Assembly: GCF_006715565.1 (NCBI RefSeq)
Contig: NZ_VFNL01000001.1
Coordinates: forward strand, 620,001-684,000
Reading direction: 5' to 3'
DNA length: 64,000 nucleotides
Source: Microbacterium sp. SLBN-154
GTDB lineage: Bacteria > Actinomycetota > Actinomycetes > Actinomycetales > Microbacteriaceae
Part shown: in pieces, positions 1 through 64,000 of the stretch
Numbering within the stretch: position 1 is the first letter of the stretch
Layout: each line of letters begins with the position of its first letter
Made by a program: the position numbers and the translations under genes
Notes under the pieces: generated by a model
What the model saw: the letters and a program-made list of their open reading frames with translations, nothing else
What the model was told of the DNA's origin: nothing
Database searches by the model: none

Positions 1-1
1 C

Positions 2-688
2 GTCGTGACCGGCTCGATCTTCGGGTCTCTCATCGCGGCAGCCCTGATCGGCTGGCTCGGCGCCCGCGCCAGAGACCGCAACTCGATCATCGGCGTCCTG
101 ATGCCGTTCGGCCTCGGCCTCGGCATCCTGTTCCTCTCCCTCTACGACGGGCGCAGTGCCAACCGCTTCAGCCTGCTGACCGGGCAGATCGTGTCGGTGC
201 AGACCGGCCAGCTCGGCTGGCTGATCGGCATCAGCGCGGTCGTGCTGCTCGGGATGCTGGTGATCTGGCGGCCGCTGCGCTTCGACTCCCTCGACCCGCA
301 GTCGGCAGCGGCGCGCGGCGTGCCCACGACCGCGGTGTCGCTGCTGTTCATGATCCTGCTCGGTCTCATCGTCGCCGTCGCCGTGCACATCATCGGCGCA
401 CTCCTGGTCATGGCGCTGCTCGTGACGCCGGCCGCCGCGGCGATGCGCGTCGCCCACGGGCCGCTCTCGGTGCCGCTTCTGGCGGCGACCTTCGGCTTCG
501 TGTCCGCGGTGGGCGGTATCCTCCTCGCCATCGCCGGCACGCTTCCGGTGAGCCCCTACATCACCACGATCTCGTTCGTGATCTACCTGGTGTGCCGTGC
601 GGTCGGTGCGCGCCAGGGCCGGGTGACCCGTGAGCGCGGGGGAGAACGGCGTCCAGCGGTGGTTCAGGGCGGCTCGCTAAACTCCTGA
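2..688 (+). CDS. Metal (zinc/manganese type) ABC transporter permease, 5' end cut by window
   Basis: Integral membrane subunit of an ABC-3 family (ZnuB/MntB type) metal importer. The visible 229 codons hold about six hydrophobic segments, including the glycine/alanine-rich helix around LVMALLVTPAAAAMRVA that is typical of the family's C-terminal half. Complete members have about 270-300 residues and the reading frame is open to the window edge, so the N-terminus is missing. The C-terminus ends in a short basic tail. The stop is 2 bp before the ATG of a Fur/Zur gene, so the two are almost certainly one operon, and that linkage is the best hint that the metal is zinc. The sequence alone does not exclude manganese. 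The substrate-binding protein and ATPase should lie just upstream of the window. Confidence 0.87.
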   Translation, partial: VVTGSIFGSLIAAALIGWLGARARDRNSIIGVLMPFGLGLGILFLSLYDGRSANRFSLLTGQIVSVQTGQLGWLIGISAVVLLGMLVIWRPLRFDSLDPQSAAARGVPTTAVSLLFMILLGLIVAVAVHIIGALLVMALLVTPAAAAMRVAHGPLSVPLLAATFGFVSAVGGILLAIAGTLPVSPYITTISFVIYLVCRAVGARQGRVTRERGGERRPAVVQGGSLNS

Positions 689-690
689 CC

Positions 691-1101
691 ATGGCCCAGC
701 GGAACACGTGGCAGCGCGAACGCGTGCGCGAAGCCCTCGCCGACGCCCGCGGCTTCGTCAGTGCTCAGTCGCTGCACGCCACCCTCCGTGACGAGAACAC
801 CGGCATCGGGCTGGCGACGGTGTATCGGGCCCTGGCCGGGCTCGCCGCGAACGGTCAGGCCGATTCGCTGCAGAGCCCTGAAGGCGAGAGCCTCTACCGG
901 GCCTGTGTATCGACGGGTCACCACCATCACCTGATCTGCCGCAACTGCGGCGTGACCGTCGAGATCGAAGCGACGGATGTCGAGGACTGGGCGCGGCGCA
1001 CTGCGGCCGCCCACGGGTTCAGTCAGGCCGAGCACATCGTCGACATCTTCGGATACTGCTCCGCCTGCACGGCCGGAGCCGGTGAGCGTGACACGGACTG
1101 A
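691..1101 (+). CDS. zur: Fur-family zinc uptake regulator (Zur-like)
   Basis: 136-residue Fur superfamily repressor. The N-terminal winged helix covers about residues 1-75 (GIGLATVYRALAGL is the recognition region). The dimerisation/metal domain carries HHHH at 77-80 and two CxxC pairs, C83/C86 and C123/C126, which hold the structural zinc. Its place directly after a metal ABC permease and before a permease module with a His-rich partner favours Zur over Fur or PerR. Zur proteins repress zinc importers and often zinc-free ribosomal protein paralogues when zinc is sufficient. The ATG is 2 bp after the permease stop. The C-terminal 20 bp overlap the next gene, indicating translational coupling. 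The Zur assignment rests on context; the Fur superfamily is certain. Confidence 0.88.
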   Translation: MAQRNTWQRERVREALADARGFVSAQSLHATLRDENTGIGLATVYRALAGLAANGQADSLQSPEGESLYRACVSTGHHHHLICRNCGVTVEIEATDVEDWARRTAAAHGFSQAEHIVDIFGYCSACTAGAGERDTD

Positions 1102-2179
1102 TCCGGCCCCCCGCGTCGCCCCCGCGCGCGATCGCACCGTGACCCCCGAGGGGTCGCGGCCGTCGTCGTTCGCGCGTGCGCTGGTGGCGCTCGGGATCGG
1201 CGCCGCGGTCATCGTCGGGCTCTTCCTCATCGACGCGCTCGCCCCCGCGATCTTCCCCGACCCGCTGCCTACACGCGGGCAGGACGGGCTCACTCTCGCC
1301 GTCAGCGTGCTGATCGAGTCCCTTCCCTTCGTCGTCCTGGGCGTCGTGCTCTCGATCGCGGTGCAGGTGTGGGTACCGCCGGGGCTGATCGAAAGATGGA
1401 TGCCGCGGCGAGCCTGGGCGCGCCGGGCCGTCCTCTCCCTGCTCGGCATGCTGATCCCGGTCTGCGAATGCGGCAACGTGCCGTTCGCCCGGGGCCTGTT
1501 GATGCGCGGGTTCAGCGTCTCCGAGACGATGACGTTCCTCATCGCCGCGCCGATCGTGAACCCGATCGTCATCATCACCACCCACGCTGCGTTCGGCTTC
1601 GACGACGGGATCCTGGTCGTCCGACTCATCGGCGGGTATCTCATCGCCAACCTCATCGGCTGGCTCTACAGCCGTCACCCCGACCCCGACGCACTCCTCA
1701 CCGACCGCTTCCGCGATACCTGCGCGCTGCAGCTGGCGCGCGGTCCGGTCGAGGCCGGGACGGCCGGTGCCCTCGGTGAGCGGGGGCGTCGCAGCCTCGC
1801 GCAGTTCGTGATCGAGCTGCGGGCCGTCATGCCGGCACTCATCATCGGTTCGGCGATCGCCGGCGCCGTGCAGGTGCTGATCCCCCGCGATGTCCTGCTG
1901 GCGATCGGGTCGAACCCAGCGCTGTCGATCGTCGCGATGATCGCCCTGGCGATGGTGGTGTCGATCTGCTCGAACGTCGACTCGTTCTTCGCGCTGTCGT
2001 TCGCCTCGACGTTCACACCAGGGTCGCTGGTGGCGTTCCTGCTCGTCGGACCCCTCGTCGACGTGAAGATGCTCGCCCTCATGCGCACCACCTTCACCAC
2101 CCGTGCGCTGGCCGGTGTCGTCGTCGTGGTGCTCCTCGCCGCCTTCGCGATCGGGACGGGGGTGAACCTCCTTGCCTGA
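1082..2179 (+). CDS. DUF318/ArsP_1 family permease
   Basis: Polytopic membrane protein of the DUF318 (PF03773, YraQ/ArsP-like) family, about 365 residues with roughly eight hydrophobic segments. The family hallmark is a Cys-x-Cys region (VCECGNVPFARGLL) in a membrane loop, followed by APIVNPIVI. A second C-terminal repeat contains SICSNVDSFFALSF. GTG at 1082 was chosen because a GGAG sits a few bases upstream and translation would couple to the Zur stop; another GTG at 1088 is possible, and the frame stays open further upstream without a better start. The downstream gene overlaps by 8 bp and encodes the usual partner of this permease. Family members are linked to metal or metalloid handling, but no substrate is proven; zinc is an inference from the neighbours. 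Confidence 0.82.
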   Translation: MSVTRTDPAPRVAPARDRTVTPEGSRPSSFARALVALGIGAAVIVGLFLIDALAPAIFPDPLPTRGQDGLTLAVSVLIESLPFVVLGVVLSIAVQVWVPPGLIERWMPRRAWARRAVLSLLGMLIPVCECGNVPFARGLLMRGFSVSETMTFLIAAPIVNPIVIITTHAAFGFDDGILVVRLIGGYLIANLIGWLYSRHPDPDALLTDRFRDTCALQLARGPVEAGTAGALGERGRRSLAQFVIELRAVMPALIIGSAIAGAVQVLIPRDVLLAIGSNPALSIVAMIALAMVVSICSNVDSFFALSFASTFTPGSLVAFLLVGPLVDVKMLALMRTTFTTRALAGVVVVVLLAAFAIGTGVNLLA

Positions 2180-3110
2180 GCGTTCCGCCCTCCTCACGCG
2201 CTGGCTCGGCGTCGGACTCGCTGCGATCATGGCCGTCGTCACCGTCTCCCTCGCCCTCACGGGGCGGCTGGGTCTCTACATCAACCCCGAATCGTCGTGG
2301 TTCGCGGTGTCGATGTCGGTCCTTGTGCTGATCGGCGCGGTGTTGAGCTTCCTGCTCCCGGTCGGCGCCGAAGACGACCACGGACACGATCACGGTGACG
2401 GTCACGGTGACGGTCACGGTGCTGATGCGCACGCGCATCAGCACGGGCATGCGCACGGGCATGCGACCGATCCGGAGATCCGTTCCTCTCCCGACCACGG
2501 GGCGCCCCTCGCCACCCGGGTCGCCACGCGTGCGCAGGCGCGTGCCGCAGCATCCCGTCCTCGTCCGGCCCGGGCGTCGCGCGGGTCCCGCCGACGCACT
2601 CTCGGGGTGATCGCGACCGGTACGGGGGCGGTCCTCGCCACGGCGGTCGTGCTGCTGACACTCGTCCTCCCCCCGCGCTCCCTGTCGGCCGAGCTCGCGA
2701 TCTCACGCGACGTCGGAGCGCCGCCCCTGTTCGGTGGAACCGATGTGGTCACCCTTGCCCGCACCGGCGACACCGCCTCGTTCGGCGTCGGGGAGTGGTC
2801 GGCGGTCTTCGCCACCGCGACGAACCCCGAGGCGTTCGACGGCGATCCCGTGACGCTGACCGGATTCGTCACGCCAGGGGACGGCGGCGGATTCGCGCTG
2901 TCGCGCCTGGTGATCACCCACTGCGTGATCGATGCCCAGTCGGCGAGCATCCCTGTCGCGGTCGGCGAGAACGAGGCCTCCGCCGACGCCGAGACCGGGC
3001 AGTGGGTCACGGTCGACGGCATGGTGCGCGCCAACTCCGATGGACGACTGTTCATCGACGCGGCGACGGTGGAGCTGATCGACGAGCCCGAGGATCCGTA
3101 TGAGTACTGA
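2172..3110 (+). CDS. TIGR03943-type permease subunit with histidine-rich loop
   Basis: 312-residue partner of the upstream DUF318 permease, matching the YcgQ/TIGR03943 two-component permease family: two N-terminal membrane helices, a cytoplasmic or periplasmic loop, another helix near residues 140-165, and a C-terminal soluble domain with an OB-like pattern containing ITHCVIDAQS. Between helices two and three lies a stretch of about 33 residues made almost only of His, Gly, Asp and Ala (about 2377-2470). Such loops are common in zinc transport and zinc chaperone proteins, so this supports a metal role. The TTG start at 2172 overlaps the preceding stop by 8 bp. The loop is encoded by simple GGTGAC/CACGGG-type repeats and may vary in length between strains. 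Confidence 0.78.
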   Translation: MPERSALLTRWLGVGLAAIMAVVTVSLALTGRLGLYINPESSWFAVSMSVLVLIGAVLSFLLPVGAEDDHGHDHGDGHGDGHGADAHAHQHGHAHGHATDPEIRSSPDHGAPLATRVATRAQARAAASRPRPARASRGSRRRTLGVIATGTGAVLATAVVLLTLVLPPRSLSAELAISRDVGAPPLFGGTDVVTLARTGDTASFGVGEWSAVFATATNPEAFDGDPVTLTGFVTPGDGGGFALSRLVITHCVIDAQSASIPVAVGENEASADAETGQWVTVDGMVRANSDGRLFIDAATVELIDEPEDPYEY

Positions 3111-4518
3111 CCGCGCGCGCTCTTCGGCGCGTCCGCGGCCGACTCCTCGTCGCGCGTTCGTGCTGCCCTTCCTCATCGTCGCCGCGCTTCTCGGCGCCCT
3201 GGGACTCGCGGGCGCCGCGGTGAGCACTCTTCAGGGGCCGCGGGTGACGGCGGTCGATGTCGACCCCGAGGCGGCCGCTGCGGCATCGGGAGGTCGGTTG
3301 ATCGTCTCGACCTCGCTGCCGCTGGCAGAGGTGACAGCCGACCAGGTCAGCATCACCCCCGAGGTCCCTTTCGCGGTCGACACCTCGGGGCGGAGCCTCG
3401 GCGTGCGGTTCGGGCTCCCGCTGCGGGATGACACCGAGTACACGATCACCATCGAGGGGCTGGCCGCCGCAGGAGGGGGGCCCGCCACCGAGGTCACCGA
3501 GACGTTCCGGACGCCGCGCGCGGAGGTCTTCCTGCTGCAGCGCGGGAATGGCGGCGACACGGTGTTCCGCACCGATCTCACCGGTGAGAATGCCGAGGCG
3601 GTGTTCACCCACCCTCACATCGAGGACTTCCGAGCGACCTCGCGACATCTGGTGATGTCGGTGCTCGACGACGACGGATCGGCCGAGCTGATCGTGACGA
3701 ACCTCGAGGGCGGCGACGAGCGGAGCCTTCCGCTGCCCGGTGACGGGTTCGTCACGAATCTGCAGAGCGCCGACCGCGGCGAGGTGGTCGGCTACCTGTA
3801 CACCGACGAGGATGTCAGCGCCGAAGGCGCCCGGGAGAGTCGTCTCTACACGGCATCACTCGCCCGGGGCGCCGCCGAGGTCGACCCCACCGAGATCGCG
3901 ATCGAGGGCGCCGACCCCCGCATCGCCGAGTGGCGGTTCGTGCCTGACACCGACAGCATCCTTCTCCTCTCCTTCGATGGACAGCTCCTCCTGACGGGCG
4001 CCGACGGTGCCGATTCGACGGCGCTCGGGACGGCGTTGTCGATCAGCGGGATCGCCCGCGGCTCGTCGGAGGCGGTCGTGGAGCGCGCGGACGGGCCGGC
4101 GGTGATCGATCTGACGGATGCCTCGGAAGAGCCGCTCGGGGTTCCCCAAACCGATCTCGGGACGGTCACCACGATCACGCCCATGCCCGACGGCGGGACG
4201 ATCCGCTCCGCCGCGGTGTTCGACAGCGGCGGCAACCCCACCGGATCGACCGCCGTCGTGCGCGTCGGCGCCGACGGGGCCACGAGCGCCCTCACCGAGA
4301 TCGGTGCGGCGGACGCCGTCGTGCAGACCTGCGTATCGCCGAGCGCACGCTATCTCGCAGTGCTCGTCGCGCCGGCCGCGGCGCAGAACGCGTACGACGA
4401 CTATCGCCTACCGCTCCCCGAACGACTGCAGACCCGCATCGTCGAGATCGACGACGGGACGCAGGTCGTCTCGCTGCAGGGCTTCGACATCTCGTGGTGT
4501 CAGGTGCCCCCGCGGTGA
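3100..4518 (+). CDS. Membrane-anchored beta-propeller-like exported protein with SbsA Ig-like region
   Basis: 472 residues. A basic N-terminus and one hydrophobic helix (about residues 20-45, no lipobox) suggest a signal anchor. The next ~90 residues resemble a bacterial Ig-like (SbsA/Big_5) domain, with the typical LRDDTEYTITIEGL strand pattern. The remaining ~330 residues show repeated blades of short beta segments (for example LTGENAEAVFTHPHIEDF and IAEWRFVPDTDSILLLS), as in TolB/WD40-like propellers. The ATG overlaps the preceding gene by 11 bp, so it is translated with the permease operon. I recognise the folds but not a specific function; a surface or periplasmic accessory is plausible. 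No catalytic residues are evident. Confidence 0.65.
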   Translation: MSTDRARSSARPRPTPRRAFVLPFLIVAALLGALGLAGAAVSTLQGPRVTAVDVDPEAAAAASGGRLIVSTSLPLAEVTADQVSITPEVPFAVDTSGRSLGVRFGLPLRDDTEYTITIEGLAAAGGGPATEVTETFRTPRAEVFLLQRGNGGDTVFRTDLTGENAEAVFTHPHIEDFRATSRHLVMSVLDDDGSAELIVTNLEGGDERSLPLPGDGFVTNLQSADRGEVVGYLYTDEDVSAEGARESRLYTASLARGAAEVDPTEIAIEGADPRIAEWRFVPDTDSILLLSFDGQLLLTGADGADSTALGTALSISGIARGSSEAVVERADGPAVIDLTDASEEPLGVPQTDLGTVTTITPMPDGGTIRSAAVFDSGGNPTGSTAVVRVGADGATSALTEIGAADAVVQTCVSPSARYLAVLVAPAAAQNAYDDYRLPLPERLQTRIVEIDDGTQVVSLQGFDISWCQVPPR

Positions 4519-5414
4519 GCGCGATCCCCCATCAGCCCGGCGGAGAGGGCTCGGGGCTCCGGCCGGCCTCCCGCGCCGACGTTGCGGGACTGCCCGTCGA
4601 CGTCGCGCCGCGGCTGCTCGGGGGAATCCTCGAGGTGACCGTCGACGGAGAGACCGTCGCCGTCCGCCTCACCGAGGTCGAGGCCTACCACGGTCGGGGC
4701 ACGGGCTCGGTGCCCGACCCCGGGTCGCATGCTCGCATGGGACCGACCGCGCGCAACGCCACCATGTGGGGGGAGCCGGGCCACCTCTACGTCTACCTCA
4801 GTCACGGAATCCATTCGTGCGTGAACGTCGTGTGCGGCCCCGAGGGCACCGCCGGCGGAATCCTCCTGCGCGCGGGTGAGATCGTGAGCGGGAGGGATGC
4901 CGCGGCGCGCCGTCGCACCGCCACCCGCGTGCCGGTTTCTGCCGCCGCTGTCGCTTCTCCGTCGGTTCCTGCCGGTGTCGCGTCTGGTCCGTCGGTTCCC
5001 GCCGGTGTTGCGTCTGGTCCGTCGGTTCCCGCCGGCGCTGCGTCTGGTCCGTTGGTTCCCGCCGGCGCTGCGTCTGGTCCGCCGGTTCCCGCAGGCGTTG
5101 CTTCTTCTCCTCGCGCCCTCCCGGATCGTGACCTCGCTCGGGGACCCGGCCGATTGGGGCAGGCGGTCGGCCTGCGGCATCCGGTCCACGATGGAATCGA
5201 CGCGATCACCTCCGAGCCGCGCGCGGGAGCGGTGGCGAGACTGCTCCTTCCTGATGAACCTCTTCCGGAGACGGTCGCCGGGCCGCGGGTCGGTGTCGCC
5301 GGAGTCGCGGGAACCGCCGTGTTCCCCTGGCGTTTCTGGATCGACGGCGACCCGACGGTGTCGGCCTTCCGGTGGGGACGGGGTGCCCGCGAGGCCGACA
5401 CCCGGAACACCTGA
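4515..5414 (+). CDS. DNA-3-methyladenine glycosylase (AAG/MPG family) with internal decapeptide repeats
   Basis: Base-excision repair glycosylase of the AAG/MPG family, removing alkylated purines. Diagnostic features are VRLTEVEAYHG with the catalytic glutamate, NATMWGEPGHLYVYLSHGIH (DNA intercalating/active-site region), the CVNVVC strand, RGPGRLGQAVGL and the C-terminal GVAGTAVFPWRFW. Bacterial members usually have about 190-220 residues; this one has 299. The excess is an insert of five to six decapeptide repeats of the type SVPAGVASGP between the two core halves (encoded at about 4945-5110). GTG at 4515 overlaps the previous stop as GTGA. The fold motifs on both sides are intact, so the enzyme is probably active and the repeats form a flexible Pro/Ala/Ser loop. 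Confidence 0.88.
   Translation: MSAIPHQPGGEGSGLRPASRADVAGLPVDVAPRLLGGILEVTVDGETVAVRLTEVEAYHGRGTGSVPDPGSHARMGPTARNATMWGEPGHLYVYLSHGIHSCVNVVCGPEGTAGGILLRAGEIVSGRDAAARRRTATRVPVSAAAVASPSVPAGVASGPSVPAGVASGPSVPAGAASGPLVPAGAASGPPVPAGVASSPRALPDRDLARGPGRLGQAVGLRHPVHDGIDAITSEPRAGAVARLLLPDEPLPETVAGPRVGVAGVAGTAVFPWRFWIDGDPTVSAFRWGRGAREADTRNT
4945..5110 (+). repeat. In-frame 30-bp minisatellite inside the DNA glycosylase gene
   Basis: Five to six imperfect 30-bp units encode SVPAGVASGP-like decapeptides, with drift to AASGPLVPAG and AASGPPVPAG in the later units. All units are multiples of three, so the frame is kept. The units are richer in T than the flanking coding DNA. No repeat continues outside the loop between the two conserved glycosylase halves. 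Confidence 0.85.
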
Positions 5415-5549
5415 GCGTCACGACGACCGACGGCGGTATCCCGTGCGCTCGGCTGTCGCGATGTCGGTCCCCGACCCCGACCTCGACTTCGGACCTCGAA
5501 CCTCGAAGCGACTCGGACGTCGGAGCAGCCTCCGAAGCCGAACGCGACT

Positions 5550-5846
5550 TCAGAGCCCTTCGGGCTTGGTCGCGATGCCGTCGAGCCAGAGACGGTCGCT
5601 CGCGTCGGCGTGCGCGCCACCCGAACCGACGTGCTTCGAGTCGATTCGATCGCCCTTGGTGATGACGTGGACCATCGCCATGGCGTGACCACGCCCCAGG
5701 TCGTAGTCGGACTTCAGCCACTCGATGATCTCTGCCGCTTTCACGCCGGGTGCATCGAGTCCTCGCCCGTGGGCGATGTCGACGAGTTGCCGGGGGGTGA
5801 GACCAGTCTTGCGTTCGATGGTGTCGAGATAGGCCTGGAAGGACAT
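5550..5846 (-). CDS. DUF4287 domain-containing protein
   Basis: 98-residue soluble protein matching the DUF4287 family: N-terminal SFQAYLDTIERKTGLTPRQL, then GVKAAEIIEWLKSDYDLGRGHAMAMVHVI. The family is widespread in actinobacteria and proteobacteria and has no firmly established biochemical role. AAGGAG precedes the ATG at good distance. The promoter appears to be a TTGGTG/TATACT pair with a palindrome in the spacer (see separate entry), divergent from the HNH gene. Cytoplasmic, no membrane segment. Family assignment is firm, function unknown. Confidence 0.8.
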   Translation of the reverse strand: MSFQAYLDTIERKTGLTPRQLVDIAHGRGLDAPGVKAAEIIEWLKSDYDLGRGHAMAMVHVITKGDRIDSKHVGSGGAHADASDRLWLDGIATKPEGL

Positions 5847-5897
5847 CCTGCTCCTTGCCGTTCGTTCGGTCGATGCGCCGCCGTGTGCGACGGCATC

Positions 5898-5925
5898 AGT
5901 ATATCGAAGAAATCTTCGTCACCAA
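5898..5925 (-). promoter_or_regulatory. Promoter of the DUF4287 gene with operator-like palindrome in the spacer
   Basis: Read on the minus strand: -35 TTGGTG (5925-5920), 16-bp spacer, -10 TATACT (5903-5898). The spacer contains the perfect palindrome CGAAGA-AA-TCTTCG (5905-5918), well placed for a repressor or for a MerR-like activator. The regulator is not identifiable from the window. Confidence 0.5.
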
Positions 5926-5928
5926 GTC

Positions 5929-5957
5929 TTGATCGAGTAGAACATGTGTACTAACAT
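5929..5957 (+). promoter_or_regulatory. Leaderless promoter of the HNH gene
   Basis: -35 TTGATC (5929-5934), 17-bp spacer, -10 TAACAT (5952-5957). The ATG at 5964 is 6 bp after the -10 box, so the transcript would start at or next to the start codon and no Shine-Dalgarno sequence is present. This also fixes the start of the downstream gene. Confidence 0.6.
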
Positions 5958-5963
5958 CGTGGC

Positions 5964-7295
5964 ATGACGTCACCACTTGCGGGGATCGCCCAGGCGCTCG
6001 AGGTGCTGGCGCTCGCAGGCGGCGACCGCATGCCATCGGCGCTCACTCCGTCGGAGTTGATCGCGGTGACCGACGCTTTCGGGTCGTTGAAGAGGCACGT
6101 CGATGCCGCGTACGCCGGCGTCGCGGCGGAGGTCGCTCGGCAATCGCGCGCTGAGCTCGGGAGAGACTCGCTGGCGAAGCGGCAGGGATTCTCGTCACCC
6201 GCAGTCCTCATCTCGACGACGACCGGCACGAGCGTCGGTGAGTCCGTGCGGATGATCCAGGTCGGCGAAGCGACGGCACCCCGCACCGCCCTGAGCGGTG
6301 AGCAGCTCCCGGCCAGGCATCCGCACGTGGCGGCCGCGCTATCCGCCGGACGGATGGGGATGACGGCCGCCGCATCGATCGTGACCATGTTGACGAAGCT
6401 GGCGCTGCGGGTCGACTCCGCGCGGCTCGAGGACGCCGAGCGGCAGCTCTGCGATCTGGCGCCCGGGCTGCGGCCCGATGAGCTGGTCAAGCTGCTCGCG
6501 CGCGTGGAGGCGCACCTCGATCCCGACGGTGTGGCCCCGCGCCATGAGGAGCTGCGGGGCGCACGGGCGCTCGTGATCCAGGAGCGCGACGGGATGCTGG
6601 TCATCTCGGCGAAGCTCGACGTCGAGACCGGAGCGCCGGTGAAGGCGGCGATCGAGTCGCTCGTGGGCGCGAGTCTCCGGCGGAACGAGCACTCTCCCGA
6701 CGATGACCGCGACACCCGGTCGGTGAAACAGATGAACGCCGATGCCCTCGCCGACATCTGCCGGCACGCCATCGGATGCGACCGGGTTCCGACCGCTGCG
6801 TCGACGACCGTCGTGATCCGCATGGATCTCGAGGCGCTCGAAAGCGGCGTCGGCACGGCGACGATCGACGGCATCGCCCAGCCCGTGCCCGCAGGCATGA
6901 TCCGACGACTGGCCGCCGATCAGCAGGTCATCCCCTGCGTGCTCGGCGGTGAAAGCGAGATCCTCGACTGGGGTCGCACCCGCCGACTGTTCACCACGGC
7001 CCAGAAGCTCGCCATCGCCGAGCGCGACGGAGGATGCATCGACTGCGGTGCCCCGCCGATGTGGTGTCATGTGCACCACATCGCCTGGTGGGACAGGGAC
7101 CGGGGCAGGACGGATCTGGCCAACGGGGTCCTCCTCTGCACCGGCTGTCACCATCGGCTTCACTCCGACGGGTGGGAGATCACGGTCGACGGTGCGGGGG
7201 TCGAAGGCCGCGTGCACCTGGTGCCCCCACCCTGGATCGATCCACAGCGAAGGCCGCGACTGGCCGGGCGAGCCCGCTACCGCCTGACCGCCTGA
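5964..7295 (+). CDS. DUF222/13E12-family HNH endonuclease-like protein
   Basis: 443 residues. The N-terminal ~300 residues form the alpha-helical DUF222 (13E12 repeat) region common in actinobacterial genomes. The C-terminus is an HNH nuclease module with the zinc-binding pattern CIDCGAP...CHVHHIAWW...LANGVLLCTGCHHRLH, so all metal and catalytic histidines are present. These genes occur in many near-identical copies per genome; their role is unsettled and they have been linked to repetitive elements and possibly DNA repair or mobility. The gene stands alone between a divergent promoter region and the ribosomal protein operon. The ATG is supported by the -10 box 6 bp upstream. Confidence 0.83.
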   Translation: MTSPLAGIAQALEVLALAGGDRMPSALTPSELIAVTDAFGSLKRHVDAAYAGVAAEVARQSRAELGRDSLAKRQGFSSPAVLISTTTGTSVGESVRMIQVGEATAPRTALSGEQLPARHPHVAAALSAGRMGMTAAASIVTMLTKLALRVDSARLEDAERQLCDLAPGLRPDELVKLLARVEAHLDPDGVAPRHEELRGARALVIQERDGMLVISAKLDVETGAPVKAAIESLVGASLRRNEHSPDDDRDTRSVKQMNADALADICRHAIGCDRVPTAASTTVVIRMDLEALESGVGTATIDGIAQPVPAGMIRRLAADQQVIPCVLGGESEILDWGRTRRLFTTAQKLAIAERDGGCIDCGAPPMWCHVHHIAWWDRDRGRTDLANGVLLCTGCHHRLHSDGWEITVDGAGVEGRVHLVPPPWIDPQRRPRLAGRARYRLTA

Positions 7296-7361
7296 CCCCC
7301 GGCGCCCGATCCCGGCCCATCCCGATTAGGCCGGGCCCGCGGCATCCGGTACCATCGAGGT

Positions 7362-7475
7362 TTGTCTGCGCGCACTCCAGCGTGTAGTTCGTACCCCTCC
7401 TTCGATGCCGGCCCACGGTCGCGCCCGGAACGGGGTGCAGACAAGGGATCTTGGGTGGCACCGTCCGGTGTCACG
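7362..7475 (+). promoter_or_regulatory. Structured 5' leader of the rpmB-rpmG-rpsN operon
   Basis: TTGTCTGC (7362-7369) is perfectly complementary to GCAGACAA (7437-7444), and GTACCCC near 7391 can pair with the GGGGT near 7433, forming a long-range stem. A second hairpin pairs GTGGCACC with GGTGTCAC (about 7453-7473) just before the Shine-Dalgarno AAGGAG. I see no Zur-like box in this region. A leader of this kind would suit ribosomal protein feedback control; the class is not recognised. Confidence 0.4.
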
Positions 7476-7495
7476 GTACAGAAGGAGACATCACC

Positions 7496-7732
7496 ATGGC
7501 AGCAGTGTGCCAGGTGACTGGAGCGGTTCCCGGCTTCGGTCACAACATCTCGCACTCGCACCGCCGGACGAAGCGCCGCTTCGACCCGAACGTGCAGAAG
7601 AAGACCTACTACGTTCCCTCGCTCGGTCGGAAGATCACGCTGAACGTGTCGGCCAAGGGCATCAAGGTCATTGACGTCCGCGGCATCGAGTCGGTCGTGA
7701 AGGACCTCATCGCGAAGGGTGTGAAGCTCTAA
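7496..7732 (+). CDS. rpmB: 50S ribosomal protein L28, zinc-independent type
   Basis: 78-residue L28 ([20 protein letters not shown]...). It keeps a single cysteine and lacks the CxxC pairs of the zinc-ribbon form, so it is a C-minus (zinc-independent) version. ATG at 7496 follows AAGGAG at ideal distance; in-frame codons upstream are rejected because L28 always begins this way. The stop TAA shares its last base with the ATG of rpmG. First gene of a three-gene ribosomal protein operon. Confidence 0.96.
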
Positions 7733-7902
7733 TGGCGAAGAAGGCTCAGGACGTTCGTCCGATCATCAAGCTGCGTTCGACCGCCGGCACGGGGTACACC
7801 TACGTGACGCGCAAGAACCGCCGAAACAACCCCGACCGCATCGTGCTGAAGAAGTACGACCCGGTCATCCGCAAGCACGTCGAATTCCGAGAGGAGCGCT
7901 GA
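7732..7902 (+). CDS. rpmG: 50S ribosomal protein L33, cysteine-free type
   Basis: 56-residue L33 ([31 protein letters not shown]...). The usual four zinc-binding cysteines are absent, so this is the C-minus paralogue class. The ATG overlaps the rpmB stop by one base; rpsN follows 4 bp after the stop. The size is too small for routine open-reading-frame cutoffs but the match is unambiguous. Confidence 0.96.
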
Positions 7903-7906
7903 TCTC

Positions 7907-8212
7907 ATGGCCAAGAAGAGCAAGATCGCGCGCAACAACCAGCGCAAGGAGATCGTCGAGCGCTACGCGGCCAAGCGGGCCGAGCTGAAGAAGGCCCTCG
8001 TCAGCCCCACCAGCACCGACGAAGAGCGCGAAGCCGCCCGCCTGGGCCTGCAGAAGCTTCCCCGCAACGCGTCGCCGGTCCGCCTGCGTCAGCGCGACGC
8101 GATCGACGGCCGTCCCCGCGGAAACCTCCGCAAGTTCGGTATCTCGCGTGTGCGCTTCCGCGACATGGCTCACCGTGGCGAGCTGCCCGGTGTGACGAAG
8201 TCGTCCTGGTAA
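7907..8212 (+). CDS. rpsN: 30S ribosomal protein S14, long zinc-independent type
   Basis: 101-residue S14 of the long class ([20 protein letters not shown]...[14 protein letters not shown]...[19 protein letters not shown]). The short zinc-binding S14 has about 61 residues and a CxxC-x12-CxxC finger; here no cysteine is present. Long S14 together with C-minus L28 and L33 is the set that mycobacteria and streptomycetes express under zinc limitation. Whether this genome also has the zinc-ribbon versions cannot be told from the window. A strong terminator follows. Confidence 0.96.
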
Positions 8213-8227
8213 CAGACGCCAGCCGCT

Positions 8228-8261
8228 GAAGGGCGGGAGTTCTCCGGAGCTCCCGCCCTTC
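8228..8261. terminator. Bidirectional intrinsic terminator between rpsN and the ion channel gene
   Basis: Perfect 12-bp stem GAAGGGCGGGAG (8228-8239) / CTCCCGCCCTTC (8250-8261) with a 10-nt loop that is itself partly palindromic. It lies between convergent genes, 16 bp after the rpsN stop and 9 bp from the stop of the minus-strand gene. No long T tract, as is usual in high-GC actinobacteria. Confidence 0.75.
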
Positions 8262-8269
8262 GCCGTTCC

Positions 8270-9142
8270 TCAGCGGGCGAGCCGGCGGTGCGCCACCGCG
8301 ACATCGGTGACCACCTCATCGGTCGACTCCCCGCGCACGTGCGGGTACTGGGCCTTCAACAGATCGGCGAGCTCGTCCACGATCACGGCGAGGGCGCGAC
8401 CCGCACTGCGCACTGCTGAGCGCGGAGACCCTTCCGCCACGTCACGCAGCTCGAGCACGTACTCCATCGCCTGCGGCGCCGACAGCCGGCGCGACTCGTC
8501 GGCGAAGTAGAAGATCTCGGAGTTCTGCACCAGATCGGCCGTGAGCACCGCAAGCGACTCGGTCACCCGATCGACGATCGAGGCCGCGCGCTCATCGCTG
8601 AAGGTCACCAGGTCCTCAGCGGTACGCGAACGACGAAGGCTCTCGATCTGCAGCCCGAAGGCGCGCCTGCGCGCAAGCGCCGGGTAGAGCTGCATGAACC
8701 AAGAGACCGATGCCGACAGCAGCGCGAACCCCATCAGCGCCTCCAGGGGAGACACCAGCCGCAACAGCGGCTGAGCGGGCACGACGTCACCCAGCCCGAG
8801 GGTGGTGAGAGCGACGAGCGACATCGTCACAGACTCGGCGAACGGGTCGAACTCCGCCGGTTCCAGACTCTGGTACGCGAATCCGTGCGGCATATGCGGC
8901 AGGTAGACCAGCGCCCAGCCGAGGGTGATGAGCGCGACCCAGACCCCGATGACGATGAGGATGGTCAGGGGCGCGGATGCCGGAAAACGGCGACTCGGCA
9001 CGATCGCCCACGACAGCCGGAAGATGATGTGCGTCAGACGGCCGGTCTCGCTCGGCCGGAGCAGCGTCTGGAAGACGTCGTAGAGCGCCGTGACGATCAG
9101 GATGATCCCGACGAGGGTGGCGACGATACCGGGGATGGTCAT
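8270..9142 (-). CDS. Two-transmembrane pore-domain potassium-type ion channel
   Basis: 290 residues. Hydrophobic N-terminal helix, then two helices flanking a pore loop with TTLGLGDVVPAQPLLR, a variant of the TVGYGD selectivity filter, followed by a long soluble helical C-terminal region. The fold is the Ion_trans_2 type. The filter reads GLGD instead of GYGD, so potassium selectivity is likely but not certain. ATG at 9142 (MTIPGIVATLVG) was chosen over longer in-frame starts because the upstream extension is low-complexity Arg/Ala and antisense to the start of the esterase gene. Divergent from the esterase by about 100 bp. Confidence 0.75.
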   Translation of the reverse strand: MTIPGIVATLVGIILIVTALYDVFQTLLRPSETGRLTHIIFRLSWAIVPSRRFPASAPLTILIVIGVWVALITLGWALVYLPHMPHGFAYQSLEPAEFDPFAESVTMSLVALTTLGLGDVVPAQPLLRLVSPLEALMGFALLSASVSWFMQLYPALARRRAFGLQIESLRRSRTAEDLVTFSDERAASIVDRVTESLAVLTADLVQNSEIFYFADESRRLSAPQAMEYVLELRDVAEGSPRSAVRSAGRALAVIVDELADLLKAQYPHVRGESTDEVVTDVAVAHRRLAR

Positions 9143-9239
9143 GCGGGTCACGGTAGGCGATGCCCGCCGATCCGGCACCGACCGAGGTCCCGCCGGATCC
9201 GTCGCTCGTAGACTCAGGTGTCCCCGGGAAAGGAACGCC

Positions 9240-10322
9240 GTGCCACTCGACCCGGTCTTCGCCGACCGCCTTCGCGTCCACCGGAAGTACCTCTTCGGGC
9301 AGGCCGTCTCGCGGCTGAAGACGCGCCTGGCCGCGATCTGGCGCTTCGGGCCGCCCTCGAGTGCGCCCGCGCCCCGCACCCGCGCCGAGGGGTCGCCCGG
9401 CCCGCGCGCCCGCGCGCGCGCGAAGCACCGCCGCGCGGCCCTCGCGTGGGACCGCACCGAGCTCGAGACCGTCGGGACCCCGGGCCCCGACATCCGCACC
9501 GTCGAGCACACCGTGGCGGTTCCGGGCAGGCCCGCCGTGCGCGTGCGCGTCTACGATCCGCGCCCGTCCGACGCGGATGCCGCCGTGGCACCCCTCCCCG
9601 CGGTACTGGCCTTCTTCGGCGGCGCCTTCCGCATCGGCGGCGTCGACTATCCGACCACCGACGCCGGCTTCCGTCGCCGCGCCGCCGACGCCGACGTCGT
9701 CATCGTCGCCGTCGACTACGCCCTCGCCCCCGAGCACCGCTATCCCGTCGCCGTCGAGCAGGGCGCAGCGGTGCTCCGCTGGCTGTTCGCCCACGCGGCC
9801 GAGCTCGGCGTCGACGAGGACCGCGTCGGAATCCTCGGCACCTCCGCGGGAGCGAACCTCGCCGCAGCCGTCACACTCATCAACCGCGACGACGACGATC
9901 CGCTGCCCCTCCGCCTCCAGGTGCTCGAGGTTCCGGTGCTCGACCTCACGGGCCGGCACCTCGACCTCCGGGCGACGCGGGCGCTGGGTGTGCCGACCGT
10001 CATCGCCCTGCGCGAACTCCGATCGGTCGCGCGCACCTACCTGCCCCACCGTCGGACGGCGCGCGAGCCCCTCGCCTCGCCCCTTCTCGCCGCCTCGCAC
10101 GCAGGACTGCCGCCCGCGGTCATCCTCACCGCCGAGTTCGACCCGCTCCGGGGCGATGGTGCCGCCTACGCCGCCGCGCTCCGTGCATCGGGCGTCGATG
10201 CCAGCGCGGTGCAGTATCTCGGCGTCACCCACGACACCCCCATCTTCACCGGCGTGCTTCCCGCTGCTCGGCGATGGCACGGCGACGTGGTCGCGGCCCT
10301 TCGCCGGCTCCACGGGCGCTGA
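9240..10322 (+). CDS. Alpha/beta hydrolase of the hormone-sensitive lipase family (esterase/lipase)
   Basis: 360 residues. Oxyanion-hole region FFGGAFRIGG (family usual HGGG), then YALAPEHRYP, the nucleophile elbow GTSAGANLAA (GxSxG), the acid EFDPLRGDG and the histidine in GVTHDTPIF, in the right order and spacing for an HSL-family carboxylesterase. The N-terminal ~90 residues are Arg/Pro rich and may be a cap or poorly ordered. No signal peptide. GTG at 9240 follows AAAGGA; upstream in-frame codons lie antisense to the channel gene. Substrate unknown. The His-Gly-Gly-Gly motif has Phe in place of the first His, a small departure from the family. Confidence 0.82.
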   Translation: MPLDPVFADRLRVHRKYLFGQAVSRLKTRLAAIWRFGPPSSAPAPRTRAEGSPGPRARARAKHRRAALAWDRTELETVGTPGPDIRTVEHTVAVPGRPAVRVRVYDPRPSDADAAVAPLPAVLAFFGGAFRIGGVDYPTTDAGFRRRAADADVVIVAVDYALAPEHRYPVAVEQGAAVLRWLFAHAAELGVDEDRVGILGTSAGANLAAAVTLINRDDDDPLPLRLQVLEVPVLDLTGRHLDLRATRALGVPTVIALRELRSVARTYLPHRRTAREPLASPLLAASHAGLPPAVILTAEFDPLRGDGAAYAAALRASGVDASAVQYLGVTHDTPIFTGVLPAARRWHGDVVAALRRLHGR

Positions 10323-10462
10323 CCGCGACGGGCGCCCGGTGCACAGCCGAAAAAGCCCCGGAATGCCGCCTCAGGCGTCACAACAGCACCACAGATCCGA
10401 CGACACGCCGCCCATTCCGTCCGCCAGGAGCCGAAATCCGCGAAATTCCGCGGTTCCGTGGG

Positions 10463-10543
10463 TATATTCGACCCCGGTCGGTCCGACCAGCCGGCGGCGA
10501 ACCCCGCCCCGGTCCACGTAGCAGAAGGCGACCTGTGGTCGCC
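10463..10543 (+). promoter_or_regulatory. Promoter -10 and leader hairpin of the HU gene
   Basis: TATATT (10463-10468) is a near-consensus -10 box in otherwise GC-rich DNA, about 90 bp before the ATG. The leader contains a GGCGACC-TGT-GGTCGCC hairpin (10527-10543) directly before the GGAGG ribosome site, so ribosome access might be modulated. No convincing -35 hexamer. Confidence 0.5.
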
Positions 10544-10559
10544 CTGGAGGACAATCCAC

Positions 10560-10847
10560 ATGGCTGACAAGTCCATCACCAAGACCGAACTCGTCGCGAG
10601 CATCGCGAGCGCCACGGGTCAGAGCCAGTCCGCCGTGTCCGGCGTGCTCGACTCGCTCTTCTCCACGGTGTCGGAGGCGGTGGCCAAGGGCAGCAAGGTC
10701 TCCATCCCCGGATGGATCTCCTTCGAGCAGGTCGAGACCTCGGCTCGCACCGGCCGCAACCCCCAGACGGGCGAAGAGATCAAGATCCCCGCCGGCAAGC
10801 GCGTCAAGGTGACCGCCGGCTCCAAGCTCAAGGCTGCGGTCAAGTAA
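10560..10847 (+). CDS. HU-family nucleoid-associated DNA-binding protein
   Basis: 95-residue HU/IHF fold protein: MADKSITKTELVASIASATG..., the DNA-binding arm ARTGRNPQTGEEIKIPAGK and the C-terminal VKVTAGSKLKAAVK. No mycobacterial-type Lys/Ala tail, so it is a short HU. Abundant architectural protein of the nucleoid. ATG at 10560 has GGAGG at good distance. Monocistronic: own -10 box upstream and a strong terminator downstream. Confidence 0.95.
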   Translation: MADKSITKTELVASIASATGQSQSAVSGVLDSLFSTVSEAVAKGSKVSIPGWISFEQVETSARTGRNPQTGEEIKIPAGKRVKVTAGSKLKAAVK

Positions 10848-10865
10848 TCACGATCGCACCCTGAT

Positions 10866-10902
10866 CGAAGGGGGATGTCGCACACCGCGGCATCCCCCTT
10901 CG
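10866..10902 (+). terminator. Intrinsic terminator after the HU gene
   Basis: Stem GAAGGGGGATG (10867-10877) / CATCCCCCTTC (10891-10901), 11 bp perfect plus one flanking C-G pair, 13-nt loop, 19 bp after the HU stop. Confidence 0.75.
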
Positions 10903-10951
10903 GCATCCCCGCACCCAGCCGCCGTCCACCGCCCGCCCGTAGGCTGGAGGG

Positions 10952-12964
10952 GTGAACTCCCGCGCGCTGCGGGCCACCGGGCCCGTGATCCTGGTCGCCG
11001 CGGCGCTCGTCACCCTTGTCGCGGGACTCGCCCTCGGCGGGGGAGCGGCCCCGCTGCTGATCGGCGATCCCGGCCCCGTCGCGCGCTGGGGCCTCCCCGT
11101 CGCCAAGCTCCTGGTCAACCTCTCCGCGGCCGGCATGGTCGGCGCCCTCGTCCTGGCGCTCTTCGCCCTCCGCGCGGGTGAACGCGAGTTCGACGTCGCC
11201 CTCGACACCGCATCGGTCTCGGCGGCGATCTTCACCGTCTCGGCCGCAGCCACCGGCTTCCTCACCTTCGTCGACGCGTTCAACCCGGCCATCAACGCCG
11301 GCGCCGAGTTCGGCGCGCAGCTCGGCCGCTTCCTCGTCGACACCGAACCCGGCCGGGCGTGGCTCCTCACGACGATCGCCGGAGCCGCCCTCACCGTCCT
11401 CACCTTCGCGGTGCGCTCCTGGCTCGCCACGATGCTCGTCGCGATCGCGGCGATCGCGGCGCTCATCCCGATGGCCACGCAGGGGCACTCCGGTGAGGAG
11501 GCGAACCACAACTCCGCCGTCGTCGCCCTCGCGCTCCACATCATCGCCGCCGCGGCCTGGCTCGGCGGCCTTCTGCTTCTCGTCATCCTCCGGCCCGTCC
11601 TCGAGCGCTCCCGCCTCACCGTCGTCCTCAGCCGTTACTCGAGCATCGCCCTGGCCGCATTCCTCGTCGTCGCCCTCTCGGGCACCGTCCGCGCGGCCAT
11701 CGGCGTGGTCACCCCCGAGGCGCTCCTCAGCCCCTACGGCGCGATTCTGGCGGTGAAGGTGATCGCCCTCATCGCCATCGGGGTCTTCGGCGCCTGGTAC
11801 CGCCGGGGCGCCATCGCACGACTGGATCGGAAGCCGGATGCCGCGGCCCGCCGCTTCTGGGGGATCATCGCCGTCGAACTGGCGTTCATGGGCATCGCCA
11901 GCGGCGCGGCCGCCGCGCTCGCCCGCACGCCCCCGCCGGTCGACACCGCCCTCCCGACCGTGCGCACCCCGGCGGAAGTCCTCACGGGCGCTCCGCTCCC
12001 GCCCGAGTTCACCCTCGACCGGTGGCTCACGGCGTGGGACCTCGACCTGCTCTGGGCGACCGCGGCCGGCTTCGGACTGTTCTTCTACCTCGCGGGCGTG
12101 TGGCGCCTCACCCGCCGCGGCGACCGGTGGCCGGTGTACCGCACGGTGCTGTGGGTGGTCGGGATCGTGCTGCTCTTCTGGGTGACGAGCGGTCCGATCA
12201 ACGCCTACCAGGACTACCTGTTCAGCGTGCACATGCTCGGCCACATGCTGCTGTCGATGGCCATCCCCGCCCTCCTCGTCGCCGGTGCCCCCGTGACTCT
12301 GGCGGCGCGGGCGATCCACAAGCGCGATGACGGCACGCGCGGCGGCCGCGAGTGGATCCTGTGGGCGGTGCACACGCCGTTCTCCCGCGTGCTGACGAAT
12401 CCGTTCGTGGCCGCCGGGCTCTTCATCGGGTCGCTCTGGGCGTTCTACTACACCGACCTCTTCCGCTGGTCGCTCTACGACCACCTCGGCCACGAGTGGA
12501 TGATCGCCCACTTCCTCATCACCGGATACCTCTTCGCCCTCACCCTCATCGGCATCGACCCCGTGCCCTGGCGGCTGCCGTACGCGGGCCGGCTGCTGCT
12601 CCTCATCGGCGTCATGGCGATGCACGCGTTCTTCGGGGTCGCGATGATGATGCAGTCCGGCCTCATGGTCGCCGAGTGGTTCGGCTCGATGGGTCGCACC
12701 TGGGGGCCCACGCCGCTGGAGGACCAGTACATCGGCGGTGGACTCGCGTGGTCGGTGGGCGAGCTCCCGACCCTGATCCTCGCCATCACCGTCGCGATCC
12801 AGTGGAGCCGCAGCGACGCCCGCGACCAGAAGCGCAGCGACCGCCACGCCGACCGCACCGACGATGCCGAGCTCGAGGCCTACAACGCCCAGCTCGCCGC
12901 CCTCGCCCAGCGCGACGCCGAGCGGGCTGAGCGGGCTGAGCGCGGAGCCCGCGTCAGTCGCTGA
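10952..12964 (+). CDS. CopD-CtaG fusion: copper resistance membrane protein fused to cytochrome c oxidase assembly-type domain
   Basis: 670 residues, almost entirely membrane-spanning. The first ~310 residues match the CopD family (copper uptake/resistance), with histidines in TQGHSGEEANHNSAV and ALHIIAAAAWLGG. From about residue 370 a caa3_CtaG (PF09678) domain follows: WRLTRRGDRWPVYR, FSVHMLGHMLLSMAIPALL, HDH-like histidines in YDHLGHEWMIAHFLITGYLF, and WSVGELPTLI. The tail is charged and coiled (QRDAERAERAERGA). This fusion is common in actinobacteria and thought to serve copper delivery to heme-copper oxidase; direct proof is limited. The GTG start at 10952 lies 40 bp after the HU terminator stem. 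Monocistronic and convergent with the next gene. Confidence 0.87.
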   Translation: MNSRALRATGPVILVAAALVTLVAGLALGGGAAPLLIGDPGPVARWGLPVAKLLVNLSAAGMVGALVLALFALRAGEREFDVALDTASVSAAIFTVSAAATGFLTFVDAFNPAINAGAEFGAQLGRFLVDTEPGRAWLLTTIAGAALTVLTFAVRSWLATMLVAIAAIAALIPMATQGHSGEEANHNSAVVALALHIIAAAAWLGGLLLLVILRPVLERSRLTVVLSRYSSIALAAFLVVALSGTVRAAIGVVTPEALLSPYGAILAVKVIALIAIGVFGAWYRRGAIARLDRKPDAAARRFWGIIAVELAFMGIASGAAAALARTPPPVDTALPTVRTPAEVLTGAPLPPEFTLDRWLTAWDLDLLWATAAGFGLFFYLAGVWRLTRRGDRWPVYRTVLWVVGIVLLFWVTSGPINAYQDYLFSVHMLGHMLLSMAIPALLVAGAPVTLAARAIHKRDDGTRGGREWILWAVHTPFSRVLTNPFVAAGLFIGSLWAFYYTDLFRWSLYDHLGHEWMIAHFLITGYLFALTLIGIDPVPWRLPYAGRLLLLIGVMAMHAFFGVAMMMQSGLMVAEWFGSMGRTWGPTPLEDQYIGGGLAWSVGELPTLILAITVAIQWSRSDARDQKRSDRHADRTDDAELEAYNAQLAALAQRDAERAERAERGARVSR

Positions 12965-12979
12965 CCGTCCCGTCGGGGA

Positions 12980-14050
12980 TCACTGCGTCTCCGAGGTCGT
13001 GATCGAGATCGACGCACGCCCCTCGGGATCGACCGTGATGCTGCCCGCGAGCGTGAACGGCACGTCTTCCTCCGTGCTCTCCACGCGCCCGTCGAAGAGC
13101 GAACGGATGTCGACGGCGATCCGCGCCACGGCCGGGGTCGGCGGAATGACCCAGTTCGCCCCGTCCGGCTCCAGACGGATGGCGGGCTGCTGCGCGATCG
13201 ACCAGGTCGGGGGCGAGACGATGCGGTCCTGCACGCGGTAGCCGAAGGGACAACCGGTCGGCTGGAGCACCTCCTGGGCGGCGCACCCGGTGAGGAACTC
13301 CTCGACACGGTCCTGCACCACCGAGACGAACTCCTCGGTCGGCTGGGCCTGCAGCGACACCGGCACCGACGAGAACGGACTGTCAGACACCACGGCCACC
13401 CCGGGCGTCGTCGAGATCGCCGTGTCCACAGAGACGGAGTAGATGCCGGGGGAGAACACCAGCAGCGACACCGGCGCCGAGGGGTCGGCTTCCGCGCCGT
13501 CGGGCGAGACCTGCCGCTTGTCCAGGGAGAATCCGTTGACGTCGAAGGTCATCGACCCCTGGACGGCCACCTGCATGACCGCGAGGGGACTCGTGGCGAA
13601 ACGCCAGGTGGGAAGCGGCCCCACCGATCCATCGCGTTCGACCTCGAAGGTCGTCGTCCCCTCGAACTGACCGGCGCGGTAGGCGGCGGTCACGCGGGTG
13701 ACGCTGCGGTCGGTCTCCTCGCCGACGATCTCCACGCCGCCGAGGGCGGCGAGGGCGTCGCGACGCAGCAGCGCCTGCGACGCGGTCGGAGGAAGTCCCG
13801 CCGCCTCGAGGGCCTCGATGTCGACCGAGACCCCCGGCGTGGCGAGAGCCTCGGCCGCATGCCCGTCGGCGAGAAGTCCCAGGTAGCGCTCGACGAACGC
13901 GGCGGGGCTGTAGAACTCGCGGTACAGGGTCGCGCCCGCCGCGACGAACGCGGCGATCAGGAGCGCCCCGATGACGCCCAGCACGGCAAGATCGGTGGCC
14001 AAGCGCGAGCGCGAGCGACGCCCGCCCCCCGCCGCCGCCCCCTGCTGCAT
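12980..14050 (-). CDS. Hypothetical single-pass membrane protein
   Basis: 356 residues. A basic N-terminus (GGGRRSRSRLATD) precedes one transmembrane helix (about residues 19-44). The remainder is an extracytoplasmic domain, predicted mostly beta, with two conserved-looking cysteines in LTGCAAQEVLQPTGCPFGYRV. I recognise no characterised domain. The gene is preceded within 10 bp by the stop of the thioredoxin-reductase-like gene on the same strand, so the two may be co-transcribed. Codon use matches its neighbours. A cell-envelope role is possible but unproven. Confidence 0.6.
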   Translation of the reverse strand: MQQGAAAGGGRRSRSRLATDLAVLGVIGALLIAAFVAAGATLYREFYSPAAFVERYLGLLADGHAAEALATPGVSVDIEALEAAGLPPTASQALLRRDALAALGGVEIVGEETDRSVTRVTAAYRAGQFEGTTTFEVERDGSVGPLPTWRFATSPLAVMQVAVQGSMTFDVNGFSLDKRQVSPDGAEADPSAPVSLLVFSPGIYSVSVDTAISTTPGVAVVSDSPFSSVPVSLQAQPTEEFVSVVQDRVEEFLTGCAAQEVLQPTGCPFGYRVQDRIVSPPTWSIAQQPAIRLEPDGANWVIPPTPAVARIAVDIRSLFDGRVESTEEDVPFTLAGSITVDPEGRASISITTSETQ

Positions 14051-14059
14051 GGGCCCAGT

Positions 14060-14926
14060 CTAGGAAACCGTTCCCCGCTCCGCGTCGATCTCGCGGGCGA
14101 CGAGCTGGTGAACGGCCGCTGCGGCGGCCAGCTGGCCGGCGGCGATCGCCACGGCGAGCGAGGCCATCGGGCCGGGCATCGCCGCGGTATGCGCCATGTC
14201 ACCCGCGGCGAACACCCCTGACACGCTCGTGCCGCCCAGAGCATCGACCTCGACGCCCCCCGATGGCAGCGTCGCAAGCCCCAGCTGCGCCGCGAACGGC
14301 GACCGCTGGGTCGACGTCGGCGCGACGAAGAGTCCGCCGACATCGATGGCGTCGCCCTCGCGCCGCCGCAGCACCAGCCCGTCGGCGGTCCGCTCGACGC
14401 CGGTCACCTCGCCCGGGTCGATCACGACGACCTCCGACCCGATCGGCGAGAGCATCGCCCGGTGCGTGGCGGCGTGCGCCCCCGATCCGAGGATGCCGAT
14501 GCGCTTGCCGCTGAGTTCATGGCCATGGCAGAACGGGCAGTGGGCGACCTCGCGCCCCCACGCTTCGGCGAGCCCCGGAATCGGCGGCAGCTCGTCGCGC
14601 AGGCCGGTCGCGAGGATCAGGACGGATGCGACGAAGACGCCGTCCTCGGTCATCGCGGCGAACCCGCCGTCATCCCGAGCCTCGATCGCGTGCACCGTCG
14701 CCTCGACGACCTGCACCGTCGCGTAGCCCGCGAGCTCCTCACGCGCGAGCCGGCGGATCTCCGCGGGTGCTTGGCCGTCGTGCGTGATGAGGTTCTGTGC
14801 GTGGTCGACCGTGCCGTTGCGGTACTCGCCCGAGTCGAACAGCAGCACCTCCCGGTGCATCCGACCCAGCGTCAAAGCTGCCTGCAGGCCGGCGGGTCCG
14901 CCGCCGATCACGATCGCGTCGATCAT
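14060..14926 (-). CDS. FAD-dependent thioredoxin-reductase-like oxidoreductase
   Basis: 288-residue flavoprotein of the class II pyridine nucleotide-disulfide fold. FAD site GGGPAGLQAALTLGR at 8-22, redox-active CPFC at C130-C133 (HCPFCHG), NAD(P) site GILGSGAHAATHRA, and the second FAD motif GVFAAGDMAHTAAM. True thioredoxin reductases have about 310-330 residues and CATC; the CPFCHG form belongs to the shorter actinobacterial NAD(P)/FAD-dependent oxidoreductases that accompany MerR regulators. Start ATG at 14926 with GAGGAGG upstream. Divergent from a MerR gene, with a typical MerR-type promoter between them (see operator entry), so expression is probably induced by that regulator under thiol or oxidative stress. 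Confidence 0.85.
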   Translation of the reverse strand: MIDAIVIGGGPAGLQAALTLGRMHREVLLFDSGEYRNGTVDHAQNLITHDGQAPAEIRRLAREELAGYATVQVVEATVHAIEARDDGGFAAMTEDGVFVASVLILATGLRDELPPIPGLAEAWGREVAHCPFCHGHELSGKRIGILGSGAHAATHRAMLSPIGSEVVVIDPGEVTGVERTADGLVLRRREGDAIDVGGLFVAPTSTQRSPFAAQLGLATLPSGGVEVDALGGTSVSGVFAAGDMAHTAAMPGPMASLAVAIAAGQLAAAAAVHQLVAREIDAERGTVS

Positions 14927-14965
14927 GGTTCCTCCTCAAATGGGGTTGCGTCAGACCTCATCGTG

Positions 14966-14990
14966 TGACTTCATCTCGACATGAAGTCAA
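14966..14990 (-). promoter_or_regulatory. MerR-type promoter/operator for the oxidoreductase
   Basis: Perfect 9-bp inverted repeat TGACTTCAT-ctcgac-ATGAAGTCA (14966-14989). On the minus strand TTGACT (14990-14985) can serve as -35 and CACGAT as -10, separated by 19 bp. An overlong 19-bp spacer covered by a palindrome is the hallmark of MerR-family activated promoters. The right arm overlaps the ATG of the divergent MerR gene, which fits a leaderless, autorepressed regulator. Confidence 0.65.
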
Positions 14991-15436
14991 GCGGTCTGGC
15001 AATCGGCGACGCGGCGGCGCGCTTCTCGCTGCCCACCCACGTCCTGCGGCACTGGGAGGACGCCGGTCTCCTCGCACCGGCACGCGACGGCGGCGGCCGC
15101 CGTCGCTACAGCGACGACGATCTGGTGCGCATCGCCGTGATCCTCCGCGGCAAATGGGCGGGGATGTCGCTGGAGCAGATCCGGGTGCTGCTGGACGATC
15201 GGGCGCCCGAGCGCCACCGCGTCCTCGAGGCGCACCTCGCCGATCTCGCCGCGCGGATGGCCGAGATGGAGCGATCGCGCCTCATGACCGAGCATGCCCT
15301 GCGCTGCCAGGCGCACGACATCTCCACGTGTCCGCGCTTCCGCGAGATCGTCACGGGTGTGGTGGCCGGCACGAAGCGCTGGCCGAGCGTCGCCGACGTC
15401 ATGGAGCCGCGGCATCCGTCTACCATGAACCGGTGA
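14981..15436 (+). CDS. MerR-family transcriptional regulator
   Basis: 151 residues. N-terminal winged helix LAIGDAAARFSLPTHVLRHWEDAGLLAPARDGGGRRRYSDDDL (residues 6-48 region), then a coiled-coil dimerisation helix rich in Arg/Glu/Leu. The C-terminus has two cysteines in RCQAHDISTCPRF, a pattern common to a redox- or ligand-sensing MerR subgroup. ATG at 14981 has no Shine-Dalgarno; the HTH begins right after it, so a leaderless transcript is likely. Probably controls the divergent flavoprotein through the shared palindrome. Its stop overlaps the helicase GTG (GTGA), so the two are coupled. Confidence 0.85.
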   Translation: MKSSGLAIGDAAARFSLPTHVLRHWEDAGLLAPARDGGGRRRYSDDDLVRIAVILRGKWAGMSLEQIRVLLDDRAPERHRVLEAHLADLAARMAEMERSRLMTEHALRCQAHDISTCPRFREIVTGVVAGTKRWPSVADVMEPRHPSTMNR

Positions 15437-16797
15437 CCACGCCCGCGCTCTCCGCCGAGCAGGAGGCGCTGTTCCGGCTCATCGAGGACTCCCGCGACCA
15501 CGTCTTCGTCACCGGCCGCGCCGGGACCGGCAAGTCCACGCTGCTGCAGCATCTGGCGTGGAACACCTCCAAGCAGATCGCGGTCTGCGCGCCGACCGGA
15601 GTCGCCGCGCTCAACGTCGAGGGTCAGACGATCCACTCGCTGTTCCGGCTGCCGATCGGGCTCATCGCGAACACCGACCTCGACCAGTCCGACGCGACCA
15701 GGCGCATCCTCAACGCCATCGACACCCTGGTCATCGACGAGATCTCCATGGTCAACGCCGACCTCATGGACGGCATCGACCGCGCCCTCCGCCAGGCGCG
15801 GGGTCGACGCGCCGAGCCCTTCGGAGGCGTCCAGATCGTCATGTTCGGCGACCCGTATCAGCTGGCTCCCGTGCCGCCCCGCGGCGACGAGATGCGCTAC
15901 ATCCGCGACCACTACCGCTCGTTCTGGTTCTTCGACGCCAAGGTGTGGACCGGCGAGGTCGCCGGTGACGGACTCATGGAGCTCGGCGCGTACGGCGCCT
16001 CGCTGCACGTGCGCGAGCTCGCCGAGATCCATCGGCAGGCCGACCCCGCGTTCAAGGCGATGCTGAACGCCGTCCGCCATGGGCGCGTCACCGCCGACAT
16101 CGCCCAGGTGCTCAACGACACCGGCGCCCGGACGCCCCCGCACCCCGACGACGGCGAGCACCCCATCATCACGCTCGCCACGCGCAACGACATCGTCAAC
16201 AACATCAACCGCCGGCACCTCACCGAGCTCGTCGGCCGCGAGCAGACCGCGGTCGCCGAGATCAACGGCGACTTCGGGCGGGGCGAGGCGAACTACCCCG
16301 CCGACACCGAACTGAAGCTCAAGGTGGGGGCGCAGGTGATGTTCCTCCGCAACGACACCCAGGGGTACGGCGACCCGCCGCGCTGGGTCAACGGCACGAT
16401 CGGCACGGTCACCCGCATCGCCGGCGGCACCGTGCGCGTCGAGGTCGACGGTCAGGAGTTCGACGTCGAACCCGCGGTGTGGGAGAGGTTCCGCTACGCC
16501 TACAACGCCGGCTCCCGCACGCTCACCCGTGAGGTGGTCGCCGAGTTCACGCAGTTCCCGCTGCGGCTGGCGTGGGCGGTGACGATCCACAAGTCGCAGG
16601 GGAAGACCTATGACCGGGCGGTGATCGACCTCGGCTCGGGCGCGTTCGCACCCGGCCAGACCTACGTGGCCCTGTCGAGACTCACCTCTCTCCACGGGCT
16701 CTACCTCTCTCGACCTCTCCGGCCGAGCGACATCCGCGTGGACCCGGATGTCGCCCGGTGGATGCACGAGCACGTCCGCCGCCCCGCGGCATCCTGA
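15433..16797 (+). CDS. PIF1/RecD-like ATP-dependent DNA helicase (AAA family)
   Basis: 454 residues. Walker A GRAGTGKSTLL at about 36-46, motif Ia CAPTGVAALN, Walker B LVIDEISMVNADLMD, motif III FGDPYQLAPV, and the C-terminal UvrD/RecD module with WAVTIHKSQGKTYDRAVIDLG and QTYVALSRLTS. This set defines the SF1B PIF1/RecD-like group, which unwinds DNA 5'-3'. The GTG start overlaps the MerR stop by 4 bp; the longer upstream open frame runs through the MerR gene in another frame and is not coding. Cytoplasmic; likely role in replication-associated structure removal. Convergent with heme oxygenase, 3 bp apart. Confidence 0.87.
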   Translation: MTTPALSAEQEALFRLIEDSRDHVFVTGRAGTGKSTLLQHLAWNTSKQIAVCAPTGVAALNVEGQTIHSLFRLPIGLIANTDLDQSDATRRILNAIDTLVIDEISMVNADLMDGIDRALRQARGRRAEPFGGVQIVMFGDPYQLAPVPPRGDEMRYIRDHYRSFWFFDAKVWTGEVAGDGLMELGAYGASLHVRELAEIHRQADPAFKAMLNAVRHGRVTADIAQVLNDTGARTPPHPDDGEHPIITLATRNDIVNNINRRHLTELVGREQTAVAEINGDFGRGEANYPADTELKLKVGAQVMFLRNDTQGYGDPPRWVNGTIGTVTRIAGGTVRVEVDGQEFDVEPAVWERFRYAYNAGSRTLTREVVAEFTQFPLRLAWAVTIHKSQGKTYDRAVIDLGSGAFAPGQTYVALSRLTSLHGLYLSRPLRPSDIRVDPDVARWMHEHVRRPAAS

Positions 16798-16800
16798 CCC

Positions 16801-17454
16801 TCAGGCGACGGCTTCCGCCTTCGCGGCGGCGAGGTCGTCGAACAGCTCGGTGTTGTAGCGATACGCGCGCAGCACCTCGTCGATGACGCGCTCCTGTTCG
16901 TCGGCATCCCAGGGGGCGGCATCGAGCTGCTCGCGGTAGACGTCCTTGAACCCGCGGGGGTCGGCGATCTCGTCGAAGAGGTAGAAGCCGATGCCGTTGG
17001 TCTCGAAGCCGAAGCGCCGCGCCATGAGACGCCCGATGAACAGCCCGCCCGACAGGTCGCCGAGGTAGCGCGTGTAATGATGCGCCACGAAACCGCCCGG
17101 CCAGGTGGCCCCGACCTGCCGGATGCGCTCCACGTAGGCCCGCGTCGTCGGCAGCGGGCTGATGCGGTCTCGCCAGTCGGCTCCGAGCAGGAAGGCGAGG
17201 TCTGATTCGAGGGCGGGGAGCCTGGTCAGTTTGTCGGAGATGAAGACGGATGCCACGGGGTCGCGCCGCATCCGCTCGGCGGCCGATTCGAGCGCTTCGT
17301 AGATGAACCAGTGCTGGGCGACCAGGGCGACGTAGTCCTCGCGGGTTCCGGCGCCGTCGATGAGGTCGGCCATGAAGCCGGAGCGCTCGCTGGAGGAGTG
17401 CGCGCTGCTGGAGCGCTCACGCAGCATCGCCGAGAACGGGATGAGGTCGGCCAT
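16801..17454 (-). CDS. Heme oxygenase (biliverdin-producing)
   Basis: 217 residues counting from ATG 17454 (ATG 17466 and 17463 are alternatives). Family features: proximal heme ligand His19 in SSAHSSSE, and the distal helix FVAHHYTRYLGDLSGG with the glycine-rich kink that lets oxygen bind. Degrades heme to biliverdin, CO and free iron, used to obtain iron from heme. An iron-box-like sequence lies about 20 bp upstream, which fits DtxR/IdeR repression when iron is plentiful, as known for hmuO of corynebacteria. The DUF2470 gene next upstream on the same strand belongs to a family often tied to heme utilisation. Confidence 0.9.
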   Translation of the reverse strand: MADLIPFSAMLRERSSSAHSSSERSGFMADLIDGAGTREDYVALVAQHWFIYEALESAAERMRRDPVASVFISDKLTRLPALESDLAFLLGADWRDRISPLPTTRAYVERIRQVGATWPGGFVAHHYTRYLGDLSGGLFIGRLMARRFGFETNGIGFYLFDEIADPRGFKDVYREQLDAAPWDADEQERVIDEVLRAYRYNTELFDDLAAAKAEAVA

Positions 17455-17473
17455 GCGCCTCATCATAGGCGAC

Positions 17474-17492
17474 TTAGGGTCACCTAACCAGC
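17474..17492 (-). promoter_or_regulatory. DtxR/IdeR iron-box-like site before heme oxygenase
   Basis: The 19-bp stretch beginning TTAGGGTCACCTAACC agrees with the DtxR consensus (TTAGGTTAGCCTAACCTAA) at 13 of 19 positions, including both TTAGG and CCTAACC blocks. It sits 20 bp upstream of the ATG, where it would overlap the promoter. Match by eye only. Confidence 0.5.
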
Positions 17493-17553
17493 GCCGATCG
17501 GCGCTTCCGCGCGGTCGTCGATCCGTGCGGTCGTCGCTCAGTGCGGCCGTGGC

Positions 17554-17862
17554 TCAGTGCGGTCGCGGCGTGACGCCGAGGCGACGGCACGCCTCGTCGT
17601 ACAGCGCCACGATCTCGCGCCGCACCTCGGGGCGCTCGGTGATCGCGCCGCCGGGCCAGTCCACGCGCACCGCGACCTCGTCGCCCGCGTCGGTCTGCGC
17701 CATCCAGTCGCCTCCCGCACCGTCGAGCCCGGTCATCCGTGCCGACCGGTACGCGCCCGACGGGCCGAACGCGCTCACGATCAGCAGATTGTCGTCACGG
17801 TGGTCGTCGTTCATGTGGCGGAGGATCGCCGCGACGGTGGAGTCGTCGAACCGGTGGGTCAC
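17554..17862 (-). CDS. DUF2470 domain-containing protein (heme-utilisation associated)
   Basis: 102 residues matching DUF2470, the small domain found alone or at the C-terminus of HugZ/HutZ-like heme-degrading proteins and PPOX-fold proteins. Conserved N-terminal block VAAILRHMNDDHRDDNLLIV. In the known HugZ enzymes this domain contributes heme ligation. Here it stands alone, upstream of and co-oriented with heme oxygenase (87 bp plus the iron-box region between them), which supports a shared heme-iron role. No membrane segments. Confidence 0.78.
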   Translation of the reverse strand: MTHRFDDSTVAAILRHMNDDHRDDNLLIVSAFGPSGAYRSARMTGLDGAGGDWMAQTDAGDEVAVRVDWPGGAITERPEVRREIVALYDEACRRLGVTPRPH

Positions 17863-17909
17863 AGCTGACCACCCTACGACGCGGGGCGATCACACAGCCC
17901 TCGTGTGCT

Positions 17910-17915
17910 TAGATT
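17910..17915 (+). promoter_or_regulatory. Candidate -10 box for the serine-hydrolase-fold lipoprotein
   Basis: TAGATT at 17910-17915, 31 bp before the ATG at 17947, preceded by a CACAC/GTGTG inverted repeat (17891-17906). No clear -35. Confidence 0.3.
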
Positions 17916-17946
17916 CTCGAGGACGACGATGCTCCTGGGGGGTGAC

Positions 17947-19230
17947 ATGCGGCTGCGTTCGGATCGATCGCGCGCTCTTCGTGGCGCCCTCGCGATGGTT
18001 GTGGCAGGTGCGGTCGCCATCGGGCTGACGGCCTGCTCCCCCGATGAGACGGTGCCGATCGACGTGCCCGCTCAGGTCGAGGGCTCGCTCCCCGACGAGA
18101 TGGTCACCCAGCTTCAGGACGCGGTGACCTTCGCGATGGCCGCCACCGGGTCATCCGGCGCCGTCGTGGGCGTCTGGGCACCCTGGAGCGGATCGTGGGT
18201 GTCAGGGGTCGGGACCACCGCGCCCGGGGGCACGGAGACCTCCGCCGACAGTGCCTTCCGTGCCGGGCAGGTGACCCGTGCCATGACCTGCGATGCGGTC
18301 TATCTCGTCGCCGAGCGGGGATTGATCGACCTCGACGCGCCCATCACCGACTATGTCTCGGGCTTTGCCGGCCTCGCCGACATCACCGTGGAGCAGCTGT
18401 GCGACGGCACCTCGGGGCTGGGAGATTACGCACCGCGCCTGCAGAGCAGTTTCCTCACCACCCCCGACCGCATCTGGAACCCGCGGGAGCTCGCGGGGTA
18501 CGGCGTCGGCACCACCGCCGACGTGACGCCCGGCGCCGCGTTCCGCGACTCCGACTCGGGATACCTGCTCGCCGGGCTCGTCCTCGAGCGTGTGACCGGT
18601 CGCTCCGCGGCCGAGGTGCTGCAGGACGAGGTCTTCGATCCGCTCGACCTGACCGGCACCCGCCTGCCGGGCGCGCTGGCCTCTGCGCCCGCAGCCGAGG
18701 GTCCCGTGCTCGACGGGCTCTGGTCGCCCGACGTCGAAGGCGGCGTCAACTGCGCGGAGCCCCTGAACATCACCGAGGCCTCGGCGAGCTTCGGCTGGAC
18801 CGACGCCGGCGTCGTGACGACGATCGACGATCTCGGTCGTTACGCGCAGGGATTGGCCGCGAACGCCCTCGGGATCGACACCGACGAGCGCTACGACGCC
18901 CCGCTGCCCCCGTACGACGGGGCACCGTCGTGGCAGACTACCGCCGGCGGCGTCGTCCAGGCGGGGTCGATGATCGGCCAGTACGGCTCGACCCCCGGGT
19001 ACATCACCGCCACGTTCGCCGACCCGCAGACCGGACTGACCGTCGCCGTCTCGCTGAACAACTCGCGCGCCGCCGACGGGATCGGGGCCTTCCTGGCCTG
19101 GCAGCTCGCGGCGATCGCCTCGAAGGCGCCCGCCGCGTCGGGGCAGACGGCACCCGAGGCGGGACTGCCCTGGACTCCCGAGCAGCAGCGCGACGCCATC
19201 GCCCAGAACGCGATCTGCCCCCTCCCGTGA
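17947..19230 (+). CDS. Beta-lactamase/DD-peptidase-fold lipoprotein lacking its catalytic residues
   Basis: 427 residues. Signal peptide with lipobox LTAC (lipidation at Cys30), so anchored outside the membrane. The rest follows the class C beta-lactamase/DD-carboxypeptidase fold (PF00144): ITDYVSGFAGLADITVEQL, LCDGTSGLGDY, GYLLAGLVLERVTG, LFDPLDLTGT-like block, and GSTPGYITATFADPQTG. However, the nucleophile motif SxxK reads QVTR (Gln108-Arg111), the YxN motif reads DSD (201-203), and the LLxHTSG histidine is Gly. All three are replaced, so hydrolase activity is very unlikely. Possibly a binding or sensing pseudo-enzyme of the cell wall. ATG 17947 has GGGGGTG upstream. Confidence 0.8.
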   Translation: MRLRSDRSRALRGALAMVVAGAVAIGLTACSPDETVPIDVPAQVEGSLPDEMVTQLQDAVTFAMAATGSSGAVVGVWAPWSGSWVSGVGTTAPGGTETSADSAFRAGQVTRAMTCDAVYLVAERGLIDLDAPITDYVSGFAGLADITVEQLCDGTSGLGDYAPRLQSSFLTTPDRIWNPRELAGYGVGTTADVTPGAAFRDSDSGYLLAGLVLERVTGRSAAEVLQDEVFDPLDLTGTRLPGALASAPAAEGPVLDGLWSPDVEGGVNCAEPLNITEASASFGWTDAGVVTTIDDLGRYAQGLAANALGIDTDERYDAPLPPYDGAPSWQTTAGGVVQAGSMIGQYGSTPGYITATFADPQTGLTVAVSLNNSRAADGIGAFLAWQLAAIASKAPAASGQTAPEAGLPWTPEQQRDAIAQNAICPLP

Positions 19231-19243
19231 CCGCGCCGGTCTC

Positions 19244-20116
19244 GTGAGCACGCGGGCTCCGAGCCCCGCCGTCCTCCTCGTGGTGGCGGGCCTGGCCTGC
19301 CAGGAGGTGGGGGCCTCGATCGCGGTGCTGCTGTTCCCGCAGGTGGGTCCCCTCGGCATGGTGCTGCTGAGGCTGGCCTTCTCGGCCGTGCTGCTGCTGG
19401 CGGTCGCCCGCCCCGCGCTCCGCGGGCATTCGCGCGCGGCGTGGCGCGCCGTCATCCTGTTCGGGCTCGTGCTGGCCCTCATGAACGGGCTGTTCTACCT
19501 CGCCCTCGAACGCCTCGCCCTCGGGGTGACGGTCACGATCGAGGTGCTCGGCCCCCTGGTCCTGTCGATCGTCGCCTCCAAACGGGCCTCGGCGTGGCTG
19601 TGGGCGGTGCTGGCCTTCGCGGGGGTGGTCGCGCTCGGCGGCGGAGGATGGGATCGACTCGATCCCATCGGGGTGCTCTACGCGCTGGGCGCCGCGGCGA
19701 GCTGGGCGTTCTACATCCTCGCGTCGGCGCGCGTCGGACGGGAGTTCCGAGGACTCGACGGGCTCGCCATCGCCATGGCGGTCGGCGCAGTCGTGATGCT
19801 GCCGCTCGGGGTCTGGGATGCCGGGTCCGCGCTCCTCCGCTGGGATCTCCTGGCGCTGGGCGCGGCCGTGGCGGTGCTGTCGTCGACCATCCCCTACGCG
19901 CTCGAGCTCATCGCCCTCCGACGGCTTCCCGCGGCGGCCTTCGCCATCCTCATGAGCCTCGCCCCGGCCACCGCCGCCCTCGCCGGCTTCCTGCTGCTCG
20001 GCCAGGAGCTCGCCTGGCTCGAGCTCGTCGGCATCGCCCTCGTGATCGCGGCGAGCATCGGGGCGGTGCGCTCGTCGGCCCGCGCTGCGCGCAAGACCGC
20101 CGAGCCGTTGCCCTAG
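19244..20116 (+). CDS. EamA/DMT-superfamily transporter (RhtA-like)
   Basis: 290 residues with ten hydrophobic helices arranged as two EamA repeats (GPLVLSIVASKRASAWLWAV in the first half; SSTIPYALELIALRRLPAAAFAIL in the second), typical of RhtA/threonine-homoserine or drug/metabolite exporters. A GTG start follows 13 bp after the lipoprotein gene. The ligand cannot be deduced. The next gene, a GntR regulator, has its own operator so this may be a single-gene unit. Confidence 0.83.
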   Translation: MSTRAPSPAVLLVVAGLACQEVGASIAVLLFPQVGPLGMVLLRLAFSAVLLLAVARPALRGHSRAAWRAVILFGLVLALMNGLFYLALERLALGVTVTIEVLGPLVLSIVASKRASAWLWAVLAFAGVVALGGGGWDRLDPIGVLYALGAAASWAFYILASARVGREFRGLDGLAIAMAVGAVVMLPLGVWDAGSALLRWDLLALGAAVAVLSSTIPYALELIALRRLPAAAFAILMSLAPATAALAGFLLLGQELAWLELVGIALVIAASIGAVRSSARAARKTAEPLP

Positions 20117-20158
20117 CGGCAGACCGACGCACGGGACGGACGCGGTTGCGGCCAGGCC

Positions 20159-20171
20159 GCACACTGTGTGC
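20159..20171 (+). promoter_or_regulatory. GntR-like operator before the FCD regulator
   Basis: Perfect palindrome GCACAC-T-GTGTGC, 10 bp before the GTG start. Size and symmetry suit a GntR dimer; probably autoregulation. Confidence 0.5.
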
Positions 20172-20181
20172 AATATGTCAG

Positions 20182-20862
20182 GTGCCGATCCCTCCCGCCT
20201 CCTCGTCGCTACCCCGCAGTCTGCTCCGCGATGACGTCTATCGGCGGCTGCGCGACGCGATCGTCGACGGCACCTTCGAACCCGGCGAGCAGCTGAAGGA
20301 CGGCGACCTCGCTGCGTGGCTCGGCGTGAGCCGCACCCCGGTGCGCGAAGCGCTGCTGCGGCTCAGCGGCAGCGGCCTGGTCGTGTCGCAGCCGGGTCGC
20401 TCGACCACGGTGAGTCCCATCGAGGAGTCCGCGCTCCGCGACGCGCGCGACGTCGTCGCGGCCATGCATGAACTCGCCGTCCGCGAGACGGTGGGGCGGC
20501 TCACTCCTGCCGACATCGCACGCATGCGCGACGCCAATCGGCGTTTCACCGCCGCGGCCGAGCGCGGTGACGTCTCGGCAGCCCTCGACGCCGACGACGA
20601 GCTACACGCGGTCCCCATCGAGGTCCTCGGCAACGCCGCCGTCGTGACGGTGCTCGAGCAGTTCGGTCCGATCGTCCGCCGCGCCGAGCGCCTGCGCTTC
20701 GGCAGCGAGGCGCCGGCGGCCGCGGAGCGCCACGAGCGCTTCATCGCGCTGTGCGAGGAGCAGGATGCCGCCGCGGCGGCCGCCATGGCCTACGAGACGT
20801 GGCACACGCTGCCGGTCAGCGCACAGGCGCGTCCGTCGACGCGGAGAGATGCGGATCGGTGA
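20182..20862 (+). CDS. GntR-family (FadR/FCD) transcriptional regulator
   Basis: 226 residues. N-terminal winged helix: DDVYRRLRDAIVDGTFEPGEQLKDGDLAAWLGVSRTPVREALLRL... with recognition helix SRTPVREAL. C-terminal all-helical FCD domain with HELAVRETVGRL and a metal-site-like pattern DADDELHAVPIEV. GTG at 20182 chosen because the HTH starts ~15 residues later and an operator-like palindrome sits just upstream; the longer open frame reads through the transporter gene. The 3' end overlaps the convergent DUF5996 gene by 47 bp. Target and ligand unknown. Confidence 0.83.
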   Translation: MPIPPASSSLPRSLLRDDVYRRLRDAIVDGTFEPGEQLKDGDLAAWLGVSRTPVREALLRLSGSGLVVSQPGRSTTVSPIEESALRDARDVVAAMHELAVRETVGRLTPADIARMRDANRRFTAAAERGDVSAALDADDELHAVPIEVLGNAAVVTVLEQFGPIVRRAERLRFGSEAPAAAERHERFIALCEEQDAAAAAAMAYETWHTLPVSAQARPSTRRDADR

Positions 20863-21760
20863 CGCCGTCGACGCACCGGTAGCGCTCGATGTCCCAGCCG
20901 GCCAGCGTCGCTCCGGCGAGGTAGGCCGTCTCGAAGAAGTTCAGGGCCGCCGCCCGGGGATCGCCGGTCGCGCGGGCCGCGCTCAGCGGGTAGATCGCCA
21001 GATGCGAGGAGCCTCGCGGCGCCCACTCCGCGCCCGCGGGCAGGGGTGTCGCCGCCAGACCCTCGGGTTCGGGCGAGGTGTAGGCGTAGAACGCGGGATA
21101 GGGCACCTGCGGGTCACCGAACCAGAAGCCGAAACTGGTCACCTCCCGGGAGTACGCCTCCCGCGTGACGGGGTCGGTCTCGGCGCCGTGCTCGACCGAG
21201 ACGTCGGCGAAGCGGGTGAGGGCGATGTCGAAGGTGTGCCAGAAGTGATGGACCGGACTGGTCTTGCCCGAGAACCGCGCCGCGAACTCCTCCAGCGTGA
21301 GTCCAGCGTCGCTCAGCGTGCGGAAGTACCGGGTTGCCGCTGCCGGGTCGTAGTCGTCGTGCTCCGTGTCATCGGCGAAGCGGCGGGCGGCGTCGGGGAG
21401 ATCGAAGGGCGCGGCCTCGCGGATGCCCGAGGTGTCGATGCCGAAGCCGTCGAGCACCCGTACGAGCTCGGCGTGGAACGTGGCGACGCTCCGGCCCGCG
21501 AGCCCGAAGGAGGCGCGGTCTCCCGAGGTGGTCGTGACGAGGGCCCGGTGGTCGAGGAAGTCGAGATCGACGGTGAAGGTGGGCTCCGTTCCCATCGGGC
21601 GTGTGGTGATCCCCGACGCCGTCAGGTGGAAGGGGACGTTCCACCAGTGATTGCGTCGGACGCTCAGCGCCAGCCGGAGCTTCCCGACGATCTGGGCGAA
21701 GCGGTGGACGGTCTCCCTGGTCGGAAGCCAGTCCTCGTACGGGAGGTCACTGTCGAACAT
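20816..21760 (-). CDS. DUF5996 family protein
   Basis: 314 residues matching DUF5996 (WWNVPFHLTASGITTRPM, ARFSGKTSPVHHFWHTFDIALTRF, SFGFWFGDPQVPYPAFYAYTSPEP). Several invariant Trp, His and Arg residues suggest an enzyme, but no activity is established for the family. Soluble, no signal peptide. Ends in an antisense overlap with the GntR gene. The tRNA-Gly gene follows upstream on the same strand, 13 bp away. Confidence 0.75.
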   Translation of the reverse strand: MFDSDLPYEDWLPTRETVHRFAQIVGKLRLALSVRRNHWWNVPFHLTASGITTRPMGTEPTFTVDLDFLDHRALVTTTSGDRASFGLAGRSVATFHAELVRVLDGFGIDTSGIREAAPFDLPDAARRFADDTEHDDYDPAAATRYFRTLSDAGLTLEEFAARFSGKTSPVHHFWHTFDIALTRFADVSVEHGAETDPVTREAYSREVTSFGFWFGDPQVPYPAFYAYTSPEPEGLAATPLPAGAEWAPRGSSHLAIYPLSAARATGDPRAAALNFFETAYLAGATLAGWDIERYRCVDGVTDPHLSASTDAPVR

Positions 21761-21773
21761 GGCGAGCCTTCGG

Positions 21774-21847
21774 TGGAGGGGGTGACGGGAATCGAACCCG
21801 CGCTCTCAGCTTGGGAAGCTGATGTTCTGCCATTGAACTACACCCCC
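21774..21847 (-). tRNA. tRNA-Gly (CCC anticodon)
   Basis: Cloverleaf read on the minus strand: acceptor GGGGGTG (21847-21841) pairs with CACCCCC (21784-21778); discriminator T and encoded CCA (21777-21774). D-arm GTTCAATGGCAGAAC-like, anticodon stem TCAGC/GCTGA with loop TTCCCAA, so the anticodon CCC is at 21815-21813. T-arm GCGGGTTCGATTCCCGT is standard. Confidence 0.96.
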
Positions 21848-21908
21848 GGAGGGTGCGCCCGAAGCGCCTCGCAAGGATAACACCAGCGACAGCGATAGTC
21901 TGATCCGC

Positions 21909-22514
21909 GTGCTGCTGAGCGACCGCGACATCCGCTCCGAGATCGACGCCGAACGCATCGGTCTGGCGCCGTGGGATCCCGCGATGGTGCAGCCCTCGAG
22001 CGTCGATGTGCGACTGGACCGCTATTTCCGGCTCTTCGACAACCACAAGTACCCGTTCATCGACCCGGCGCTGGACCAGCCCGACCTCACCCATCTCATC
22101 GAGGTCGACCCGGCGGAGCCGTTCATCCTGCACCCGGGCGAGTTCGCACTCGGGGCGACGTTCGAGCAGGTGAGCCTGCCCGACGACATCGCCGCGCGCC
22201 TGGAGGGGAAGTCGTCGCTGGGGCGGCTGGGCCTTCTCACGCACTCCACGGCGGGCTTCATCGATCCGGGGTTCACCGGGCACGTCACGCTCGAGCTGTC
22301 GAACGTCGCGACCCTGCCGATCAAGCTGTGGCCGGGGATGAAGATCGGGCAGCTCTGCTTCTTCCGGCTCTCCTCGCCCACGGAGACGCCGTACGGTTCG
22401 GGCCCCTACGGCAACCGCTACCAGGGTCAGCGAGGCCCGACGGCGTCGCGCTCGCACCTGAACTTCCACGTGACCGATGTCGGCGCCACCGACGCCGGAG
22501 CCCGCGGCGCCTGA
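21909..22514 (+). CDS. dcd: dCTP deaminase
   Basis: 201 residues. Family features: [12 protein letters not shown] at the start, [48 protein letters not shown] with the catalytic glutamate, and [15 protein letters not shown]. Converts dCTP to dUTP (in mycobacteria the enzyme also cleaves dUTP to dUMP; that bifunctionality is possible here but not shown). The GTG start at 21909 is about 60 bp downstream of the divergent tRNA gene. Length is normal (about 190). Confidence 0.95.
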
Positions 22515-22575
22515 ACGCCACGGGCTCGGCTGTCAACCCTTTGCCGCGAGGAGGCAGACGGACCACGCTGGAGGC

Positions 22576-22734
22576 ATGCCCGCACTTGCCCTCATCCTCC
22601 TCATCGTCGGAATCGTCCTGCTGCTCCTCGGAGTGTTCGTCGAGGCGGTGAAGTTCCTGCTCTGGCTCGGGATCGTCCTGCTCGTGCTGGCCGTCATCGC
22701 CTACCTGATGCGCTTCATCCGCCGTCAGACCTGA
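22576..22734 (+). CDS. Small two-helix membrane protein
   Basis: 52 residues: two hydrophobic helices (ALILLIVGIVLLLLGVFVEAV and FLLWLGIVLLVLAVIAYL) and a basic C-terminus MRFIRRQT. GGAGG lies 3-4 bp upstream of ATG 22576. Small proteins of this type are common in Microbacteriaceae and are unnamed. Function unknown. Confidence 0.65.
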   Translation: MPALALILLIVGIVLLLLGVFVEAVKFLLWLGIVLLVLAVIAYLMRFIRRQT

Positions 22735-22745
22735 TCCGGCTGCGG

Positions 22746-23339
22746 TCAAACCGCGTCCGCATCGGGACGGGGGCCGGCGCCGCGGAAGCCGTGATGGGGA
22801 TTGCCGCCGAAGCGGCGACCCGGGCCGTCCTTCTCGCCGGGGCGGGGTTCTCCCGGCGCGAAGGGCCGGAGGCCGAAGCGGTGACGCGGATGCCGCGGCG
22901 CGCCGCGCCACGGTCGAGGATCGTCCTCGGAGAATCCGAGTGCGCGCGCGATCGCCTCGAGGGAGGCGATCGTCGTGCGGTAGTCCTCGGGTGAGACGGC
23001 GTCGGCGACGCGCGTGCGGATGCCGGTGACGCTTTCGGCCAGGAGGTCGTGCCTGGCGCGGCCCTCTGCCGTCAAGACCCAGTCGTCGCCCTCTAGGGCG
23101 ACGAGACCGCGGTCGGCGAGGTGCCGGAGCATCTTCGGCTTGCGGGCGAGACGGTCGCGGAATCCGCGTGCGTCGATCTCTCCTGCGAGCACGTTCAGCA
23201 CCATCCATTCGCGCCGGTCGGCGTCGTGGGCGGCGAGCGCTGCGTCGACCTCTCGGGAGATCAGGGCATCGGTCGCGCGCAGCCAGAAGCCGAGCGGGCG
23301 GTCGGGTGTGTCCGGGGTGTCGGGTGATTCGGTGTTCAT
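22746..23339 (-). CDS. MarR-like winged-helix regulator with Gly/Pro/His-rich C-terminus
   Basis: 197 residues from ATG 23339 (AGAGGA upstream). Residues 15-125 look like a MarR-type HTH (WLRATDALISREVDAALAAHDADRREWMVLNVL..., KPKMLRHLADRGLVAL, WVLTAEGRARHDLL). The last ~50 residues are Pro/Arg/Gly rich with FRGAGPRP and resemble a disordered tail. Divergent from another MarR gene across a promoter region full of CATGT half-sites, which suggests cross-regulation of the pair. Confidence 0.72.
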   Translation of the reverse strand: MNTESPDTPDTPDRPLGFWLRATDALISREVDAALAAHDADRREWMVLNVLAGEIDARGFRDRLARKPKMLRHLADRGLVALEGDDWVLTAEGRARHDLLAESVTGIRTRVADAVSPEDYRTTIASLEAIARALGFSEDDPRPWRGAPRHPRHRFGLRPFAPGEPRPGEKDGPGRRFGGNPHHGFRGAGPRPDADAV

Positions 23340-23407
23340 GGGGTGTCCTCTCACAGCGTCGCCGACGGCGACGCGTTTTGTATGTCATTGAGCATGTACA
23401 TGCAGTG

Positions 23408-23432
23408 TGACATGTATCCGGAGTGCATGTCA
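23408..23432. promoter_or_regulatory. MarR-type operator array (CATGT half-sites)
   Basis: TGACATG (23408-23414) and CATGTCA (23426-23432) form a 7-bp-arm inverted repeat. Further CATGT or ATGTAC half-sites occur at about 23392-23402 and 23438-23443, so at least five half-sites lie in 60 bp between the divergent MarR genes. TATTCT (23442-23447) is a probable -10 for the plus-strand gene, which would then be leaderless with GTG 23454. Confidence 0.6.
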
Positions 23433-23453
23433 AGAGGCATGTATTCTGACCGG

Positions 23454-24017
23454 GTGAGCGATCCGCCCTCCGACCCGTCGCCCGACCCCGCGGACCGGAT
23501 CGCCGCGGCCGATCAGATCGCCGCAGCCCTCGCCCGGCTCCGACCTCGGCGTGGGGGACCGCCGTGGGCGGGGCGCGGCGACGCAGAAGCCGCCGGTCCG
23601 CGGCATCCCTGGTCCGAGCGGGGACCGCACGGCCACCGGCGCCCGCCGACGGCCGGCCAGGAGGGCACCTCCTCGCACTTCGGCGGGCCCGCGCGCCTGC
23701 GCCTCCTCGAGGCGCTGGTCGCGGCGACGCATCCGCTGAGTGTCGGCGAGATCGGCGAAGCGATCGGCGTGGACCAGCCCCGTGCGTCGCGCCTGGTGCA
23801 GCAGTGCGTGCAGCTCGATCTGGTGCGGCGCGAGGCCGACCCCGACGACGCCCGGCGTACCCGCGTCGCCCTGACCGATGCCGGCCGGCGGGTCGTGCGG
23901 GGCTTTCGTGGCGAGCGGCGCGAGGCGATCGCCCACGCGCTGGAGACGTTCACCGAGGCCGAGCGCGCCGAGCTCGCGCGCCTGCTCGCGAAGCTCGCCG
24001 ACAACCTCAACGGCTGA
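23454..24017 (+). CDS. MarR-family transcriptional regulator
   Basis: 187 residues from GTG 23454. N-terminal ~75 residues are Pro/Arg/Gly rich and not conserved in the family; the HTH follows: FGGPARLRLLEALVAATHPLSVGEIGEAIGVDQPRASRLVQQCVQLDLVRREADPDDARRTRVALTDAGRRVV, a textbook MarR winged helix with the DPDDARRTRVALT wing. The start follows a -10 box by 6 bp, consistent with a leaderless mRNA; an upstream ATG at 23438 is less likely because it lies inside the operator array. Likely autoregulates with the divergent MarR-like gene. Confidence 0.8.
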   Translation: MSDPPSDPSPDPADRIAAADQIAAALARLRPRRGGPPWAGRGDAEAAGPRHPWSERGPHGHRRPPTAGQEGTSSHFGGPARLRLLEALVAATHPLSVGEIGEAIGVDQPRASRLVQQCVQLDLVRREADPDDARRTRVALTDAGRRVVRGFRGERREAIAHALETFTEAERAELARLLAKLADNLNG

Positions 24018-24030
24018 CTCCCGCCGCCTG

Positions 24031-25434
24031 TCAGCGTGGGGCGCGCACAGGCAGGAGCAGCAGGAGACCGACGAGCAGGACGAGCACGATCCCGAGGATG
24101 CCGAACGCGGTCACGCCTCCGATGATGATGAACACCGACCACATCGCCGACGCCATCCAGCTCGCCGCACGTCCCGTCGTGGCGTAGAGCCCGAAGATCT
24201 CGCCCTCTCGACCCGCCGGAGTGACGCGCGAGAGGAAGGATCGCGCGGCCGCCTGCGCGGGGCCGACGAACGCGCAGAGCACGAGACCGCCGATCCAGAA
24301 GACCGTGGTTCCGGCGTCGACGAGGAAGAACACGGCGAGCCCCGCGATCACCATGCCGCTCAGGGAGAAGACGATCACCGACTTCGGGCCGAAGCGGTCG
24401 TCGAAGCGGCCGGCGATGATGGTCGACACCCCCGCGATGAGGTTCGCGGCGACGCCGAAGATCACGAGGTCGAGGAACTCGAAACCGAACACCTGCGCGG
24501 CGATGACGGCCCCGAACGCGAAGACGCCGCCCAGTCCGTCGCGGAAGACCGCGCTGGCGAGAAGGAACCAGAAGGTCTGGCGGGTCCCCGGATTCCGGTA
24601 CAGGCCGATGACGTCTCGGATCAGCAGACCGTACGCGGCGAAGAATCCCACCTTCCGCTCGGGGCGACCCACGGAGGGCTCGGGAACGGCGAGGAAGATC
24701 GGGATCGAGAAAACGAGCGCCCAGATCGCGCACCCCACGGCGATGATCCGGAACGGCAGGCCGTCGGCGTCGGAGATGCCGAACCAGTCCGCGCTGTAGA
24801 ACACGACCACCAGTACCAGGGCGATGATGCCGCCGAGGTAGCCGAAGCCCCATCCGAGCCCGGACACCCGGCCGATCGTCTTGCGGTTGGCGATGCCGAT
24901 GAGCATCGCATTGGAGTTCACCGCCGCGATCTCGCCGAACACCGTGCCGGCGGAGATGAGCGCGACGCCCAGCCAGAAGTACGCCGGCGCAGGCTCGACG
25001 AACCACAGCCCGAACATGCAGAGGATGAGCGCGCCGGTGCCGATTCCGAGCCACAGTTTCTGGCGTCCGCGGGCGTCGGCCTGCTGCCCGAGGATCGGGG
25101 CGATCGCGAGGATCAGGAGCCCCGCGATCGTGCCACCCCAGCCGAGCCCGACCGCGAGGTCGGCGAGGGCGGCCTCCTTCGCCGGCGCATCGTCCGGGAG
25201 CGACGCGACATCGGTCGGCAGGAAGGCGTCGGTCGTCAGGTACAGGGCGGTGAAGATGAAGGTGAGGATGACCGTGTTGAACGGCTGCGTCGCCCAGTCC
25301 CACAGCGCCCACGCGTAGATCTGACGCCGCGGCGCGGAGGTGTCTTCCCGCAGATCCAGCCCCATCACGGGGATGGCGGCGCTGTCGGCGGTGGCGGGCG
25401 GCACGCCCTCGGCGGGTGCGGTCATGTCCGTCAC
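24031..25434 (-). CDS. MFS transporter, UMF1/Atg22-like family
   Basis: 467 residues, twelve hydrophobic helices. N-terminal YAWALWDWATQPFNTVILTFIF is the signature of the UMF1 (vacuolar effluxer/Atg22-like) family, followed by GWGGTIAGLLILAIAPILG and GLGWGFGYLGGIIAL. Substrate unknown; related fungal proteins export amino acids. GTG 25434 with GAAGG upstream chosen; ATG 25425 is an alternative. Convergent with the MarR gene (13 bp between stops) and divergent from dnaK. Confidence 0.82.
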   Translation of the reverse strand: MTDMTAPAEGVPPATADSAAIPVMGLDLREDTSAPRRQIYAWALWDWATQPFNTVILTFIFTALYLTTDAFLPTDVASLPDDAPAKEAALADLAVGLGWGGTIAGLLILAIAPILGQQADARGRQKLWLGIGTGALILCMFGLWFVEPAPAYFWLGVALISAGTVFGEIAAVNSNAMLIGIANRKTIGRVSGLGWGFGYLGGIIALVLVVVFYSADWFGISDADGLPFRIIAVGCAIWALVFSIPIFLAVPEPSVGRPERKVGFFAAYGLLIRDVIGLYRNPGTRQTFWFLLASAVFRDGLGGVFAFGAVIAAQVFGFEFLDLVIFGVAANLIAGVSTIIAGRFDDRFGPKSVIVFSLSGMVIAGLAVFFLVDAGTTVFWIGGLVLCAFVGPAQAAARSFLSRVTPAGREGEIFGLYATTGRAASWMASAMWSVFIIIGGVTAFGILGIVLVLLVGLLLLLPVRAPR

Positions 25435-25493
25435 GCTAGGGCCCTTCCGTGAACGGGGGAAGAAGCGAAACCGTCACGACGCGCCAGTCTGAA

Positions 25494-25514
25494 GTTGAGC
25501 CGATACATATCAAG
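25494..25514. promoter_or_regulatory. Weak upstream HAIR-like (HspR) site
   Basis: TTGAGC and TATCAA with exactly 7 bp between fit the HAIR spacing (TTGAGT-N7-ACTCAA) at 9 of 12 positions. Centre lies 53 bp upstream of the strong HAIR centre, about five helical turns. Confidence 0.35.
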
Positions 25515-25519
25515 TTCAT

Positions 25520-25548
25520 TTGACGCCGATCGCCCCGCCGCGTAGTCT
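25520..25548 (+). promoter_or_regulatory. dnaK operon promoter
   Basis: -35 TTGACG (25520-25525), 17-bp spacer, -10 TAGTCT (25543-25548). The HspR box begins inside the -10, so repressor binding would block RNA polymerase directly. Confidence 0.65.
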
Positions 25549-25567
25549 TGAGTCATTGCGGCTCAAC
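25547..25567. promoter_or_regulatory. HAIR operator (HspR-binding) of the dnaK operon
   Basis: CTTGAGT-CATTGCG-GCTCAAC matches the HspR inverted repeat CTTGAGT-N7-ACTCAAG at 12 of 14 arm positions. HspR itself is encoded by the fourth gene of this operon, giving the classical feedback loop. Confidence 0.8.
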
Positions 25568-25642
25568 CCCTCGGCGCGCTCGGGGACCGCCCGCAAGAAG
25601 ACTTCATGACAACGCCCCGGGTCGAGGCTCTCGGCCCCGTGA

Positions 25643-27529
<1,887 letters not shown>

Positions 27530-27531
27530 CC

Positions 27532-28161
27532 ATGGCGAAAGACAAGGACGACCCCACTGTTCCCGGGCCTGACCCCGAGGACGGTTCGGCGCCCGAGTCG
27601 GCAGACGCCTCACCGAACGCGTCGGCGGACGCGGCGAGCGCAGAGGACGGCGACTTCACCGTCGACGACATCCTCAGCGCCGCCCAGTCCGCCGACGCGG
27701 CGGCAGCGGATGACACCGACGCCGTCGCCGACCGCGTCGAGGCTCTGGAGTCGCAGCTTCTCACCGACCTCAAGCGCCTGCAGGCGGAGTACGCCAACTA
27801 CCGCCGCCGCACCGAGGACCAGCGCGAGATCGAGATCGAGCGTGCCAAGGGGGCGGCCGCCAAGGGCCTCATCCCCGTGCTCGACGACCTCGACCGCGCC
27901 GCCAAGCACGGCGATCTCGTCGAGGGCACGCCCTTCGCCGCCATCGCCGACAAGGTGCGGGCTGTCGTCGAGCGCATGGGCGTGGAGGCATACGGCGCCG
28001 CCGGCGAGACCTTCGATCCGCAGCAGCACGAGGCCATCTTCCAGCAGCCGACCCCCGGCGCGACCGAAGCGACCATCCTCGAAGTGGTCGAGACGGGCTA
28101 CCGGCTGGGGTCGACCGAGCTGCGTCCGGCGAAGGTCGTCGTCGCGGTGCCGGCAGAGTAG
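27532..28161 (+). CDS. grpE: Nucleotide exchange factor GrpE
   Basis: 209 residues. An acidic, disordered N-terminus (DPEDGSAPESADASPN...) leads into a long coiled coil (LESQLLTDLKRLQAEYANYRRRTEDQREIE) and the C-terminal beta domain ending STELRPAKVVVAVP. Exchanges ADP on DnaK and acts as thermosensor. ATG 2 bp after the dnaK stop, so translation is coupled. Confidence 0.96.
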   Translation: MAKDKDDPTVPGPDPEDGSAPESADASPNASADAASAEDGDFTVDDILSAAQSADAAAADDTDAVADRVEALESQLLTDLKRLQAEYANYRRRTEDQREIEIERAKGAAAKGLIPVLDDLDRAAKHGDLVEGTPFAAIADKVRAVVERMGVEAYGAAGETFDPQQHEAIFQQPTPGATEATILEVVETGYRLGSTELRPAKVVVAVPAE

Positions 28162-28173
28162 GCCGGAGACGCC

Positions 28174-29166
28174 ATGGCCAGCCAGGACTGGTTCGAGAAG
28201 GACTTCTACAAGGTGCTGGGGGTCTCCAAGGAGGTCTCCGACGCCGATCTGAAGAAGACCTACCGCAAGCTCGCGCGGCAGTATCACCCCGACTCCAAAC
28301 CGGGGGATGCTGCGGCCGAGGCGAAGTTCAAAGAGATCAGCGAAGCGTACGCGGTGCTCTCCGACCCCGAGCAGCGTGCCGAGTACGACCAGATCCGCGC
28401 CATGGGCTCGGGCGCCCGCTTCACTGCGGGCGGCCCGGGCGCCGGCGGGTTCGAAGACGTCTTCAGCGCGTTCGGTCAGAGCCGTGGAGGTGGGCGCTAC
28501 GAATCCGCCGACTTCGACGACATCTTCGCGATGTTCAACCAGCAGCAGGGCGGAAGCTTCGGCTCGGGTCGGTTCGGGCAGCCCACCGGCGGCTTCCGCG
28601 GCTTCGGCGGCCCGACCCGCGGGGCCGATGTCACGGCGCGCACGACCATCGACTTCGTCACCGCCACGAAGGGCGAGACCATCACCCTCCAGGGCGAGGA
28701 CGGCAAGCCGTTCAAGGTGAAGATCCCGGCCGGCGTCGCCGACGGGCAGCGCATCCGCCTCCGCGGCCGCGGCCGTCCCTCGCCCGACGGCGGGGAGAGC
28801 GGCGACATCGTGGTGCAGGTGACGGTGCGACCCCACCCGGTGTTCACCCGCGAGGGACTGAATCTGCGCGTCGTCGTCCCGGTGACCTTCACCGAGGCGG
28901 CTCTCGGCGCCACGATCGAGGTCCCCACGCTCGGCGGCGACCCGGTGAAGCTGCGCGTTGCGCCGGGCACCCCCTCGGGACGCGTGCTGCGCGTCAAGGG
29001 ACGCGGTGTGGCGACGCAGAAGGGCACCGGCGACCTCCTCGCCGAGGTGCAGGTGGTCGTGCCCTCGCACCTCGAGGGCGCCGCGCGCGAAGCGCTCGAG
29101 CGCTTCCACGAGGTGGAGCCGAAGGAGAACCCGCGGGCGGACCTCATGGCCAAGGCGCGCGGCTGA
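28174..29166 (+). CDS. DnaJ-family chaperone without zinc finger (CbpA-like, type II)
   Basis: 330 residues. J-domain with HPD at His38-Asp40 (KLARQYHPDSKPGD), then a Gly/Phe-rich linker (GGPGAGGFEDVFSAFG...GGFRGFGGP), and two C-terminal beta domains (ARTTIDFVTATKGETITL... and NLRVVVPVTFTEAALGATIEV). The four CxxCxGxG zinc repeats of DnaJ type I are absent; the protein has no cysteine. It sits in the dnaK operon where dnaJ1 with zinc finger is often found in other actinobacteria, so a type II protein serves as the operon's J-partner here. A zinc-independent co-chaperone parallels the cysteine-free ribosomal proteins in this window. Confidence 0.93.
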   Translation: MASQDWFEKDFYKVLGVSKEVSDADLKKTYRKLARQYHPDSKPGDAAAEAKFKEISEAYAVLSDPEQRAEYDQIRAMGSGARFTAGGPGAGGFEDVFSAFGQSRGGGRYESADFDDIFAMFNQQQGGSFGSGRFGQPTGGFRGFGGPTRGADVTARTTIDFVTATKGETITLQGEDGKPFKVKIPAGVADGQRIRLRGRGRPSPDGGESGDIVVQVTVRPHPVFTREGLNLRVVVPVTFTEAALGATIEVPTLGGDPVKLRVAPGTPSGRVLRVKGRGVATQKGTGDLLAEVQVVVPSHLEGAAREALERFHEVEPKENPRADLMAKARG

Positions 29167-29180
29167 CACGGGAGGGACGG

Positions 29181-29642
29181 ATGACGGACCACGTCGACAT
29201 CGACGGTGACGCGCCGATCTTCGCGATCGCCGCGGCAGCGGAGCTGTCGGGCATGCACCCGCAGACGCTGCGCCAGTACGACCGGCTCGGTCTCGTCGTC
29301 CCCGCCCGCACGCAGGGCGGTTCCCGCCGCTACTCCCTCCGCCACGTCGAGCAGCTGCGCGAGGTCGCGCGACTGTCGGCTGACGGCATGAGCCTTCCCG
29401 CGATCGCGCGGCTCATCTCCCTCGAGCAGCGGGTGCACGACCTCACCCGTCGTGTGCGCGACCTCGAGCAGCAACTCGAGATCGAGCGCCAGTCACGCCC
29501 CGGCGCTCGGGTCTTCGCGGCGGGCGCCACCGGCTCGGTCGTTACCCTGAGGCATGGCACGCGCGTGCGTCGCGCCACCGAGCTGGTGGTCTGGCGCCCG
29601 CGTCATCCGCTCTCTCCCGGCGCTCAGGACGAATCGGCCTAG
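29181..29642 (+). CDS. hspR: Heat shock repressor HspR (MerR family)
   Basis: 153 residues. HTH with the HspR hallmark SGMHPQTLRQYDRLGLVVPARTQGGSRRYSLRHVEQLREV, then a coiled coil (ISLEQRVHDLTRRVRDLEQQLEIE). Unlike activating MerR proteins, HspR represses by binding HAIR sites with DnaK as co-repressor. Two good HAIR sites are in this window, before dnaK and before clpB. ATG 14 bp after dnaJ. The C-terminus (about 45 residues, Arg/Val rich) is longer than usual. Confidence 0.93.
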   Translation: MTDHVDIDGDAPIFAIAAAAELSGMHPQTLRQYDRLGLVVPARTQGGSRRYSLRHVEQLREVARLSADGMSLPAIARLISLEQRVHDLTRRVRDLEQQLEIERQSRPGARVFAAGATGSVVTLRHGTRVRRATELVVWRPRHPLSPGAQDESA

Positions 29643-29707
29643 CCGACACGCGCGAGGGTGCCGCCGAGTCGCGGGCGTGAGTGCGCGCCTTCTAGGCTGA
29701 GGCCCGC

Positions 29708-29725
29708 GCCGAGATCGATCTCGGC
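29708..29725. promoter_or_regulatory. 18-bp perfect palindrome before the septum-formation lipoprotein
   Basis: GCCGAGATCGATCTCGGC, 34 bp upstream of the ATG. TAGGCT at 29694-29699 could be a -10 box. May act as operator or leader hairpin; it might also be the hspR operon terminator. Confidence 0.4.
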
Positions 29726-29758
29726 GTTCGTCCTGTCCTCACACGCCACGAAAGTCCC

Positions 29759-30259
29759 ATGGATACCTCACGCATCACCAACCGCCTCCTCACCGCCGGC
29801 GTCGTCGGCACCCTCGCCGTCGCTCTCGCCGGATGCGTGAGCTTCACCGCTCCCTCCACCGTGGAGCGCGACGCCGATTCGCAGGAGGTCGTCGAGGGCG
29901 GGAACGCCGACGTGTTCGCCATCGCTGTGGGGGACTGCTTCACCGAGGTGACCGAGACCGAGATCAATCAGCTGCCCGTGGTCCCCTGCGGGGAGTCGCA
30001 CGACTACGAGGTCTTCCATCTCTTCGACATGCCCGATGGTGAGTGGCCGGGCGCCGAAGCCGTCGATGCGGCCGCAGAGGAAGGGTGTCTGTCTGCGTTC
30101 GAGCCGTTCGTCGGGATCGCCTACGAGGAGTCGGTGTTCATCGCAGACTCGATCGACCCGTCCGAGCAGTCGTGGGGCGACGGCGATCGCGAGATCATCT
30201 GCATCCTGTCCGACCCGTCGGGTCCGACCGAGGGATCGGCCGAGGGCACCGCGCGCTGA
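29759..30259 (+). CDS. Septum-formation family (PF13845-like) lipoprotein
   Basis: 166 residues. Signal peptide with lipobox LAGC (Cys26), an Asp/Glu-rich spacer, then the small domain VFAIAVGDCFTEVTETEINQLPVVPCGESHDYEVFHLF, which matches the Septum_form domain (VGDC...VPC..PHDYEVF pattern). Conserved cysteines C59/C76 and a further pair suggest two disulfides outside the cell. Role in division is inferred from the family name only. Monocistronic; convergent with the DUF2252 gene. Confidence 0.77.
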   Translation: MDTSRITNRLLTAGVVGTLAVALAGCVSFTAPSTVERDADSQEVVEGGNADVFAIAVGDCFTEVTETEINQLPVVPCGESHDYEVFHLFDMPDGEWPGAEAVDAAAEEGCLSAFEPFVGIAYEESVFIADSIDPSEQSWGDGDREIICILSDPSGPTEGSAEGTAR

Positions 30260-30278
30260 TCGGGCGGGCCGTGCCCAC

Positions 30279-31649
30279 TCAGCCCTCGCTCCCGCGGTGG
30301 CGGCGGAACGCCTCCCAGTCCTGGTACGACAGGTCGGCGTAGGCGTACGCCCACTCGACGACGGCGTCCTCGAACCGCCGCCCGCCCCCGACATACCCGG
30401 CCGCGGTGGCACCCGTCGGCGATTGCCCGTGGGCGCGCGCCAGCGTCGCCGCACACGCCATCGCGTACCAGCGGAACGGCTTGTCCTGCATCGCCTCGGC
30501 GTCGAAGCCGCCCTTCATGTCGTGGAACTGCCGCACGTAGAAGTCGCGCCGCGCGCCGGACGGCGAACGGCGGATATGACCGAGGAATGGGTCTGACACC
30601 GCCTGCAGGATGCGCTGGAGCGCGACGACCCGCCCTCCGTTGCCGTAGGTCTCGATGAAGGTCGCGACCGCCTCGGGCTGCGTCACATGCCCGTACTGGA
30701 CGAGCACGCTCTCGCCGGCCTCCTTGCCCTGGAGGAGGAGGACATCGCCGTCACCGTCCTGGAGCGCGATCAGCAGACAGCGTGTGCCGACGCTGCCGAC
30801 GCCGACCACCCGAGCCGAGACGTCGGCCATCACGTACTTCTGCAGCAGAACCCGGATGTCGACGTTGACCGACAGGCGGTACTCGTCGAGGACACGCCAG
30901 GCCCGCTCCTCGTCGGCGGGCGTGAGGTGGGTCATCACGGGGGGATCGTCCAGGAGCGTCACCCGGCCGTGGTCGTCGGTCGTCGTCAGCTTCCGCGCGG
31001 CGCGCGAGCCGGTGCGCTTCTGCGCGGACCGCACCGCGCGCTCGACGACCGCCGCGGTCTCCGAGTCGGTCGAAAGGCGGGCTCCGAGCGCGTCGAAGCG
31101 GTCGAAGTACCGCTCGAGCGGCGACCGCTTGGCGGCCGTGCGGAGTCCACGCTGATACGTGCGGACGGCCTGCCTCGCGGCATCCTCGACGACGGTGTCG
31201 TCGCGCGAGGTCGCACGGCCGGCGATGACGACGCTGGTGACGAGCCGCTTGAGATCCCACTCGAAGGGGGCCCAGGCCGACTCGTCGAAATCGTTCAGAT
31301 CGAACACGAGCGTGCGCTGCGGCGACCCGTACAGACCGAAGTTCGACAGGTGCGCGTCGCCGCAGGAGGCGACGAGGATGTTCGTGCTCGGGCAGCGCGA
31401 CAGGTCGTCGGCCATGATGGCGGCGCTTCCCCGGTAGAACGCGAAGGGGCTCGCTCCCATGCGGGCCGTGCGCAGCGGCACGAGCTCCGGCACGCGATCG
31501 ACGTCTTGGGCGTCGAGGACGGCCATCGGGTCTCGGCCCGTGGTCACGAGCTGGGAGAGCGCGGCGCGGGGCATCCGACCCCGCTCGATCTTGCCCTCCG
31601 CCGTGTGGGCGGACAGGCCGGGGGGTGGCATCCATGGATCTCGAGGCAC
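30279..31649 (-). CDS. DUF2252 family protein
   Basis: 456 residues from GTG 31649, chosen because AGAGGAG lies 6 bp upstream while ATG 31631 has none. Family features: VPLRTARMGASPFAFYRGSAAIMADDL, VASCGDAHLSNFGLYGSPQRTLVFDLNDFDESAWAPFEWDLKRLVTS, and the C-terminal CAATLARAHGQS. The GDAHLSNFG / FDLNDFD pair resembles the catalytic loop and metal site of kinase-like folds (HxxN...D), and the family is grouped with protein-kinase-like phosphotransferases, but no substrate is known. Soluble. Divergent from the potassium channel gene. Confidence 0.82.
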   Translation of the reverse strand: MPRDPWMPPPGLSAHTAEGKIERGRMPRAALSQLVTTGRDPMAVLDAQDVDRVPELVPLRTARMGASPFAFYRGSAAIMADDLSRCPSTNILVASCGDAHLSNFGLYGSPQRTLVFDLNDFDESAWAPFEWDLKRLVTSVVIAGRATSRDDTVVEDAARQAVRTYQRGLRTAAKRSPLERYFDRFDALGARLSTDSETAAVVERAVRSAQKRTGSRAARKLTTTDDHGRVTLLDDPPVMTHLTPADEERAWRVLDEYRLSVNVDIRVLLQKYVMADVSARVVGVGSVGTRCLLIALQDGDGDVLLLQGKEAGESVLVQYGHVTQPEAVATFIETYGNGGRVVALQRILQAVSDPFLGHIRRSPSGARRDFYVRQFHDMKGGFDAEAMQDKPFRWYAMACAATLARAHGQSPTGATAAGYVGGGRRFEDAVVEWAYAYADLSYQDWEAFRRHRGSEG

Positions 31650-31769
31650 GGTGGCTCCTCTCACCCGGCGGCATCGTCGCCTGATCCGACGGTACGGGAT
31701 AGGGTCGCACGCCGCCAGCACCGGCGTGCGCTCCCGGCCGGGGCCGACCGCCGCCGATACTGTCGTGCC

Positions 31770-32525
31770 GTGAGCGTCACATCGGCCGGCGGACCCGCGA
31801 CCAGGGGGTTGACCGCCGATCAATGGCAGAGACTCACCTATTGGCCGTTGATCATCACGTCGCTGGTCTTCATCGTCGTGTACTCGTGGCAGGTGATCGC
31901 CGACCTGCAGGGGCCGGCGTACGCCGTCGCCCGGGTCGTCATCGGGGTCACCTGGGTCGTCTTCGCGGTCGATTACATCGTCCGGCTGGCCCTGGCGGAT
32001 CCGCGCGGGAAGTGGTTCCGGGGACACCTGTTCGACCTCGCCGTCGTGGCGATCCCGGCGCTCCGGCCGTTGCGCCTGCTTCGCGCGCTGACCGTCGTGA
32101 AGGCGCTCCAGCGCACGGCAGGGTCCGCCATCCGCAACCGGGTGGCGATCTACGGCGCCGGGGCGGCGGCGATCCTCATCTGGATCGCCGCGCTCGCCGT
32201 CCTCGAGGCCGAGCGCGGCGCCCCCGGCGCCAACATCGAGAACTTCGGTGACGCGGTCTGGTGGGCCTTCGTCACCATCACCACCGTCGGGTACGGCGAC
32301 TTCTACCCCGTCACCTGGTGGGGCCGCGTCGTGGCGGTGCTGCTGATGTGCGGCGGGATCGCGGTGGTCGGCGTCGTGACGGCGACGGTGTCGTCGTGGG
32401 TGATCGAGCGCGCGGCGGCGACCGTCGGCGACGACACCGAGCCCGCCACGCGAGGGCAGGTGCGCGAGCTCGCTCACCAGCTGGCGGCCGTGAGCGCCAA
32501 GCTCGGCGACCCGCCCGCCCGATGA
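31770..32525 (+). CDS. Voltage-gated-type potassium channel
   Basis: 251 residues, six hydrophobic helices and a pore with the full filter TTVGYGDFYPVT. The fourth helix has regularly spaced arginines (RPLRLLRALTVVKAL), as in voltage sensors. The C-terminus is a short coiled segment (RGQVRELAHQLAAVSAKLG). It is a compact Ion_trans-type (KvAP-like) channel. GTG 31770 chosen; no strong SD. About 120 bp from the divergent DUF2252 start. This is the second channel gene in the window; unlike the one at 8.3-9.1 kb it keeps GYGD. Confidence 0.83.
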   Translation: MSVTSAGGPATRGLTADQWQRLTYWPLIITSLVFIVVYSWQVIADLQGPAYAVARVVIGVTWVVFAVDYIVRLALADPRGKWFRGHLFDLAVVAIPALRPLRLLRALTVVKALQRTAGSAIRNRVAIYGAGAAAILIWIAALAVLEAERGAPGANIENFGDAVWWAFVTITTVGYGDFYPVTWWGRVVAVLLMCGGIAVVGVVTATVSSWVIERAAATVGDDTEPATRGQVRELAHQLAAVSAKLGDPPAR

Positions 32526-32547
32526 CCCGCGCACCTACGCTGGGTCG

Positions 32548-33105
32548 ATGGCCCCCGTCCTCGTCCTCATCGACATCCAGCGCGACTACTTCCCCGGCGG
32601 ACGCTTCCCCCTGGTGGATCCGGATGCAGCAGCCGAGCGTGCCGCGGAACTGCTGGCGGCCTTCCGCGCGGCCGGGCTCCCGATCGTGCACGTGCGCCAC
32701 GAGTCATCCGGTTCGGGGAGCTTCCTCGAGGCCGGGACGCCGGGAGCCGAGATCGACCCGCGGGTCGCCCCCGAGGGCGACGAGACGGTCGTCGTCAAGC
32801 ACCACCCGAACGCGTTCTTCGGGGGTCTCCTCGGCGAGGCGCTCGCCGCCCACACCGGCGCTCCGCTCGTCGTCGCCGGGATGATGACGAGCATGTGCGT
32901 CGACGCCAGCGTCCGCGCGGCATCCGACTTTGGATGGGCGGTGACGGTCGCCGCCGATGCCTGCGCCGCGCCCGACCTCGCCTTCGGCGGGGTCGCCGTC
33001 GGCGGCGCCGACGTGCACGCGGCCTTCCTCGCCGCGATCGCGAGCGCGTACGCGCGGGTCGAACCGGTCGCCGAGGTGGTCGCGGCGCTTCGCGCCCGCG
33101 CCTGA
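32548..33105 (+). CDS. Isochorismatase-like cysteine hydrolase
   Basis: 185 residues. Catalytic triad of the family is present: Asp9 (LVLIDIQRDYF), Lys84 (VVVKHHPNAFF) and Cys117 (GMMTSMCVDASVRAA). This group includes nicotinamidases, isochorismatases and N-carbamoyl hydrolases; the metal-binding histidines of nicotinamidase are not evident, so a nicotinamidase call is not supported. Cytoplasmic. Starts 22 bp after the channel gene, so possibly co-transcribed. Confidence 0.83.
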   Translation: MAPVLVLIDIQRDYFPGGRFPLVDPDAAAERAAELLAAFRAAGLPIVHVRHESSGSGSFLEAGTPGAEIDPRVAPEGDETVVVKHHPNAFFGGLLGEALAAHTGAPLVVAGMMTSMCVDASVRAASDFGWAVTVAADACAAPDLAFGGVAVGGADVHAAFLAAIASAYARVEPVAEVVAALRARA

Positions 33106-33228
33106 CCGGCGCGCGCCGGCCCGCGGCGCCACCGCGCCCCCCGCTCGCCGCGCCCCACGCGCCGCGGCGCCACCCCCGCTCGCCGCGCCCCCCGCGCATC
33201 CCGCGACCCGCGCTCACCTCCCTTCCCC

Positions 33229-33287
33229 GCGACCCGTCGATTCCTGCGGGTGCTGCGCTCATCGGGCCTTACTTCTTGACGGGTCGC
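33229..33287. repeat. Palindromic intergenic element, copy A
   Basis: Arms GCGACCCGTC (33229-33238) and GACGGGTCGC (33278-33287) enclose a 39-bp centre containing ATTCCTGCGGG. The element and its ~60-bp upstream flank recur 172 bp downstream as copy B. Confidence 0.75.
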
Positions 33288-33400
33288 GTTCGCGCCGCGC
33301 TTGACCGGCCCGCGCTCACCCGCCCCCCCGGCGCCGCGGCGCCACCCCCGCTCCCCGCGCCCTACGCGCATCCCGCGACCTGCTCTCACCTCCCTTCCCC

Positions 33401-33459
33401 GCGACCCGTCGATTCCTGCGGGTGCTGCGCTCATCGGGCCGCACTTCTTGACGGGTCGC
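33401..33459. repeat. Palindromic intergenic element, copy B
   Basis: Same arms and nearly the same centre as copy A (GCGACCCGTC at 33401-33410, GACGGGTCGC at 33450-33459), with two to three substitutions. Confidence 0.75.
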
Positions 33460-33530
33460 GTTGGCACCGCGCTCCCGCGCCTTGCCCCCGCGCCGCGCTC
33501 CCGCGCATCCCCCGTGAGCACCCCTCGTGT

Positions 33531-33589
33531 GCGACCCGTCGATTTCTGCGGCCTGCTTGGTGGCTGAGCCGCAGAACGTGACGGGTCAC
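33531..33589. repeat. Palindromic intergenic element, copy C
   Basis: GACCCGTCGATTTCTGCGGC pairs with GCCGCAGAACGTGACGGGTC over 20 bp with three mismatches; the longest arms of the family. Centre unrelated to copies A and B, so arms rather than loop are conserved. Confidence 0.75.
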
Positions 33590-33701
33590 GCAGCCCCGCC
33601 AGGTGCTCGTCGACTCCTGCACAGAGAGGCGAATCGGCGGGCTGTCCACCGACACGGTTCGACGCGTCATCCCGACATCCAGGCAGCGGGATGCTGGGGC
33701 G

Positions 33702-34613
33702 ATGCGGCATCCGAAACCTCTGCCCTCAGCTCTCGTCGGCAGACCGTTCTCGGTGGCCGAGGCGCTTCGCGAGGGAGCGTCGCCGGGTCGACTTCGTGCG
33801 CGCGACCTCGACGCGCCGTTCCCGGGCGTGCGTACCGTCGCCCGCGGAGAATCGTCGTTCGTCGAGCGCGTGCGAGCGGTGGCGCCGAGGCTCCGCGACG
33901 GCGACGCGGTGAGCCACCTCGCTGCGCTCGCACTCGTCGGAGCCGATGCGATCGGCGGCCGGTCCGCGGTGGTGGACGTCTGCTCTCGGGCACCTCTCGC
34001 CCGTATGCGGGCACGTGGCGTGCGCGGACATCAGATCACCGAAGGATCCGTCCGCATCGGCGCCGTGGCCGGCGTGCCCGCGGTGCACCCCGTCGACGCC
34101 TGGTGTCAGCTCGCCTCGGACCACTCCGTACGAGAGCTCGTCATCGTCGGCGATGCGCTGGTCCGCCGCCAGAACCCGATCGCTGATCGGGAGGAACTTC
34201 GGCGTGCCGCTGCGCAGTGGAGCGGTCGACGCGGTGCGAAGCGGCTGAGGGAGGCCGAGGCGCTGGTGCGCCAGGGCACCGACTCTCCACGCGAGACCCG
34301 GCTGCGCCTCGACGCCGCGGGGCACGGACTGCCGGAACCGGAGGTGAATCACCCCGTCTACGACGAAACCGGCCGGCTCGTCGCGATCCTCGACCTGGCT
34401 TACCCGGAGTACCGCGTCGGGCTGGAATACGACGGCGACCACCACCGCACCGACGACGGGCAGTACTACCGCGACATCGAGCGACTCGACGCCCTCGCGC
34501 GGCTCGGTTGGCGTCACATCCGCGTGACGAGAGAGCATCGTGGCATCCGGCTGAGCCTCGTGCTGAGCCGAGTGTCCGACGCTCTCCTGGATCGCGGATG
34601 GCGGCCCGGGTGA
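33702..34613 (+). CDS. DUF559-type protein with AbiEi-like N-terminus
   Basis: 303 residues. The N-terminal third resembles the AbiEi antitoxin-like helix-turn-helix region that is common in Microbacteriaceae (SVAEALREGASPGRLRARDLDAPFPGVRTVA). The C-terminal ~100 residues match DUF559, a very-short-patch-repair/restriction endonuclease-like fold: LDLAYPEYRVGLEYDGDHHRTDDGQYYRDIERLDALARLGWRHIRVT, with E/D-x-D and H residues where the nuclease metal site would be. ATG 33702 is preferred; a longer in-frame ATG at 33603 lies in the repeat-rich interval. Multi-copy family in related genomes; nuclease activity and a toxin-antitoxin role are not proven. Confidence 0.72.
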   Translation: MRHPKPLPSALVGRPFSVAEALREGASPGRLRARDLDAPFPGVRTVARGESSFVERVRAVAPRLRDGDAVSHLAALALVGADAIGGRSAVVDVCSRAPLARMRARGVRGHQITEGSVRIGAVAGVPAVHPVDAWCQLASDHSVRELVIVGDALVRRQNPIADREELRRAAAQWSGRRGAKRLREAEALVRQGTDSPRETRLRLDAAGHGLPEPEVNHPVYDETGRLVAILDLAYPEYRVGLEYDGDHHRTDDGQYYRDIERLDALARLGWRHIRVTREHRGIRLSLVLSRVSDALLDRGWRPG

Positions 34614-34705
34614 CCGGCTGCGCGACTGGTCAGGGATCGTCGGTCAGGCGGGAGTGTCCCGGGTGACGGACTGCGCGACTGGTCAGGAATCGTCGGTCGG
34701 GCGGG
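34609..34705 (+). repeat. Two-copy direct repeat after the DUF559 gene
   Basis: A block containing CGCGACTGGTCAGG and ATCGTCGGTC occurs at 34621 and again at 34674, period 53 bp, with a few substitutions. The first copy overlaps the 3' end of the gene. Confidence 0.6.
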
Positions 34706-34714
34706 GGGTGGCCC

Positions 34715-34734
34715 GCAGGAATCGACGGGTCGCG
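34715..34734. repeat. Half palindromic element, copy D
   Basis: GCAGGAATCGACGGGTCGCG corresponds to the right arm of the family read together with the GCAGGAAT inner segment; the matching left arm is missing or decayed. Confidence 0.55.
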
Positions 34735-34858
34735 GGCGCGGGCGGGTGGGCCTGCGGGCAGGTGCGGGCGCGGGCGGGGGTCTGGCCGATGGGCGCGGAG
34801 GCGCGGAGGCGGGTGGGCGCGGGCGCGCGCGGGGGGTGGGCGTGGAGCCGAGCGGCGC

Positions 34859-34917
34859 GCGACCCGTCGAGAATCGTGGGCCCGCGCGCGCGTGGGCCGC
34901 AGGAATCGACGGGTCGA
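34859..34917. repeat. Palindromic intergenic element, copy E
   Basis: GCGACCCGTCGAGAAT on the left and GCAGGAATCGACGGGTCG on the right flank a GC-only centre. Same 59-bp size as copies A-C. Confidence 0.7.
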
Positions 34918-34982
34918 GCGCCCGTAGGGCGGGCGCGGGCGGCGACGGCGCCGGCGACGGCGACGGCGACGCGCGCCGCCCG

Positions 34983-35579
34983 TCAGGCGCGCGGCTCGAT
35001 GCGCAGAACCTCGGGAGAGCCGTCGATCGTGAGGTCATCGATGACACGGATGCTGCGGGCCACCTCATCCACGAAAGGGATCACCGTCCCCACGCGCTCC
35101 CGGTCCGAGCACACCGCCGTCAACGTGACCAGGTGGGTGCCGGTGTCCCACGTGTAGGTGGCGAACGGGGGAGTGCGCGGCTCGGGCGGAAGCGCCATCA
35201 CCAGCCGCTCACCGACACCCAGGTGGGGGTTGGGGAACGACTCGGTGTCGTCGTACTCGATCGGCATCATCGCCCGGGCCGTGCGCAGCTGCGGGGTGAG
35301 CTCCTGCAGCTGCGCCATGAGGACGACGAGCTCGGGATCGGCCTTCCACACCCAGATCAGAACCCGGCCGTCGGCGCGGCGCATCAGCAGCGGTGCCGCC
35401 TGGCTCATCATCCAGGCCATTCCGCGGCTCCCGGGCCGCTCCTCGGCGCCCATCGCCCGATTGGCCTGGCCCAGCAGCATCCGGATCGCCGCCTTGCGAT
35501 GGCGACGCCCGCGGAATCCGAGCGAACCGGTGACGGGAACCCAGCGGTCGGGGGAGGCATCGGCCTGGAGTCGAGGCAT
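34983..35579 (-). CDS. Hypothetical protein (conserved-looking, about 198 residues)
   Basis: 198 residues from ATG 35579. Basic N-terminus (TGSLGFRGRRHRKAAIRMLLGQANRAMG), then a globular region with several Met/Trp residues (MAWMMSQAAPLLMRRADGRVLIWVWKADPELVVLMAQLQELTPQ split over two strands) and a C-terminal part ending VGTVIPFVDEVARSIRVIDDL. No signal peptide or membrane helix. I do not recognise a family. Divergent from the first glycosyltransferase gene; convergent with the DUF559 gene across the repeat region. Confidence 0.6.
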   Translation of the reverse strand: MPRLQADASPDRWVPVTGSLGFRGRRHRKAAIRMLLGQANRAMGAEERPGSRGMAWMMSQAAPLLMRRADGRVLIWVWKADPELVVLMAQLQELTPQLRTARAMMPIEYDDTESFPNPHLGVGERLVMALPPEPRTPPFATYTWDTGTHLVTLTAVCSDRERVGTVIPFVDEVARSIRVIDDLTIDGSPEVLRIEPRA

Positions 35580-35732
35580 GCCCCCAGGGTAGGTGCGCGG
35601 CCTGCGCAAATCCTCGACGCACGCACCGCACGAGCCCCACTCCCGGGGGAACGCCCCGCCTCGATTAGAGTGGGACCGCCGCGCGACCCTGCGCGGCGCC
35701 ATCCTCCGCCGCAGAGAACAGGCACACCTCCC

Positions 35733-36950
35733 GTGACCACCCCCGCGACGCCCGATGACCCCACACGCTCCGACGCCGTGAAGCGACCGCTCCGGGTCCT
35801 CATCGGCTGCGACACCTTCGCTCCCGACATCAACGGTGCCGCCCGGTTCGCCGAGCGCCTGGCCGCCGGCCTCGTGGCCCGCGGCCACGACGTGCACGTG
35901 ATCGCCCCCAACAGCGCCTACCGGAGGAGCCCCGCCCACACCGAGGTGATCGAAGGCGAGCCGATGATGATGCATCGCCTGCCCTCGGTGCGCTGGCCTC
36001 CGCACGACTGGCTGCGCTTCGTCTGGCCGTGGCGGTCGAAGCACTACGCCCGACAGGTGCTTGACGAGGTCAAGCCCGACGTGGTCCACATCCAGTCGCA
36101 CATCGTGATCGGCCGCGGGCTGTCGCGCGAGGCGCGCAAGCGCGGTATCCCGATCATCGCCACCAACCACGTGATGGCCGAGAACATTCTCGACTTCACC
36201 ACGCTCCCCGACGCCATGAACAGGGTGGTGCTCAAGCTCGCGTGGGCCGACGCGCGGCGGACGTTCCAGATGACCCGCGCGGTCACGACCCCCACCCGTC
36301 GCGCCGCCGACTTCCTCGAGTCGACGATCGAGATCCAGAACGTCATCCCGATCAGCTGCGGCATCGACCGGTCGAATTACGCCCCCGACCTCACGCCGCG
36401 CGACCGCCACCGCGTGCTCTTCGTCGGTCGCCTCACGAGCGAGAAGCACATCGACGTGCTGCTGAACGCGGTCGCGACGCTCGACCCGGCCCTCGATGTC
36501 TCGGTGGACATCGTCGGCGGCGGCGATCAGCGCAAGAACCTCGAGAACCTCACCGCGCAGCTCGGGCTCACCGATCGCGTCACCTTCCACGGTCACGCCT
36601 CGGAGGAGGACCTGCGGGCCATCTATTCGCGTGCGAGCGTCTTCGCGATCGCCTCGATCGCCGAGCTTCAGTCGATCGCCACGATGGAGGCGATGGCCTC
36701 GGGCTTGCCGATCGTCGCGGCCAACGCCGTCGCGCTCCCGCACCTCGTGCACGACGGGGAGAACGGCTACCTGTTCGAGCCGGGGAACGTCGCCGAGATG
36801 GCCGACCGGCTCACGGCCGTCCTCACCGCCACCCCCGAGGAGCGGCAGCGGATGCAGCAGGCCTCGCTCGACGGGGTGCTCGTCCACGACATCGGCCGCA
36901 CCCTCGACACCTTCGAGGCCCTGTACCGCGGCGAGCCCATCCCCCAGTGA
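35733..36950 (+). CDS. Glycosyltransferase family 4 (1 of 2)
   Basis: 405 residues, GT-B fold. N-terminal domain starts RVLIGCDTFAPDINGAARFAERLAAGLVARGHDVHVIAP; C-terminal Glycos_transf_1 domain has RVLFVGRLTSEKHIDVLLNAV, the GGGDQRKNLE loop, and the nucleotide-sugar EX7E-like motif ELQSIATMEAMASGLPIVAANA. The nearest well-known relatives are PimB/diglucosyl-diacylglycerol synthase-like enzymes that modify lipids, but the acceptor is not determinable. GTG 35733 chosen because the conserved start follows after ~20 residues; no SD is visible. Second GT4 gene follows 10 bp downstream. Confidence 0.85.
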   Translation: MTTPATPDDPTRSDAVKRPLRVLIGCDTFAPDINGAARFAERLAAGLVARGHDVHVIAPNSAYRRSPAHTEVIEGEPMMMHRLPSVRWPPHDWLRFVWPWRSKHYARQVLDEVKPDVVHIQSHIVIGRGLSREARKRGIPIIATNHVMAENILDFTTLPDAMNRVVLKLAWADARRTFQMTRAVTTPTRRAADFLESTIEIQNVIPISCGIDRSNYAPDLTPRDRHRVLFVGRLTSEKHIDVLLNAVATLDPALDVSVDIVGGGDQRKNLENLTAQLGLTDRVTFHGHASEEDLRAIYSRASVFAIASIAELQSIATMEAMASGLPIVAANAVALPHLVHDGENGYLFEPGNVAEMADRLTAVLTATPEERQRMQQASLDGVLVHDIGRTLDTFEALYRGEPIPQ

Positions 36951-36960
36951 GGCGCCCCGC

Positions 36961-38163
36961 GTGCATATCGTGATGTTCGGCGACCAGCACGTCGAGTCCT
37001 CCGGCGGCGCGCAGGTGTCGATGAGGCTGCAGCGCCGATTCCTCGAGCGCGCCGGGCACACGGTGACCATCGTCCAGCCGCGCCTGCATGCCCGCAGGGT
37101 CGATGACCCCGCCTCCCTCGACCTGCCGTCGGTGCCGGTGACGCTCGATCGCGAGTACGGGATGACACTTCCCACGCGGGCCGCCGACCGCGCCGTCGAT
37201 GCCGGGATGGCCGGGCGCCCGCCGGTCGACGTGGTGCACGTCCAGGGTGACTTCTGGGGGGCGATCCTCGGCCACCGGTTCGCCGCCCGTCACGCGCTGC
37301 CGCTTGTGCACACCATGCACAACCGGGTCGATGTGGGCATCGAGGCGACGACGCCCTTCCCCCGCCTGGCGTTGCGCGCGCTCAATGCGTGGGCGAGCGG
37401 GGCGATCCTCCCGCGCGAGCCGAGGGAACCCGGGACGGATGGGTGGGCCTACCTCCGCCGGTTCGCCGCGCGCGCCGCGGCGGTGACCGCCCCGTCGTCC
37501 CACTTCGCCCATCGCCTGATGGCCCATCACGTCCGTCCCGGCGGTGCACCCGAGCGCCACGTCGACGTCGTGTGGAACGGCATCGATGACGAGATGCTGG
37601 ATGCCGCGAGCGCCGCCGGCCCGCCGCGGCCGGCGCATCCGCGACCCCGTCTGGTGTGGGTCGGCAGGATGAGTCCTGAGAAGCGCCTGCTGCCCTTCCT
37701 CGACGCGCTCGCCGACTCCGGCGTCGCCGCCGACGTCACCGTGATCGGCGGCGGAGGTCAGGCCCGAGCGGCGCAGCGGCTCGTGGCGCGGCGCCGACCG
37801 GCGGCGCGGGTGACCTTCGCCGGGCGGCTTCCCTACGCCGAGACCCTCCGGCGCCTCGCCGCCGCCGACGCCGTGGTGCAGAGCTCGATCGGCTTCGAGA
37901 CGCAGGGGATGACGGTGTTCGAAGCGGCGTCGCTGGGGACCCCGGCGATCGCGGCCGACCCCGACATCGCCGACGAGCTCGGCGACGGGGTGTGGCGCGT
38001 CGGAGCCGAGCCGGATGCGTTCGCGCTGACACTCCGCGATGCCGTCGCCGACATCGCCGCCGGCCGCGCGCCGCGACCGCAGCCCGAGATCGCCCAGACC
38101 TTCCGGCAATCGTCGCGGACCGCGGCGATGGTGGCGGTCTACGAGCGGGTCAGGCGGCGCTGA
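36961..38163 (+). CDS. Glycosyltransferase family 4 (2 of 2)
   Basis: 400 residues, GT-B fold. VHIVMFGDQHVESSGGAQVSM at the N-terminus, DVVHVQGDFWGAILGHRFA, then the C-terminal domain with PRLVWVGRMSPEKRLLPFLDAL, TVIGGGGQARAAQRLV and the donor-binding QSSIGFETQGMTVFEAASLGTPAIA. Co-directional with the first GT4 at 10 bp spacing, suggesting sequential steps on one lipid or polysaccharide. The GTG at 36961 is followed by the conserved first strand. The final 14 bp overlap a convergent gene. Confidence 0.83.
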   Translation: MHIVMFGDQHVESSGGAQVSMRLQRRFLERAGHTVTIVQPRLHARRVDDPASLDLPSVPVTLDREYGMTLPTRAADRAVDAGMAGRPPVDVVHVQGDFWGAILGHRFAARHALPLVHTMHNRVDVGIEATTPFPRLALRALNAWASGAILPREPREPGTDGWAYLRRFAARAAAVTAPSSHFAHRLMAHHVRPGGAPERHVDVVWNGIDDEMLDAASAAGPPRPAHPRPRLVWVGRMSPEKRLLPFLDALADSGVAADVTVIGGGGQARAAQRLVARRRPAARVTFAGRLPYAETLRRLAAADAVVQSSIGFETQGMTVFEAASLGTPAIAADPDIADELGDGVWRVGAEPDAFALTLRDAVADIAAGRAPRPQPEIAQTFRQSSRTAAMVAVYERVRRR

Positions 38164-38593
38164 GGATCAGCGGGTAGAGCACGTTCCACAGCACCGCGCT
38201 CAGCAGGGCGAAGCCGCCGGCGCCGAGCGCGACCGCCGCGAGGACGGGCGACCGGTCGCGCCGGAAGAGGCCGATCAGACCCAGGACGACGGTGACGAGG
38301 GCCACGAGCCCCTCGACGATGCCGAGGACACCAGTGATCGGGCCGAACAGATCGTAGGTCTGCGAGAGCAGGATGCCCACCTGGACGAAGACCTGCAGCA
38401 CGAGGAGCAGCACGAGGACGGCGGCCGAGATGATGGCGGCGAGTCCCCACGGATTCCTCCCGCCGCGGGTGCCGCCGGGTGCCGGAGCGACGCCGGCGGG
38501 CGCGTACCCGGGCGGCGGGGCGAAGGCGCCGGCAGGTGCGGCGGGCGCGGTGCCCGGCGCCGGTGTGGGCTCGGAGGGAGTGGGGTAGGACAC
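38150..38593 (-). CDS. Hypothetical membrane protein with Pro/Ala-rich N-terminus
   Basis: 147 residues. The first ~45 residues are Pro/Ala/Gly rich (SYPTPSEPTPAPGTAPAAPAG), as in DUF4190-like actinobacterial proteins. Three to four hydrophobic helices follow (AAIISAAVLVLLLVLQVFV, ITGVLGIVEGLVALVTVVLGLIGLF, SPVLAAVALGAGGFALLSAVLW). No assigned function. ATG 38593 is good. Overlaps the end of the glycosyltransferase on the opposite strand. Confidence 0.65.
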   Translation of the reverse strand: MSYPTPSEPTPAPGTAPAAPAGAFAPPPGYAPAGVAPAPGGTRGGRNPWGLAAIISAAVLVLLLVLQVFVQVGILLSQTYDLFGPITGVLGIVEGLVALVTVVLGLIGLFRRDRSPVLAAVALGAGGFALLSAVLWNVLYPLILSAA

Positions 38594-38628
38594 GGCGACC
38601 TCATCTCATCGAGGTACCGAGTCTAGGG

Positions 38629-38745
38629 TCAGGGCAGCCGGGCGCGGTCGGTCGGCACGCGGCGGTAGCCGTCGCGGTGCACGGCGATCGCGGAAGCGAC
38701 GATGCCCCACACCGAGGCGGCGGCGAGAAGGATCAGGAGTGTCAT
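38629..38745 (-). CDS. Small single-helix membrane protein, 38 residues
   Basis: One hydrophobic helix (TLLILLAAASVWGIVASAIAV) followed by a basic C-terminus HRDGYRRVPTDRARLP. AGGA lies a few bases upstream of the ATG (38745). Start overlaps the TGGCA-box region shared with the AraC-type regulator. Peptides of this layout (…VxxDGxRRxPTxP) recur in actinobacteria. Function unknown; length below usual gene-calling cutoffs. Confidence 0.6.
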   Translation of the reverse strand: MTLLILLAAASVWGIVASAIAVHRDGYRRVPTDRARLP

Positions 38746-38818
38746 GGCAGAAAAGCTACGCCTGGCGCCATCCTGCCAAAAGTGGCAGAATAGACACCAT
38801 CCGAATGATTTCTGCCAT
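38744..38818. promoter_or_regulatory. TGGCAGAA-box array between divergent genes
   Basis: ATGGCAGAAA (38744-38753), CTGCCAAAAGTGGCAG (about 38773-38788) and TTTCTGCCAT (38809-38818). The outer two form a perfect 10-bp inverted repeat. The set lies in the 102-bp interval before the AraC-type regulator, as expected for its binding sites. Confidence 0.6.
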
Positions 38819-38847
38819 ACCGTGAGGGTGGTACGGGAGGGACCTGC

Positions 38848-39876
38848 ATGAAGACCGTTGCCTGCATCGTCACCGACGGGTTCGCCCCGTTCGAATTCGG
38901 CGTCGCCTGCGAGGCGTTCGGACTGGATCGCTCGGCGGACGGTGTGCCGAACTTCGACTTCCGTGTCGTGACACCCGATCCGGGTCCCGTGCCGTCGAAG
39001 CTCGGCTTCTCGATCAACGTCGACGCCGACCTGGGTTTCGCCGACGAGGCCGATCTCGTGGTGGTCTCGCCCACGCCGCACGAGTACTGGGGCGCCCCCG
39101 ACCCGCGCGTGATCGAGGTGATCCGCCGTGCGGTCGATCGCGGCGCATGGGTGCTCAGCGTCTGCAGCGGCTCGTTCGTGCTCGGCGCCGCGGGCGTGCT
39201 CGATGGACGACGGGCGACGACCCATTGGATGTACGCGGCGACGATGGCCGAGATGTTCCCCGCCATCGATGTCGACCCCGACGTGCTCTACGTCCAGGAC
39301 GGCCGGATCATCACCAGCGCCGGCACGGCCGCGGGTATCGACGCATGCCTGCACCTGCTACGTCAGGAGCTCGGCGCCGAGCTGACCAACAAGATCGCCC
39401 GGCGCATGGTCGTCCCCCCGCAGCGCGACGGCGGTCAGGCCCAGTTCATCGACAAGCCGCTGCCGGTCTCGACGTCGCAGTCGCTCGCACCGGTGACCGA
39501 CTGGATGCTCGACAACCTCCGCAGCGACCTCACCGTGGAGCAGCTCGCCGCGAAGGCCCACATGTCGCCGCGTACATTCGCGCGGCGCTTCAAAGCCGAC
39601 CACGGCGCCACCCCGGCGGCGTGGCTCGCCCGGCAGCGTCTCATCCACGCCCAGCGGCTGCTGGAGACCACCGACCTCGGCCTGGATCGCATCGCCTGGG
39701 AGAGCGGCTTCGGATCGGCCGCCGTCCTGCGACAGAACTTCGCCCGCACCCTGGGGATCACCCCGACCGCCTACCGTGATCGGTTCTGCTGCATTCGAGA
39801 GAGCTCGACCACGAAAGAGACGGATGCCGCGGCGCACGTCGTCGCCGCGGCATCCGTCCTTCAGCCCGTGGGTTGA
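38848..39876 (+). CDS. GlxA-type AraC-family regulator with DJ-1/PfpI domain
   Basis: 342 residues. N-terminal DJ-1/PfpI-like sensor (VACIVTDGFAPFEFGVACEAFGLD ... WVLSVCSGSFVLGAAGVLDGRRATTHW, with the nucleophile elbow Cys) and a C-terminal AraC DNA-binding domain (LTVEQLAAKAHMSPRTFARRFKADHGATPAAWLARQRL and the second HTH WESGFGSAAVLRQNFARTLGITPTAYR). This is the GlxA layout; typical targets are amine or nitrogen catabolism genes, none obvious here. ATG 38848 with AGGGA upstream. The 3' end carries a long inverted repeat that likely serves as terminator. Confidence 0.87.
   Translation: MKTVACIVTDGFAPFEFGVACEAFGLDRSADGVPNFDFRVVTPDPGPVPSKLGFSINVDADLGFADEADLVVVSPTPHEYWGAPDPRVIEVIRRAVDRGAWVLSVCSGSFVLGAAGVLDGRRATTHWMYAATMAEMFPAIDVDPDVLYVQDGRIITSAGTAAGIDACLHLLRQELGAELTNKIARRMVVPPQRDGGQAQFIDKPLPVSTSQSLAPVTDWMLDNLRSDLTVEQLAAKAHMSPRTFARRFKADHGATPAAWLARQRLIHAQRLLETTDLGLDRIAWESGFGSAAVLRQNFARTLGITPTAYRDRFCCIRESSTTKETDAAAHVVAAASVLQPVG
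39819..39858. terminator. 16-bp-stem hairpin at the convergent end of the AraC-type and M28 genes
   Basis: GACGGATGCCGCGGCG (39819-39834) pairs perfectly with CGCCGCGGCATCCGTC (39843-39858), 8-nt loop. It overlaps the last ~20 codons of the regulator. It is built from the CGGATGCCGCGG word that is frequent throughout the window. Confidence 0.6.
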
Positions 39877-39880
39877 GGCG

Positions 39881-41500
39881 TCAGCGCGCCGCCGCCTCGG
39901 TGTGGTGGCCGTGATCGTGCAGGAACCCGCCGCCCGGCGTCGAGGAACCACCGGCGCCGGCACCGGCGCCGCCGTCGTCGGCGGTGAGGATCGACGTGTC
40001 GAACGCGAAGGTGATGATCGCCGACGCGAGCGCATCGGAGTTCACATCCAGCGCGGTCCGGTTGACGTTGCCCGTGAGACGCTGCTTCACCGAGCGGGCG
40101 AGGTCTTTGTAGAGCACCTCGTCCTGGCCCTCGCCGGTGAGGTTGTCGCATAGCTGGTGGTAGCAGGGGTCATAGGCGACGCCCGCCAGGCCGCCGAAGC
40201 GTGCGGCCTCCTCCTCGGTCTTGATGCCCTCGGCGCCGGTGAACAGGCCTCCCGCCGGGATGCCGACGGCGATGAAGGGCCCATAGTCGGAGCGACCGGA
40301 GAACTCGGTGTCCTGGAACGGCACGCCCTGCGAGGCGTAGAACTGCTCGAAGACGTCCTCGATCTGCGCGGATCCGGCCGGGATGAAGCCCTCCGGAGCG
40401 GTGCCGCTGGAGTTGTCGCCGTCGTACACGCCGTAGACGTGGTTCGGTGAGCCGATCATGTCGAAGTTCAGGTAGAGGGCGATGTCGTCGATCTGCTCCG
40501 GCGTGAGGTTCGAGACGTAGTAATCGGCTCCGAGGAGGCCTTCCTCCTCCGCGCCCCACCAGGCGAAGCGCACGGTGTTCGTGGGATCCACGCGCTGCAT
40601 CTGGATCGCCGTCTCGAGAAGCGCGGCGCTGCCCGATCCGTTGTCGTTGATACCGGCGCCCGCCTGGACGCTGTCGAGGTGTGCGCCCGCCATCACGACG
40701 TTGCCGTCGTCACCGGTGTTCGTCTCGGCGAAGACGTTGTAGGTGGCGCGCTCCTCGGAGAAGTAGTCGACCGTCACGGTGACGGTCGCGCCGGGGGTCG
40801 CAGCGAGGTCCTCGCCGACCGCCGACGACGTGAACACGGCCGGGATCGTCAGGCCCGTGGCATCCCCGCTCATCTGGACGAGCCCGGCACGGCCGTCGTT
40901 CGTCACGATCACCGCGGCGGCGCCGGCGGCCTGCGCATTGAGCGCCTTCACGACGAAGTCGCACGTGCCGCGCTGGACGAGCGCCACGCCGCCGGCGGGG
41001 AAGCCGGTGAAGTCGTCGGCCTCGCACCCGCTCGTGCTCGTGCCGTCTGCCGGGAAGGGCGTCACCAGATCGACGGGCACGAGCGCGCCGGTCGCCGTTC
41101 CTTCCGGCGCGCTGGGGTCGAAGCCGTTGCGGAGGAAGTCCTGCCCGTCGACCCACGTCGTGGCCGGGTCCTGGCGGCTGAGCGCGCTGTTCTCCTCGGT
41201 GTAGGTGAAGGGGAACTCCTGGACCTCGGGGTCGTAGCCCGCTCGGGTGAGCTCCTTGACGATGTAGTCGACGGATGCGTCGTAACCGGGCAGACCCGAC
41301 GCGCGGTTGCCGTCGTTGGCGTCGGCGATCTTCTGGAACTGCCGGAGGTGGTTCATCACCTGGCTGATCTTGACGGCCTTGACGATCTTCTCGGGCGTGT
41401 CGGCAACCGGTACGGCATAGGCCGGTGCGGCCAGTCCCATGGTGGCGATCACGGCTGTGGCGGCGGTGACCGCTGCGATCCTGCGCTTCGTGAGCGGCAT
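39881..41500 (-). CDS. Secreted M28-family aminopeptidase
   Basis: 539 residues from ATG 41500. Signal peptide with AYA cleavage (LTKRRIAAVTAATAVIATMG...APAYA). A PA (protease-associated) domain follows (ALVQRGTCDFVVKALNAQAAGAAAVIVTND), inserted as usual before the M28 peptidase core: AGAHLDSVQAGAGINDNGSGSAALLE, WWGAEEEGLLGADYYV, NFDMIGSPN and a late SGRSDYGPF/CYHQLCDN. These give zinc ligands H-D-E-D-H in order. C-terminus has a Gly/Ala/His-rich tail (AGAGAGGSSTPGG, DHGHH). Exported Streptomyces-type aminopeptidase relative, cleaving N-terminal residues in nutrition. Convergent with the AraC-type gene. Confidence 0.9.
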   Translation of the reverse strand: MPLTKRRIAAVTAATAVIATMGLAAPAYAVPVADTPEKIVKAVKISQVMNHLRQFQKIADANDGNRASGLPGYDASVDYIVKELTRAGYDPEVQEFPFTYTEENSALSRQDPATTWVDGQDFLRNGFDPSAPEGTATGALVPVDLVTPFPADGTSTSGCEADDFTGFPAGGVALVQRGTCDFVVKALNAQAAGAAAVIVTNDGRAGLVQMSGDATGLTIPAVFTSSAVGEDLAATPGATVTVTVDYFSEERATYNVFAETNTGDDGNVVMAGAHLDSVQAGAGINDNGSGSAALLETAIQMQRVDPTNTVRFAWWGAEEEGLLGADYYVSNLTPEQIDDIALYLNFDMIGSPNHVYGVYDGDNSSGTAPEGFIPAGSAQIEDVFEQFYASQGVPFQDTEFSGRSDYGPFIAVGIPAGGLFTGAEGIKTEEEAARFGGLAGVAYDPCYHQLCDNLTGEGQDEVLYKDLARSVKQRLTGNVNRTALDVNSDALASAIITFAFDTSILTADDGGAGAGAGGSSTPGGGFLHDHGHHTEAAAR

Positions 41501-41619
41501 GGCTCTCCCTTCGGATGTCGGCGACCTCGTCGACGCCGACCCTCCCGACCGTAGTGACGCGGGGGCGGGCGGGGAAGGAAAATCTGCGCAGATGAGAGGG
41601 GTCTCATCCGGGTCGCCCG

Positions 41620-41648
41620 TTGCCCATGCAGCATCCCACTGATAAAGT
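41620..41648 (+). promoter_or_regulatory. clpB promoter
   Basis: -35 TTGCCC (41620-41625), 17-bp spacer, -10 TAAAGT (41643-41648). Overlaps the HspR box in the same way as at dnaK. Confidence 0.6.
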
Positions 41649-41667
41649 TGAGTCATTACGACTCAGG
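41647..41667. promoter_or_regulatory. HAIR operator (HspR-binding) of clpB
   Basis: GTTGAGT-CATTACG-ACTCAGG matches the HAIR arms at 12 of 14 positions. It starts 4 bp after the first base of the -10 box, the identical register to the dnaK site, and its 7-bp spacer differs from the dnaK one at a single base. A further TTTGAGT half-site follows directly. Confidence 0.8.
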
Positions 41668-41696
41668 TTTGAGTCCCGCGATTTTCAGGAGAACTC

Positions 41697-43907
<2,211 letters not shown>

Positions 43908-43921
43908 CCCCTCCCTCCCGC

Positions 43922-44023
43922 CCGCGGGGGTGCACTCCCTCCCCGCGAGGGTGCACTCCCTCCCCGCGAGGGTGCACCCCCTCCCCGCGAGGGTGCACCC
44001 CCTCCCCGCGAGGGTGCACTCGT
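43922..44023 (+). repeat. 21-bp minisatellite, five copies (left locus)
   Basis: GTGCAC recurs at 43930, 43951, 43972, 43993 and 44014, exactly 21 bp apart. Unit: GTGCAC followed by TCCCTCCCCGCGAGG, with C/T variation. The array fills the 132-bp gap between clpB and the UbiA gene. The same unit occurs inverted at 46.7 kb. Confidence 0.9.
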
Positions 44024-44039
44024 CCGATAGCTTCGGGGA

Positions 44040-44882
44040 ATGCGGATCGTCCGGGCGCTGTGGGGATCGTCCCATCCCGGACCGACCCTCGTCGTCACCG
44101 CGCTCTCGGCAGGCCTCGGCATCGCCGCGGGGCTGGAAGCCTGGCGCATCACGCTGCTCGCTGTCGCGGTGTTCTTCGGCCAGCTGTCGATCGGCATCTC
44201 CAATGACGCGATCGACGCCGATCGTGACCGCGCGGTCGGCCGCACCGACAAGCCGATCGCGCGCGGAGACGTCGGCGTGCGAACGGCGTGGATAGGTGCG
44301 ATCGTCTGCGCGATCGTGGCGCTTGCGCTCTCGGCGCCGCTCGGCTGGGCGATGCTGGTCGTCCACGCCGTGGTCATCCTGTCGGGGTGGATCTACAACC
44401 GGCCCCTGAAGTCGACCCCGCTGTCGATCGTCCCCTTCCTCGTCGCGTTCGGATCGTTCCCGTCGCTGGCGACCCTCAGCGCCCCGAACCCCTCCCTCGC
44501 GCCGGTATGGGCGAGCATCGCCGGTGCGACGCTGGGTGCCGCCGTGCATCTGACCAACGTGCTGCCCGACCTCGACGCCGATCGCCAGACGGGGGTGCGG
44601 GGGCTGCCGCACCGGCTCGGCGCGCGCCTGTCGGCGGTGCTCGCCGCTCTCGGTGTCGTGGCTGGGGCGCTGGCTGTGCTCCTCGGACCGGTCGGGGGCG
44701 ATGTCTCGCGGATCTCGGTGGTGTCGTGGGTGCTCTTCTCCGCTGTCGTCGCCGTCGCCGTCCTCACCGTCGTGCTGACGGCCAACCGCGCCCCCGGGCG
44801 AACGCTCTTCCGGCTGGTGATGCTGTCGGCGCTCCTCCTGGCGGCCCAGCTCATCCTGTCGGGCGGCGCCTTGCGCGGGTGA
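44040..44882 (+). CDS. UbiA-family prenyltransferase
   Basis: 280 residues, about nine helices. Both aspartate-rich motifs are present: SNDAIDADRDRAVGRTDKPIA (NDxxDxxxD, binds prenyl diphosphate via magnesium) and LPDLDADRQTG in the second half. Family enzymes attach isoprenyl groups to aromatic or lipid acceptors (menaquinone, phenolics). The subgroup resembles the short actinobacterial UbiA proteins that sit in secondary-metabolite or glycerol-ether clusters. Given the type III PKS operon 4-6 kb away, prenylation of a resorcinol or pyrone is a reasonable inference, but the acceptor is unproven. ATG 44040 directly follows the minisatellite. Confidence 0.83.
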   Translation: MRIVRALWGSSHPGPTLVVTALSAGLGIAAGLEAWRITLLAVAVFFGQLSIGISNDAIDADRDRAVGRTDKPIARGDVGVRTAWIGAIVCAIVALALSAPLGWAMLVVHAVVILSGWIYNRPLKSTPLSIVPFLVAFGSFPSLATLSAPNPSLAPVWASIAGATLGAAVHLTNVLPDLDADRQTGVRGLPHRLGARLSAVLAALGVVAGALAVLLGPVGGDVSRISVVSWVLFSAVVAVAVLTVVLTANRAPGRTLFRLVMLSALLLAAQLILSGGALRG

Positions 44883-44959
44883 GGCGCCCGCCAGGGCCCG
44901 ACACGCCAAGCGGCGCGGGGCACGTTCGGGCATGGGCCCGCTCGCCCTAGCCTGTCGTT

Positions 44960-45592
44960 GTGCGCGGCCGTCGGATCTATGTCGAAACGACGATCGCCGC
45001 GGACATCGAGACGGTCTGGCGGCTGACGCAGGACCCCGCTGCCCACGTCCGATGGGACATCCGCTTCTCCCGGATCATGCCGGGTCCGGTTGCCGAACCG
45101 GATGCTGGGGAGCCGACGCGCTTCCGATACGAGCGCCGGACTCCCCTTCGCACAATCCGCGGCACCGGCGTGAGCCTGGGTGAGCGTCTCCGGCCGGACG
45201 GCACTCGCACCTCGGTGTTACGGTTCCACACCCGTGACCGACTCTCGCCGATCCGCGCCGGTCGCGGCTTCTGGCGATACGTGCCCGACGGGAACCGGAC
45301 CATCTTCATCACCGGCTACGACTACGAGGCGGGCTGGGGACAGCTCGATCGGGTCGTCCGGCCCCTTCTCGGCTGGGCGACGGCGTGGAGCTTCGATCGG
45401 CTGCGCATCTGGGTCGAGACCGGGGTTCCGCCCGAGCAGTGGCCGCTGAGGAGCGCGCTGTGGTGGTGGCGCCGCGACCGCCCGCGCGCGGCGAGGTGTG
45501 CGCGGACGCCGACCCGTGCCCGTCGCGAATCGGGTGTCGCCACGGTTCCGGCGACCCTCGACGCGCTTCCCGACCCGAAGGATGACGCGTGA
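44960..45592 (+). CDS. SRPBCC (START-like) family protein
   Basis: 210 residues. Helix-grip fold pattern: YVETTIAADIETVWRLTQDPAAHVRWDIRFSRI at the start (polyketide cyclase/START-like), a central beta region with RRTPLRTIRGTGVSLGERL, and VVRPLLGWATAWSFDRLRIWVE, as in SRPBCC proteins. Last ~50 residues Arg/Ala rich. Binds hydrophobic ligands; could serve as a cyclase or lipid binder in the nearby polyketide/phenolic pathway. The stop overlaps the next start (TGATG), so the two genes are translationally linked. Confidence 0.75.
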   Translation: MRGRRIYVETTIAADIETVWRLTQDPAAHVRWDIRFSRIMPGPVAEPDAGEPTRFRYERRTPLRTIRGTGVSLGERLRPDGTRTSVLRFHTRDRLSPIRAGRGFWRYVPDGNRTIFITGYDYEAGWGQLDRVVRPLLGWATAWSFDRLRIWVETGVPPEQWPLRSALWWWRRDRPRAARCARTPTRARRESGVATVPATLDALPDPKDDA

Positions 45593-46257
45593 TGTCGATG
45601 TTCGCCGAGGTACTGGGGAGCGACTTCACCCGTTTGCACCCCATGATGCAGCGGCGCTTCGGAGTGGGGCTCGCGTCGGCCGAGGCGTGCGTCGGGCGCG
45701 GGGTGATGTCATCCATCCGGCGAGGACCGTGGTGGACCGTGCCGTTCCTCCACATCGGCCGGCTCCGCAACATCCTCGTCCCCGATGTCGGCGAGAACGT
45801 GCCGTTCGTCATCGAGAACTATCCCTACCGGGATCCGTTCGGGCGTGAGACGGTCACCTTCGTGCGCGAATACGTCGTGCGCGGCACGCGACGGCGGTTC
45901 GACGCCACGATGATCCGAGACGCCGACCGCATCGTGGACTACCTCGGCACTCACCAGCACCTCGCGGTCGACCTGGACCTCGCCGTCGACGACCGCGGCG
46001 GGCTCGAGCTGCGGTCGGACGCGCAGCGGTTCTACGAGGGCCCGGTCGCGTTCTCGTTCCCGATGCTCTTCAGCGGCCGGGCGGTCCTGAGGGAGTGGTT
46101 CGACGAGTCGGACGAGCGCTTCCACGTCGATCTCGAGGTGCGAAACGCTCGGTTCGGCTTCCTCTTCGGCTATCGCGGGAGCTTCACGTGCGAATGGATG
46201 CCGGCGACCGACGCTCCGCCGAGGCTCAAGCCCCGGCGGCACGAGCGCCGGACCTGA
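45592..46257 (+). CDS. DUF4166 family protein
   Basis: 221 residues matching DUF4166: DFTRLHPMMQRRFGV at the start, NVPFVIENYPYRDPFGRETVTFVREYVV and the C-terminal VRNARFGFLFGYRGSFTCEW. The domain is found fused to saccharopine-dehydrogenase-like proteins and membrane proteins in other bacteria; no enzyme activity is established. Translationally linked with the SRPBCC gene; both lie between the UbiA gene and the minisatellite at 46.7 kb. Confidence 0.75.
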   Translation: MSMFAEVLGSDFTRLHPMMQRRFGVGLASAEACVGRGVMSSIRRGPWWTVPFLHIGRLRNILVPDVGENVPFVIENYPYRDPFGRETVTFVREYVVRGTRRRFDATMIRDADRIVDYLGTHQHLAVDLDLAVDDRGGLELRSDAQRFYEGPVAFSFPMLFSGRAVLREWFDESDERFHVDLEVRNARFGFLFGYRGSFTCEWMPATDAPPRLKPRRHERRT

Positions 46258-46260
46258 GGG

Positions 46261-46671
46261 TCAGGGGGCGACGACGCGGAAGGTGCAGGCGCGGGCGCGC
46301 GGAGTGATGGTCTCCTCGACCGATGAGGGCGCGTCGGCGTACTTCGCCCAGAGAGCCTCGTCGATGCGGTCGTTGATCGGATCGTCGACGGGCACGGGCT
46401 CGAGCGCGACGCGCTCACGCGGAAGCTCGAGGGCGGCTTCCTTGTCGCGTTCGGCCACCGCGCCGTCGCGCATTGCGAACGCGACCTCGCGACCGGCCGT
46501 CACGTGGCGATACCACCACGCCTTCTCGCCGTAGGCGGAGCGCACATAGGGGACGCCGTCGATCACGACGGCCCAGATCGGGGTGGCGGTGGGCGACCCG
46601 TCCTGGCGGCGGGTGATGATCGCGACGACCTGCGTCGCGTCGAGGTGGTTCACGACATCGGAGAAGCTCAC
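46261..46671 (-). CDS. DUF2255/PPOX-like split-barrel protein
   Basis: 136 residues: DATQVVAIITRRQDGSPTATPIWAVVIDGVPYVRSAYGEKAWWYRHV, the DUF2255 signature related to pyridoxamine-phosphate-oxidase-type flavin proteins (the PTATPIW strand and YVRSAYG loop). Small FMN- or F420-binding reductase is possible; not shown. Convergent with DUF4166 (3 bp). Starts immediately downstream (in the minus direction) of the 21-bp array. Confidence 0.77.
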   Translation of the reverse strand: MSFSDVVNHLDATQVVAIITRRQDGSPTATPIWAVVIDGVPYVRSAYGEKAWWYRHVTAGREVAFAMRDGAVAERDKEAALELPRERVALEPVPVDDPINDRIDEALWAKYADAPSSVEETITPRARACTFRVVAP

Positions 46672-46704
46672 GAAACCACGCTACGCGTCGATGGCGAGGC
46701 CGGC

Positions 46705-46785
46705 CAGCGCGTGCACCCTCGCGGGTGGGGAGTGCACCCTCGCGGGTAGGGAGTGCACCCTCGCGGGGAGTGGGTGCACCCTCAC
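46705..46785 (-). repeat. 21-bp minisatellite, four copies (right locus, inverted)
   Basis: GTGCAC at 46711, 46732, 46753 and 46774, exactly 21 bp apart. Unit GTGCACCCTCGCGGG plus GGGGA-type remainder is the reverse complement of the left-locus unit. The last copy touches the stop codon of the FAD hydroxylase gene. Confidence 0.9.
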
Positions 46786-47915
46786 GCGTCGAGGTCGAGG
46801 CTCATCGCGTAGGCGTGGGCGAAGGCGCGACCAGCCGGGCCAGCGAGGAGCACACGCAGCGCCGCGCGCCGCGCGCGATCCCCGGCCGCGCCGAGCGGTC
46901 GCCCGAGCCCGGTGTTGAGCGACGCGAGCATCGCCGCGCGCCGCGCGGAGGCCACCCGGCGCCGCTCCCATCGCGCGAGCTCTGCGTCAGGTGCGTCGCC
47001 GCCGCGCGCCCACGCCGCCACGAGCGGCGCGAGGGTGACGGCATCGAGCAGCCCCAGATTCATGCCCTGCCCACCGATCGGGCTGACCTCGTGTGCCGCG
47101 TCGCCGATCACCACGACCCTCCCGCGACGCAGCCGCGGTGCGACGGCCCGGCGCACCCGGAACGACGTCGCCCCCGCGATCGAGGCCGCCGCGTCCGCCC
47201 CGACGCGGTCGGCGACAGCCTCCCGCAGCCGTGCGGTGCGCGCCGTCGGGGCATCGTCGTCAGGCGACGGATCCCACGCGACGAACCGCCGCAGCCCACC
47301 CGGCATCGGAAACGACTCCAGAACGCCCCCGCGATCGAGGTGCACCTCGGCCACCGGTCGACCGCCGGCCGGCGCGTCGGACATGAGATACCGGTCGGCG
47401 TATTCGCGCGCGGCGACGGCGCCGGGGCGGTAGACGAGATCGCGCGCTCCCGCGCCCGAGGCCACGATCACCACCGCCGCGCGCATCTCGCCGGGCCCGC
47501 CCGCCCGCTCGACACCGATCCGCACCGCATCGCGGTCGGCGACGACACCTCGCACGGTGACCCCCCGCTCCACGGCCGGCGCGGCATCCGTCAGAACCCG
47601 TTCGGTCGCGGCCTGGGGCAGGGTCGCGACGAAGGGGAAGCGGCGCGACAGCCGATCGAATCGCACCACCCCCAGCACCTCACCGTCCGCGCGCGCCTCC
47701 CCCCGATCCACGCGCAGCGCCTCGGCGAGCAGGCGCTCGGTGTATCCCCCCGGTTCGAGGGCGGCAAGCGACGGCGAATGAAGCCCGATCGCCCGTGATC
47801 CGGGCCCCGCGACCGGCCGACGCTCGATCACCGTGACGTCGCAGCCGAGGCGTCGCAGCTCGGCGGCGGCCAGCAGACCGACGGGTCCGGCGCCCACGAC
47901 GACGACGTCAGGCAT
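46782..47915 (-). CDS. FAD-dependent aromatic hydroxylase-like monooxygenase (phenolic-lipid type)
   Basis: 377 residues. PHBH-type flavoprotein: Rossmann VVVVGAGPVGLLAAAELRRLGCDVTVIERR, the DG-like region, and GDAAHEVSPIGGQGMNLGLLDAVTLAPLV (FAD ribityl motif). Hydroxylates aromatic rings with NAD(P)H and oxygen. Third gene of PKS-methyltransferase-monooxygenase; its ATG overlaps the methyltransferase stop by 8 bp. This order equals srsA-srsB-srsC of Streptomyces griseus, where the flavoprotein oxidises methylated alkylresorcinols toward quinols/quinones. By analogy the product is an oxidised methoxy phenolic lipid. Assignment of the exact substrate is inference. Confidence 0.85.
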   Translation of the reverse strand: MPDVVVVGAGPVGLLAAAELRRLGCDVTVIERRPVAGPGSRAIGLHSPSLAALEPGGYTERLLAEALRVDRGEARADGEVLGVVRFDRLSRRFPFVATLPQAATERVLTDAAPAVERGVTVRGVVADRDAVRIGVERAGGPGEMRAAVVIVASGAGARDLVYRPGAVAAREYADRYLMSDAPAGGRPVAEVHLDRGGVLESFPMPGGLRRFVAWDPSPDDDAPTARTARLREAVADRVGADAAASIAGATSFRVRRAVAPRLRRGRVVVIGDAAHEVSPIGGQGMNLGLLDAVTLAPLVAAWARGGDAPDAELARWERRRVASARRAAMLASLNTGLGRPLGAAGDRARRAALRVLLAGPAGRAFAHAYAMSLDLDA

Positions 47916-48603
47916 GGCGGGCCTCCGCCACGGCCAGCACCCGGAACGGTGCCGGCTGTTCGACCCGCCACCCCGGCCCGAGGGCGGCTGCGAGCTCGGG
48001 AGCGGTATACGAGCGACGGATGCTGCGGAGCCCGTCCGTCCGCAGGAACGAGCCCGGGGCGAGCGGCGTGATCCCCACGGCATACAGCCCGTACGCCAGG
48101 TGCCCGCGGGCGATGTCGCCGTGCAGCACGAGCCCCTGGGACAGAGCCCGCGAGTCGTCGCGGAACGCCGCGAACGCGGCCGGGTCGAGGTGGTGCAGCA
48201 CGTGGTTGGAGAGCACGAGGTCGAATCGGTCGCCGCGTGATCGCAGCGCGCCCGAGTCGGTGGCCTCGAACCGTATGCCCGAACCGGCATACCGCGTCGC
48301 GACCGAAAGCGCCCGCTCATCGGGGTCGACGCCGAGCCACTCGGCCGCCAGCCCGTCACGGCGCGCGAGCGCGGCGAGCCGGGCGATGACGTCGCCCCCG
48401 CCGCATCCGAGATCGAGCACCCGGGCCGGGCGTCCGAGCCCGCGCAGGTACGGCGCGACCCGCGACCGGTAGACGGCGCCCCATCCCGATACCAGGCGGT
48501 TGACCACCGCGAAGCGGCGGAGGGTCGCATGCAGGCGCGAGAGATCGCACGCGGGGTCGTCCATCAGCTCCCGCAACTGCGTGTCGCGCACCGCGAGGGT
48601 CAC
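47908..48603 (-). CDS. Class I SAM-dependent methyltransferase (in type III PKS operon)
   Basis: 231 residues. SAM-binding motif I VLDLGCGGGDVIARLA, acidic residue in WLGVDPDERAL, and motif post-II DLVLSNHVLHHLDP. Small-molecule O- or C-methyltransferase of the Methyltransf_25 class. Note that the S. griseus SrsB counterpart is an isoprenylcysteine-methyltransferase-like membrane enzyme; here a soluble class I enzyme occupies the same operon slot, so the methylation step may have been replaced non-orthologously. GTG 48603 overlaps the PKS stop by 4 bp and its own stop overlaps the hydroxylase start by 8 bp. Confidence 0.85.
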   Translation of the reverse strand: MTLAVRDTQLRELMDDPACDLSRLHATLRRFAVVNRLVSGWGAVYRSRVAPYLRGLGRPARVLDLGCGGGDVIARLAALARRDGLAAEWLGVDPDERALSVATRYAGSGIRFEATDSGALRSRGDRFDLVLSNHVLHHLDPAAFAAFRDDSRALSQGLVLHGDIARGHLAYGLYAVGITPLAPGSFLRTDGLRSIRRSYTAPELAAALGPGWRVEQPAPFRVLAVAEARHA

Positions 48604-49727
48604 GCGTGCCCGCCGGTGCGCGCGGTGAGCAGAGCCGATTCCACGGTCAATCCCGGGCCGAAGGCGAGCGCGGCGACGCGGTCGCCCTCGCCCAGATCGC
48701 TCTGCAGCAACCGCTCGAGGATGAACAGGATCGTCGCGCTCGACATGTTGCCGTAGTCACGCAGCACCGCCCGCGACGTGTCGAGCGCGGTATCCGAGAG
48801 CTCGAGACCCTGCTCGACCCGGTCGAGCACGCTTCGACCGCCCGGGTGCACGGCCCACGTCGTCGGCTGTTCGCCGCCGAGGAATCCCCCGACGGCGTTC
48901 CGGATCTCGCGACCGATGATGCGGGGGACTTCGGCCGAGAGGGTCATGAGGAAGCCCTCGTCGCCGATCGTCCAGACCATGTCGGACTCGCCCTCACTGG
49001 TCAGCGTCGTGGCGAAGCGGTCGAGCTCGAGCGTCGCGCCGGGTACCCCGGCCGCCAGATCAGCGCGGGCAGTGACGATCGCTGCGGCCGATCCATCGGC
49101 GAACACCGACGCGGCCACGATCTGCTGCGGGTCGTCCGAGGCGCGGATGTGCAGCGAGCAGAGCTCGGTGCATACGACCAGCACGACGGCCTCCGGCTGG
49201 GCCGCGCAGATCCGCGCGGCCGCACGAAGCCCCGGAAGCGCCGCCGCACAACCGATGAACCCGAGGTGATACCGCTCGACGGTTGTGCTCAGTCCCAGAT
49301 CGCGGACGAGCCGGTAGTCCGGGCCCGGCGCGAAGAAGCCCGTGCAGGAGACGGTCACGACATGGGAGACATCGGATGCCGCGACCCCGCCGTCCTCGAG
49401 CGCGGCGCGTGCGGCCCGCGCGGAGAGTTCGGGTGCGAGCGCCGTGTAGGCGGCGTTGCGGTCGCCCGTCGACGGCCGGTTGAGGGCTCCTGCGGCGCTG
49501 ATGAACCCGCCGCCGGGCGCGGCCGGCGCGGCCGCTTCTCCGACCGACCCGAACTCGTGCAGCACGGTGTGCCGGCGATCGATCGCCGCGGCGTCGAAGG
49601 CGGCGCCGATCAGCCGGCCGGTGAGCCGGTCGACGCCGGGCTGCCGGACGAAGAAGTCGCGCACATCGCTCTGGGCGAGCGCGGTGGCGGGAACCGCCGT
49701 GCCGATGGAGAGGATGCGTGCGACCAT
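48600..49727 (-). CDS. Type III polyketide synthase
   Basis: 375 residues of the chalcone/stilbene synthase superfamily. Catalytic triad intact: Cys160 (HLGFIGCAAALPGL), His294 (WAVHPGG) and Asn327 (RDYGNMSSATILF). VSCTGFFAPGPDYRLVRDLGL is typical of bacterial alkylresorcinol/alkylpyrone and PhlD-type synthases rather than plant CHS. Condenses an acyl-CoA starter with malonyl-CoA. First gene of a coupled operon with a methyltransferase and an FAD hydroxylase. ATG 49727 chosen; GTG 49733 and TTG 49739 are in frame but precede the conserved ARILSIGTAVP start. An MFS exporter follows upstream on the same strand, 64 bp away. Confidence 0.92.
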   Translation of the reverse strand: MVARILSIGTAVPATALAQSDVRDFFVRQPGVDRLTGRLIGAAFDAAAIDRRHTVLHEFGSVGEAAAPAAPGGGFISAAGALNRPSTGDRNAAYTALAPELSARAARAALEDGGVAASDVSHVVTVSCTGFFAPGPDYRLVRDLGLSTTVERYHLGFIGCAAALPGLRAAARICAAQPEAVVLVVCTELCSLHIRASDDPQQIVAASVFADGSAAAIVTARADLAAGVPGATLELDRFATTLTSEGESDMVWTIGDEGFLMTLSAEVPRIIGREIRNAVGGFLGGEQPTTWAVHPGGRSVLDRVEQGLELSDTALDTSRAVLRDYGNMSSATILFILERLLQSDLGEGDRVAALAFGPGLTVESALLTARTGGHA

Positions 49728-49790
49728 GCTCACACTCAACCACGCCCGGCACCGGGTCGGGCCGGGGCTTGCGTCCCGTGGGAACGGCTC

Positions 49791-51065
49791 CTAGGCGTCT
49801 GCGTGCGCGTCGGGCAGCTCCCGCATCCCCCAGAAGGGGCCGATCACCACGAACAGGCACGACAGCAGTTCGCCGGCTGCGGCGATCCACAGGGTCGGCA
49901 CTGTGCCGATCCAGGTGCCGAGGGCGCCGGCGACGAGTGCGGCGATCGGCATCACGCCCCAGACGACGAAGCGGATCGAGGCATTCATCCGCCCGAGCAG
50001 GCGCGCGGGGGTGATGCGCTGCCGGAATGTGACCTGCGTGATGTTGTACAGCAGCACCGAGAAGCTCAGCGCGAAGAACTGGATGACCAGCAGGGGGAAG
50101 GCGAGCTCGGGGACGAGCGAGATCGCGGGGAGGAAGAACGGCACCAGGCAGAAGATGATGGCGCTGATCGGGATGGCGCGCGCCTCGCCGATGAGCTTCA
50201 CGATGTGCGGCGTCGCGATGGCGCCGAGGAGGCCCCCGACGGCCGAGAGCGAGAACACGATGCCGAGCATCTCGGGGGAGAGACCGAGCTCGCGCAGCAC
50301 GAAGATCGGCAGCAGTGTCGTGGCGATCGTGCCGAAGAAGTTCGCGGTGCCGGTCGTGCAGACGATGCGGCGGAGCAGCGGATTGCCGAACACCCAGCCG
50401 AGCCCCTCGCCGATCTCGCGGTGCAACGGACGGCGGCTCTCGCGCTCGTGGGGCGGTTCGTGGTCGCGGGTGAACAGCAGGGCGACGAAGGAGGCGAGGT
50501 AGGTGGCCACGGTGGCGAGGATCGCGACGGGGGCGGCGAGCACGCCCACGAGCCAGCCGCCCACCGCCGGCCCCGCGAGCCCGGCGACCTGATGGGTCGC
50601 TTCGAGCTTGCCGTTGGCCTCGGCGATCTGGTCCGGCCGCACGAGCGAGGGGATGAGGCTCTGGTACGACACGTCGAAGAAGACGGTGGCGACACCCATC
50701 ACAAGCGCCACGGCGATGAGGTGCCAGATCTCCAGGATCCCGGCGAACCAGAGCAGCGGCAGCGAGCCGAGCGCGAGCGCTCGGACGAGGTCAGCCCAGA
50801 TCATGACGTGGCGCTTTCGCATCCGATCGATCCAGGCGCCGGCGGGCAGGCCGACGATGAGGAAGGCGGCGACGTTGGCGGCGTTCAGGACGCCGACCTC
50901 CCACTCGGTCGCCTGCAGCAGGATGACGGCGAGCACCGGAATCGCGAGCTCGGTGATCTGCGAGCCGAACTGGCTGAACGCCTGGCCGGTCCACATCGTG
51001 AGGAAGTTGCGGTCGCGCCAGAGCGATCCTTTCGCTGCGGTGTCGGCCGCGACTGATTGAGACAT
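49791..51065 (-). CDS. MFS drug/metabolite exporter (MFS_3/enterobactin-exporter type)
   Basis: 424 residues, twelve helices. Opening DRNFLTMWTGQAFSQFGSQITELAIPVLAV, inter-helix motif GLPAGAWIDRMRKRHVMIWADLVRALAL and the second-half NPLLRRIVCTTGTANFFGTIATTLLPIFV fit the MFS_3 exporters for macrolides or siderophores. Divergent from an HTH regulator with GATTGA palindromes between, so likely repressed by it. It lies directly upstream of the PKS and may export its product, or act independently as a multidrug pump. Confidence 0.83.
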   Translation of the reverse strand: MSQSVAADTAAKGSLWRDRNFLTMWTGQAFSQFGSQITELAIPVLAVILLQATEWEVGVLNAANVAAFLIVGLPAGAWIDRMRKRHVMIWADLVRALALGSLPLLWFAGILEIWHLIAVALVMGVATVFFDVSYQSLIPSLVRPDQIAEANGKLEATHQVAGLAGPAVGGWLVGVLAAPVAILATVATYLASFVALLFTRDHEPPHERESRRPLHREIGEGLGWVFGNPLLRRIVCTTGTANFFGTIATTLLPIFVLRELGLSPEMLGIVFSLSAVGGLLGAIATPHIVKLIGEARAIPISAIIFCLVPFFLPAISLVPELAFPLLVIQFFALSFSVLLYNITQVTFRQRITPARLLGRMNASIRFVVWGVMPIAALVAGALGTWIGTVPTLWIAAAGELLSCLFVVIGPFWGMRELPDAHADA

Positions 51066-51085
51066 GTCGATCAGTGTGACCGGCT

Positions 51086-51103
51086 GATTGAGGAAAGTCA
51101 ATC
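51086..51103. promoter_or_regulatory. Operator between the MFS exporter and the HTH regulator
   Basis: GATTGA-ggaaag-TCAATC, perfect 6-bp arms. Additional GATTGA copies at about 51055 and 51109 give four half-sites in 60 bp. Confidence 0.55.
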
Positions 51104-51122
51104 GGTGTGATTGAGTGAGGGG

Positions 51123-51653
51123 GTGAGCAGCGGACGCGTGGAGCTGCGCCCCGGCGATCCGGAAGCCGAGGCGCGGATGCGTGCGCTCAGCTCACCCCTG
51201 CGACTCCGGGTGCTGCGACTGTGCGCCTTCGAGGCGCGGACGAACAAGGAGCTGGCGGAGCTGCTGGGTGTGAACCCCGGGACGATGCTGCACCACGTCC
51301 GGACCCTGGTGAACACCGGGTATCTCGCCGCCGAGGCGGAGCGCGCAGGTGCCCAGGGTGCGCGCGAGGTGCCCTACCGGGCGACCGGCCTGTCATGGCG
51401 GACTTCGATGCCGGGCGGTTCGCACGTCCTGGTCGAGACGTTCCTGCAGCAGATCGAGGGGGTCGCCGACGACGACCTCGACACGACGTGGCTGGGGCTG
51501 AAGCTCAACGACGCGCACAGGGAAGAGCTGCAGGAGCGGCTCTACGCGCTGGTGAACGAGTTCAAGGAGCGCGGACCCGACCCCGACGGCGAGACCTACT
51601 CGCTCTTCACGGTCCTGCACCCCGACAAGAACCCGCCCGCCGCGCACTCGTGA
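51123..51653 (+). CDS. ArsR-like winged-helix regulator of the divergent exporter
   Basis: 176 residues from GTG 51123 (TTG 51111 is an alternative). HTH_20/ArsR-type: ARMRALSSPLRLRVLRLCAFEARTNKELAELLGVNPGTMLHHVRTLVNTGYLAAE. The C-terminal half (VETFLQQIEGVADDDLDTTWLGLKLNDAHREELQERLYALVNEF) is the helical ligand or dimerisation region seen in MFS-linked helix-turn-helix proteins of actinobacteria. No metal-binding cysteines, so not an arsenic sensor. Probably represses the MFS gene. Confidence 0.82.
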   Translation: MSSGRVELRPGDPEAEARMRALSSPLRLRVLRLCAFEARTNKELAELLGVNPGTMLHHVRTLVNTGYLAAEAERAGAQGAREVPYRATGLSWRTSMPGGSHVLVETFLQQIEGVADDDLDTTWLGLKLNDAHREELQERLYALVNEFKERGPDPDGETYSLFTVLHPDKNPPAAHS

Positions 51654-51657
51654 CGCC

Positions 51658-51730
51658 AACTCCTGCAATCCGCGCCCAGAACCGCGAATAACGCCCCGAG
51701 GCCGGCGGATCTGCCGATTCTGCAGGAGTT
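51658..51730. repeat. Palindromic intergenic element of a second type
   Basis: AACTCCTGCA (51658-51667) and TGCAGGAGTT (51721-51730), perfect 10-bp arms, 53-bp centre. Located between two convergent genes, where it may also terminate transcription. Shares only a CCTGC core and the overall size with the GACCCGTC elements at 33-35 kb. Confidence 0.65.
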
Positions 51731-51758
51731 CGGGACGAGCGCGATCGGCGTTCCCGGC

Positions 51759-52937
51759 CTACGCCTCCTCGATCAGCTCGAGAGCGCGGCCGGTGCCGTC
51801 CTCCGCGGCGACGAGGGGGCCGAGTTCGGCCGCGCGCGGCCGGCACCGGAGGGCCTCGTCGATGGCGTCACCCGCGTGCCGCGCTGTCACCCGGCGCCGG
51901 GAGAGCGGGGCGGCAGCGAGGCCGCGAGCCTGCAGCGTCCGGGCCCAGAAGGGTTGATCCGCCAGGAACGGCACGATCACCGACGGCGTGCCGGCGCGCA
52001 CGGCGGCCTGGGCAGTCCCGGCACCACCGTGATGAACCGCCACCTCGACGAGGGGGAACACCTCGTCGTGCGGAGCGCCGTCGATCACCAGCACGTCGTC
52101 GCCCCGGAGCTCGGACGGCACGTCGGCGCCGCCCCAGCCGCGGAGCACCAGGGTCTGCCGTCCGCGCTCGCGCGCCGCTGCGACGAACGCCGCACCCCGC
52201 GCGAGCGGATCGCCCTGTGCCATCGACCCGAAGCCGACCGACACCGAGGGCCCGCGGGCGAGGAAGGCCGCCACCGCGGCATCCGATCGCCCGTCGGATC
52301 GGCCGGTCCAGGCCCCGGTGAGGTGAGCTGTCGGCAGCCAGTCTCTCGGGCGCGAGAGGATCCGGGGGCTGATCGGAAGAAACGTGGCTCGCGGCGCGCG
52401 TGGCCGGGGATCGCCGAGCACCCGCGCCGCCTCGCGCAGCTCTCGCCGGAACATCGACGCCGCGGCCCCGCCCGCGCGGTAGGTGAGGCGGTTGAGGGGA
52501 CCGAGGTCGAACGACACCGTTCCCGCGGCCGGGAAGTCGCGGGTGGGAACGGTGGTGGGCACGGTTTCGACGGCGAACAGCTTCGCCCCGAGGCGCGCCG
52601 CGATGAGGGGAGCCGAGAGCACCTTCGGGTGGGCGATGACCGCGTCGGCTCCGTGGGTGAGCCCGATCTGTGCCGACCCGACGATCACCGCCCGCATGGT
52701 CGGGCGGACGACCGAGGAGAAGTTCCGCATGGCCTGGCGGATGGATGTTCCCTGCGCGGCGATCATCGCCTGGAAGTCCGCTCCCAGCGAGGCCGTCTGA
52801 AGCCCGTCGAGGTCGACACCGGAGTTGTCCGGGATCGCGAGAGTGACCTCGTGGCCGCGCTCCCGAGCTCGGCGAGCCAGTGCGGCGAAGGGCTCGACGT
52901 CTCCGCGCGACCCCGCTGTGAGCAGGAGGAGCTTCAC
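51759..52937 (-). CDS. Macrolide-/sterol-type glycosyltransferase (GT1/GT28-like)
   Basis: 392 residues, GT-B fold. N-terminal GSRGDVEPFAALARRARERGHEVTLAIPD is the MGT/sterol-glucosyltransferase motif; the C-terminal donor site has APHDEVFPLVEVAVHHGGAGTAQAAVRAGTPSVIVPFLADQPFWA. Members glycosylate macrolides, rhamnolipids and sterols. GTG 52937 overlaps the TetR stop by 4 bp, so it belongs to a TetR-GT operon. It could glycosylate, and so detoxify, an antibiotic, or tailor a product of the neighbouring PKS locus. Confidence 0.84.
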   Translation of the reverse strand: MKLLLLTAGSRGDVEPFAALARRARERGHEVTLAIPDNSGVDLDGLQTASLGADFQAMIAAQGTSIRQAMRNFSSVVRPTMRAVIVGSAQIGLTHGADAVIAHPKVLSAPLIAARLGAKLFAVETVPTTVPTRDFPAAGTVSFDLGPLNRLTYRAGGAAASMFRRELREAARVLGDPRPRAPRATFLPISPRILSRPRDWLPTAHLTGAWTGRSDGRSDAAVAAFLARGPSVSVGFGSMAQGDPLARGAAFVAAARERGRQTLVLRGWGGADVPSELRGDDVLVIDGAPHDEVFPLVEVAVHHGGAGTAQAAVRAGTPSVIVPFLADQPFWARTLQARGLAAAPLSRRRVTARHAGDAIDEALRCRPRAAELGPLVAAEDGTGRALELIEEA

Positions 52938-53503
52938 GGTCGAACCCCGCGGACGAGGAGGGGGCCGATGGCCGCCAGGCCGCTGTGGAGGCGCAGGAGC
53001 ACGTCGGCGTCGACCTCTTCTCGTTCGAAGCGGCGGGCGATGAGGCCGCCGAGGAGAAGGGGGGCGAGCGAATAGGCGGTGAGCGCGACGCGGGCGTCCT
53101 CTCGCGCCGCCGCTGAGGCGTCGGCGACCATCCCCTCGGTGTCGAGGACGCGATCGGACGACGCGACGAGCGCGTCGAACACCGCGGCTGCGCCGTCGCC
53201 GCCTTCGATCAACGTGCGTGCGATGTAGCGGACGTGAGGCGTCAGGTGTTCCGCCGCGGACCGGCGGCTCGCCTCGTCATCGGGTGAGCCCTTGTGGGTC
53301 ACGGCGTGGAGCGCGGCGGCGTCGCAGGCGCGACGAAGGCCGGCTTTGTCGGTGAAGTGGTGGATGACCAGCGCCGCGCTCACGCCCGCCTCGGCGGCGA
53401 TCGTGCGGACGGAGCAGGCGAACCCGTCGCGGGCGAAGCACGCCACCGCGGCATCGAGGATGCGCTGGCGCGTGAAGTCGGAAGCCGGGGAGGGAGGTGT
53501 CAC
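52934..53503 (-). CDS. TetR-family transcriptional regulator
   Basis: 189 residues from GTG 53503 (ATG 53515 or 53512 are possible). HTH: RQRILDAAVACFARDGFACSVRTIAAEAGVSAALVIHHFTDKAGLRRACDAA. The C-terminal domain matches TetR_C_33-like proteins. A perfect TTGAACA-AC-TGTTCAA operator overlaps the start region, suggesting autorepression and control of the coupled glycosyltransferase. Confidence 0.85.
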   Translation of the reverse strand: MTPPSPASDFTRQRILDAAVACFARDGFACSVRTIAAEAGVSAALVIHHFTDKAGLRRACDAAALHAVTHKGSPDDEASRRSAAEHLTPHVRYIARTLIEGGDGAAAVFDALVASSDRVLDTEGMVADASAAAREDARVALTAYSLAPLLLGGLIARRFEREEVDADVLLRLHSGLAAIGPLLVRGVRP

Positions 53504-53514
53504 GAAGCACATCA

Positions 53515-53530
53515 TTGAACAACTGTTCAA
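53515..53530. promoter_or_regulatory. TetR operator
   Basis: TTGAACA-AC-TGTTCAA, perfect 7-bp arms, at the 5' end of the TetR gene. Confidence 0.65.
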
Positions 53531-53615
53531 CGTCTGTCAACAATCAGACGCCGTCGGCCCTGGACGCCGCCCGCCGAACGCGCCAGGCTGGCACCGACAC
53601 CACTCGGGAGGATCC

Positions 53616-54014
53616 ATGTTCACCACCGACCACGCTTTCCCCGGCTTCAGCGTCGACGACATCGAGGCGGCACGCCGCTTCTACGGCGACACGCTGGGCA
53701 TGACCGTCTCCGACAACGACATGGGCTTCCTCGTGCTCGACTTCGCCTCGGGCGGTCGTGTGCTGATCTACGACAAGCCGAATCACGAGCCGGCGAGCTT
53801 CACCATCCTGAACTTCCCGGTGCGAGACCTCAGCGCCGCGGTCGACGACCTGAACGCGCGCGGGGTGAACACGAAGATCTACTCCGACGACGAGTTCCCC
53901 ACCGATCACCGCGGCATCGTCCACGCCACCGACAACGGGCCCGACATCGCCTGGTTCCGAGACCCGGCCGGCAACGTGCTCGCCGTCTTCCAGGACGACG
54001 ATCTGCCCGGATGA
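53616..54014 (+). CDS. VOC-superfamily (glyoxalase-like) protein
   Basis: 132 residues. FSVDDIEAARRFYGDTLGMTVSDNDMGFLVLDF and the C-terminal PDIAWFRDPAGNVLAVFQ form one VOC beta-alpha-beta-beta-beta pair. The metal-ligand residues of glyoxalase are only partly apparent, so it may be a resistance or binding protein rather than glyoxalase I. ATG with GGGAGGA upstream. The stop overlaps the next gene's ATG (ATGA), so both are co-translated. Confidence 0.82.
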   Translation: MFTTDHAFPGFSVDDIEAARRFYGDTLGMTVSDNDMGFLVLDFASGGRVLIYDKPNHEPASFTILNFPVRDLSAAVDDLNARGVNTKIYSDDEFPTDHRGIVHATDNGPDIAWFRDPAGNVLAVFQDDDLPG

Positions 54015-54802
54015 CCATCGAGCTGCCCGCCCCGCCCGCGCGCCCGCCGCTCTTCGACGACGACTTCTCTCAGGGGCTCGACCCCGAGCGGTGGGTCGCG
54101 CACTACCTCCCGCACTGGACGACGCCCGATCGGTCCGAGGCGCGCTACGCCCTCGGCCCGGCCGGGCTGCAGCTGCGCATCGACGCCGATCAGCGCGACT
54201 GGCGGCCCGAGGACGCGCCGCTGCGCGTCTCCAACATCCAGACCGGCACCTTCTCAGGCCCCGTCGGGTCGACGATCGGCACGCACCGCCACCGCGACGA
54301 CGGTCTCACGGTGCGCACCGAGACGCCCCCGCGCCTGCTGTGGGCGCCGCGATCGGGACGGGTCGACATCACCGTTTCGGCCTCGCGCGACGCGGACTGC
54401 ATGCTCGCCGCCTGGTTCGTCGGCACCGAGCACCTTTCGGCCGACGACGCCGGCGAGATCTGCATCTTCGAGATCGACGCCTCGGCGATTGGAGACACCA
54501 CGACCGCGCGCACCGGCATCAAGGCGCACAGCGACCCGCGGCTCACCAGCGACATGAGCGAGGTCGCCCTGCCGCTCGACGCGTCGCGCCCGCACACCTG
54601 GACGGCGATCTGGGGCGGCGGCGAGACGGTGGTCGGGTGCGAAGGGAAGGTGGTCGCGCGGATGCCGCAGGCCCCCGCCTCACCGATGTTCCTGCTCATC
54701 GACCTGTTCGAGATCGGGCCGCCCTCCGGCGCCTATCCGAAGTCGGCGACGGTGCACCGGGTGCGCGCGTGGGACGGGGAAGTCACCGAGCCGGGTCGCT
54801 AG
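54011..54802 (+). CDS. GH16/concanavalin-like jelly-roll protein without signal peptide
   Basis: 263 residues. Beta-jelly-roll pattern with FDDDFSQGLDPERWVAHYLPHW, a strand-rich middle, and GEICIFEIDASAIG where glycoside hydrolase family 16 has the catalytic ExDxxE. Glu149 and Glu154 are kept but the central Asp is Cys151, which should impair hydrolysis. No export signal, so it is cytoplasmic. Translationally coupled to the VOC gene. Function unknown; a sugar- or glycolipid-binding or altered hydrolase role is possible. Convergent with zwf, 4 bp overlap. Confidence 0.65.
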   Translation: MTIELPAPPARPPLFDDDFSQGLDPERWVAHYLPHWTTPDRSEARYALGPAGLQLRIDADQRDWRPEDAPLRVSNIQTGTFSGPVGSTIGTHRHRDDGLTVRTETPPRLLWAPRSGRVDITVSASRDADCMLAAWFVGTEHLSADDAGEICIFEIDASAIGDTTTARTGIKAHSDPRLTSDMSEVALPLDASRPHTWTAIWGGGETVVGCEGKVVARMPQAPASPMFLLIDLFEIGPPSGAYPKSATVHRVRAWDGEVTEPGR

Positions 54803-56184
54803 GGCCGCGGCCACGCCGCGGGACCGTCGGTGCCGGCGGGGTACTCGTCCAGCGGCACCTCGCCGCTGCGCCACGCGTCGAGCACGGGCTGCACGATCCG
54901 CCAGCACTGCTCGGCCGCGTCGCCGCGGACGGCGAGCATCGCATCGCCGTCGAGGATTCCCGACAGCACCTCGGCATAGGCCTTGAGAGTCCCCTCGCCG
55001 AGGTCGGCGATGAGCGGGGCGCGTTCGAGTTCGAAGGCGTTGCCGTCTCCGCTGACGTTCAGCTCGAGCGTCATCCGGTCGGGACCCAGCGCGAAGCGGA
55101 GCACGGTGGGTTCCGTGCTCCCGGTGAGACCGTCGGGCAGGTGGCGCACCGGCTTGAACCGCACGATGACCTCGCGCTCGGCGTCATCCAGCGCCTTCCC
55201 CGACCGCAGGGTGAAGGGCACTCCCTGCCAGCGGGCGTTGCGCACCTCGAAGACGACCTGGGCGAGCGTCTCGGTGTCGCGCGCGGCATCCACCCCCGGC
55301 TCATCGACATACGACGGCAGCGGGCGCGCCTGCACGACGCCGGCGGTGTATCGCGCGCGGTGCGAGGAGGCCACCGGATCGTCCTGCCAGACGTCGGTGG
55401 CGCGGAGGACCGCGCCGGTCGCCTCGCGGAAGTCGATCTCCGACAGTGACGCCGGGGGCTCCATCGCGACGATCGCGAGCACCTGCAGGAGGTGGCTCTG
55501 GATCATGTCCACCAGCGCGCCGGCGTGGTCGTAGTACCCGGCCCTGCCCTCGAGCCCGAGGGTCTCGTCGTAGCCGATGAAGATCGACTCGATGTGCTCG
55601 GCCGACCACACCGGCTCGAGCACCCGGTTCGCCAGGCGCGCGCCGAGGATGTTCAGGGTCGTCGAGCGGCCGAGGAAGTGGTCGATGCGGAAGACCTGCG
55701 ACTCGGGGACGATCTTCGCGACGGTCTCGTTCAGGGCGCGGGCGGTCTTCTCATCGCTGCCGAACGGCTTCTCGATCGCGAGGATGAGGCCCTCGGGAAC
55801 CTCCAGCCCGGTCAGCGCCTTGCACGCGCGCTCGGTGATCGCCGGCGGCACGGCGAAGTACAGCGCGACCCGGCCGTCGTTGCCGCTCATGAGCGCGGTG
55901 AGGTCGGCGGGGTCGGTGATGTCGGCTTTCGTATAGGTCGTCGCCGCCACCGAGGGGAAGGCCTTCTCCGATCCGGTCGTGGCGAACGACGCCTTCACGA
56001 CCTCGCGCCAGTGGTCGTCATCCCAGTCATCCATTCCCGCGCCGCGGAGGTGGATCCGGCGGTCGGGCTCACGGGTGAGCAGCTGCCCGAGGGCGGGGAG
56101 GAGGAGCCTCGAGGTGAGATCTCCGGAGGCCCCGAGGATGATCAGCGTGGTCAGGTCGGTGGCCGTCTTCTCCGCAGCGCTCAT
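54799..56184 (-). CDS. zwf: Glucose-6-phosphate dehydrogenase
   Basis: 461 residues from ATG 56184. NADP site IILGASGDLTSRLLLPAL, active-site RIDHFLGRSTTLNIL with the catalytic His, and the C-terminal beta domain with FKPVRHLPDGL and FALGPDRMTLELNV. First enzyme of the oxidative pentose phosphate pathway, producing NADPH. Slightly shorter than the ~500-residue family norm. It stands alone rather than in a tal-zwf-opcA-pgl operon, the usual actinobacterial arrangement, so this may be a second zwf copy in the genome. Confidence 0.93.
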   Translation of the reverse strand: MSAAEKTATDLTTLIILGASGDLTSRLLLPALGQLLTREPDRRIHLRGAGMDDWDDDHWREVVKASFATTGSEKAFPSVAATTYTKADITDPADLTALMSGNDGRVALYFAVPPAITERACKALTGLEVPEGLILAIEKPFGSDEKTARALNETVAKIVPESQVFRIDHFLGRSTTLNILGARLANRVLEPVWSAEHIESIFIGYDETLGLEGRAGYYDHAGALVDMIQSHLLQVLAIVAMEPPASLSEIDFREATGAVLRATDVWQDDPVASSHRARYTAGVVQARPLPSYVDEPGVDAARDTETLAQVVFEVRNARWQGVPFTLRSGKALDDAEREVIVRFKPVRHLPDGLTGSTEPTVLRFALGPDRMTLELNVSGDGNAFELERAPLIADLGEGTLKAYAEVLSGILDGDAMLAVRGDAAEQCWRIVQPVLDAWRSGEVPLDEYPAGTDGPAAWPRP

Positions 56185-56229
56185 GCTCGCCACCCTAGTT
56201 CGTCGATGGGGCTTCTCACCGCGAAGAAG

Positions 56230-56261
56230 AGGGGGGATGCCGGGACTCCGGCATCCCCCCT
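56230..56261 (-). terminator. Terminator after the ABC permease, before zwf
   Basis: Perfect 14-bp stem AGGGGGGATGCCGG (56230-56243) / CCGGCATCCCCCCT (56248-56261) with GACT tetraloop, 12 bp beyond the permease stop in the direction of transcription. Confidence 0.85.
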
Positions 56262-56272
56262 GGCGCGGCGCC

Positions 56273-57373
56273 TCAGGCGGCCAGCGCCTCCCGCAGCTTG
56301 ACGCGTGCCCCCATGCGCAAGAGCGAGTTCTCGTAGATCTTCGCGCCGACGAGGATCGCGCCGACGCAGGTCGCGGCGAGGATCGCGAGCGACACCAGCG
56401 GCTCCCACCACTGCGCCTCGCCGAGGAAGAGTCGCATCGGCATGCCCACGGGTGCCGAGAACGGCACGTAGGACATGATCGTCAGCACCAGCGAGTTGTC
56501 GTTGAAGAAGATGACCAGGAAGTACGGCGCCATGATCAGCATGGTCAACGGCGTCGTGGTCGACCCGATGTCCTCCTGCCGCGACACCATCGCCGCCGCC
56601 GCGGCGAACAGTGCGGCCAGCAGCACGAAACCGAAGAGGAAGAACACGGCGAACCAGGCGATCGGCGCCCCGAGGCCCTGCAGCAACGCGGTCTGGTCGG
56701 TGACGGTGAGTCCCACGACGGCGACGGCGGCGAGCACCAGGATCTGCCCCACCGCGAGCACGGTGTTGCCGATGACCTTTCCGGCCAGCAGCGCACGGGT
56801 GGGCACCGCCGAGATGAGCAGCTCGACCACGCGGGTCTGCTTCTCCTCGACCACGCTCTGGGCGATGGTGCCGCCGAAGAGAGACGCGGCGAGGAGGAAC
56901 ACGATGCCGAAGCCGAGGGCGACGAAGTAGCGGAGCAGCGGGTTGGTCTCATCCGGGTTCAACAACTCCACGGGCGGCACCTGCGCCAGGGTGAGCATGA
57001 GGTCGGTGGGCGGGCTCGAGTCGGCGATGATGACGAAGCCGAGCGGCGACGACGAGTCGCCCACGACCGCGGCGTCGACCTCACCCGCGGCGACGAGATC
57101 CTCGGCCTGCGCCCGGTCGCTGACGTCGGTGACCTCGAGCCCATCGACCCCGTCGACGTACTGCACCGCGTTGCTGGTGACCGCGACCGGCGTTCCCGAG
57201 GTGTTCTGGGCGCTGAAGCCGCCCCAGATCACCAGGGCGAGCGCACCGAGGACGAGGATGGCGGTGGAGATGACGAAGGCCTTGCTGCGCAGCTTCGACC
57301 CGATCTCGCGCTCGGCGACGAGCCAGACGCTCTGCGCCGTGCTGGGCGCGCTGGGAAGGGTGGACGTGCTCAC
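56273..57373 (-). CDS. ABC-2 type exporter permease (NatB-like)
   Basis: 366 residues, six helices with a large external loop after helix 1 (AQNTSGTPVAVTSNAVQYVDGVDGLEVTDV). The segment GGTIAQSVVEEKQTRVVELLISAVPTRALLAGKVIGNTVLAVGQ is the ABC2_membrane_3 signature shared with NatB sodium exporters. GTG 57373 overlaps the ATPase stop by 4 bp. Operon with the ATP-binding gene; likely exports sodium, a peptide or a drug. The terminator follows. Confidence 0.88.
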   Translation of the reverse strand: MSTSTLPSAPSTAQSVWLVAEREIGSKLRSKAFVISTAILVLGALALVIWGGFSAQNTSGTPVAVTSNAVQYVDGVDGLEVTDVSDRAQAEDLVAAGEVDAAVVGDSSSPLGFVIIADSSPPTDLMLTLAQVPPVELLNPDETNPLLRYFVALGFGIVFLLAASLFGGTIAQSVVEEKQTRVVELLISAVPTRALLAGKVIGNTVLAVGQILVLAAVAVVGLTVTDQTALLQGLGAPIAWFAVFFLFGFVLLAALFAAAAAMVSRQEDIGSTTTPLTMLIMAPYFLVIFFNDNSLVLTIMSYVPFSAPVGMPMRLFLGEAQWWEPLVSLAILAATCVGAILVGAKIYENSLLRMGARVKLREALAA

Positions 57374-58254
57374 TGGATGACCTCCTTGAAGATCTGGGCG
57401 AGGGTGGGATGCTGCGGGGCGAAGCTCGCGACGTCCCCCTGGGCCACTGCGCGGCGGAGCACCCGCTGCGCGGCGTCCTCGGAGTCGACGTCGAACACGG
57501 CGTACCCGCCGTCGAAGTCGATGACGCTCACGCCGGGCTCGTCCCGCAGCCACCCGGCGTCGCCGGCCGACACGAGCTCGTACCGGTGAGCCGAATGCTC
57601 CGCGCGCAGGGCGTCGCGGGCGCCGGAGGCGCGGACGCGGCCCCCGGCGATGATGACGAGGTCGTCGCACAGGCGCTCGACGACGTCGAGCTGGTGCGAG
57701 GAGAAGAGGACGGATGCCCCGGCGGCGGCCCGCTGCTGCAGCACGCCCGCGACCACGTCGACGGCGAGGGGGTCCAGGCCCGAGAACGGCTCGTCGAGGA
57801 TCAGCACCTCGGGCTGGTGCACCAGGGCAGCGGCGATCTGGGCGCGCTGCTGGTTTCCGAGCGAGAGCGTTTCGACGTTGTCCTCCAGGCGCTCGCCGAG
57901 GCCCAGCTCCTCGAGCAGGGCGGTGGCGCGGGCGGTGGCGTCGGCCTTGGAGAATCCGTGGAGGCGCGCGAGATAGACGATGTGCTCGAGCACCTTCATC
58001 TTCGGGTACAGCCCCCGCTCCTCGGGCATGTACCCGAAGCGGCGGCGGTCGGCGGGGGTGACGGGCGATCCGTCGAGCGCGACGGTGCCGGCGTCTTTGC
58101 CCAGGACCCCGAGGACGATGCGCATCGTCGTGGTCTTGCCGGCGCCGTTGCCGCCGACGAAGCCTGTCAGGCGCCCGGGGCGCACGTCGAACGACACGTC
58201 GTCGAGCGCGCGGCGACCGCCGTACGCCTTGGTGATGCCTCTCAGTTCCAGCAT
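57370..58254 (-). CDS. ABC transporter ATP-binding protein (NatA-like)
   Basis: 294 residues. Walker A GGNGAGKTTTMRIVLG, Q-loop YMPEERGLYPKM, signature LSLGNQQRAQIAAAL, Walker B VLILDEPFSGLDP, H-loop SSHQLDVVE; C-terminal accessory domain (DUF4162-like) as in NatA. ATG 58254 with AAGGAG upstream. Pairs with the permease gene. Its promoter carries the same GACGGATGTC/TAmCGT layout as the histidine kinase operon at 61.9 kb, suggesting control by that two-component system. Confidence 0.9.
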   Translation of the reverse strand: MLELRGITKAYGGRRALDDVSFDVRPGRLTGFVGGNGAGKTTTMRIVLGVLGKDAGTVALDGSPVTPADRRRFGYMPEERGLYPKMKVLEHIVYLARLHGFSKADATARATALLEELGLGERLEDNVETLSLGNQQRAQIAAALVHQPEVLILDEPFSGLDPLAVDVVAGVLQQRAAAGASVLFSSHQLDVVERLCDDLVIIAGGRVRASGARDALRAEHSAHRYELVSAGDAGWLRDEPGVSVIDFDGGYAVFDVDSEDAAQRVLRRAVAQGDVASFAPQHPTLAQIFKEVIQ

Positions 58255-58294
58255 GGGTGCTCCTTCTGGTCGGGACCGGCGGGGGATGACATCG

Positions 58295-58328
58295 ACGTTA
58301 CGGAGGACGCCGCGGCGTGACATCCGTC
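58295..58328 (-). promoter_or_regulatory. ABC exporter promoter with shared -35-region element
   Basis: On the minus strand GACGGATGTC (58328-58319), 18-bp spacer, TAACGT (58300-58295) as -10, 40 bp before the ATG. The same element and spacing occur before the histidine kinase at 61892-61925. Confidence 0.5.
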
Positions 58329-58496
58329 CCCGGGCGGGTTCTGCGCTCGCTCGGCCCTCCCCCCTGCGGGGGATCCCTCGACATCGAGAGAAAATTCCAT
58401 ACGCGGGAATACATAAGGGATGCCGCGACTTTCACCCTCTTGGAATGTCCGACGGCGGTCTCCCGCCGGGAGACGCCATCTATGGAGGAGAACTCA

Positions 58497-59066
58497 ATGA
58501 GCAACCGCACCATCGGGTACATCGTCGGGAGCATCTCGTCGACGTCGATCAACCGGCGCCTGGCCGAGGCGCTCGCGCGTCTTGCCCCGGAGGGCACGAC
58601 CCTCGTCGAGATCCCGATCAAGGACCTGCCGTTCTATTCGCCCGACCACGACGCCGACTACCCCGAGGTCGCCCGCGACTTCAAGCAGGCCCTCGCCGAC
58701 GTCGACGGCGTCATCATCGTCACCCCCGAGTACAGCCGCTCCATCCCCGGCGTGCTGAAGAACGCCCTCGACTGGGCGGCGCGCCCCTGGGGCCAGAACT
58801 CGTTCGACGGCAAGCCCACCGCCGTCATCGGCACCTCGCAGGGCGGCATCGCCACCGCTGCGGGCCAGCAGCACCTGAAGGCCATCCTCAGCCACTTCAA
58901 CGCCCCGTCGCTCGGACAGCCCGAGGGCTACATCCAGACCACCCCGGGTCTGTTCACCGACTCGGGTGAGGTCACCAACGACGAGACCGCCGCGTTCCTC
59001 GTCGGCTACCTCGAGGCGTTCAACGCCCTCGTCGACCGCTACGCGCACGAGCTCGTCAGCGCCTGA
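58497..59066 (+). CDS. NADPH-dependent FMN reductase (quinone/azo reductase type)
   Basis: 189 residues of the flavodoxin-like FMN_red fold: NRTIGYIVGSISSTSINRRLAEALA (FMN phosphate site), VIIVTPEYSRSIPGVLKNALDWAARP (diagnostic PEYN-like block, here PEYSRSIPG), GTSQGGIATAAGQQHL. Reduces quinones or flavins with NAD(P)H. ATG 58497 follows GGAGGAG. TACATA at 58411-58416 is a candidate -10. Transcribed away from the ABC operon; own terminator follows. Confidence 0.9.
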   Translation: MSNRTIGYIVGSISSTSINRRLAEALARLAPEGTTLVEIPIKDLPFYSPDHDADYPEVARDFKQALADVDGVIIVTPEYSRSIPGVLKNALDWAARPWGQNSFDGKPTAVIGTSQGGIATAAGQQHLKAILSHFNAPSLGQPEGYIQTTPGLFTDSGEVTNDETAAFLVGYLEAFNALVDRYAHELVSA

Positions 59067-59079
59067 CGCATCCCCCCTC

Positions 59080-59116
59080 GACAGCCCCGGCTCCGCTTCG
59101 GCGGGCCGGGGCTGTC
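59080..59116 (+). terminator. Terminator after the FMN reductase
   Basis: GACAGCCCCGGC (59080-59091) / GCCGGGGCTGTC (59105-59116), perfect 12-bp stem, 13-nt loop. Confidence 0.8.
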
Positions 59117-59184
59117 GCTCTTCCGGCCGGGGTCTCGAGGGGCGAGGATGGCTGTCGACGTCAGCGCGACGCCGAGGGGGATCT

Positions 59185-59808
59185 GTGACCGGACGCATCA
59201 TCATCGACCTGTTCGTCTCGCTGGACGGTGTCGCCCAGGCGCCGGGGGCGCCCGATGAAGACCGATCGGGCGACTTCCCCTACGGCGGCTGGCAGGAGCC
59301 CGTGATGGGCGAGATCGAGGGGCGCGAGATCGCCCGCGGCATCGACGAGATGGACGCGCTCGTGCTCGGGCGGCGCACGTACGACATCTTCGCCGCCTAC
59401 TGGCCGCACCACGTCGAGGGCGACGGCGCCGGCCGCATCGGCCGGAAGTTCGCCGCGATCCCGAAGTACGTCGCGTCCCGGGGCGCCCCCGCGCTCGCCT
59501 GGGAGGGCTCGACGCTTCTGGGTGACGATGCGGTGGCGGGCGTCATCGCGCTCCGCGAGGTGCACGAGAGCATCCACGTCATCGGGAGCGTCGACTTCGT
59601 GCAGTCCCTCCTCGCCGCGGAGGCGTTCGACGAGCTCCGGCTCTACACCTACCCGGTGGTGATCGGTCGGGGCAAGCGGGTGTTCCCCGAGGGGGCGTCG
59701 CCCGCGACGCTCGCGCTGCTCGGCGATCCGATCGTGTCCGAGAAGGGGGCCGTGCTGCTTCGCTACGCCCCCGCCGGCCCGCTCCGCACGGGAGAGATGG
59801 GCGACTGA
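59185..59808 (+). CDS. Dihydrofolate reductase-like (RibD C-terminal domain) protein
   Basis: 207 residues: GRIIIDLFVSLDGVAQAPGAPDEDRSGDFPYGGW at the start, EMDALVLGRRTYDIFAAYWP, then IHVIGSVDFVQSLLAAEAFDELRLYTYPVVIGRGKRVFPEG. This is the RibD_C/DHFR-like family of actinobacterial stand-alone proteins, NADPH binding likely, substrate unknown. True folate reductase activity is not implied. GTG 59185 with GGGGG upstream. Convergent with the response regulator gene. Confidence 0.83.
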   Translation: MTGRIIIDLFVSLDGVAQAPGAPDEDRSGDFPYGGWQEPVMGEIEGREIARGIDEMDALVLGRRTYDIFAAYWPHHVEGDGAGRIGRKFAAIPKYVASRGAPALAWEGSTLLGDDAVAGVIALREVHESIHVIGSVDFVQSLLAAEAFDELRLYTYPVVIGRGKRVFPEGASPATLALLGDPIVSEKGAVLLRYAPAGPLRTGEMGD

Positions 59809-59815
59809 CGCGCTC

Positions 59816-60595
59816 TCAGGTGAGGCCGTGCCGGTGAGCGTAGACCACCGCGGCGACCCGGTCGCGGGCGCCGAGCTTCTGCAGCACGTTGGAGACGTGG
59901 GTCTTCACCGTGGCCTCGCCGATGAAGAGCCGCTCGGCGATCTCGGCGTTGCTGAGCGCCTGCGCGACGAGGCGCAGCACCTCGGTCTCGCGATCGGTGA
60001 GCTCGACGACGGGTGCGGCGGGCGCGGCCTCGGGCGCCGCCGCCGTCGGCCCGGACGAGGAGATTCGGTCCAGACGCGGACGATCCGACGCGAAAGCTCC
60101 GCCGCTCGGCCGATCCTCCTCGACCGAGGTGGGCGGGGCCGGGCGCGGCGCCGCGTTCAGGGCCGAGTCCGCGCCACCGCCCGCGAACCGCTGGATCACC
60201 CGGCGCGTGACCTCGGGGGCGAGCAGCGCGTCGCCCGCGGCGGCGACCCGCACCGCGTGGACGAGCTCCTCGGGCCCGGCGTTCTTCAGCAGGAATCCGC
60301 TGGCCCCCGCCGACAGCGCCTCGAAGAGGTAGTCGTCGCGGTCGAAGGTGGTCACGATGAGGAGGGCGGCCTCCGATCCCGCCTCGACGAGGGTGCGGGT
60401 CGCGGTGATCCCGTCCATCCCGGGCATCTGCACGTCCATGCAGATCACGTCGGGAGAATGGACGGATGCCGCGGCGACCGCCTCGGAGCCGTTCGCCGCC
60501 TCTGCGACCACCGCGATGTCATCCTCGGATTCGAGGATCATGCGAAAGCCCGCCCGCATGACGGCATGGTCGTCGACGAGGAGGACGCGGATCAT
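59816..60595 (-). CDS. NarL/LuxR-family response regulator with long linker
   Basis: 259 residues. Receiver domain with phosphoacceptor Asp54 (VICMDVQMPGMDG), Lys in FLLKNAGPEEL; C-terminal LuxR HTH ELTDRETEVLRLVAQALSNAEIAERLFIGEATVKTHVSNVLQKLG. A ~60-residue Pro/Ala/Ser linker separates the domains (usual is ~20), so the protein is longer than the ~215 of the family. The ATG overlaps the kinase stop by 4 bp; the cognate kinase is the gene next upstream. Likely targets: its own operon and the ABC exporter. Confidence 0.9.
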   Translation of the reverse strand: MIRVLLVDDHAVMRAGFRMILESEDDIAVVAEAANGSEAVAAASVHSPDVICMDVQMPGMDGITATRTLVEAGSEAALLIVTTFDRDDYLFEALSAGASGFLLKNAGPEELVHAVRVAAAGDALLAPEVTRRVIQRFAGGGADSALNAAPRPAPPTSVEEDRPSGGAFASDRPRLDRISSSGPTAAAPEAAPAAPVVELTDRETEVLRLVAQALSNAEIAERLFIGEATVKTHVSNVLQKLGARDRVAAVVYAHRHGLT

Positions 60596-61884
60596 CGGAC
60601 CGCTCCGGTCGTCACGGCAGCGTCATCCCTCGGCGCCGCCGGGGGCGCGGCGGGAAGCGGCACGTGCACCCGCACGCGGAATCCGCCACGCACGCGGGGC
60701 CCGGCCTCGAGGGTGCCGCCGGACGCGGCCGCGCGCTCGCGCATCCCCACGAGCCCGAGACCGGGTCGCATGGGTGTGGCCACGCGGCCGGTGTTGGTGA
60801 TCTCGAGCTCGACCCCGTCCCGCTCGAATCGCAGGCGCACGTCGGCCCGCGCGTCGGGCCCGGCGTGACGCCGTGCATTCGTGAGCGCCTCCTGGGCGAT
60901 GCGGTAGAGGTTCACCTGCACGACGTCGGGCAGGGGCCTCGGGTCGCCGATGACGGCGTAGGTGGTCGGCAGTCCGTTCTCGTCCGCGTACGCCACGAGG
61001 TCGTGGAGATCCTCGACCGAGAGCGTCGAGCCCTCGGTCGACCCGCCGTCCGGTGTCCGCAGTGTCTCCAGCAGCTGGCGGAGCTCATGCAGAGCCGAGC
61101 GGGCCGAGGTCTCCACTCCCGCCAGCGCCGTCCGCGCGGCATCCGGGTCCTTCTCGATCACCGCGCGCGCGGCCCCCGCCTGCACTCCCATCGCCGAGAC
61201 GTGGTGCGCGACGACGTCGTGGAGCTCGCGGGCGATCCGCACCCGGTCGAGGGCCACGGCCTGGGCGGCGGTGACTTCCCGCTCGCGCTCGAGCTCTGCG
61301 GTGCGCTCCTCCAGCGCGCCGCGCTGAAGGGCCGAAGCGTACGCCCGGTCGCCCATGTACCAGGCGCCTGCGAAGAAGGCCATGTTCACCAGGATCTGGA
61401 TGAGCGCGTACGCGGCGAACGGCGAGAACGCTCCGGCCATCGACGGCCCGTCGGGGTCGGGGTCGGCGGTGTCGAGGTAGAGGGTGGCGAGGAGCCAGAC
61501 GAACATCCCCACCGTGACGAGGGCGCGGATGACGACCGCGCGTCGTCGGTCGAGGACCCAGGCGCCGACGCCGTAGAAGGCGATGAACAGGGCGATCTGG
61601 CCGACATAGAGGTCGGAGACCCGCAACGAGCCGCCGGCGTAGAACACCGCCGCGACGATCACGAGGCAGAGCGTGGGAAAGCGCCGACGGAAGGCGAGGG
61701 GCGCGCTGAGGGCGACGGAGTACACCAGAGCCGTACCGAGACCGGCCGCCTCGCCCTGGTAGAACCCGGCGACCAGTCCCAGCCACGAGCTGAGGATCCC
61801 CGACAGCAGCAGCCCGGCCGCCAGAAGCACATCGCCGCGCGGCGGGATCCAGCGCGTGGCCGGAGAAGGGAGGGCGTCCGACAT
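60592..61884 (-). CDS. DesK/LiaS-type sensor histidine kinase
   Basis: 430 residues. About six to seven N-terminal helices form a membrane sensor; HisKA_3 dimerisation box RELHDVVAHHVSAMGVQAG with phospho-His; HATPase with NLYRIAQEALTNARRHAG and GLGLVGMRERAAASGGTL. ATG 61884 lies 7 bp after a TACCGT -10 box, so the mRNA is probably leaderless. Operon with the response regulator immediately downstream; the stimulus is unknown, though the linked NatAB exporter hints at membrane or peptide stress. Confidence 0.9.
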   Translation of the reverse strand: MSDALPSPATRWIPPRGDVLLAAGLLLSGILSSWLGLVAGFYQGEAAGLGTALVYSVALSAPLAFRRRFPTLCLVIVAAVFYAGGSLRVSDLYVGQIALFIAFYGVGAWVLDRRRAVVIRALVTVGMFVWLLATLYLDTADPDPDGPSMAGAFSPFAAYALIQILVNMAFFAGAWYMGDRAYASALQRGALEERTAELEREREVTAAQAVALDRVRIARELHDVVAHHVSAMGVQAGAARAVIEKDPDAARTALAGVETSARSALHELRQLLETLRTPDGGSTEGSTLSVEDLHDLVAYADENGLPTTYAVIGDPRPLPDVVQVNLYRIAQEALTNARRHAGPDARADVRLRFERDGVELEITNTGRVATPMRPGLGLVGMRERAAASGGTLEAGPRVRGGFRVRVHVPLPAAPPAAPRDDAAVTTGAVR

Positions 61885-61891
61885 GCGTTCC

Positions 61892-61925
61892 ACGGTAGGC
61901 CAGACACGCCGGCGCGACATCCGTC
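61892..61925 (-). promoter_or_regulatory. Kinase-regulator operon promoter with shared element
   Basis: On the minus strand GACGGATGTC (61925-61916), 18-bp spacer, -10 TACCGT (61897-61892), then 7 bp to the ATG. Same layout as the ABC exporter promoter. Confidence 0.5.
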
Positions 61926-61955
61926 TCACGGGGGAGCCCGCGCGACGGGTTCCGG

Positions 61956-62633
61956 TCAGGTGAGGCGGACGATGTCGGCGCGCGCCGCCCGGATGAGGGT
62001 CTGCACGCGGTCGCGAACCCCCCACTTGGCCATCACGTTGCCGAGGTGCGTCTTCACCGTCGCCTCCGACAGATGGAGCTCGGCGGCGATCTCGGCGTTG
62101 GACATCCCCCGTCCGAGGAGGACGACCACGTCGCGCTCGCGATCGGAGAGCTGCTCGTGGTCGGCGAGCGACTCGACGGTCGTCGGCCCCGCGCCGTCGC
62201 GGATGGAGGTGATGAGCTCTGTCGTGACGCTCGGGGAGATCACCACCGAGCCGTCGACGACGTCGCGGATGGCGGCGACGAGCTCGTCGGGATCGGTGTC
62301 CTTCACCAGGTACGCGCTCGCCCCTGCGCGAAGGGCCGGCACGACGTAGCGCACCGACGAGAACGTGGTCACTGCGATCACGCGGATCTCGGGGAAGGCC
62401 TCGTGGATGCGGCGGGTGGCCTCGACGCCGTCGACGCCGGGCATCTGCATGTCCATGAGCACGGCGTCGGGACGCAGTTCGGCGCAGAGGTGCACGGCCG
62501 CGGCGCCATCGGCCGCCTCGCCGACGACCTCCATGTCGGGGGCGCTGCGCACGAACACCGCCAGCGCGTGACGCATGAGGGCCTCGTCGTCGACGATGAT
62601 GACACGCAGAGACGCGGGAGCGGCGGTCGGCAC
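61956..62633 (-). CDS. NarL/LuxR-family response regulator (second system)
   Basis: 225 residues from GTG 62633, which lies 6 bp after a TAGACT -10 (62645-62640), so leaderless. Receiver with Asp61 (VLMDMQMPGVDG), Lys in YLVKDTDPDELV; LuxR HTH LSDRERDVVVLLGRGMSNAEIAAELHLSEATVKTHLGNVMAKWG. Normal length. No kinase follows on this strand; the likely partner is the divergent kinase at 62922. A palindrome between (62667-62682) is a good candidate operator. Confidence 0.9.
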   Translation of the reverse strand: MPTAAPASLRVIIVDDEALMRHALAVFVRSAPDMEVVGEAADGAAAVHLCAELRPDAVLMDMQMPGVDGVEATRRIHEAFPEIRVIAVTTFSSVRYVVPALRAGASAYLVKDTDPDELVAAIRDVVDGSVVISPSVTTELITSIRDGAGPTTVESLADHEQLSDRERDVVVLLGRGMSNAEIAAELHLSEATVKTHLGNVMAKWGVRDRVQTLIRAARADIVRLT

Positions 62634-62666
62634 ACGGGCAGTCTATGGGCCGGGGCGGAACCCGGG

Positions 62667-62682
62667 TCCGACGAAAGTCGGA
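62667..62682. promoter_or_regulatory. Palindrome between the second regulator and the peptide gene
   Basis: TCCGAC-GAAA-GTCGGA, perfect 6-bp arms. It lies just upstream of the -35 position for the minus-strand regulator and about 80 bp before the Shine-Dalgarno of the peptide gene, so one factor could control both. Confidence 0.5.
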
Positions 62683-62761
62683 GGGGAACGGCGACCTTCG
62701 ACTGCTGCGCCGCCACGGCTCGACCGCGAGGATGGAGGCATCGACTTCTGAGGAGGAGATC

Positions 62762-62878
62762 ATGGCACCGACGCCGACCCGCCCCCTGCCGGGCTTCGCC
62801 AGCGTCCTCGGTCGCGGTCCGCTCGCACCGCTGGCGTTCTGGAGCACCCTCTGCAACCTGTTCGGCGGCACCTGCTGA
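62762..62878 (+). CDS. 38-residue peptide with C-terminal Cys pair, candidate signal or modified peptide
   Basis: MAPTPTRPLPGFASVLGRGP then LAPLAFWSTLCNLFGGTC. ATG 62762 has a consensus AGGAGGAG at ideal distance, one of the strongest ribosome sites in the window, which argues strongly that it is translated. The N-terminal half is Pro/Thr/Arg rich; the C-terminal half is hydrophobic with Cys31 and Cys38 and ends GGTC. It lies between a divergent response regulator and a co-directional histidine kinase. I know no family for it. Size, leader/core-like split and context suggest a secreted signal, a leader peptide, or a ribosomal peptide precursor; no maturation enzyme is visible in the window. 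Confidence 0.6.
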   Translation: MAPTPTRPLPGFASVLGRGPLAPLAFWSTLCNLFGGTC

Positions 62879-62887
62879 GTCGCCGGC

Positions 62888-62914
62888 GCCCGGGCACAGC
62901 TGCCCGGGCATAAT
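62888..62914 (+). promoter_or_regulatory. Kinase promoter overlapped by a perfect palindrome
   Basis: GCCCGGGCA-CAGC-TGCCCGGGC (62888-62909), 9-bp arms, lies directly in front of CATAAT (62909-62914), a near-consensus -10. The kinase ATG (62922) is 7 bp further, so leaderless. The palindrome fills the -35/-10 spacer and could be an operator, or a terminator for the peptide gene 9 bp upstream. Confidence 0.5.
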
Positions 62915-62921
62915 CGGGGGG

Positions 62922-64000
62922 ATGGCTTCCCACGCCTCCACCCCTCGCTCAGCCGGCAGCGGCGCCGCCGGCTGGCGTGATATCTGGCGCATCACCCCCC
63001 TCTCCCGCGTCGCCGCACGAGTGGTGGTGGCGCTCGTGGTCGCGATCATCGCTCTCGAGATCGTCGTCGCCGTCATCGACGCCGGGGCCGAGCCCCTCAC
63101 CACCACCGTCGCCGAGATCCTCATCACCGCGTGCTTCGCCCTGTTCGCGGTGCACCCGCCCACCGCGACGCTCGTGCTCCTGGCCGGCGCCTCCCTCGCC
63201 CTCGGGCGGACGGGCGCCGAGCAGACCCTCCTCGCGCTCGCCGTGGCATCCGGATTCGTCGTCGCCACCTGCTCCCGCATCCTCTCTCTCGTCTACGGCG
63301 CGGGACTGGTCGTGTGGATCCTCATCGTCATCGTCTTCTCCCCCGGTGCGATTCCCGGCACCTGGATCGTGGTGCTGGCGATCCTCGCCGCCGTCTCGGC
63401 CGTGATCGGGTGGTCGGTCAGGCGACTCCGCGAGCGCACGAGCGCGCTGTCGACGGCGCTCGAGCGCCGCGAGCGTGCCGCCGAGGACGCCGCCCGTGTG
63501 GAGCGCCAGCGGATCAGCGATGAGCTCCACGACGTCATCGCTCACGAGCTGACGATCATCTCCATGCACGCGAGCGTGCTGGAGCGCACCGACGACAGCG
63601 CGATCCGCAGCGAATCGGAGGCGGCGATCCGGGATGCCGCGCGGCAGGCCCTCGCCGATATCCGGCGTCTGCTCGATCTCACCGCGCCGTCGGACGGTGA
63701 GGAGGGAGACGGCGGCCGGAGGCGGCTTCGCTCGACGCTCGGCGACGTCGAGCGTGAACTGCGCGCGCTGGGAATGACCGTCGACGCACGCGGCTTCGAT
63801 GCCGCCGGCTCGCTCTCGCCGACGGTCGACATCGCGCTGGCCCGCGTCCTGCGGGAGGCTGCGACCAACGTCGCGAAACACGGTCGCCCCGACGGTGCCG
63901 TCGAGATCGCCCTTTCCCTCGAGGACGGCGAGGCGACCCTCGCGGTCGTCAACCCCGTGGGTGGGGGGTCGGCGCGCACCCGACTCGCCCTGCCTTCCGG
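62922..64000 (+). CDS. Sensor histidine kinase, 3' end cut by window
   Basis: At least 359 residues, frame open to the window edge. About four N-terminal helix pairs, then a short coiled coil, HisKA_3 box DELHDVIAHELTIISMHASVL with phospho-His, and the start of the HATPase domain (ALARVLREAATNVAKHGRPDGAVEIALSL, N-box). LuxR-type system kinase of the DesK class; probable partner of the divergent regulator at 61956-62633, with the 38-residue peptide gene in between. A second response regulator may follow beyond the window, which would change the pairing. Confidence 0.88.
   Translation, partial: MASHASTPRSAGSGAAGWRDIWRITPLSRVAARVVVALVVAIIALEIVVAVIDAGAEPLTTTVAEILITACFALFAVHPPTATLVLLAGASLALGRTGAEQTLLALAVASGFVVATCSRILSLVYGAGLVVWILIVIVFSPGAIPGTWIVVLAILAAVSAVIGWSVRRLRERTSALSTALERRERAAEDAARVERQRISDELHDVIAHELTIISMHASVLERTDDSAIRSESEAAIRDAARQALADIRRLLDLTAPSDGEEGDGGRRRLRSTLGDVERELRALGMTVDARGFDAAGSLSPTVDIALARVLREAATNVAKHGRPDGAVEIALSLEDGEATLAVVNPVGGGSARTRLALPS

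Follow-up and report, generated by a model that had tools for sequence, protein, structure and literature searches.

In this study, we analysed a 64,000-nt stretch of DNA (the window) from Microbacterium sp. SLBN-154, whose genome is one contig of 3.57 Mb, and focused on a very short gene near its end. The gene, MAPTPTRPLPGFASVLGRGPLAPLAFWSTLCNLFGGTC, encodes a peptide with a Pro-rich N-terminal half and cysteines at positions 31 and 38, and no signal peptide is recognisable in this 38-mer. It lies between a divergently transcribed response regulator gene (RR2) and a co-directional sensor kinase gene (HK2); the HK2 protein matches HisKA_3 (8e-12), and its N-terminal half is hydrophobic according to its hydropathy. 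A preliminary description of this DNA had reported the 38 codons, the Shine-Dalgarno sequence, the Pro-rich half, the two cysteines and the arrangement of the flanking genes, and all of these were confirmed. The features of the locus are collected in Table 1. A second response regulator gene (59816-60595) and a second sensor kinase gene (HK1, 60592 to about 61883) adjoin RR2 on the minus strand, and in another genome (locus L019) the RR2 orthologue likewise adjoins a regulator of 63% identity and an additional kinase.

Table 1. Features of the peptide locus (window positions)
Feature	Position	Strand	Remarks
Peptide gene MAPTPTRPLPGFASVLGRGPLAPLAFWSTLCNLFGGTC	62762..62878 (ATG 62762, TGA 62876-62878)	+	38 codons; candidate autoinducer
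Shine-Dalgarno sequence GAGGAGG of the peptide gene	62750..62756	+	Five bases 5' of the ATG
RR2, NarL/LuxR-type response regulator	61956..62633	-	Divergent; class judged from sequence; orthologues found
HK2, DesK-type sensor kinase	62922..64000, on to 64112	+	Ends 112 bases past the window end
GC-rich perfect inverted repeat (hairpin)	62888..62909	+	3' of the peptide stop codon; found by reading
-10-like TAGACT	62640..62645	-	6 nt before the RR2 GTG; leaderless promoter candidate
-10-like CATAAT	62909..62914	+	Candidate leaderless promoter, 7 nt 5' of the HK2 ATG
Operator-like element	62664..62699, core GACGAAAGTCG at 62670-62680	+	Between RR2 and the peptide gene; position weight matrix (PWM)

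A tblastn search with the peptide against 366 genomes of the same genus (E 0.01) gave matches in only two, the genome of origin and a stray one. The latter was weak and was discarded, as it lies at 1.490 Mb inside a 185-codon frame, the RR2 locus of that genome being at 1.236 Mb. Searching instead with RR2 (E 1e-60) yielded 55 loci in 52 of the 366 genomes, and the sequence stretches of all 55 were taken and scanned for ORFs in the spacer. A short ORF bearing a common C-terminal motif was present in the spacer between regulator and kinase, upstream of the kinase gene, at 53 of the 55 loci; the other two (L087 and L089) have no such ORF, though the divergent kinase is kept. For three loci (L072, L076 and L090) a Shine-Dalgarno screen had missed the ORF or set its start wrongly, and the entry was supplied or amended from inspection of the spacer. 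Where several start codons were possible the choice was made by Shine-Dalgarno sequence and position. The motif expression was composed after the loci had been seen, so that the count is a description with a control and not a blind test: the 53 sense matches compare with none at the 55 loci on the antisense strand, and dinucleotide shuffling, repeated 40 times, gave 0.05 on average and never more than 1. The apparent lack of conservation in the similarity search thus disappears when synteny is used in place of BLAST. Genes this short and variable escape similarity search and are revealed only through synteny. At one locus (L058, genome G344) the peptide gene and the regulator gene are still present while the kinase gene, some 3 kb past the peptide gene, seems to be broken up by an inserted element whose frame resembles a transposase on visual inspection.

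The 53 peptides are 12 to 38 residues long and comprise 47 distinct sequences. Their N-termini vary, and they share the C-terminal motif W-x-x-[LI]-[C/G]-x-x-[LIF]-[GR]-[IV]-[C/W/F]-x-stop. An ungapped alignment of the last 12 residues holds for all but the window member and a few others with one residue more or fewer after the motif, so that the distance from motif to stop codon varies by one or two residues. W occupies position -12 in 35 of the 43 distinct cores. Positions -9 and -5 are L, I, F or M, position -8 is only C (28) or G (15), and position -4 is G in 31, R in 11 and K in one. Within these cores G at -8 is always paired with an aromatic residue at -2; locus L137, which came from the wider search described below, departs from this rule with V at -2. 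The window peptide is the longest of the 53 and atypical of the family; its cysteines are six residues apart, compared with five in the other 29 of the 30 members with two cysteines. Three further members have one cysteine and 20 have none, all in the same register. The preliminary suggestion that the peptide is cyclised through Cys31 and Cys38 therefore does not hold as a general rule, and a disulfide or thioether bridge can be at most a trait of the two-cysteine subclass. The 20 members devoid of cysteine also rule out metal sensing by cysteines as a family-wide function.

Selection on the peptide was assessed in 17 disjoint pairs of relatives of equal length and non-identical DNA. The pN/pS ratio was 0.43 in frame (bootstrap 0.29-0.59) and 0.96 and 1.80 in the shifted frames. 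Nucleotide identity was 0.89, 0.95 and 0.85 at codon positions 1, 2 and 3, and 0.81 in the stretch upstream. These data show purifying selection on the protein sequence of the peptide, and together with the synteny counts they mark the 38-residue ORF as real. Among the outcomes that the preliminary description had named as speaking against its reading were absence of the peptide from relatives keeping the flanking genes and a ratio of nonsynonymous to synonymous change near 1; the synteny counts and the ratio of 0.43 are the opposite of both. A Pfam scan gave no match to the ComX family (PF05952) for 20 of 24 peptides, the other four being under 20 residues long. We regard the weak Pfam matches obtained (a viral membrane anchor in two of the 20, with E 0.0053 at best) and a single PDB match (E 0.72) as hydrophobic-helix noise. 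No description of the peptide family was found among the open-licence PubMed Central papers listed by searches that used words and not sequence, or in the family libraries searched.

Relatives of the peptide occur in other genera and families. With RR2 as query, 11 of 299 genomes of the same family (E 1e-58) and 29 of 297 genomes of the same order (E 1e-55) gave matches, the genome of origin and those already known included. This added 35 distinct loci (L102 to L137, less L113, which repeats G215). Nine of them have a divergent kinase, and eight of these nine have the peptide, recognised by the strict motif (L102, L103, L105, L106 and L112), by a looser cysteine rule (L134) or by eye (L126 and L137); L105, L106 and L112 are among those with a weak or no Shine-Dalgarno sequence. 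The ninth, L132, has a divergent kinase but no peptide. At the 26 loci where the kinase is on the same strand or none was found, neither rule detected a peptide in the spacer upstream of the regulator, and the strict motif was absent from both strands of the whole stretch examined around these paralogous regulators. In a further family, f3 (131 genomes), the regulator was found in three genomes, one of them new (L139) and with the peptide present; in family f14 (24 genomes) it was found only in a genome already known. The f3 members are built differently from the short ones. Those at L126 and L134 have 66 and 58 residues, and all three (L126, L134 and L139) begin with a charged and hydrophobic stretch that ends in A-x-A-like sites and, judged by eye, reads as a Sec signal. 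A linker of about 20 to 30 residues comes next, and then FVSDLNCFFFKRC or FFHDLMCVVLKKRC. Two of the three (L134 and L139, from one genus) end in Cys-x6-Cys-stop, as the window peptide does.

Both flanking genes of the module seem to be equipped for separate transcription. The pattern TANNNT lies exactly 6 nt before the regulator start at 51 of the 55 loci (mean 0.43 in mononucleotide-shuffled sequences), and NAT[AG]AT, mostly GATAAT or CATAAT, lies before the in-frame kinase start at 35 of 52 loci (dinucleotide-shuffled mean 0.18, maximum 1), with a spacing of 6 nt in 33 and 7 nt in two, of which the window is one; it is missing at the other 17. One study (PMC3160421) reports TANNNT, placed some 12 bases ahead of the start codon, as a mark of leaderless actinobacterial genes. 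From these sequence patterns, the regulator genes and two-thirds of the kinase genes seem to have leaderless promoters of their own; unlike these starts, the window peptide gene carries a Shine-Dalgarno sequence. The -10-like site of HK2 begins at the last base of the hairpin that follows the peptide gene, for which reason we read the hairpin as a possible end of the peptide transcript.

An operator-like element was also found in the spacer. At 36 of the 53 loci the spacer contains a site of the GACGAAAGTCG type that agrees at 9 or more of 11 positions, and in 31 of these it lies 85 to 118 bases before the peptide start. The seed was chosen by eye, after the gaps behind the kinase gene in three lanthipeptide loci had been viewed too; those three loci and four others, mostly near-duplicates, were left out of the PWM, which used 39 of 46 spacers after the removal of seven in which the matches numbered fewer than 8. 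The window spacer site is the top PWM match in the stretch of its own locus (L004, 12.6 bits) and the second in the 64-kb window, in which the top site, of 13.3 bits, is at 29703 on the minus strand, far from the module. The preliminary description had considered the peptide as an output of the regulator, and the operator-like site upstream of its gene makes this likely as well.

Just past the window end lies a gene cluster (L004 6231-15446) that by its gene content is of the class V lanthipeptide type; it had been missed in the earlier account. HK2 is followed by a methyltransferase gene and then by a gene for an LxmK-like kinase (NF038156, 1.1e-82; 277.9 bits, short of the 315 set as cut-off). 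The cluster further encodes a HopA1 protein (4.8e-37), two tandem precursors (9124-9324 and 9348-9560) of 66 and 70 residues that both end in Cys and score 24.8 and 24.6 bits with the LxmA leader model (just under the cut-off of 25), an M16-type peptidase, a second protein with no Pfam match that is M16-like by position only, an F420-type LLM oxidoreductase, a CypD-like decarboxylase (80.1 bits against a cut-off of 215), one protein with no family match, and an ABC ATPase. The LxmK-like gene was found in five of the 366 genomes of the genus. The LxmK, HopA1, LLM oxidoreductase and decarboxylase proteins of this cluster are all matched at two of the related loci, L017 and L019, and a tblastn match to a precursor was obtained at L019 alone. 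At about 6890-7278 of L019 there are two tandem precursor-like ORFs, the first ending in YNFGC, behind an operator-like site at 6782.

The strongest operator-like sites of these two relatives lie before the biosynthesis genes. In 20 kb of L019 the top PWM site, of 21.8 bits, is in the gap between the kinase and precursor genes, the next reaching 7.7 and the spacer site 5.2; in 20 kb of L017 the top and third sites (21.3 and 11.4 bits) are in the gap between the kinase and LxmK-like genes, and the spacer site scores 12.8. In the window genome, the top eight PWM sites include none before the lanthipeptide genes. These ranks suggest that RR2 controls the lanthipeptide operon in L017 and L019; in the window genome such control is only possible.

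Other loci of the module have other neighbours. At L147 (genome G421, 3196-5437), genes for SdpA and SdpB and a further ORF are directly beside the regulator gene; at L098, genes for a 3-hydroxyacyl-CoA dehydrogenase, a HAD-like protein and a carrier protein adjoin it, with near-identical genes in L099; and the f3 locus L143 has an ABC ATPase and a SpoIIM-domain protein. A cluster containing an ABC ATPase is within the examined stretch of seven of the 55 loci, at no fixed position. No dedicated exporter, protease or modifying enzyme recurs beside the module, and no partner at a fixed place was seen outside the syntenic set. Conversely, five Williamsia and Kitasatospora loci with an LxmK 47-48% identical gave no RR2 or HK2 match in stretches of 18.7 to 21 kb. 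The module thus seems not to be bound to any single cluster in its movements.

Covariation of peptide and kinase was analysed by partial Mantel tests, which tend to be liberal, on 48 of 52 loci after four near-identical kinases had been dropped. The peptide covaried with the sensor part of the kinase given the catalytic part and the regulator (r 0.27, p 0.0002), as against 0.08 (p 0.026) for the catalytic part and -0.06 for the regulator. This signal comes from the syntenic set only: partial r was 0.62 (p 0.0003) for the sensor in the 20 syntenic loci, with 0.04 for the catalytic part and 0.16 for the regulator, and in the 28 non-syntenic loci covariation with the sensor was absent (partial r 0.015, p 0.43).

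We consider that the peptide probably belongs to a new family of actinobacterial peptide autoinducers (pheromones) read by a DesK/NarL-type system, a reading to which, from the comparisons above, we give a probability of about 60%. Basal expression of the regulator and of the kinase would come from two separate leaderless promoters, one for each gene, and that of the peptide from a third promoter in the spacer. The peptide would leave the cell, by Sec in f3 and by some further route in the other members, and the active part would be its 12 or so C-terminal residues, possibly after maturation. The membrane-embedded N-terminal half of the kinase would bind this C-terminus, whereupon the phosphorylated regulator would bind the GACGAAAGTCG-type operator beside the peptide gene, closing a positive feedback loop; the system may serve to sense cell density. 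The regulator may also act at an operator copy before neighbouring biosynthesis genes, here possibly the class V lanthipeptide operon. Of the earlier proposal that the peptide belongs to the kinase/regulator pair, the tie itself thus stands, carried by conservation and selection, and an input to the kinase is most plausibly its role.

Several observations speak for the autoinducer reading: the peptide accompanies the divergent kinase (53 of 55 genus loci and eight of nine further ones, compared with 0 of 26 others); it is under purifying selection and covaries specifically with the sensor in the 20 syntenic loci; its two-cysteine tail follows a Sec-like signal in f3; leaderless -10-like sites precede kinase and regulator; operator copies precede the lanthipeptide genes of two relatives; and the module lies beside varied specialised-metabolism genes (L004, L017, L019, L147 and L098). 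Others speak against it, namely the lack of a recurring exporter, protease or modifying enzyme, of a clear signal peptide outside f3 and of covariation in the 28 loci; the three loci (L087, L089 and L132) with a divergent kinase and no peptide; the lanthipeptide operator outside the top eight in the window genome; the low score of the L019 spacer site; and the 17 of 52 loci that lack the kinase -10 pattern. At L103/L147, moreover, the peptide is followed by an ORF of no more than 154 residues whose similarity to HK2 is confined to the C-terminal part of the kinase; no sensor half is seen, which counts against a receptor role there.

The main rival, which we think unlikely, is a micropeptide that remains in its producer, where it would form a short amphipathic helix in the membrane and modulate the kinase in cis, as MgrB does with PhoQ. 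The members of 13 to 15 residues, for example MWYWLGQLIGIWK, would suit this well, being hydrophobic and having neither a signal peptide nor a linked exporter, and covariation with the membrane half of the kinase in the syntenic loci fits it equally well. It is at odds with the three f3 members, in which the apparent Sec signal and the linker would place the C-terminal part outside the cell.

We see only a slim chance that the peptide is a leader or ribosome-arrest peptide of the TnaC, SecM or CutF type, controlling translation or transcription of the downstream kinase gene. Its position upstream of the kinase gene on the same strand, the conserved residues running up to the stop codon, and the hairpin after the window stop codon, a layout also known in attenuators, would all agree with this, and the Sec signal and cysteines of f3 recall CutF as one report describes it (PMC9973294). 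However, the kinase gene apparently has its own leaderless promoter at 35 of 52 loci, in which case its mRNA need not include the leader. The junction between peptide and kinase genes has a fold z-score of -2.0 in the window and below -2 at 10 of 52 loci, but the mean over the 52 is -0.74, which is no consistent structure. The shifting distance from motif to stop codon, the replacement of Cys by Gly or aromatic residues and the absence of a visible Pro-rich stall motif also argue against arrest, and covariation with the sensor, confined as it is to the syntenic set, would be unexpected of an arrest peptide.

A bacteriocin, or a third class V lanthipeptide precursor ending in Cys for the CypD-like decarboxylase, has still poorer prospects. 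Both precursors of the neighbouring cluster end in Cys, and the decarboxylase is encoded there; however, the LxmA leader model matches these two just below its cut-off and the 38-mer matches nothing, and the LxmK-like gene is in five of 366 genomes, set against 53 loci with the peptide. The third-precursor variant was rejected, as the 38-mer has no LxmA leader (no NCBIfam match). A chance ORF without function, which the plain tblastn result might suggest, is close to refuted by the shared motif, register and position at 53 of 55 loci, the shuffling control and the pN/pS ratio.

If the autoinducer reading is taken further, the modules might make up an undescribed peptide quorum-sensing class of the Actinomycetota, a tentative generalisation to which we give somewhat less than even odds. 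Its signals would have 12 to 38 residues, with no dedicated processing enzyme, modification or exporter, and would be read by DesK-type kinases; Gly and Arg at position -4, which relatives such as the pairs L017/L084, L094/L100 and L077/L078 exchange, would perhaps define specificity groups, and the module would be an exchangeable part of antibiotic clusters. Most known cases of peptide quorum sensing are from Firmicutes. If such a class exists, the actinobacteria gain a testable peptide language, and synthetic peptides of this class could turn on silent clusters, for which they would be a simple chemical handle. The candidate signals can be synthesised directly, being mostly 12 to 30 residues long, and each adjoins its own kinase; in several genomes lanthipeptide or other specialised-metabolism genes are neighbours too.

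The locus shares traits with several known systems. The clusters of the class V lanthipeptides lexapeptide and cacaoidin have in common with its neighbourhood the LxmK-like and HopA1 proteins, precursors with an LxmA leader and a CypD-like decarboxylase, although the 38-mer itself is not a precursor; the regulators reported for the cacaoidin cluster in PMC8068269 are of the LuxR, XRE, TetR and SARP types. With CutF- and SecM-like systems it shares a small ORF upstream of a regulated gene, to which f3 adds the Sec-like signal and the C-terminal cysteines; it differs from them in having no Pro-rich stall motif, no consistent stem-loop and, at 35 of 52 loci, a promoter-like site of the kinase gene. 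As in Agr, the peptide gene lies in a kinase/regulator locus, and 33 of the 53 members have Cys near the C-terminus as AgrD has. However, 20 have no Cys, the proteins are DesK/NarL-type here and of the HPK10 and LytTR classes in Agr, and no AgrB-like protease is among the 10 proteins scanned at the window's own locus.

The kinase and regulator of ComQXPA, ComP (group HPK7) and ComA, are HisKA_3- and NarL-like proteins. No ComQ-like isoprenyl transferase is among the same 10 proteins. The comQXPA genes are all on one strand, whereas the regulator gene is divergent here, and the ComX pre-peptide has 52-73 residues, compared with 12-38 in the genus loci. The ComQXPA census reports none outside the Firmicutes (PMC4008528). 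As described in two papers (PMC4008528, PMC8895600), ComQXPA likewise has a short and very variable pre-peptide gene upstream of the receptor kinase gene, with the regulator gene adjoining, and the route by which ComX leaves the cell is apparently unknown. ComX has a Trp near its C-terminus, as this family does, and the HisKA_3 kinase and NarL-type regulator (classed by sequence) that adjoin the window peptide gene are a further ComQXPA-like trait.
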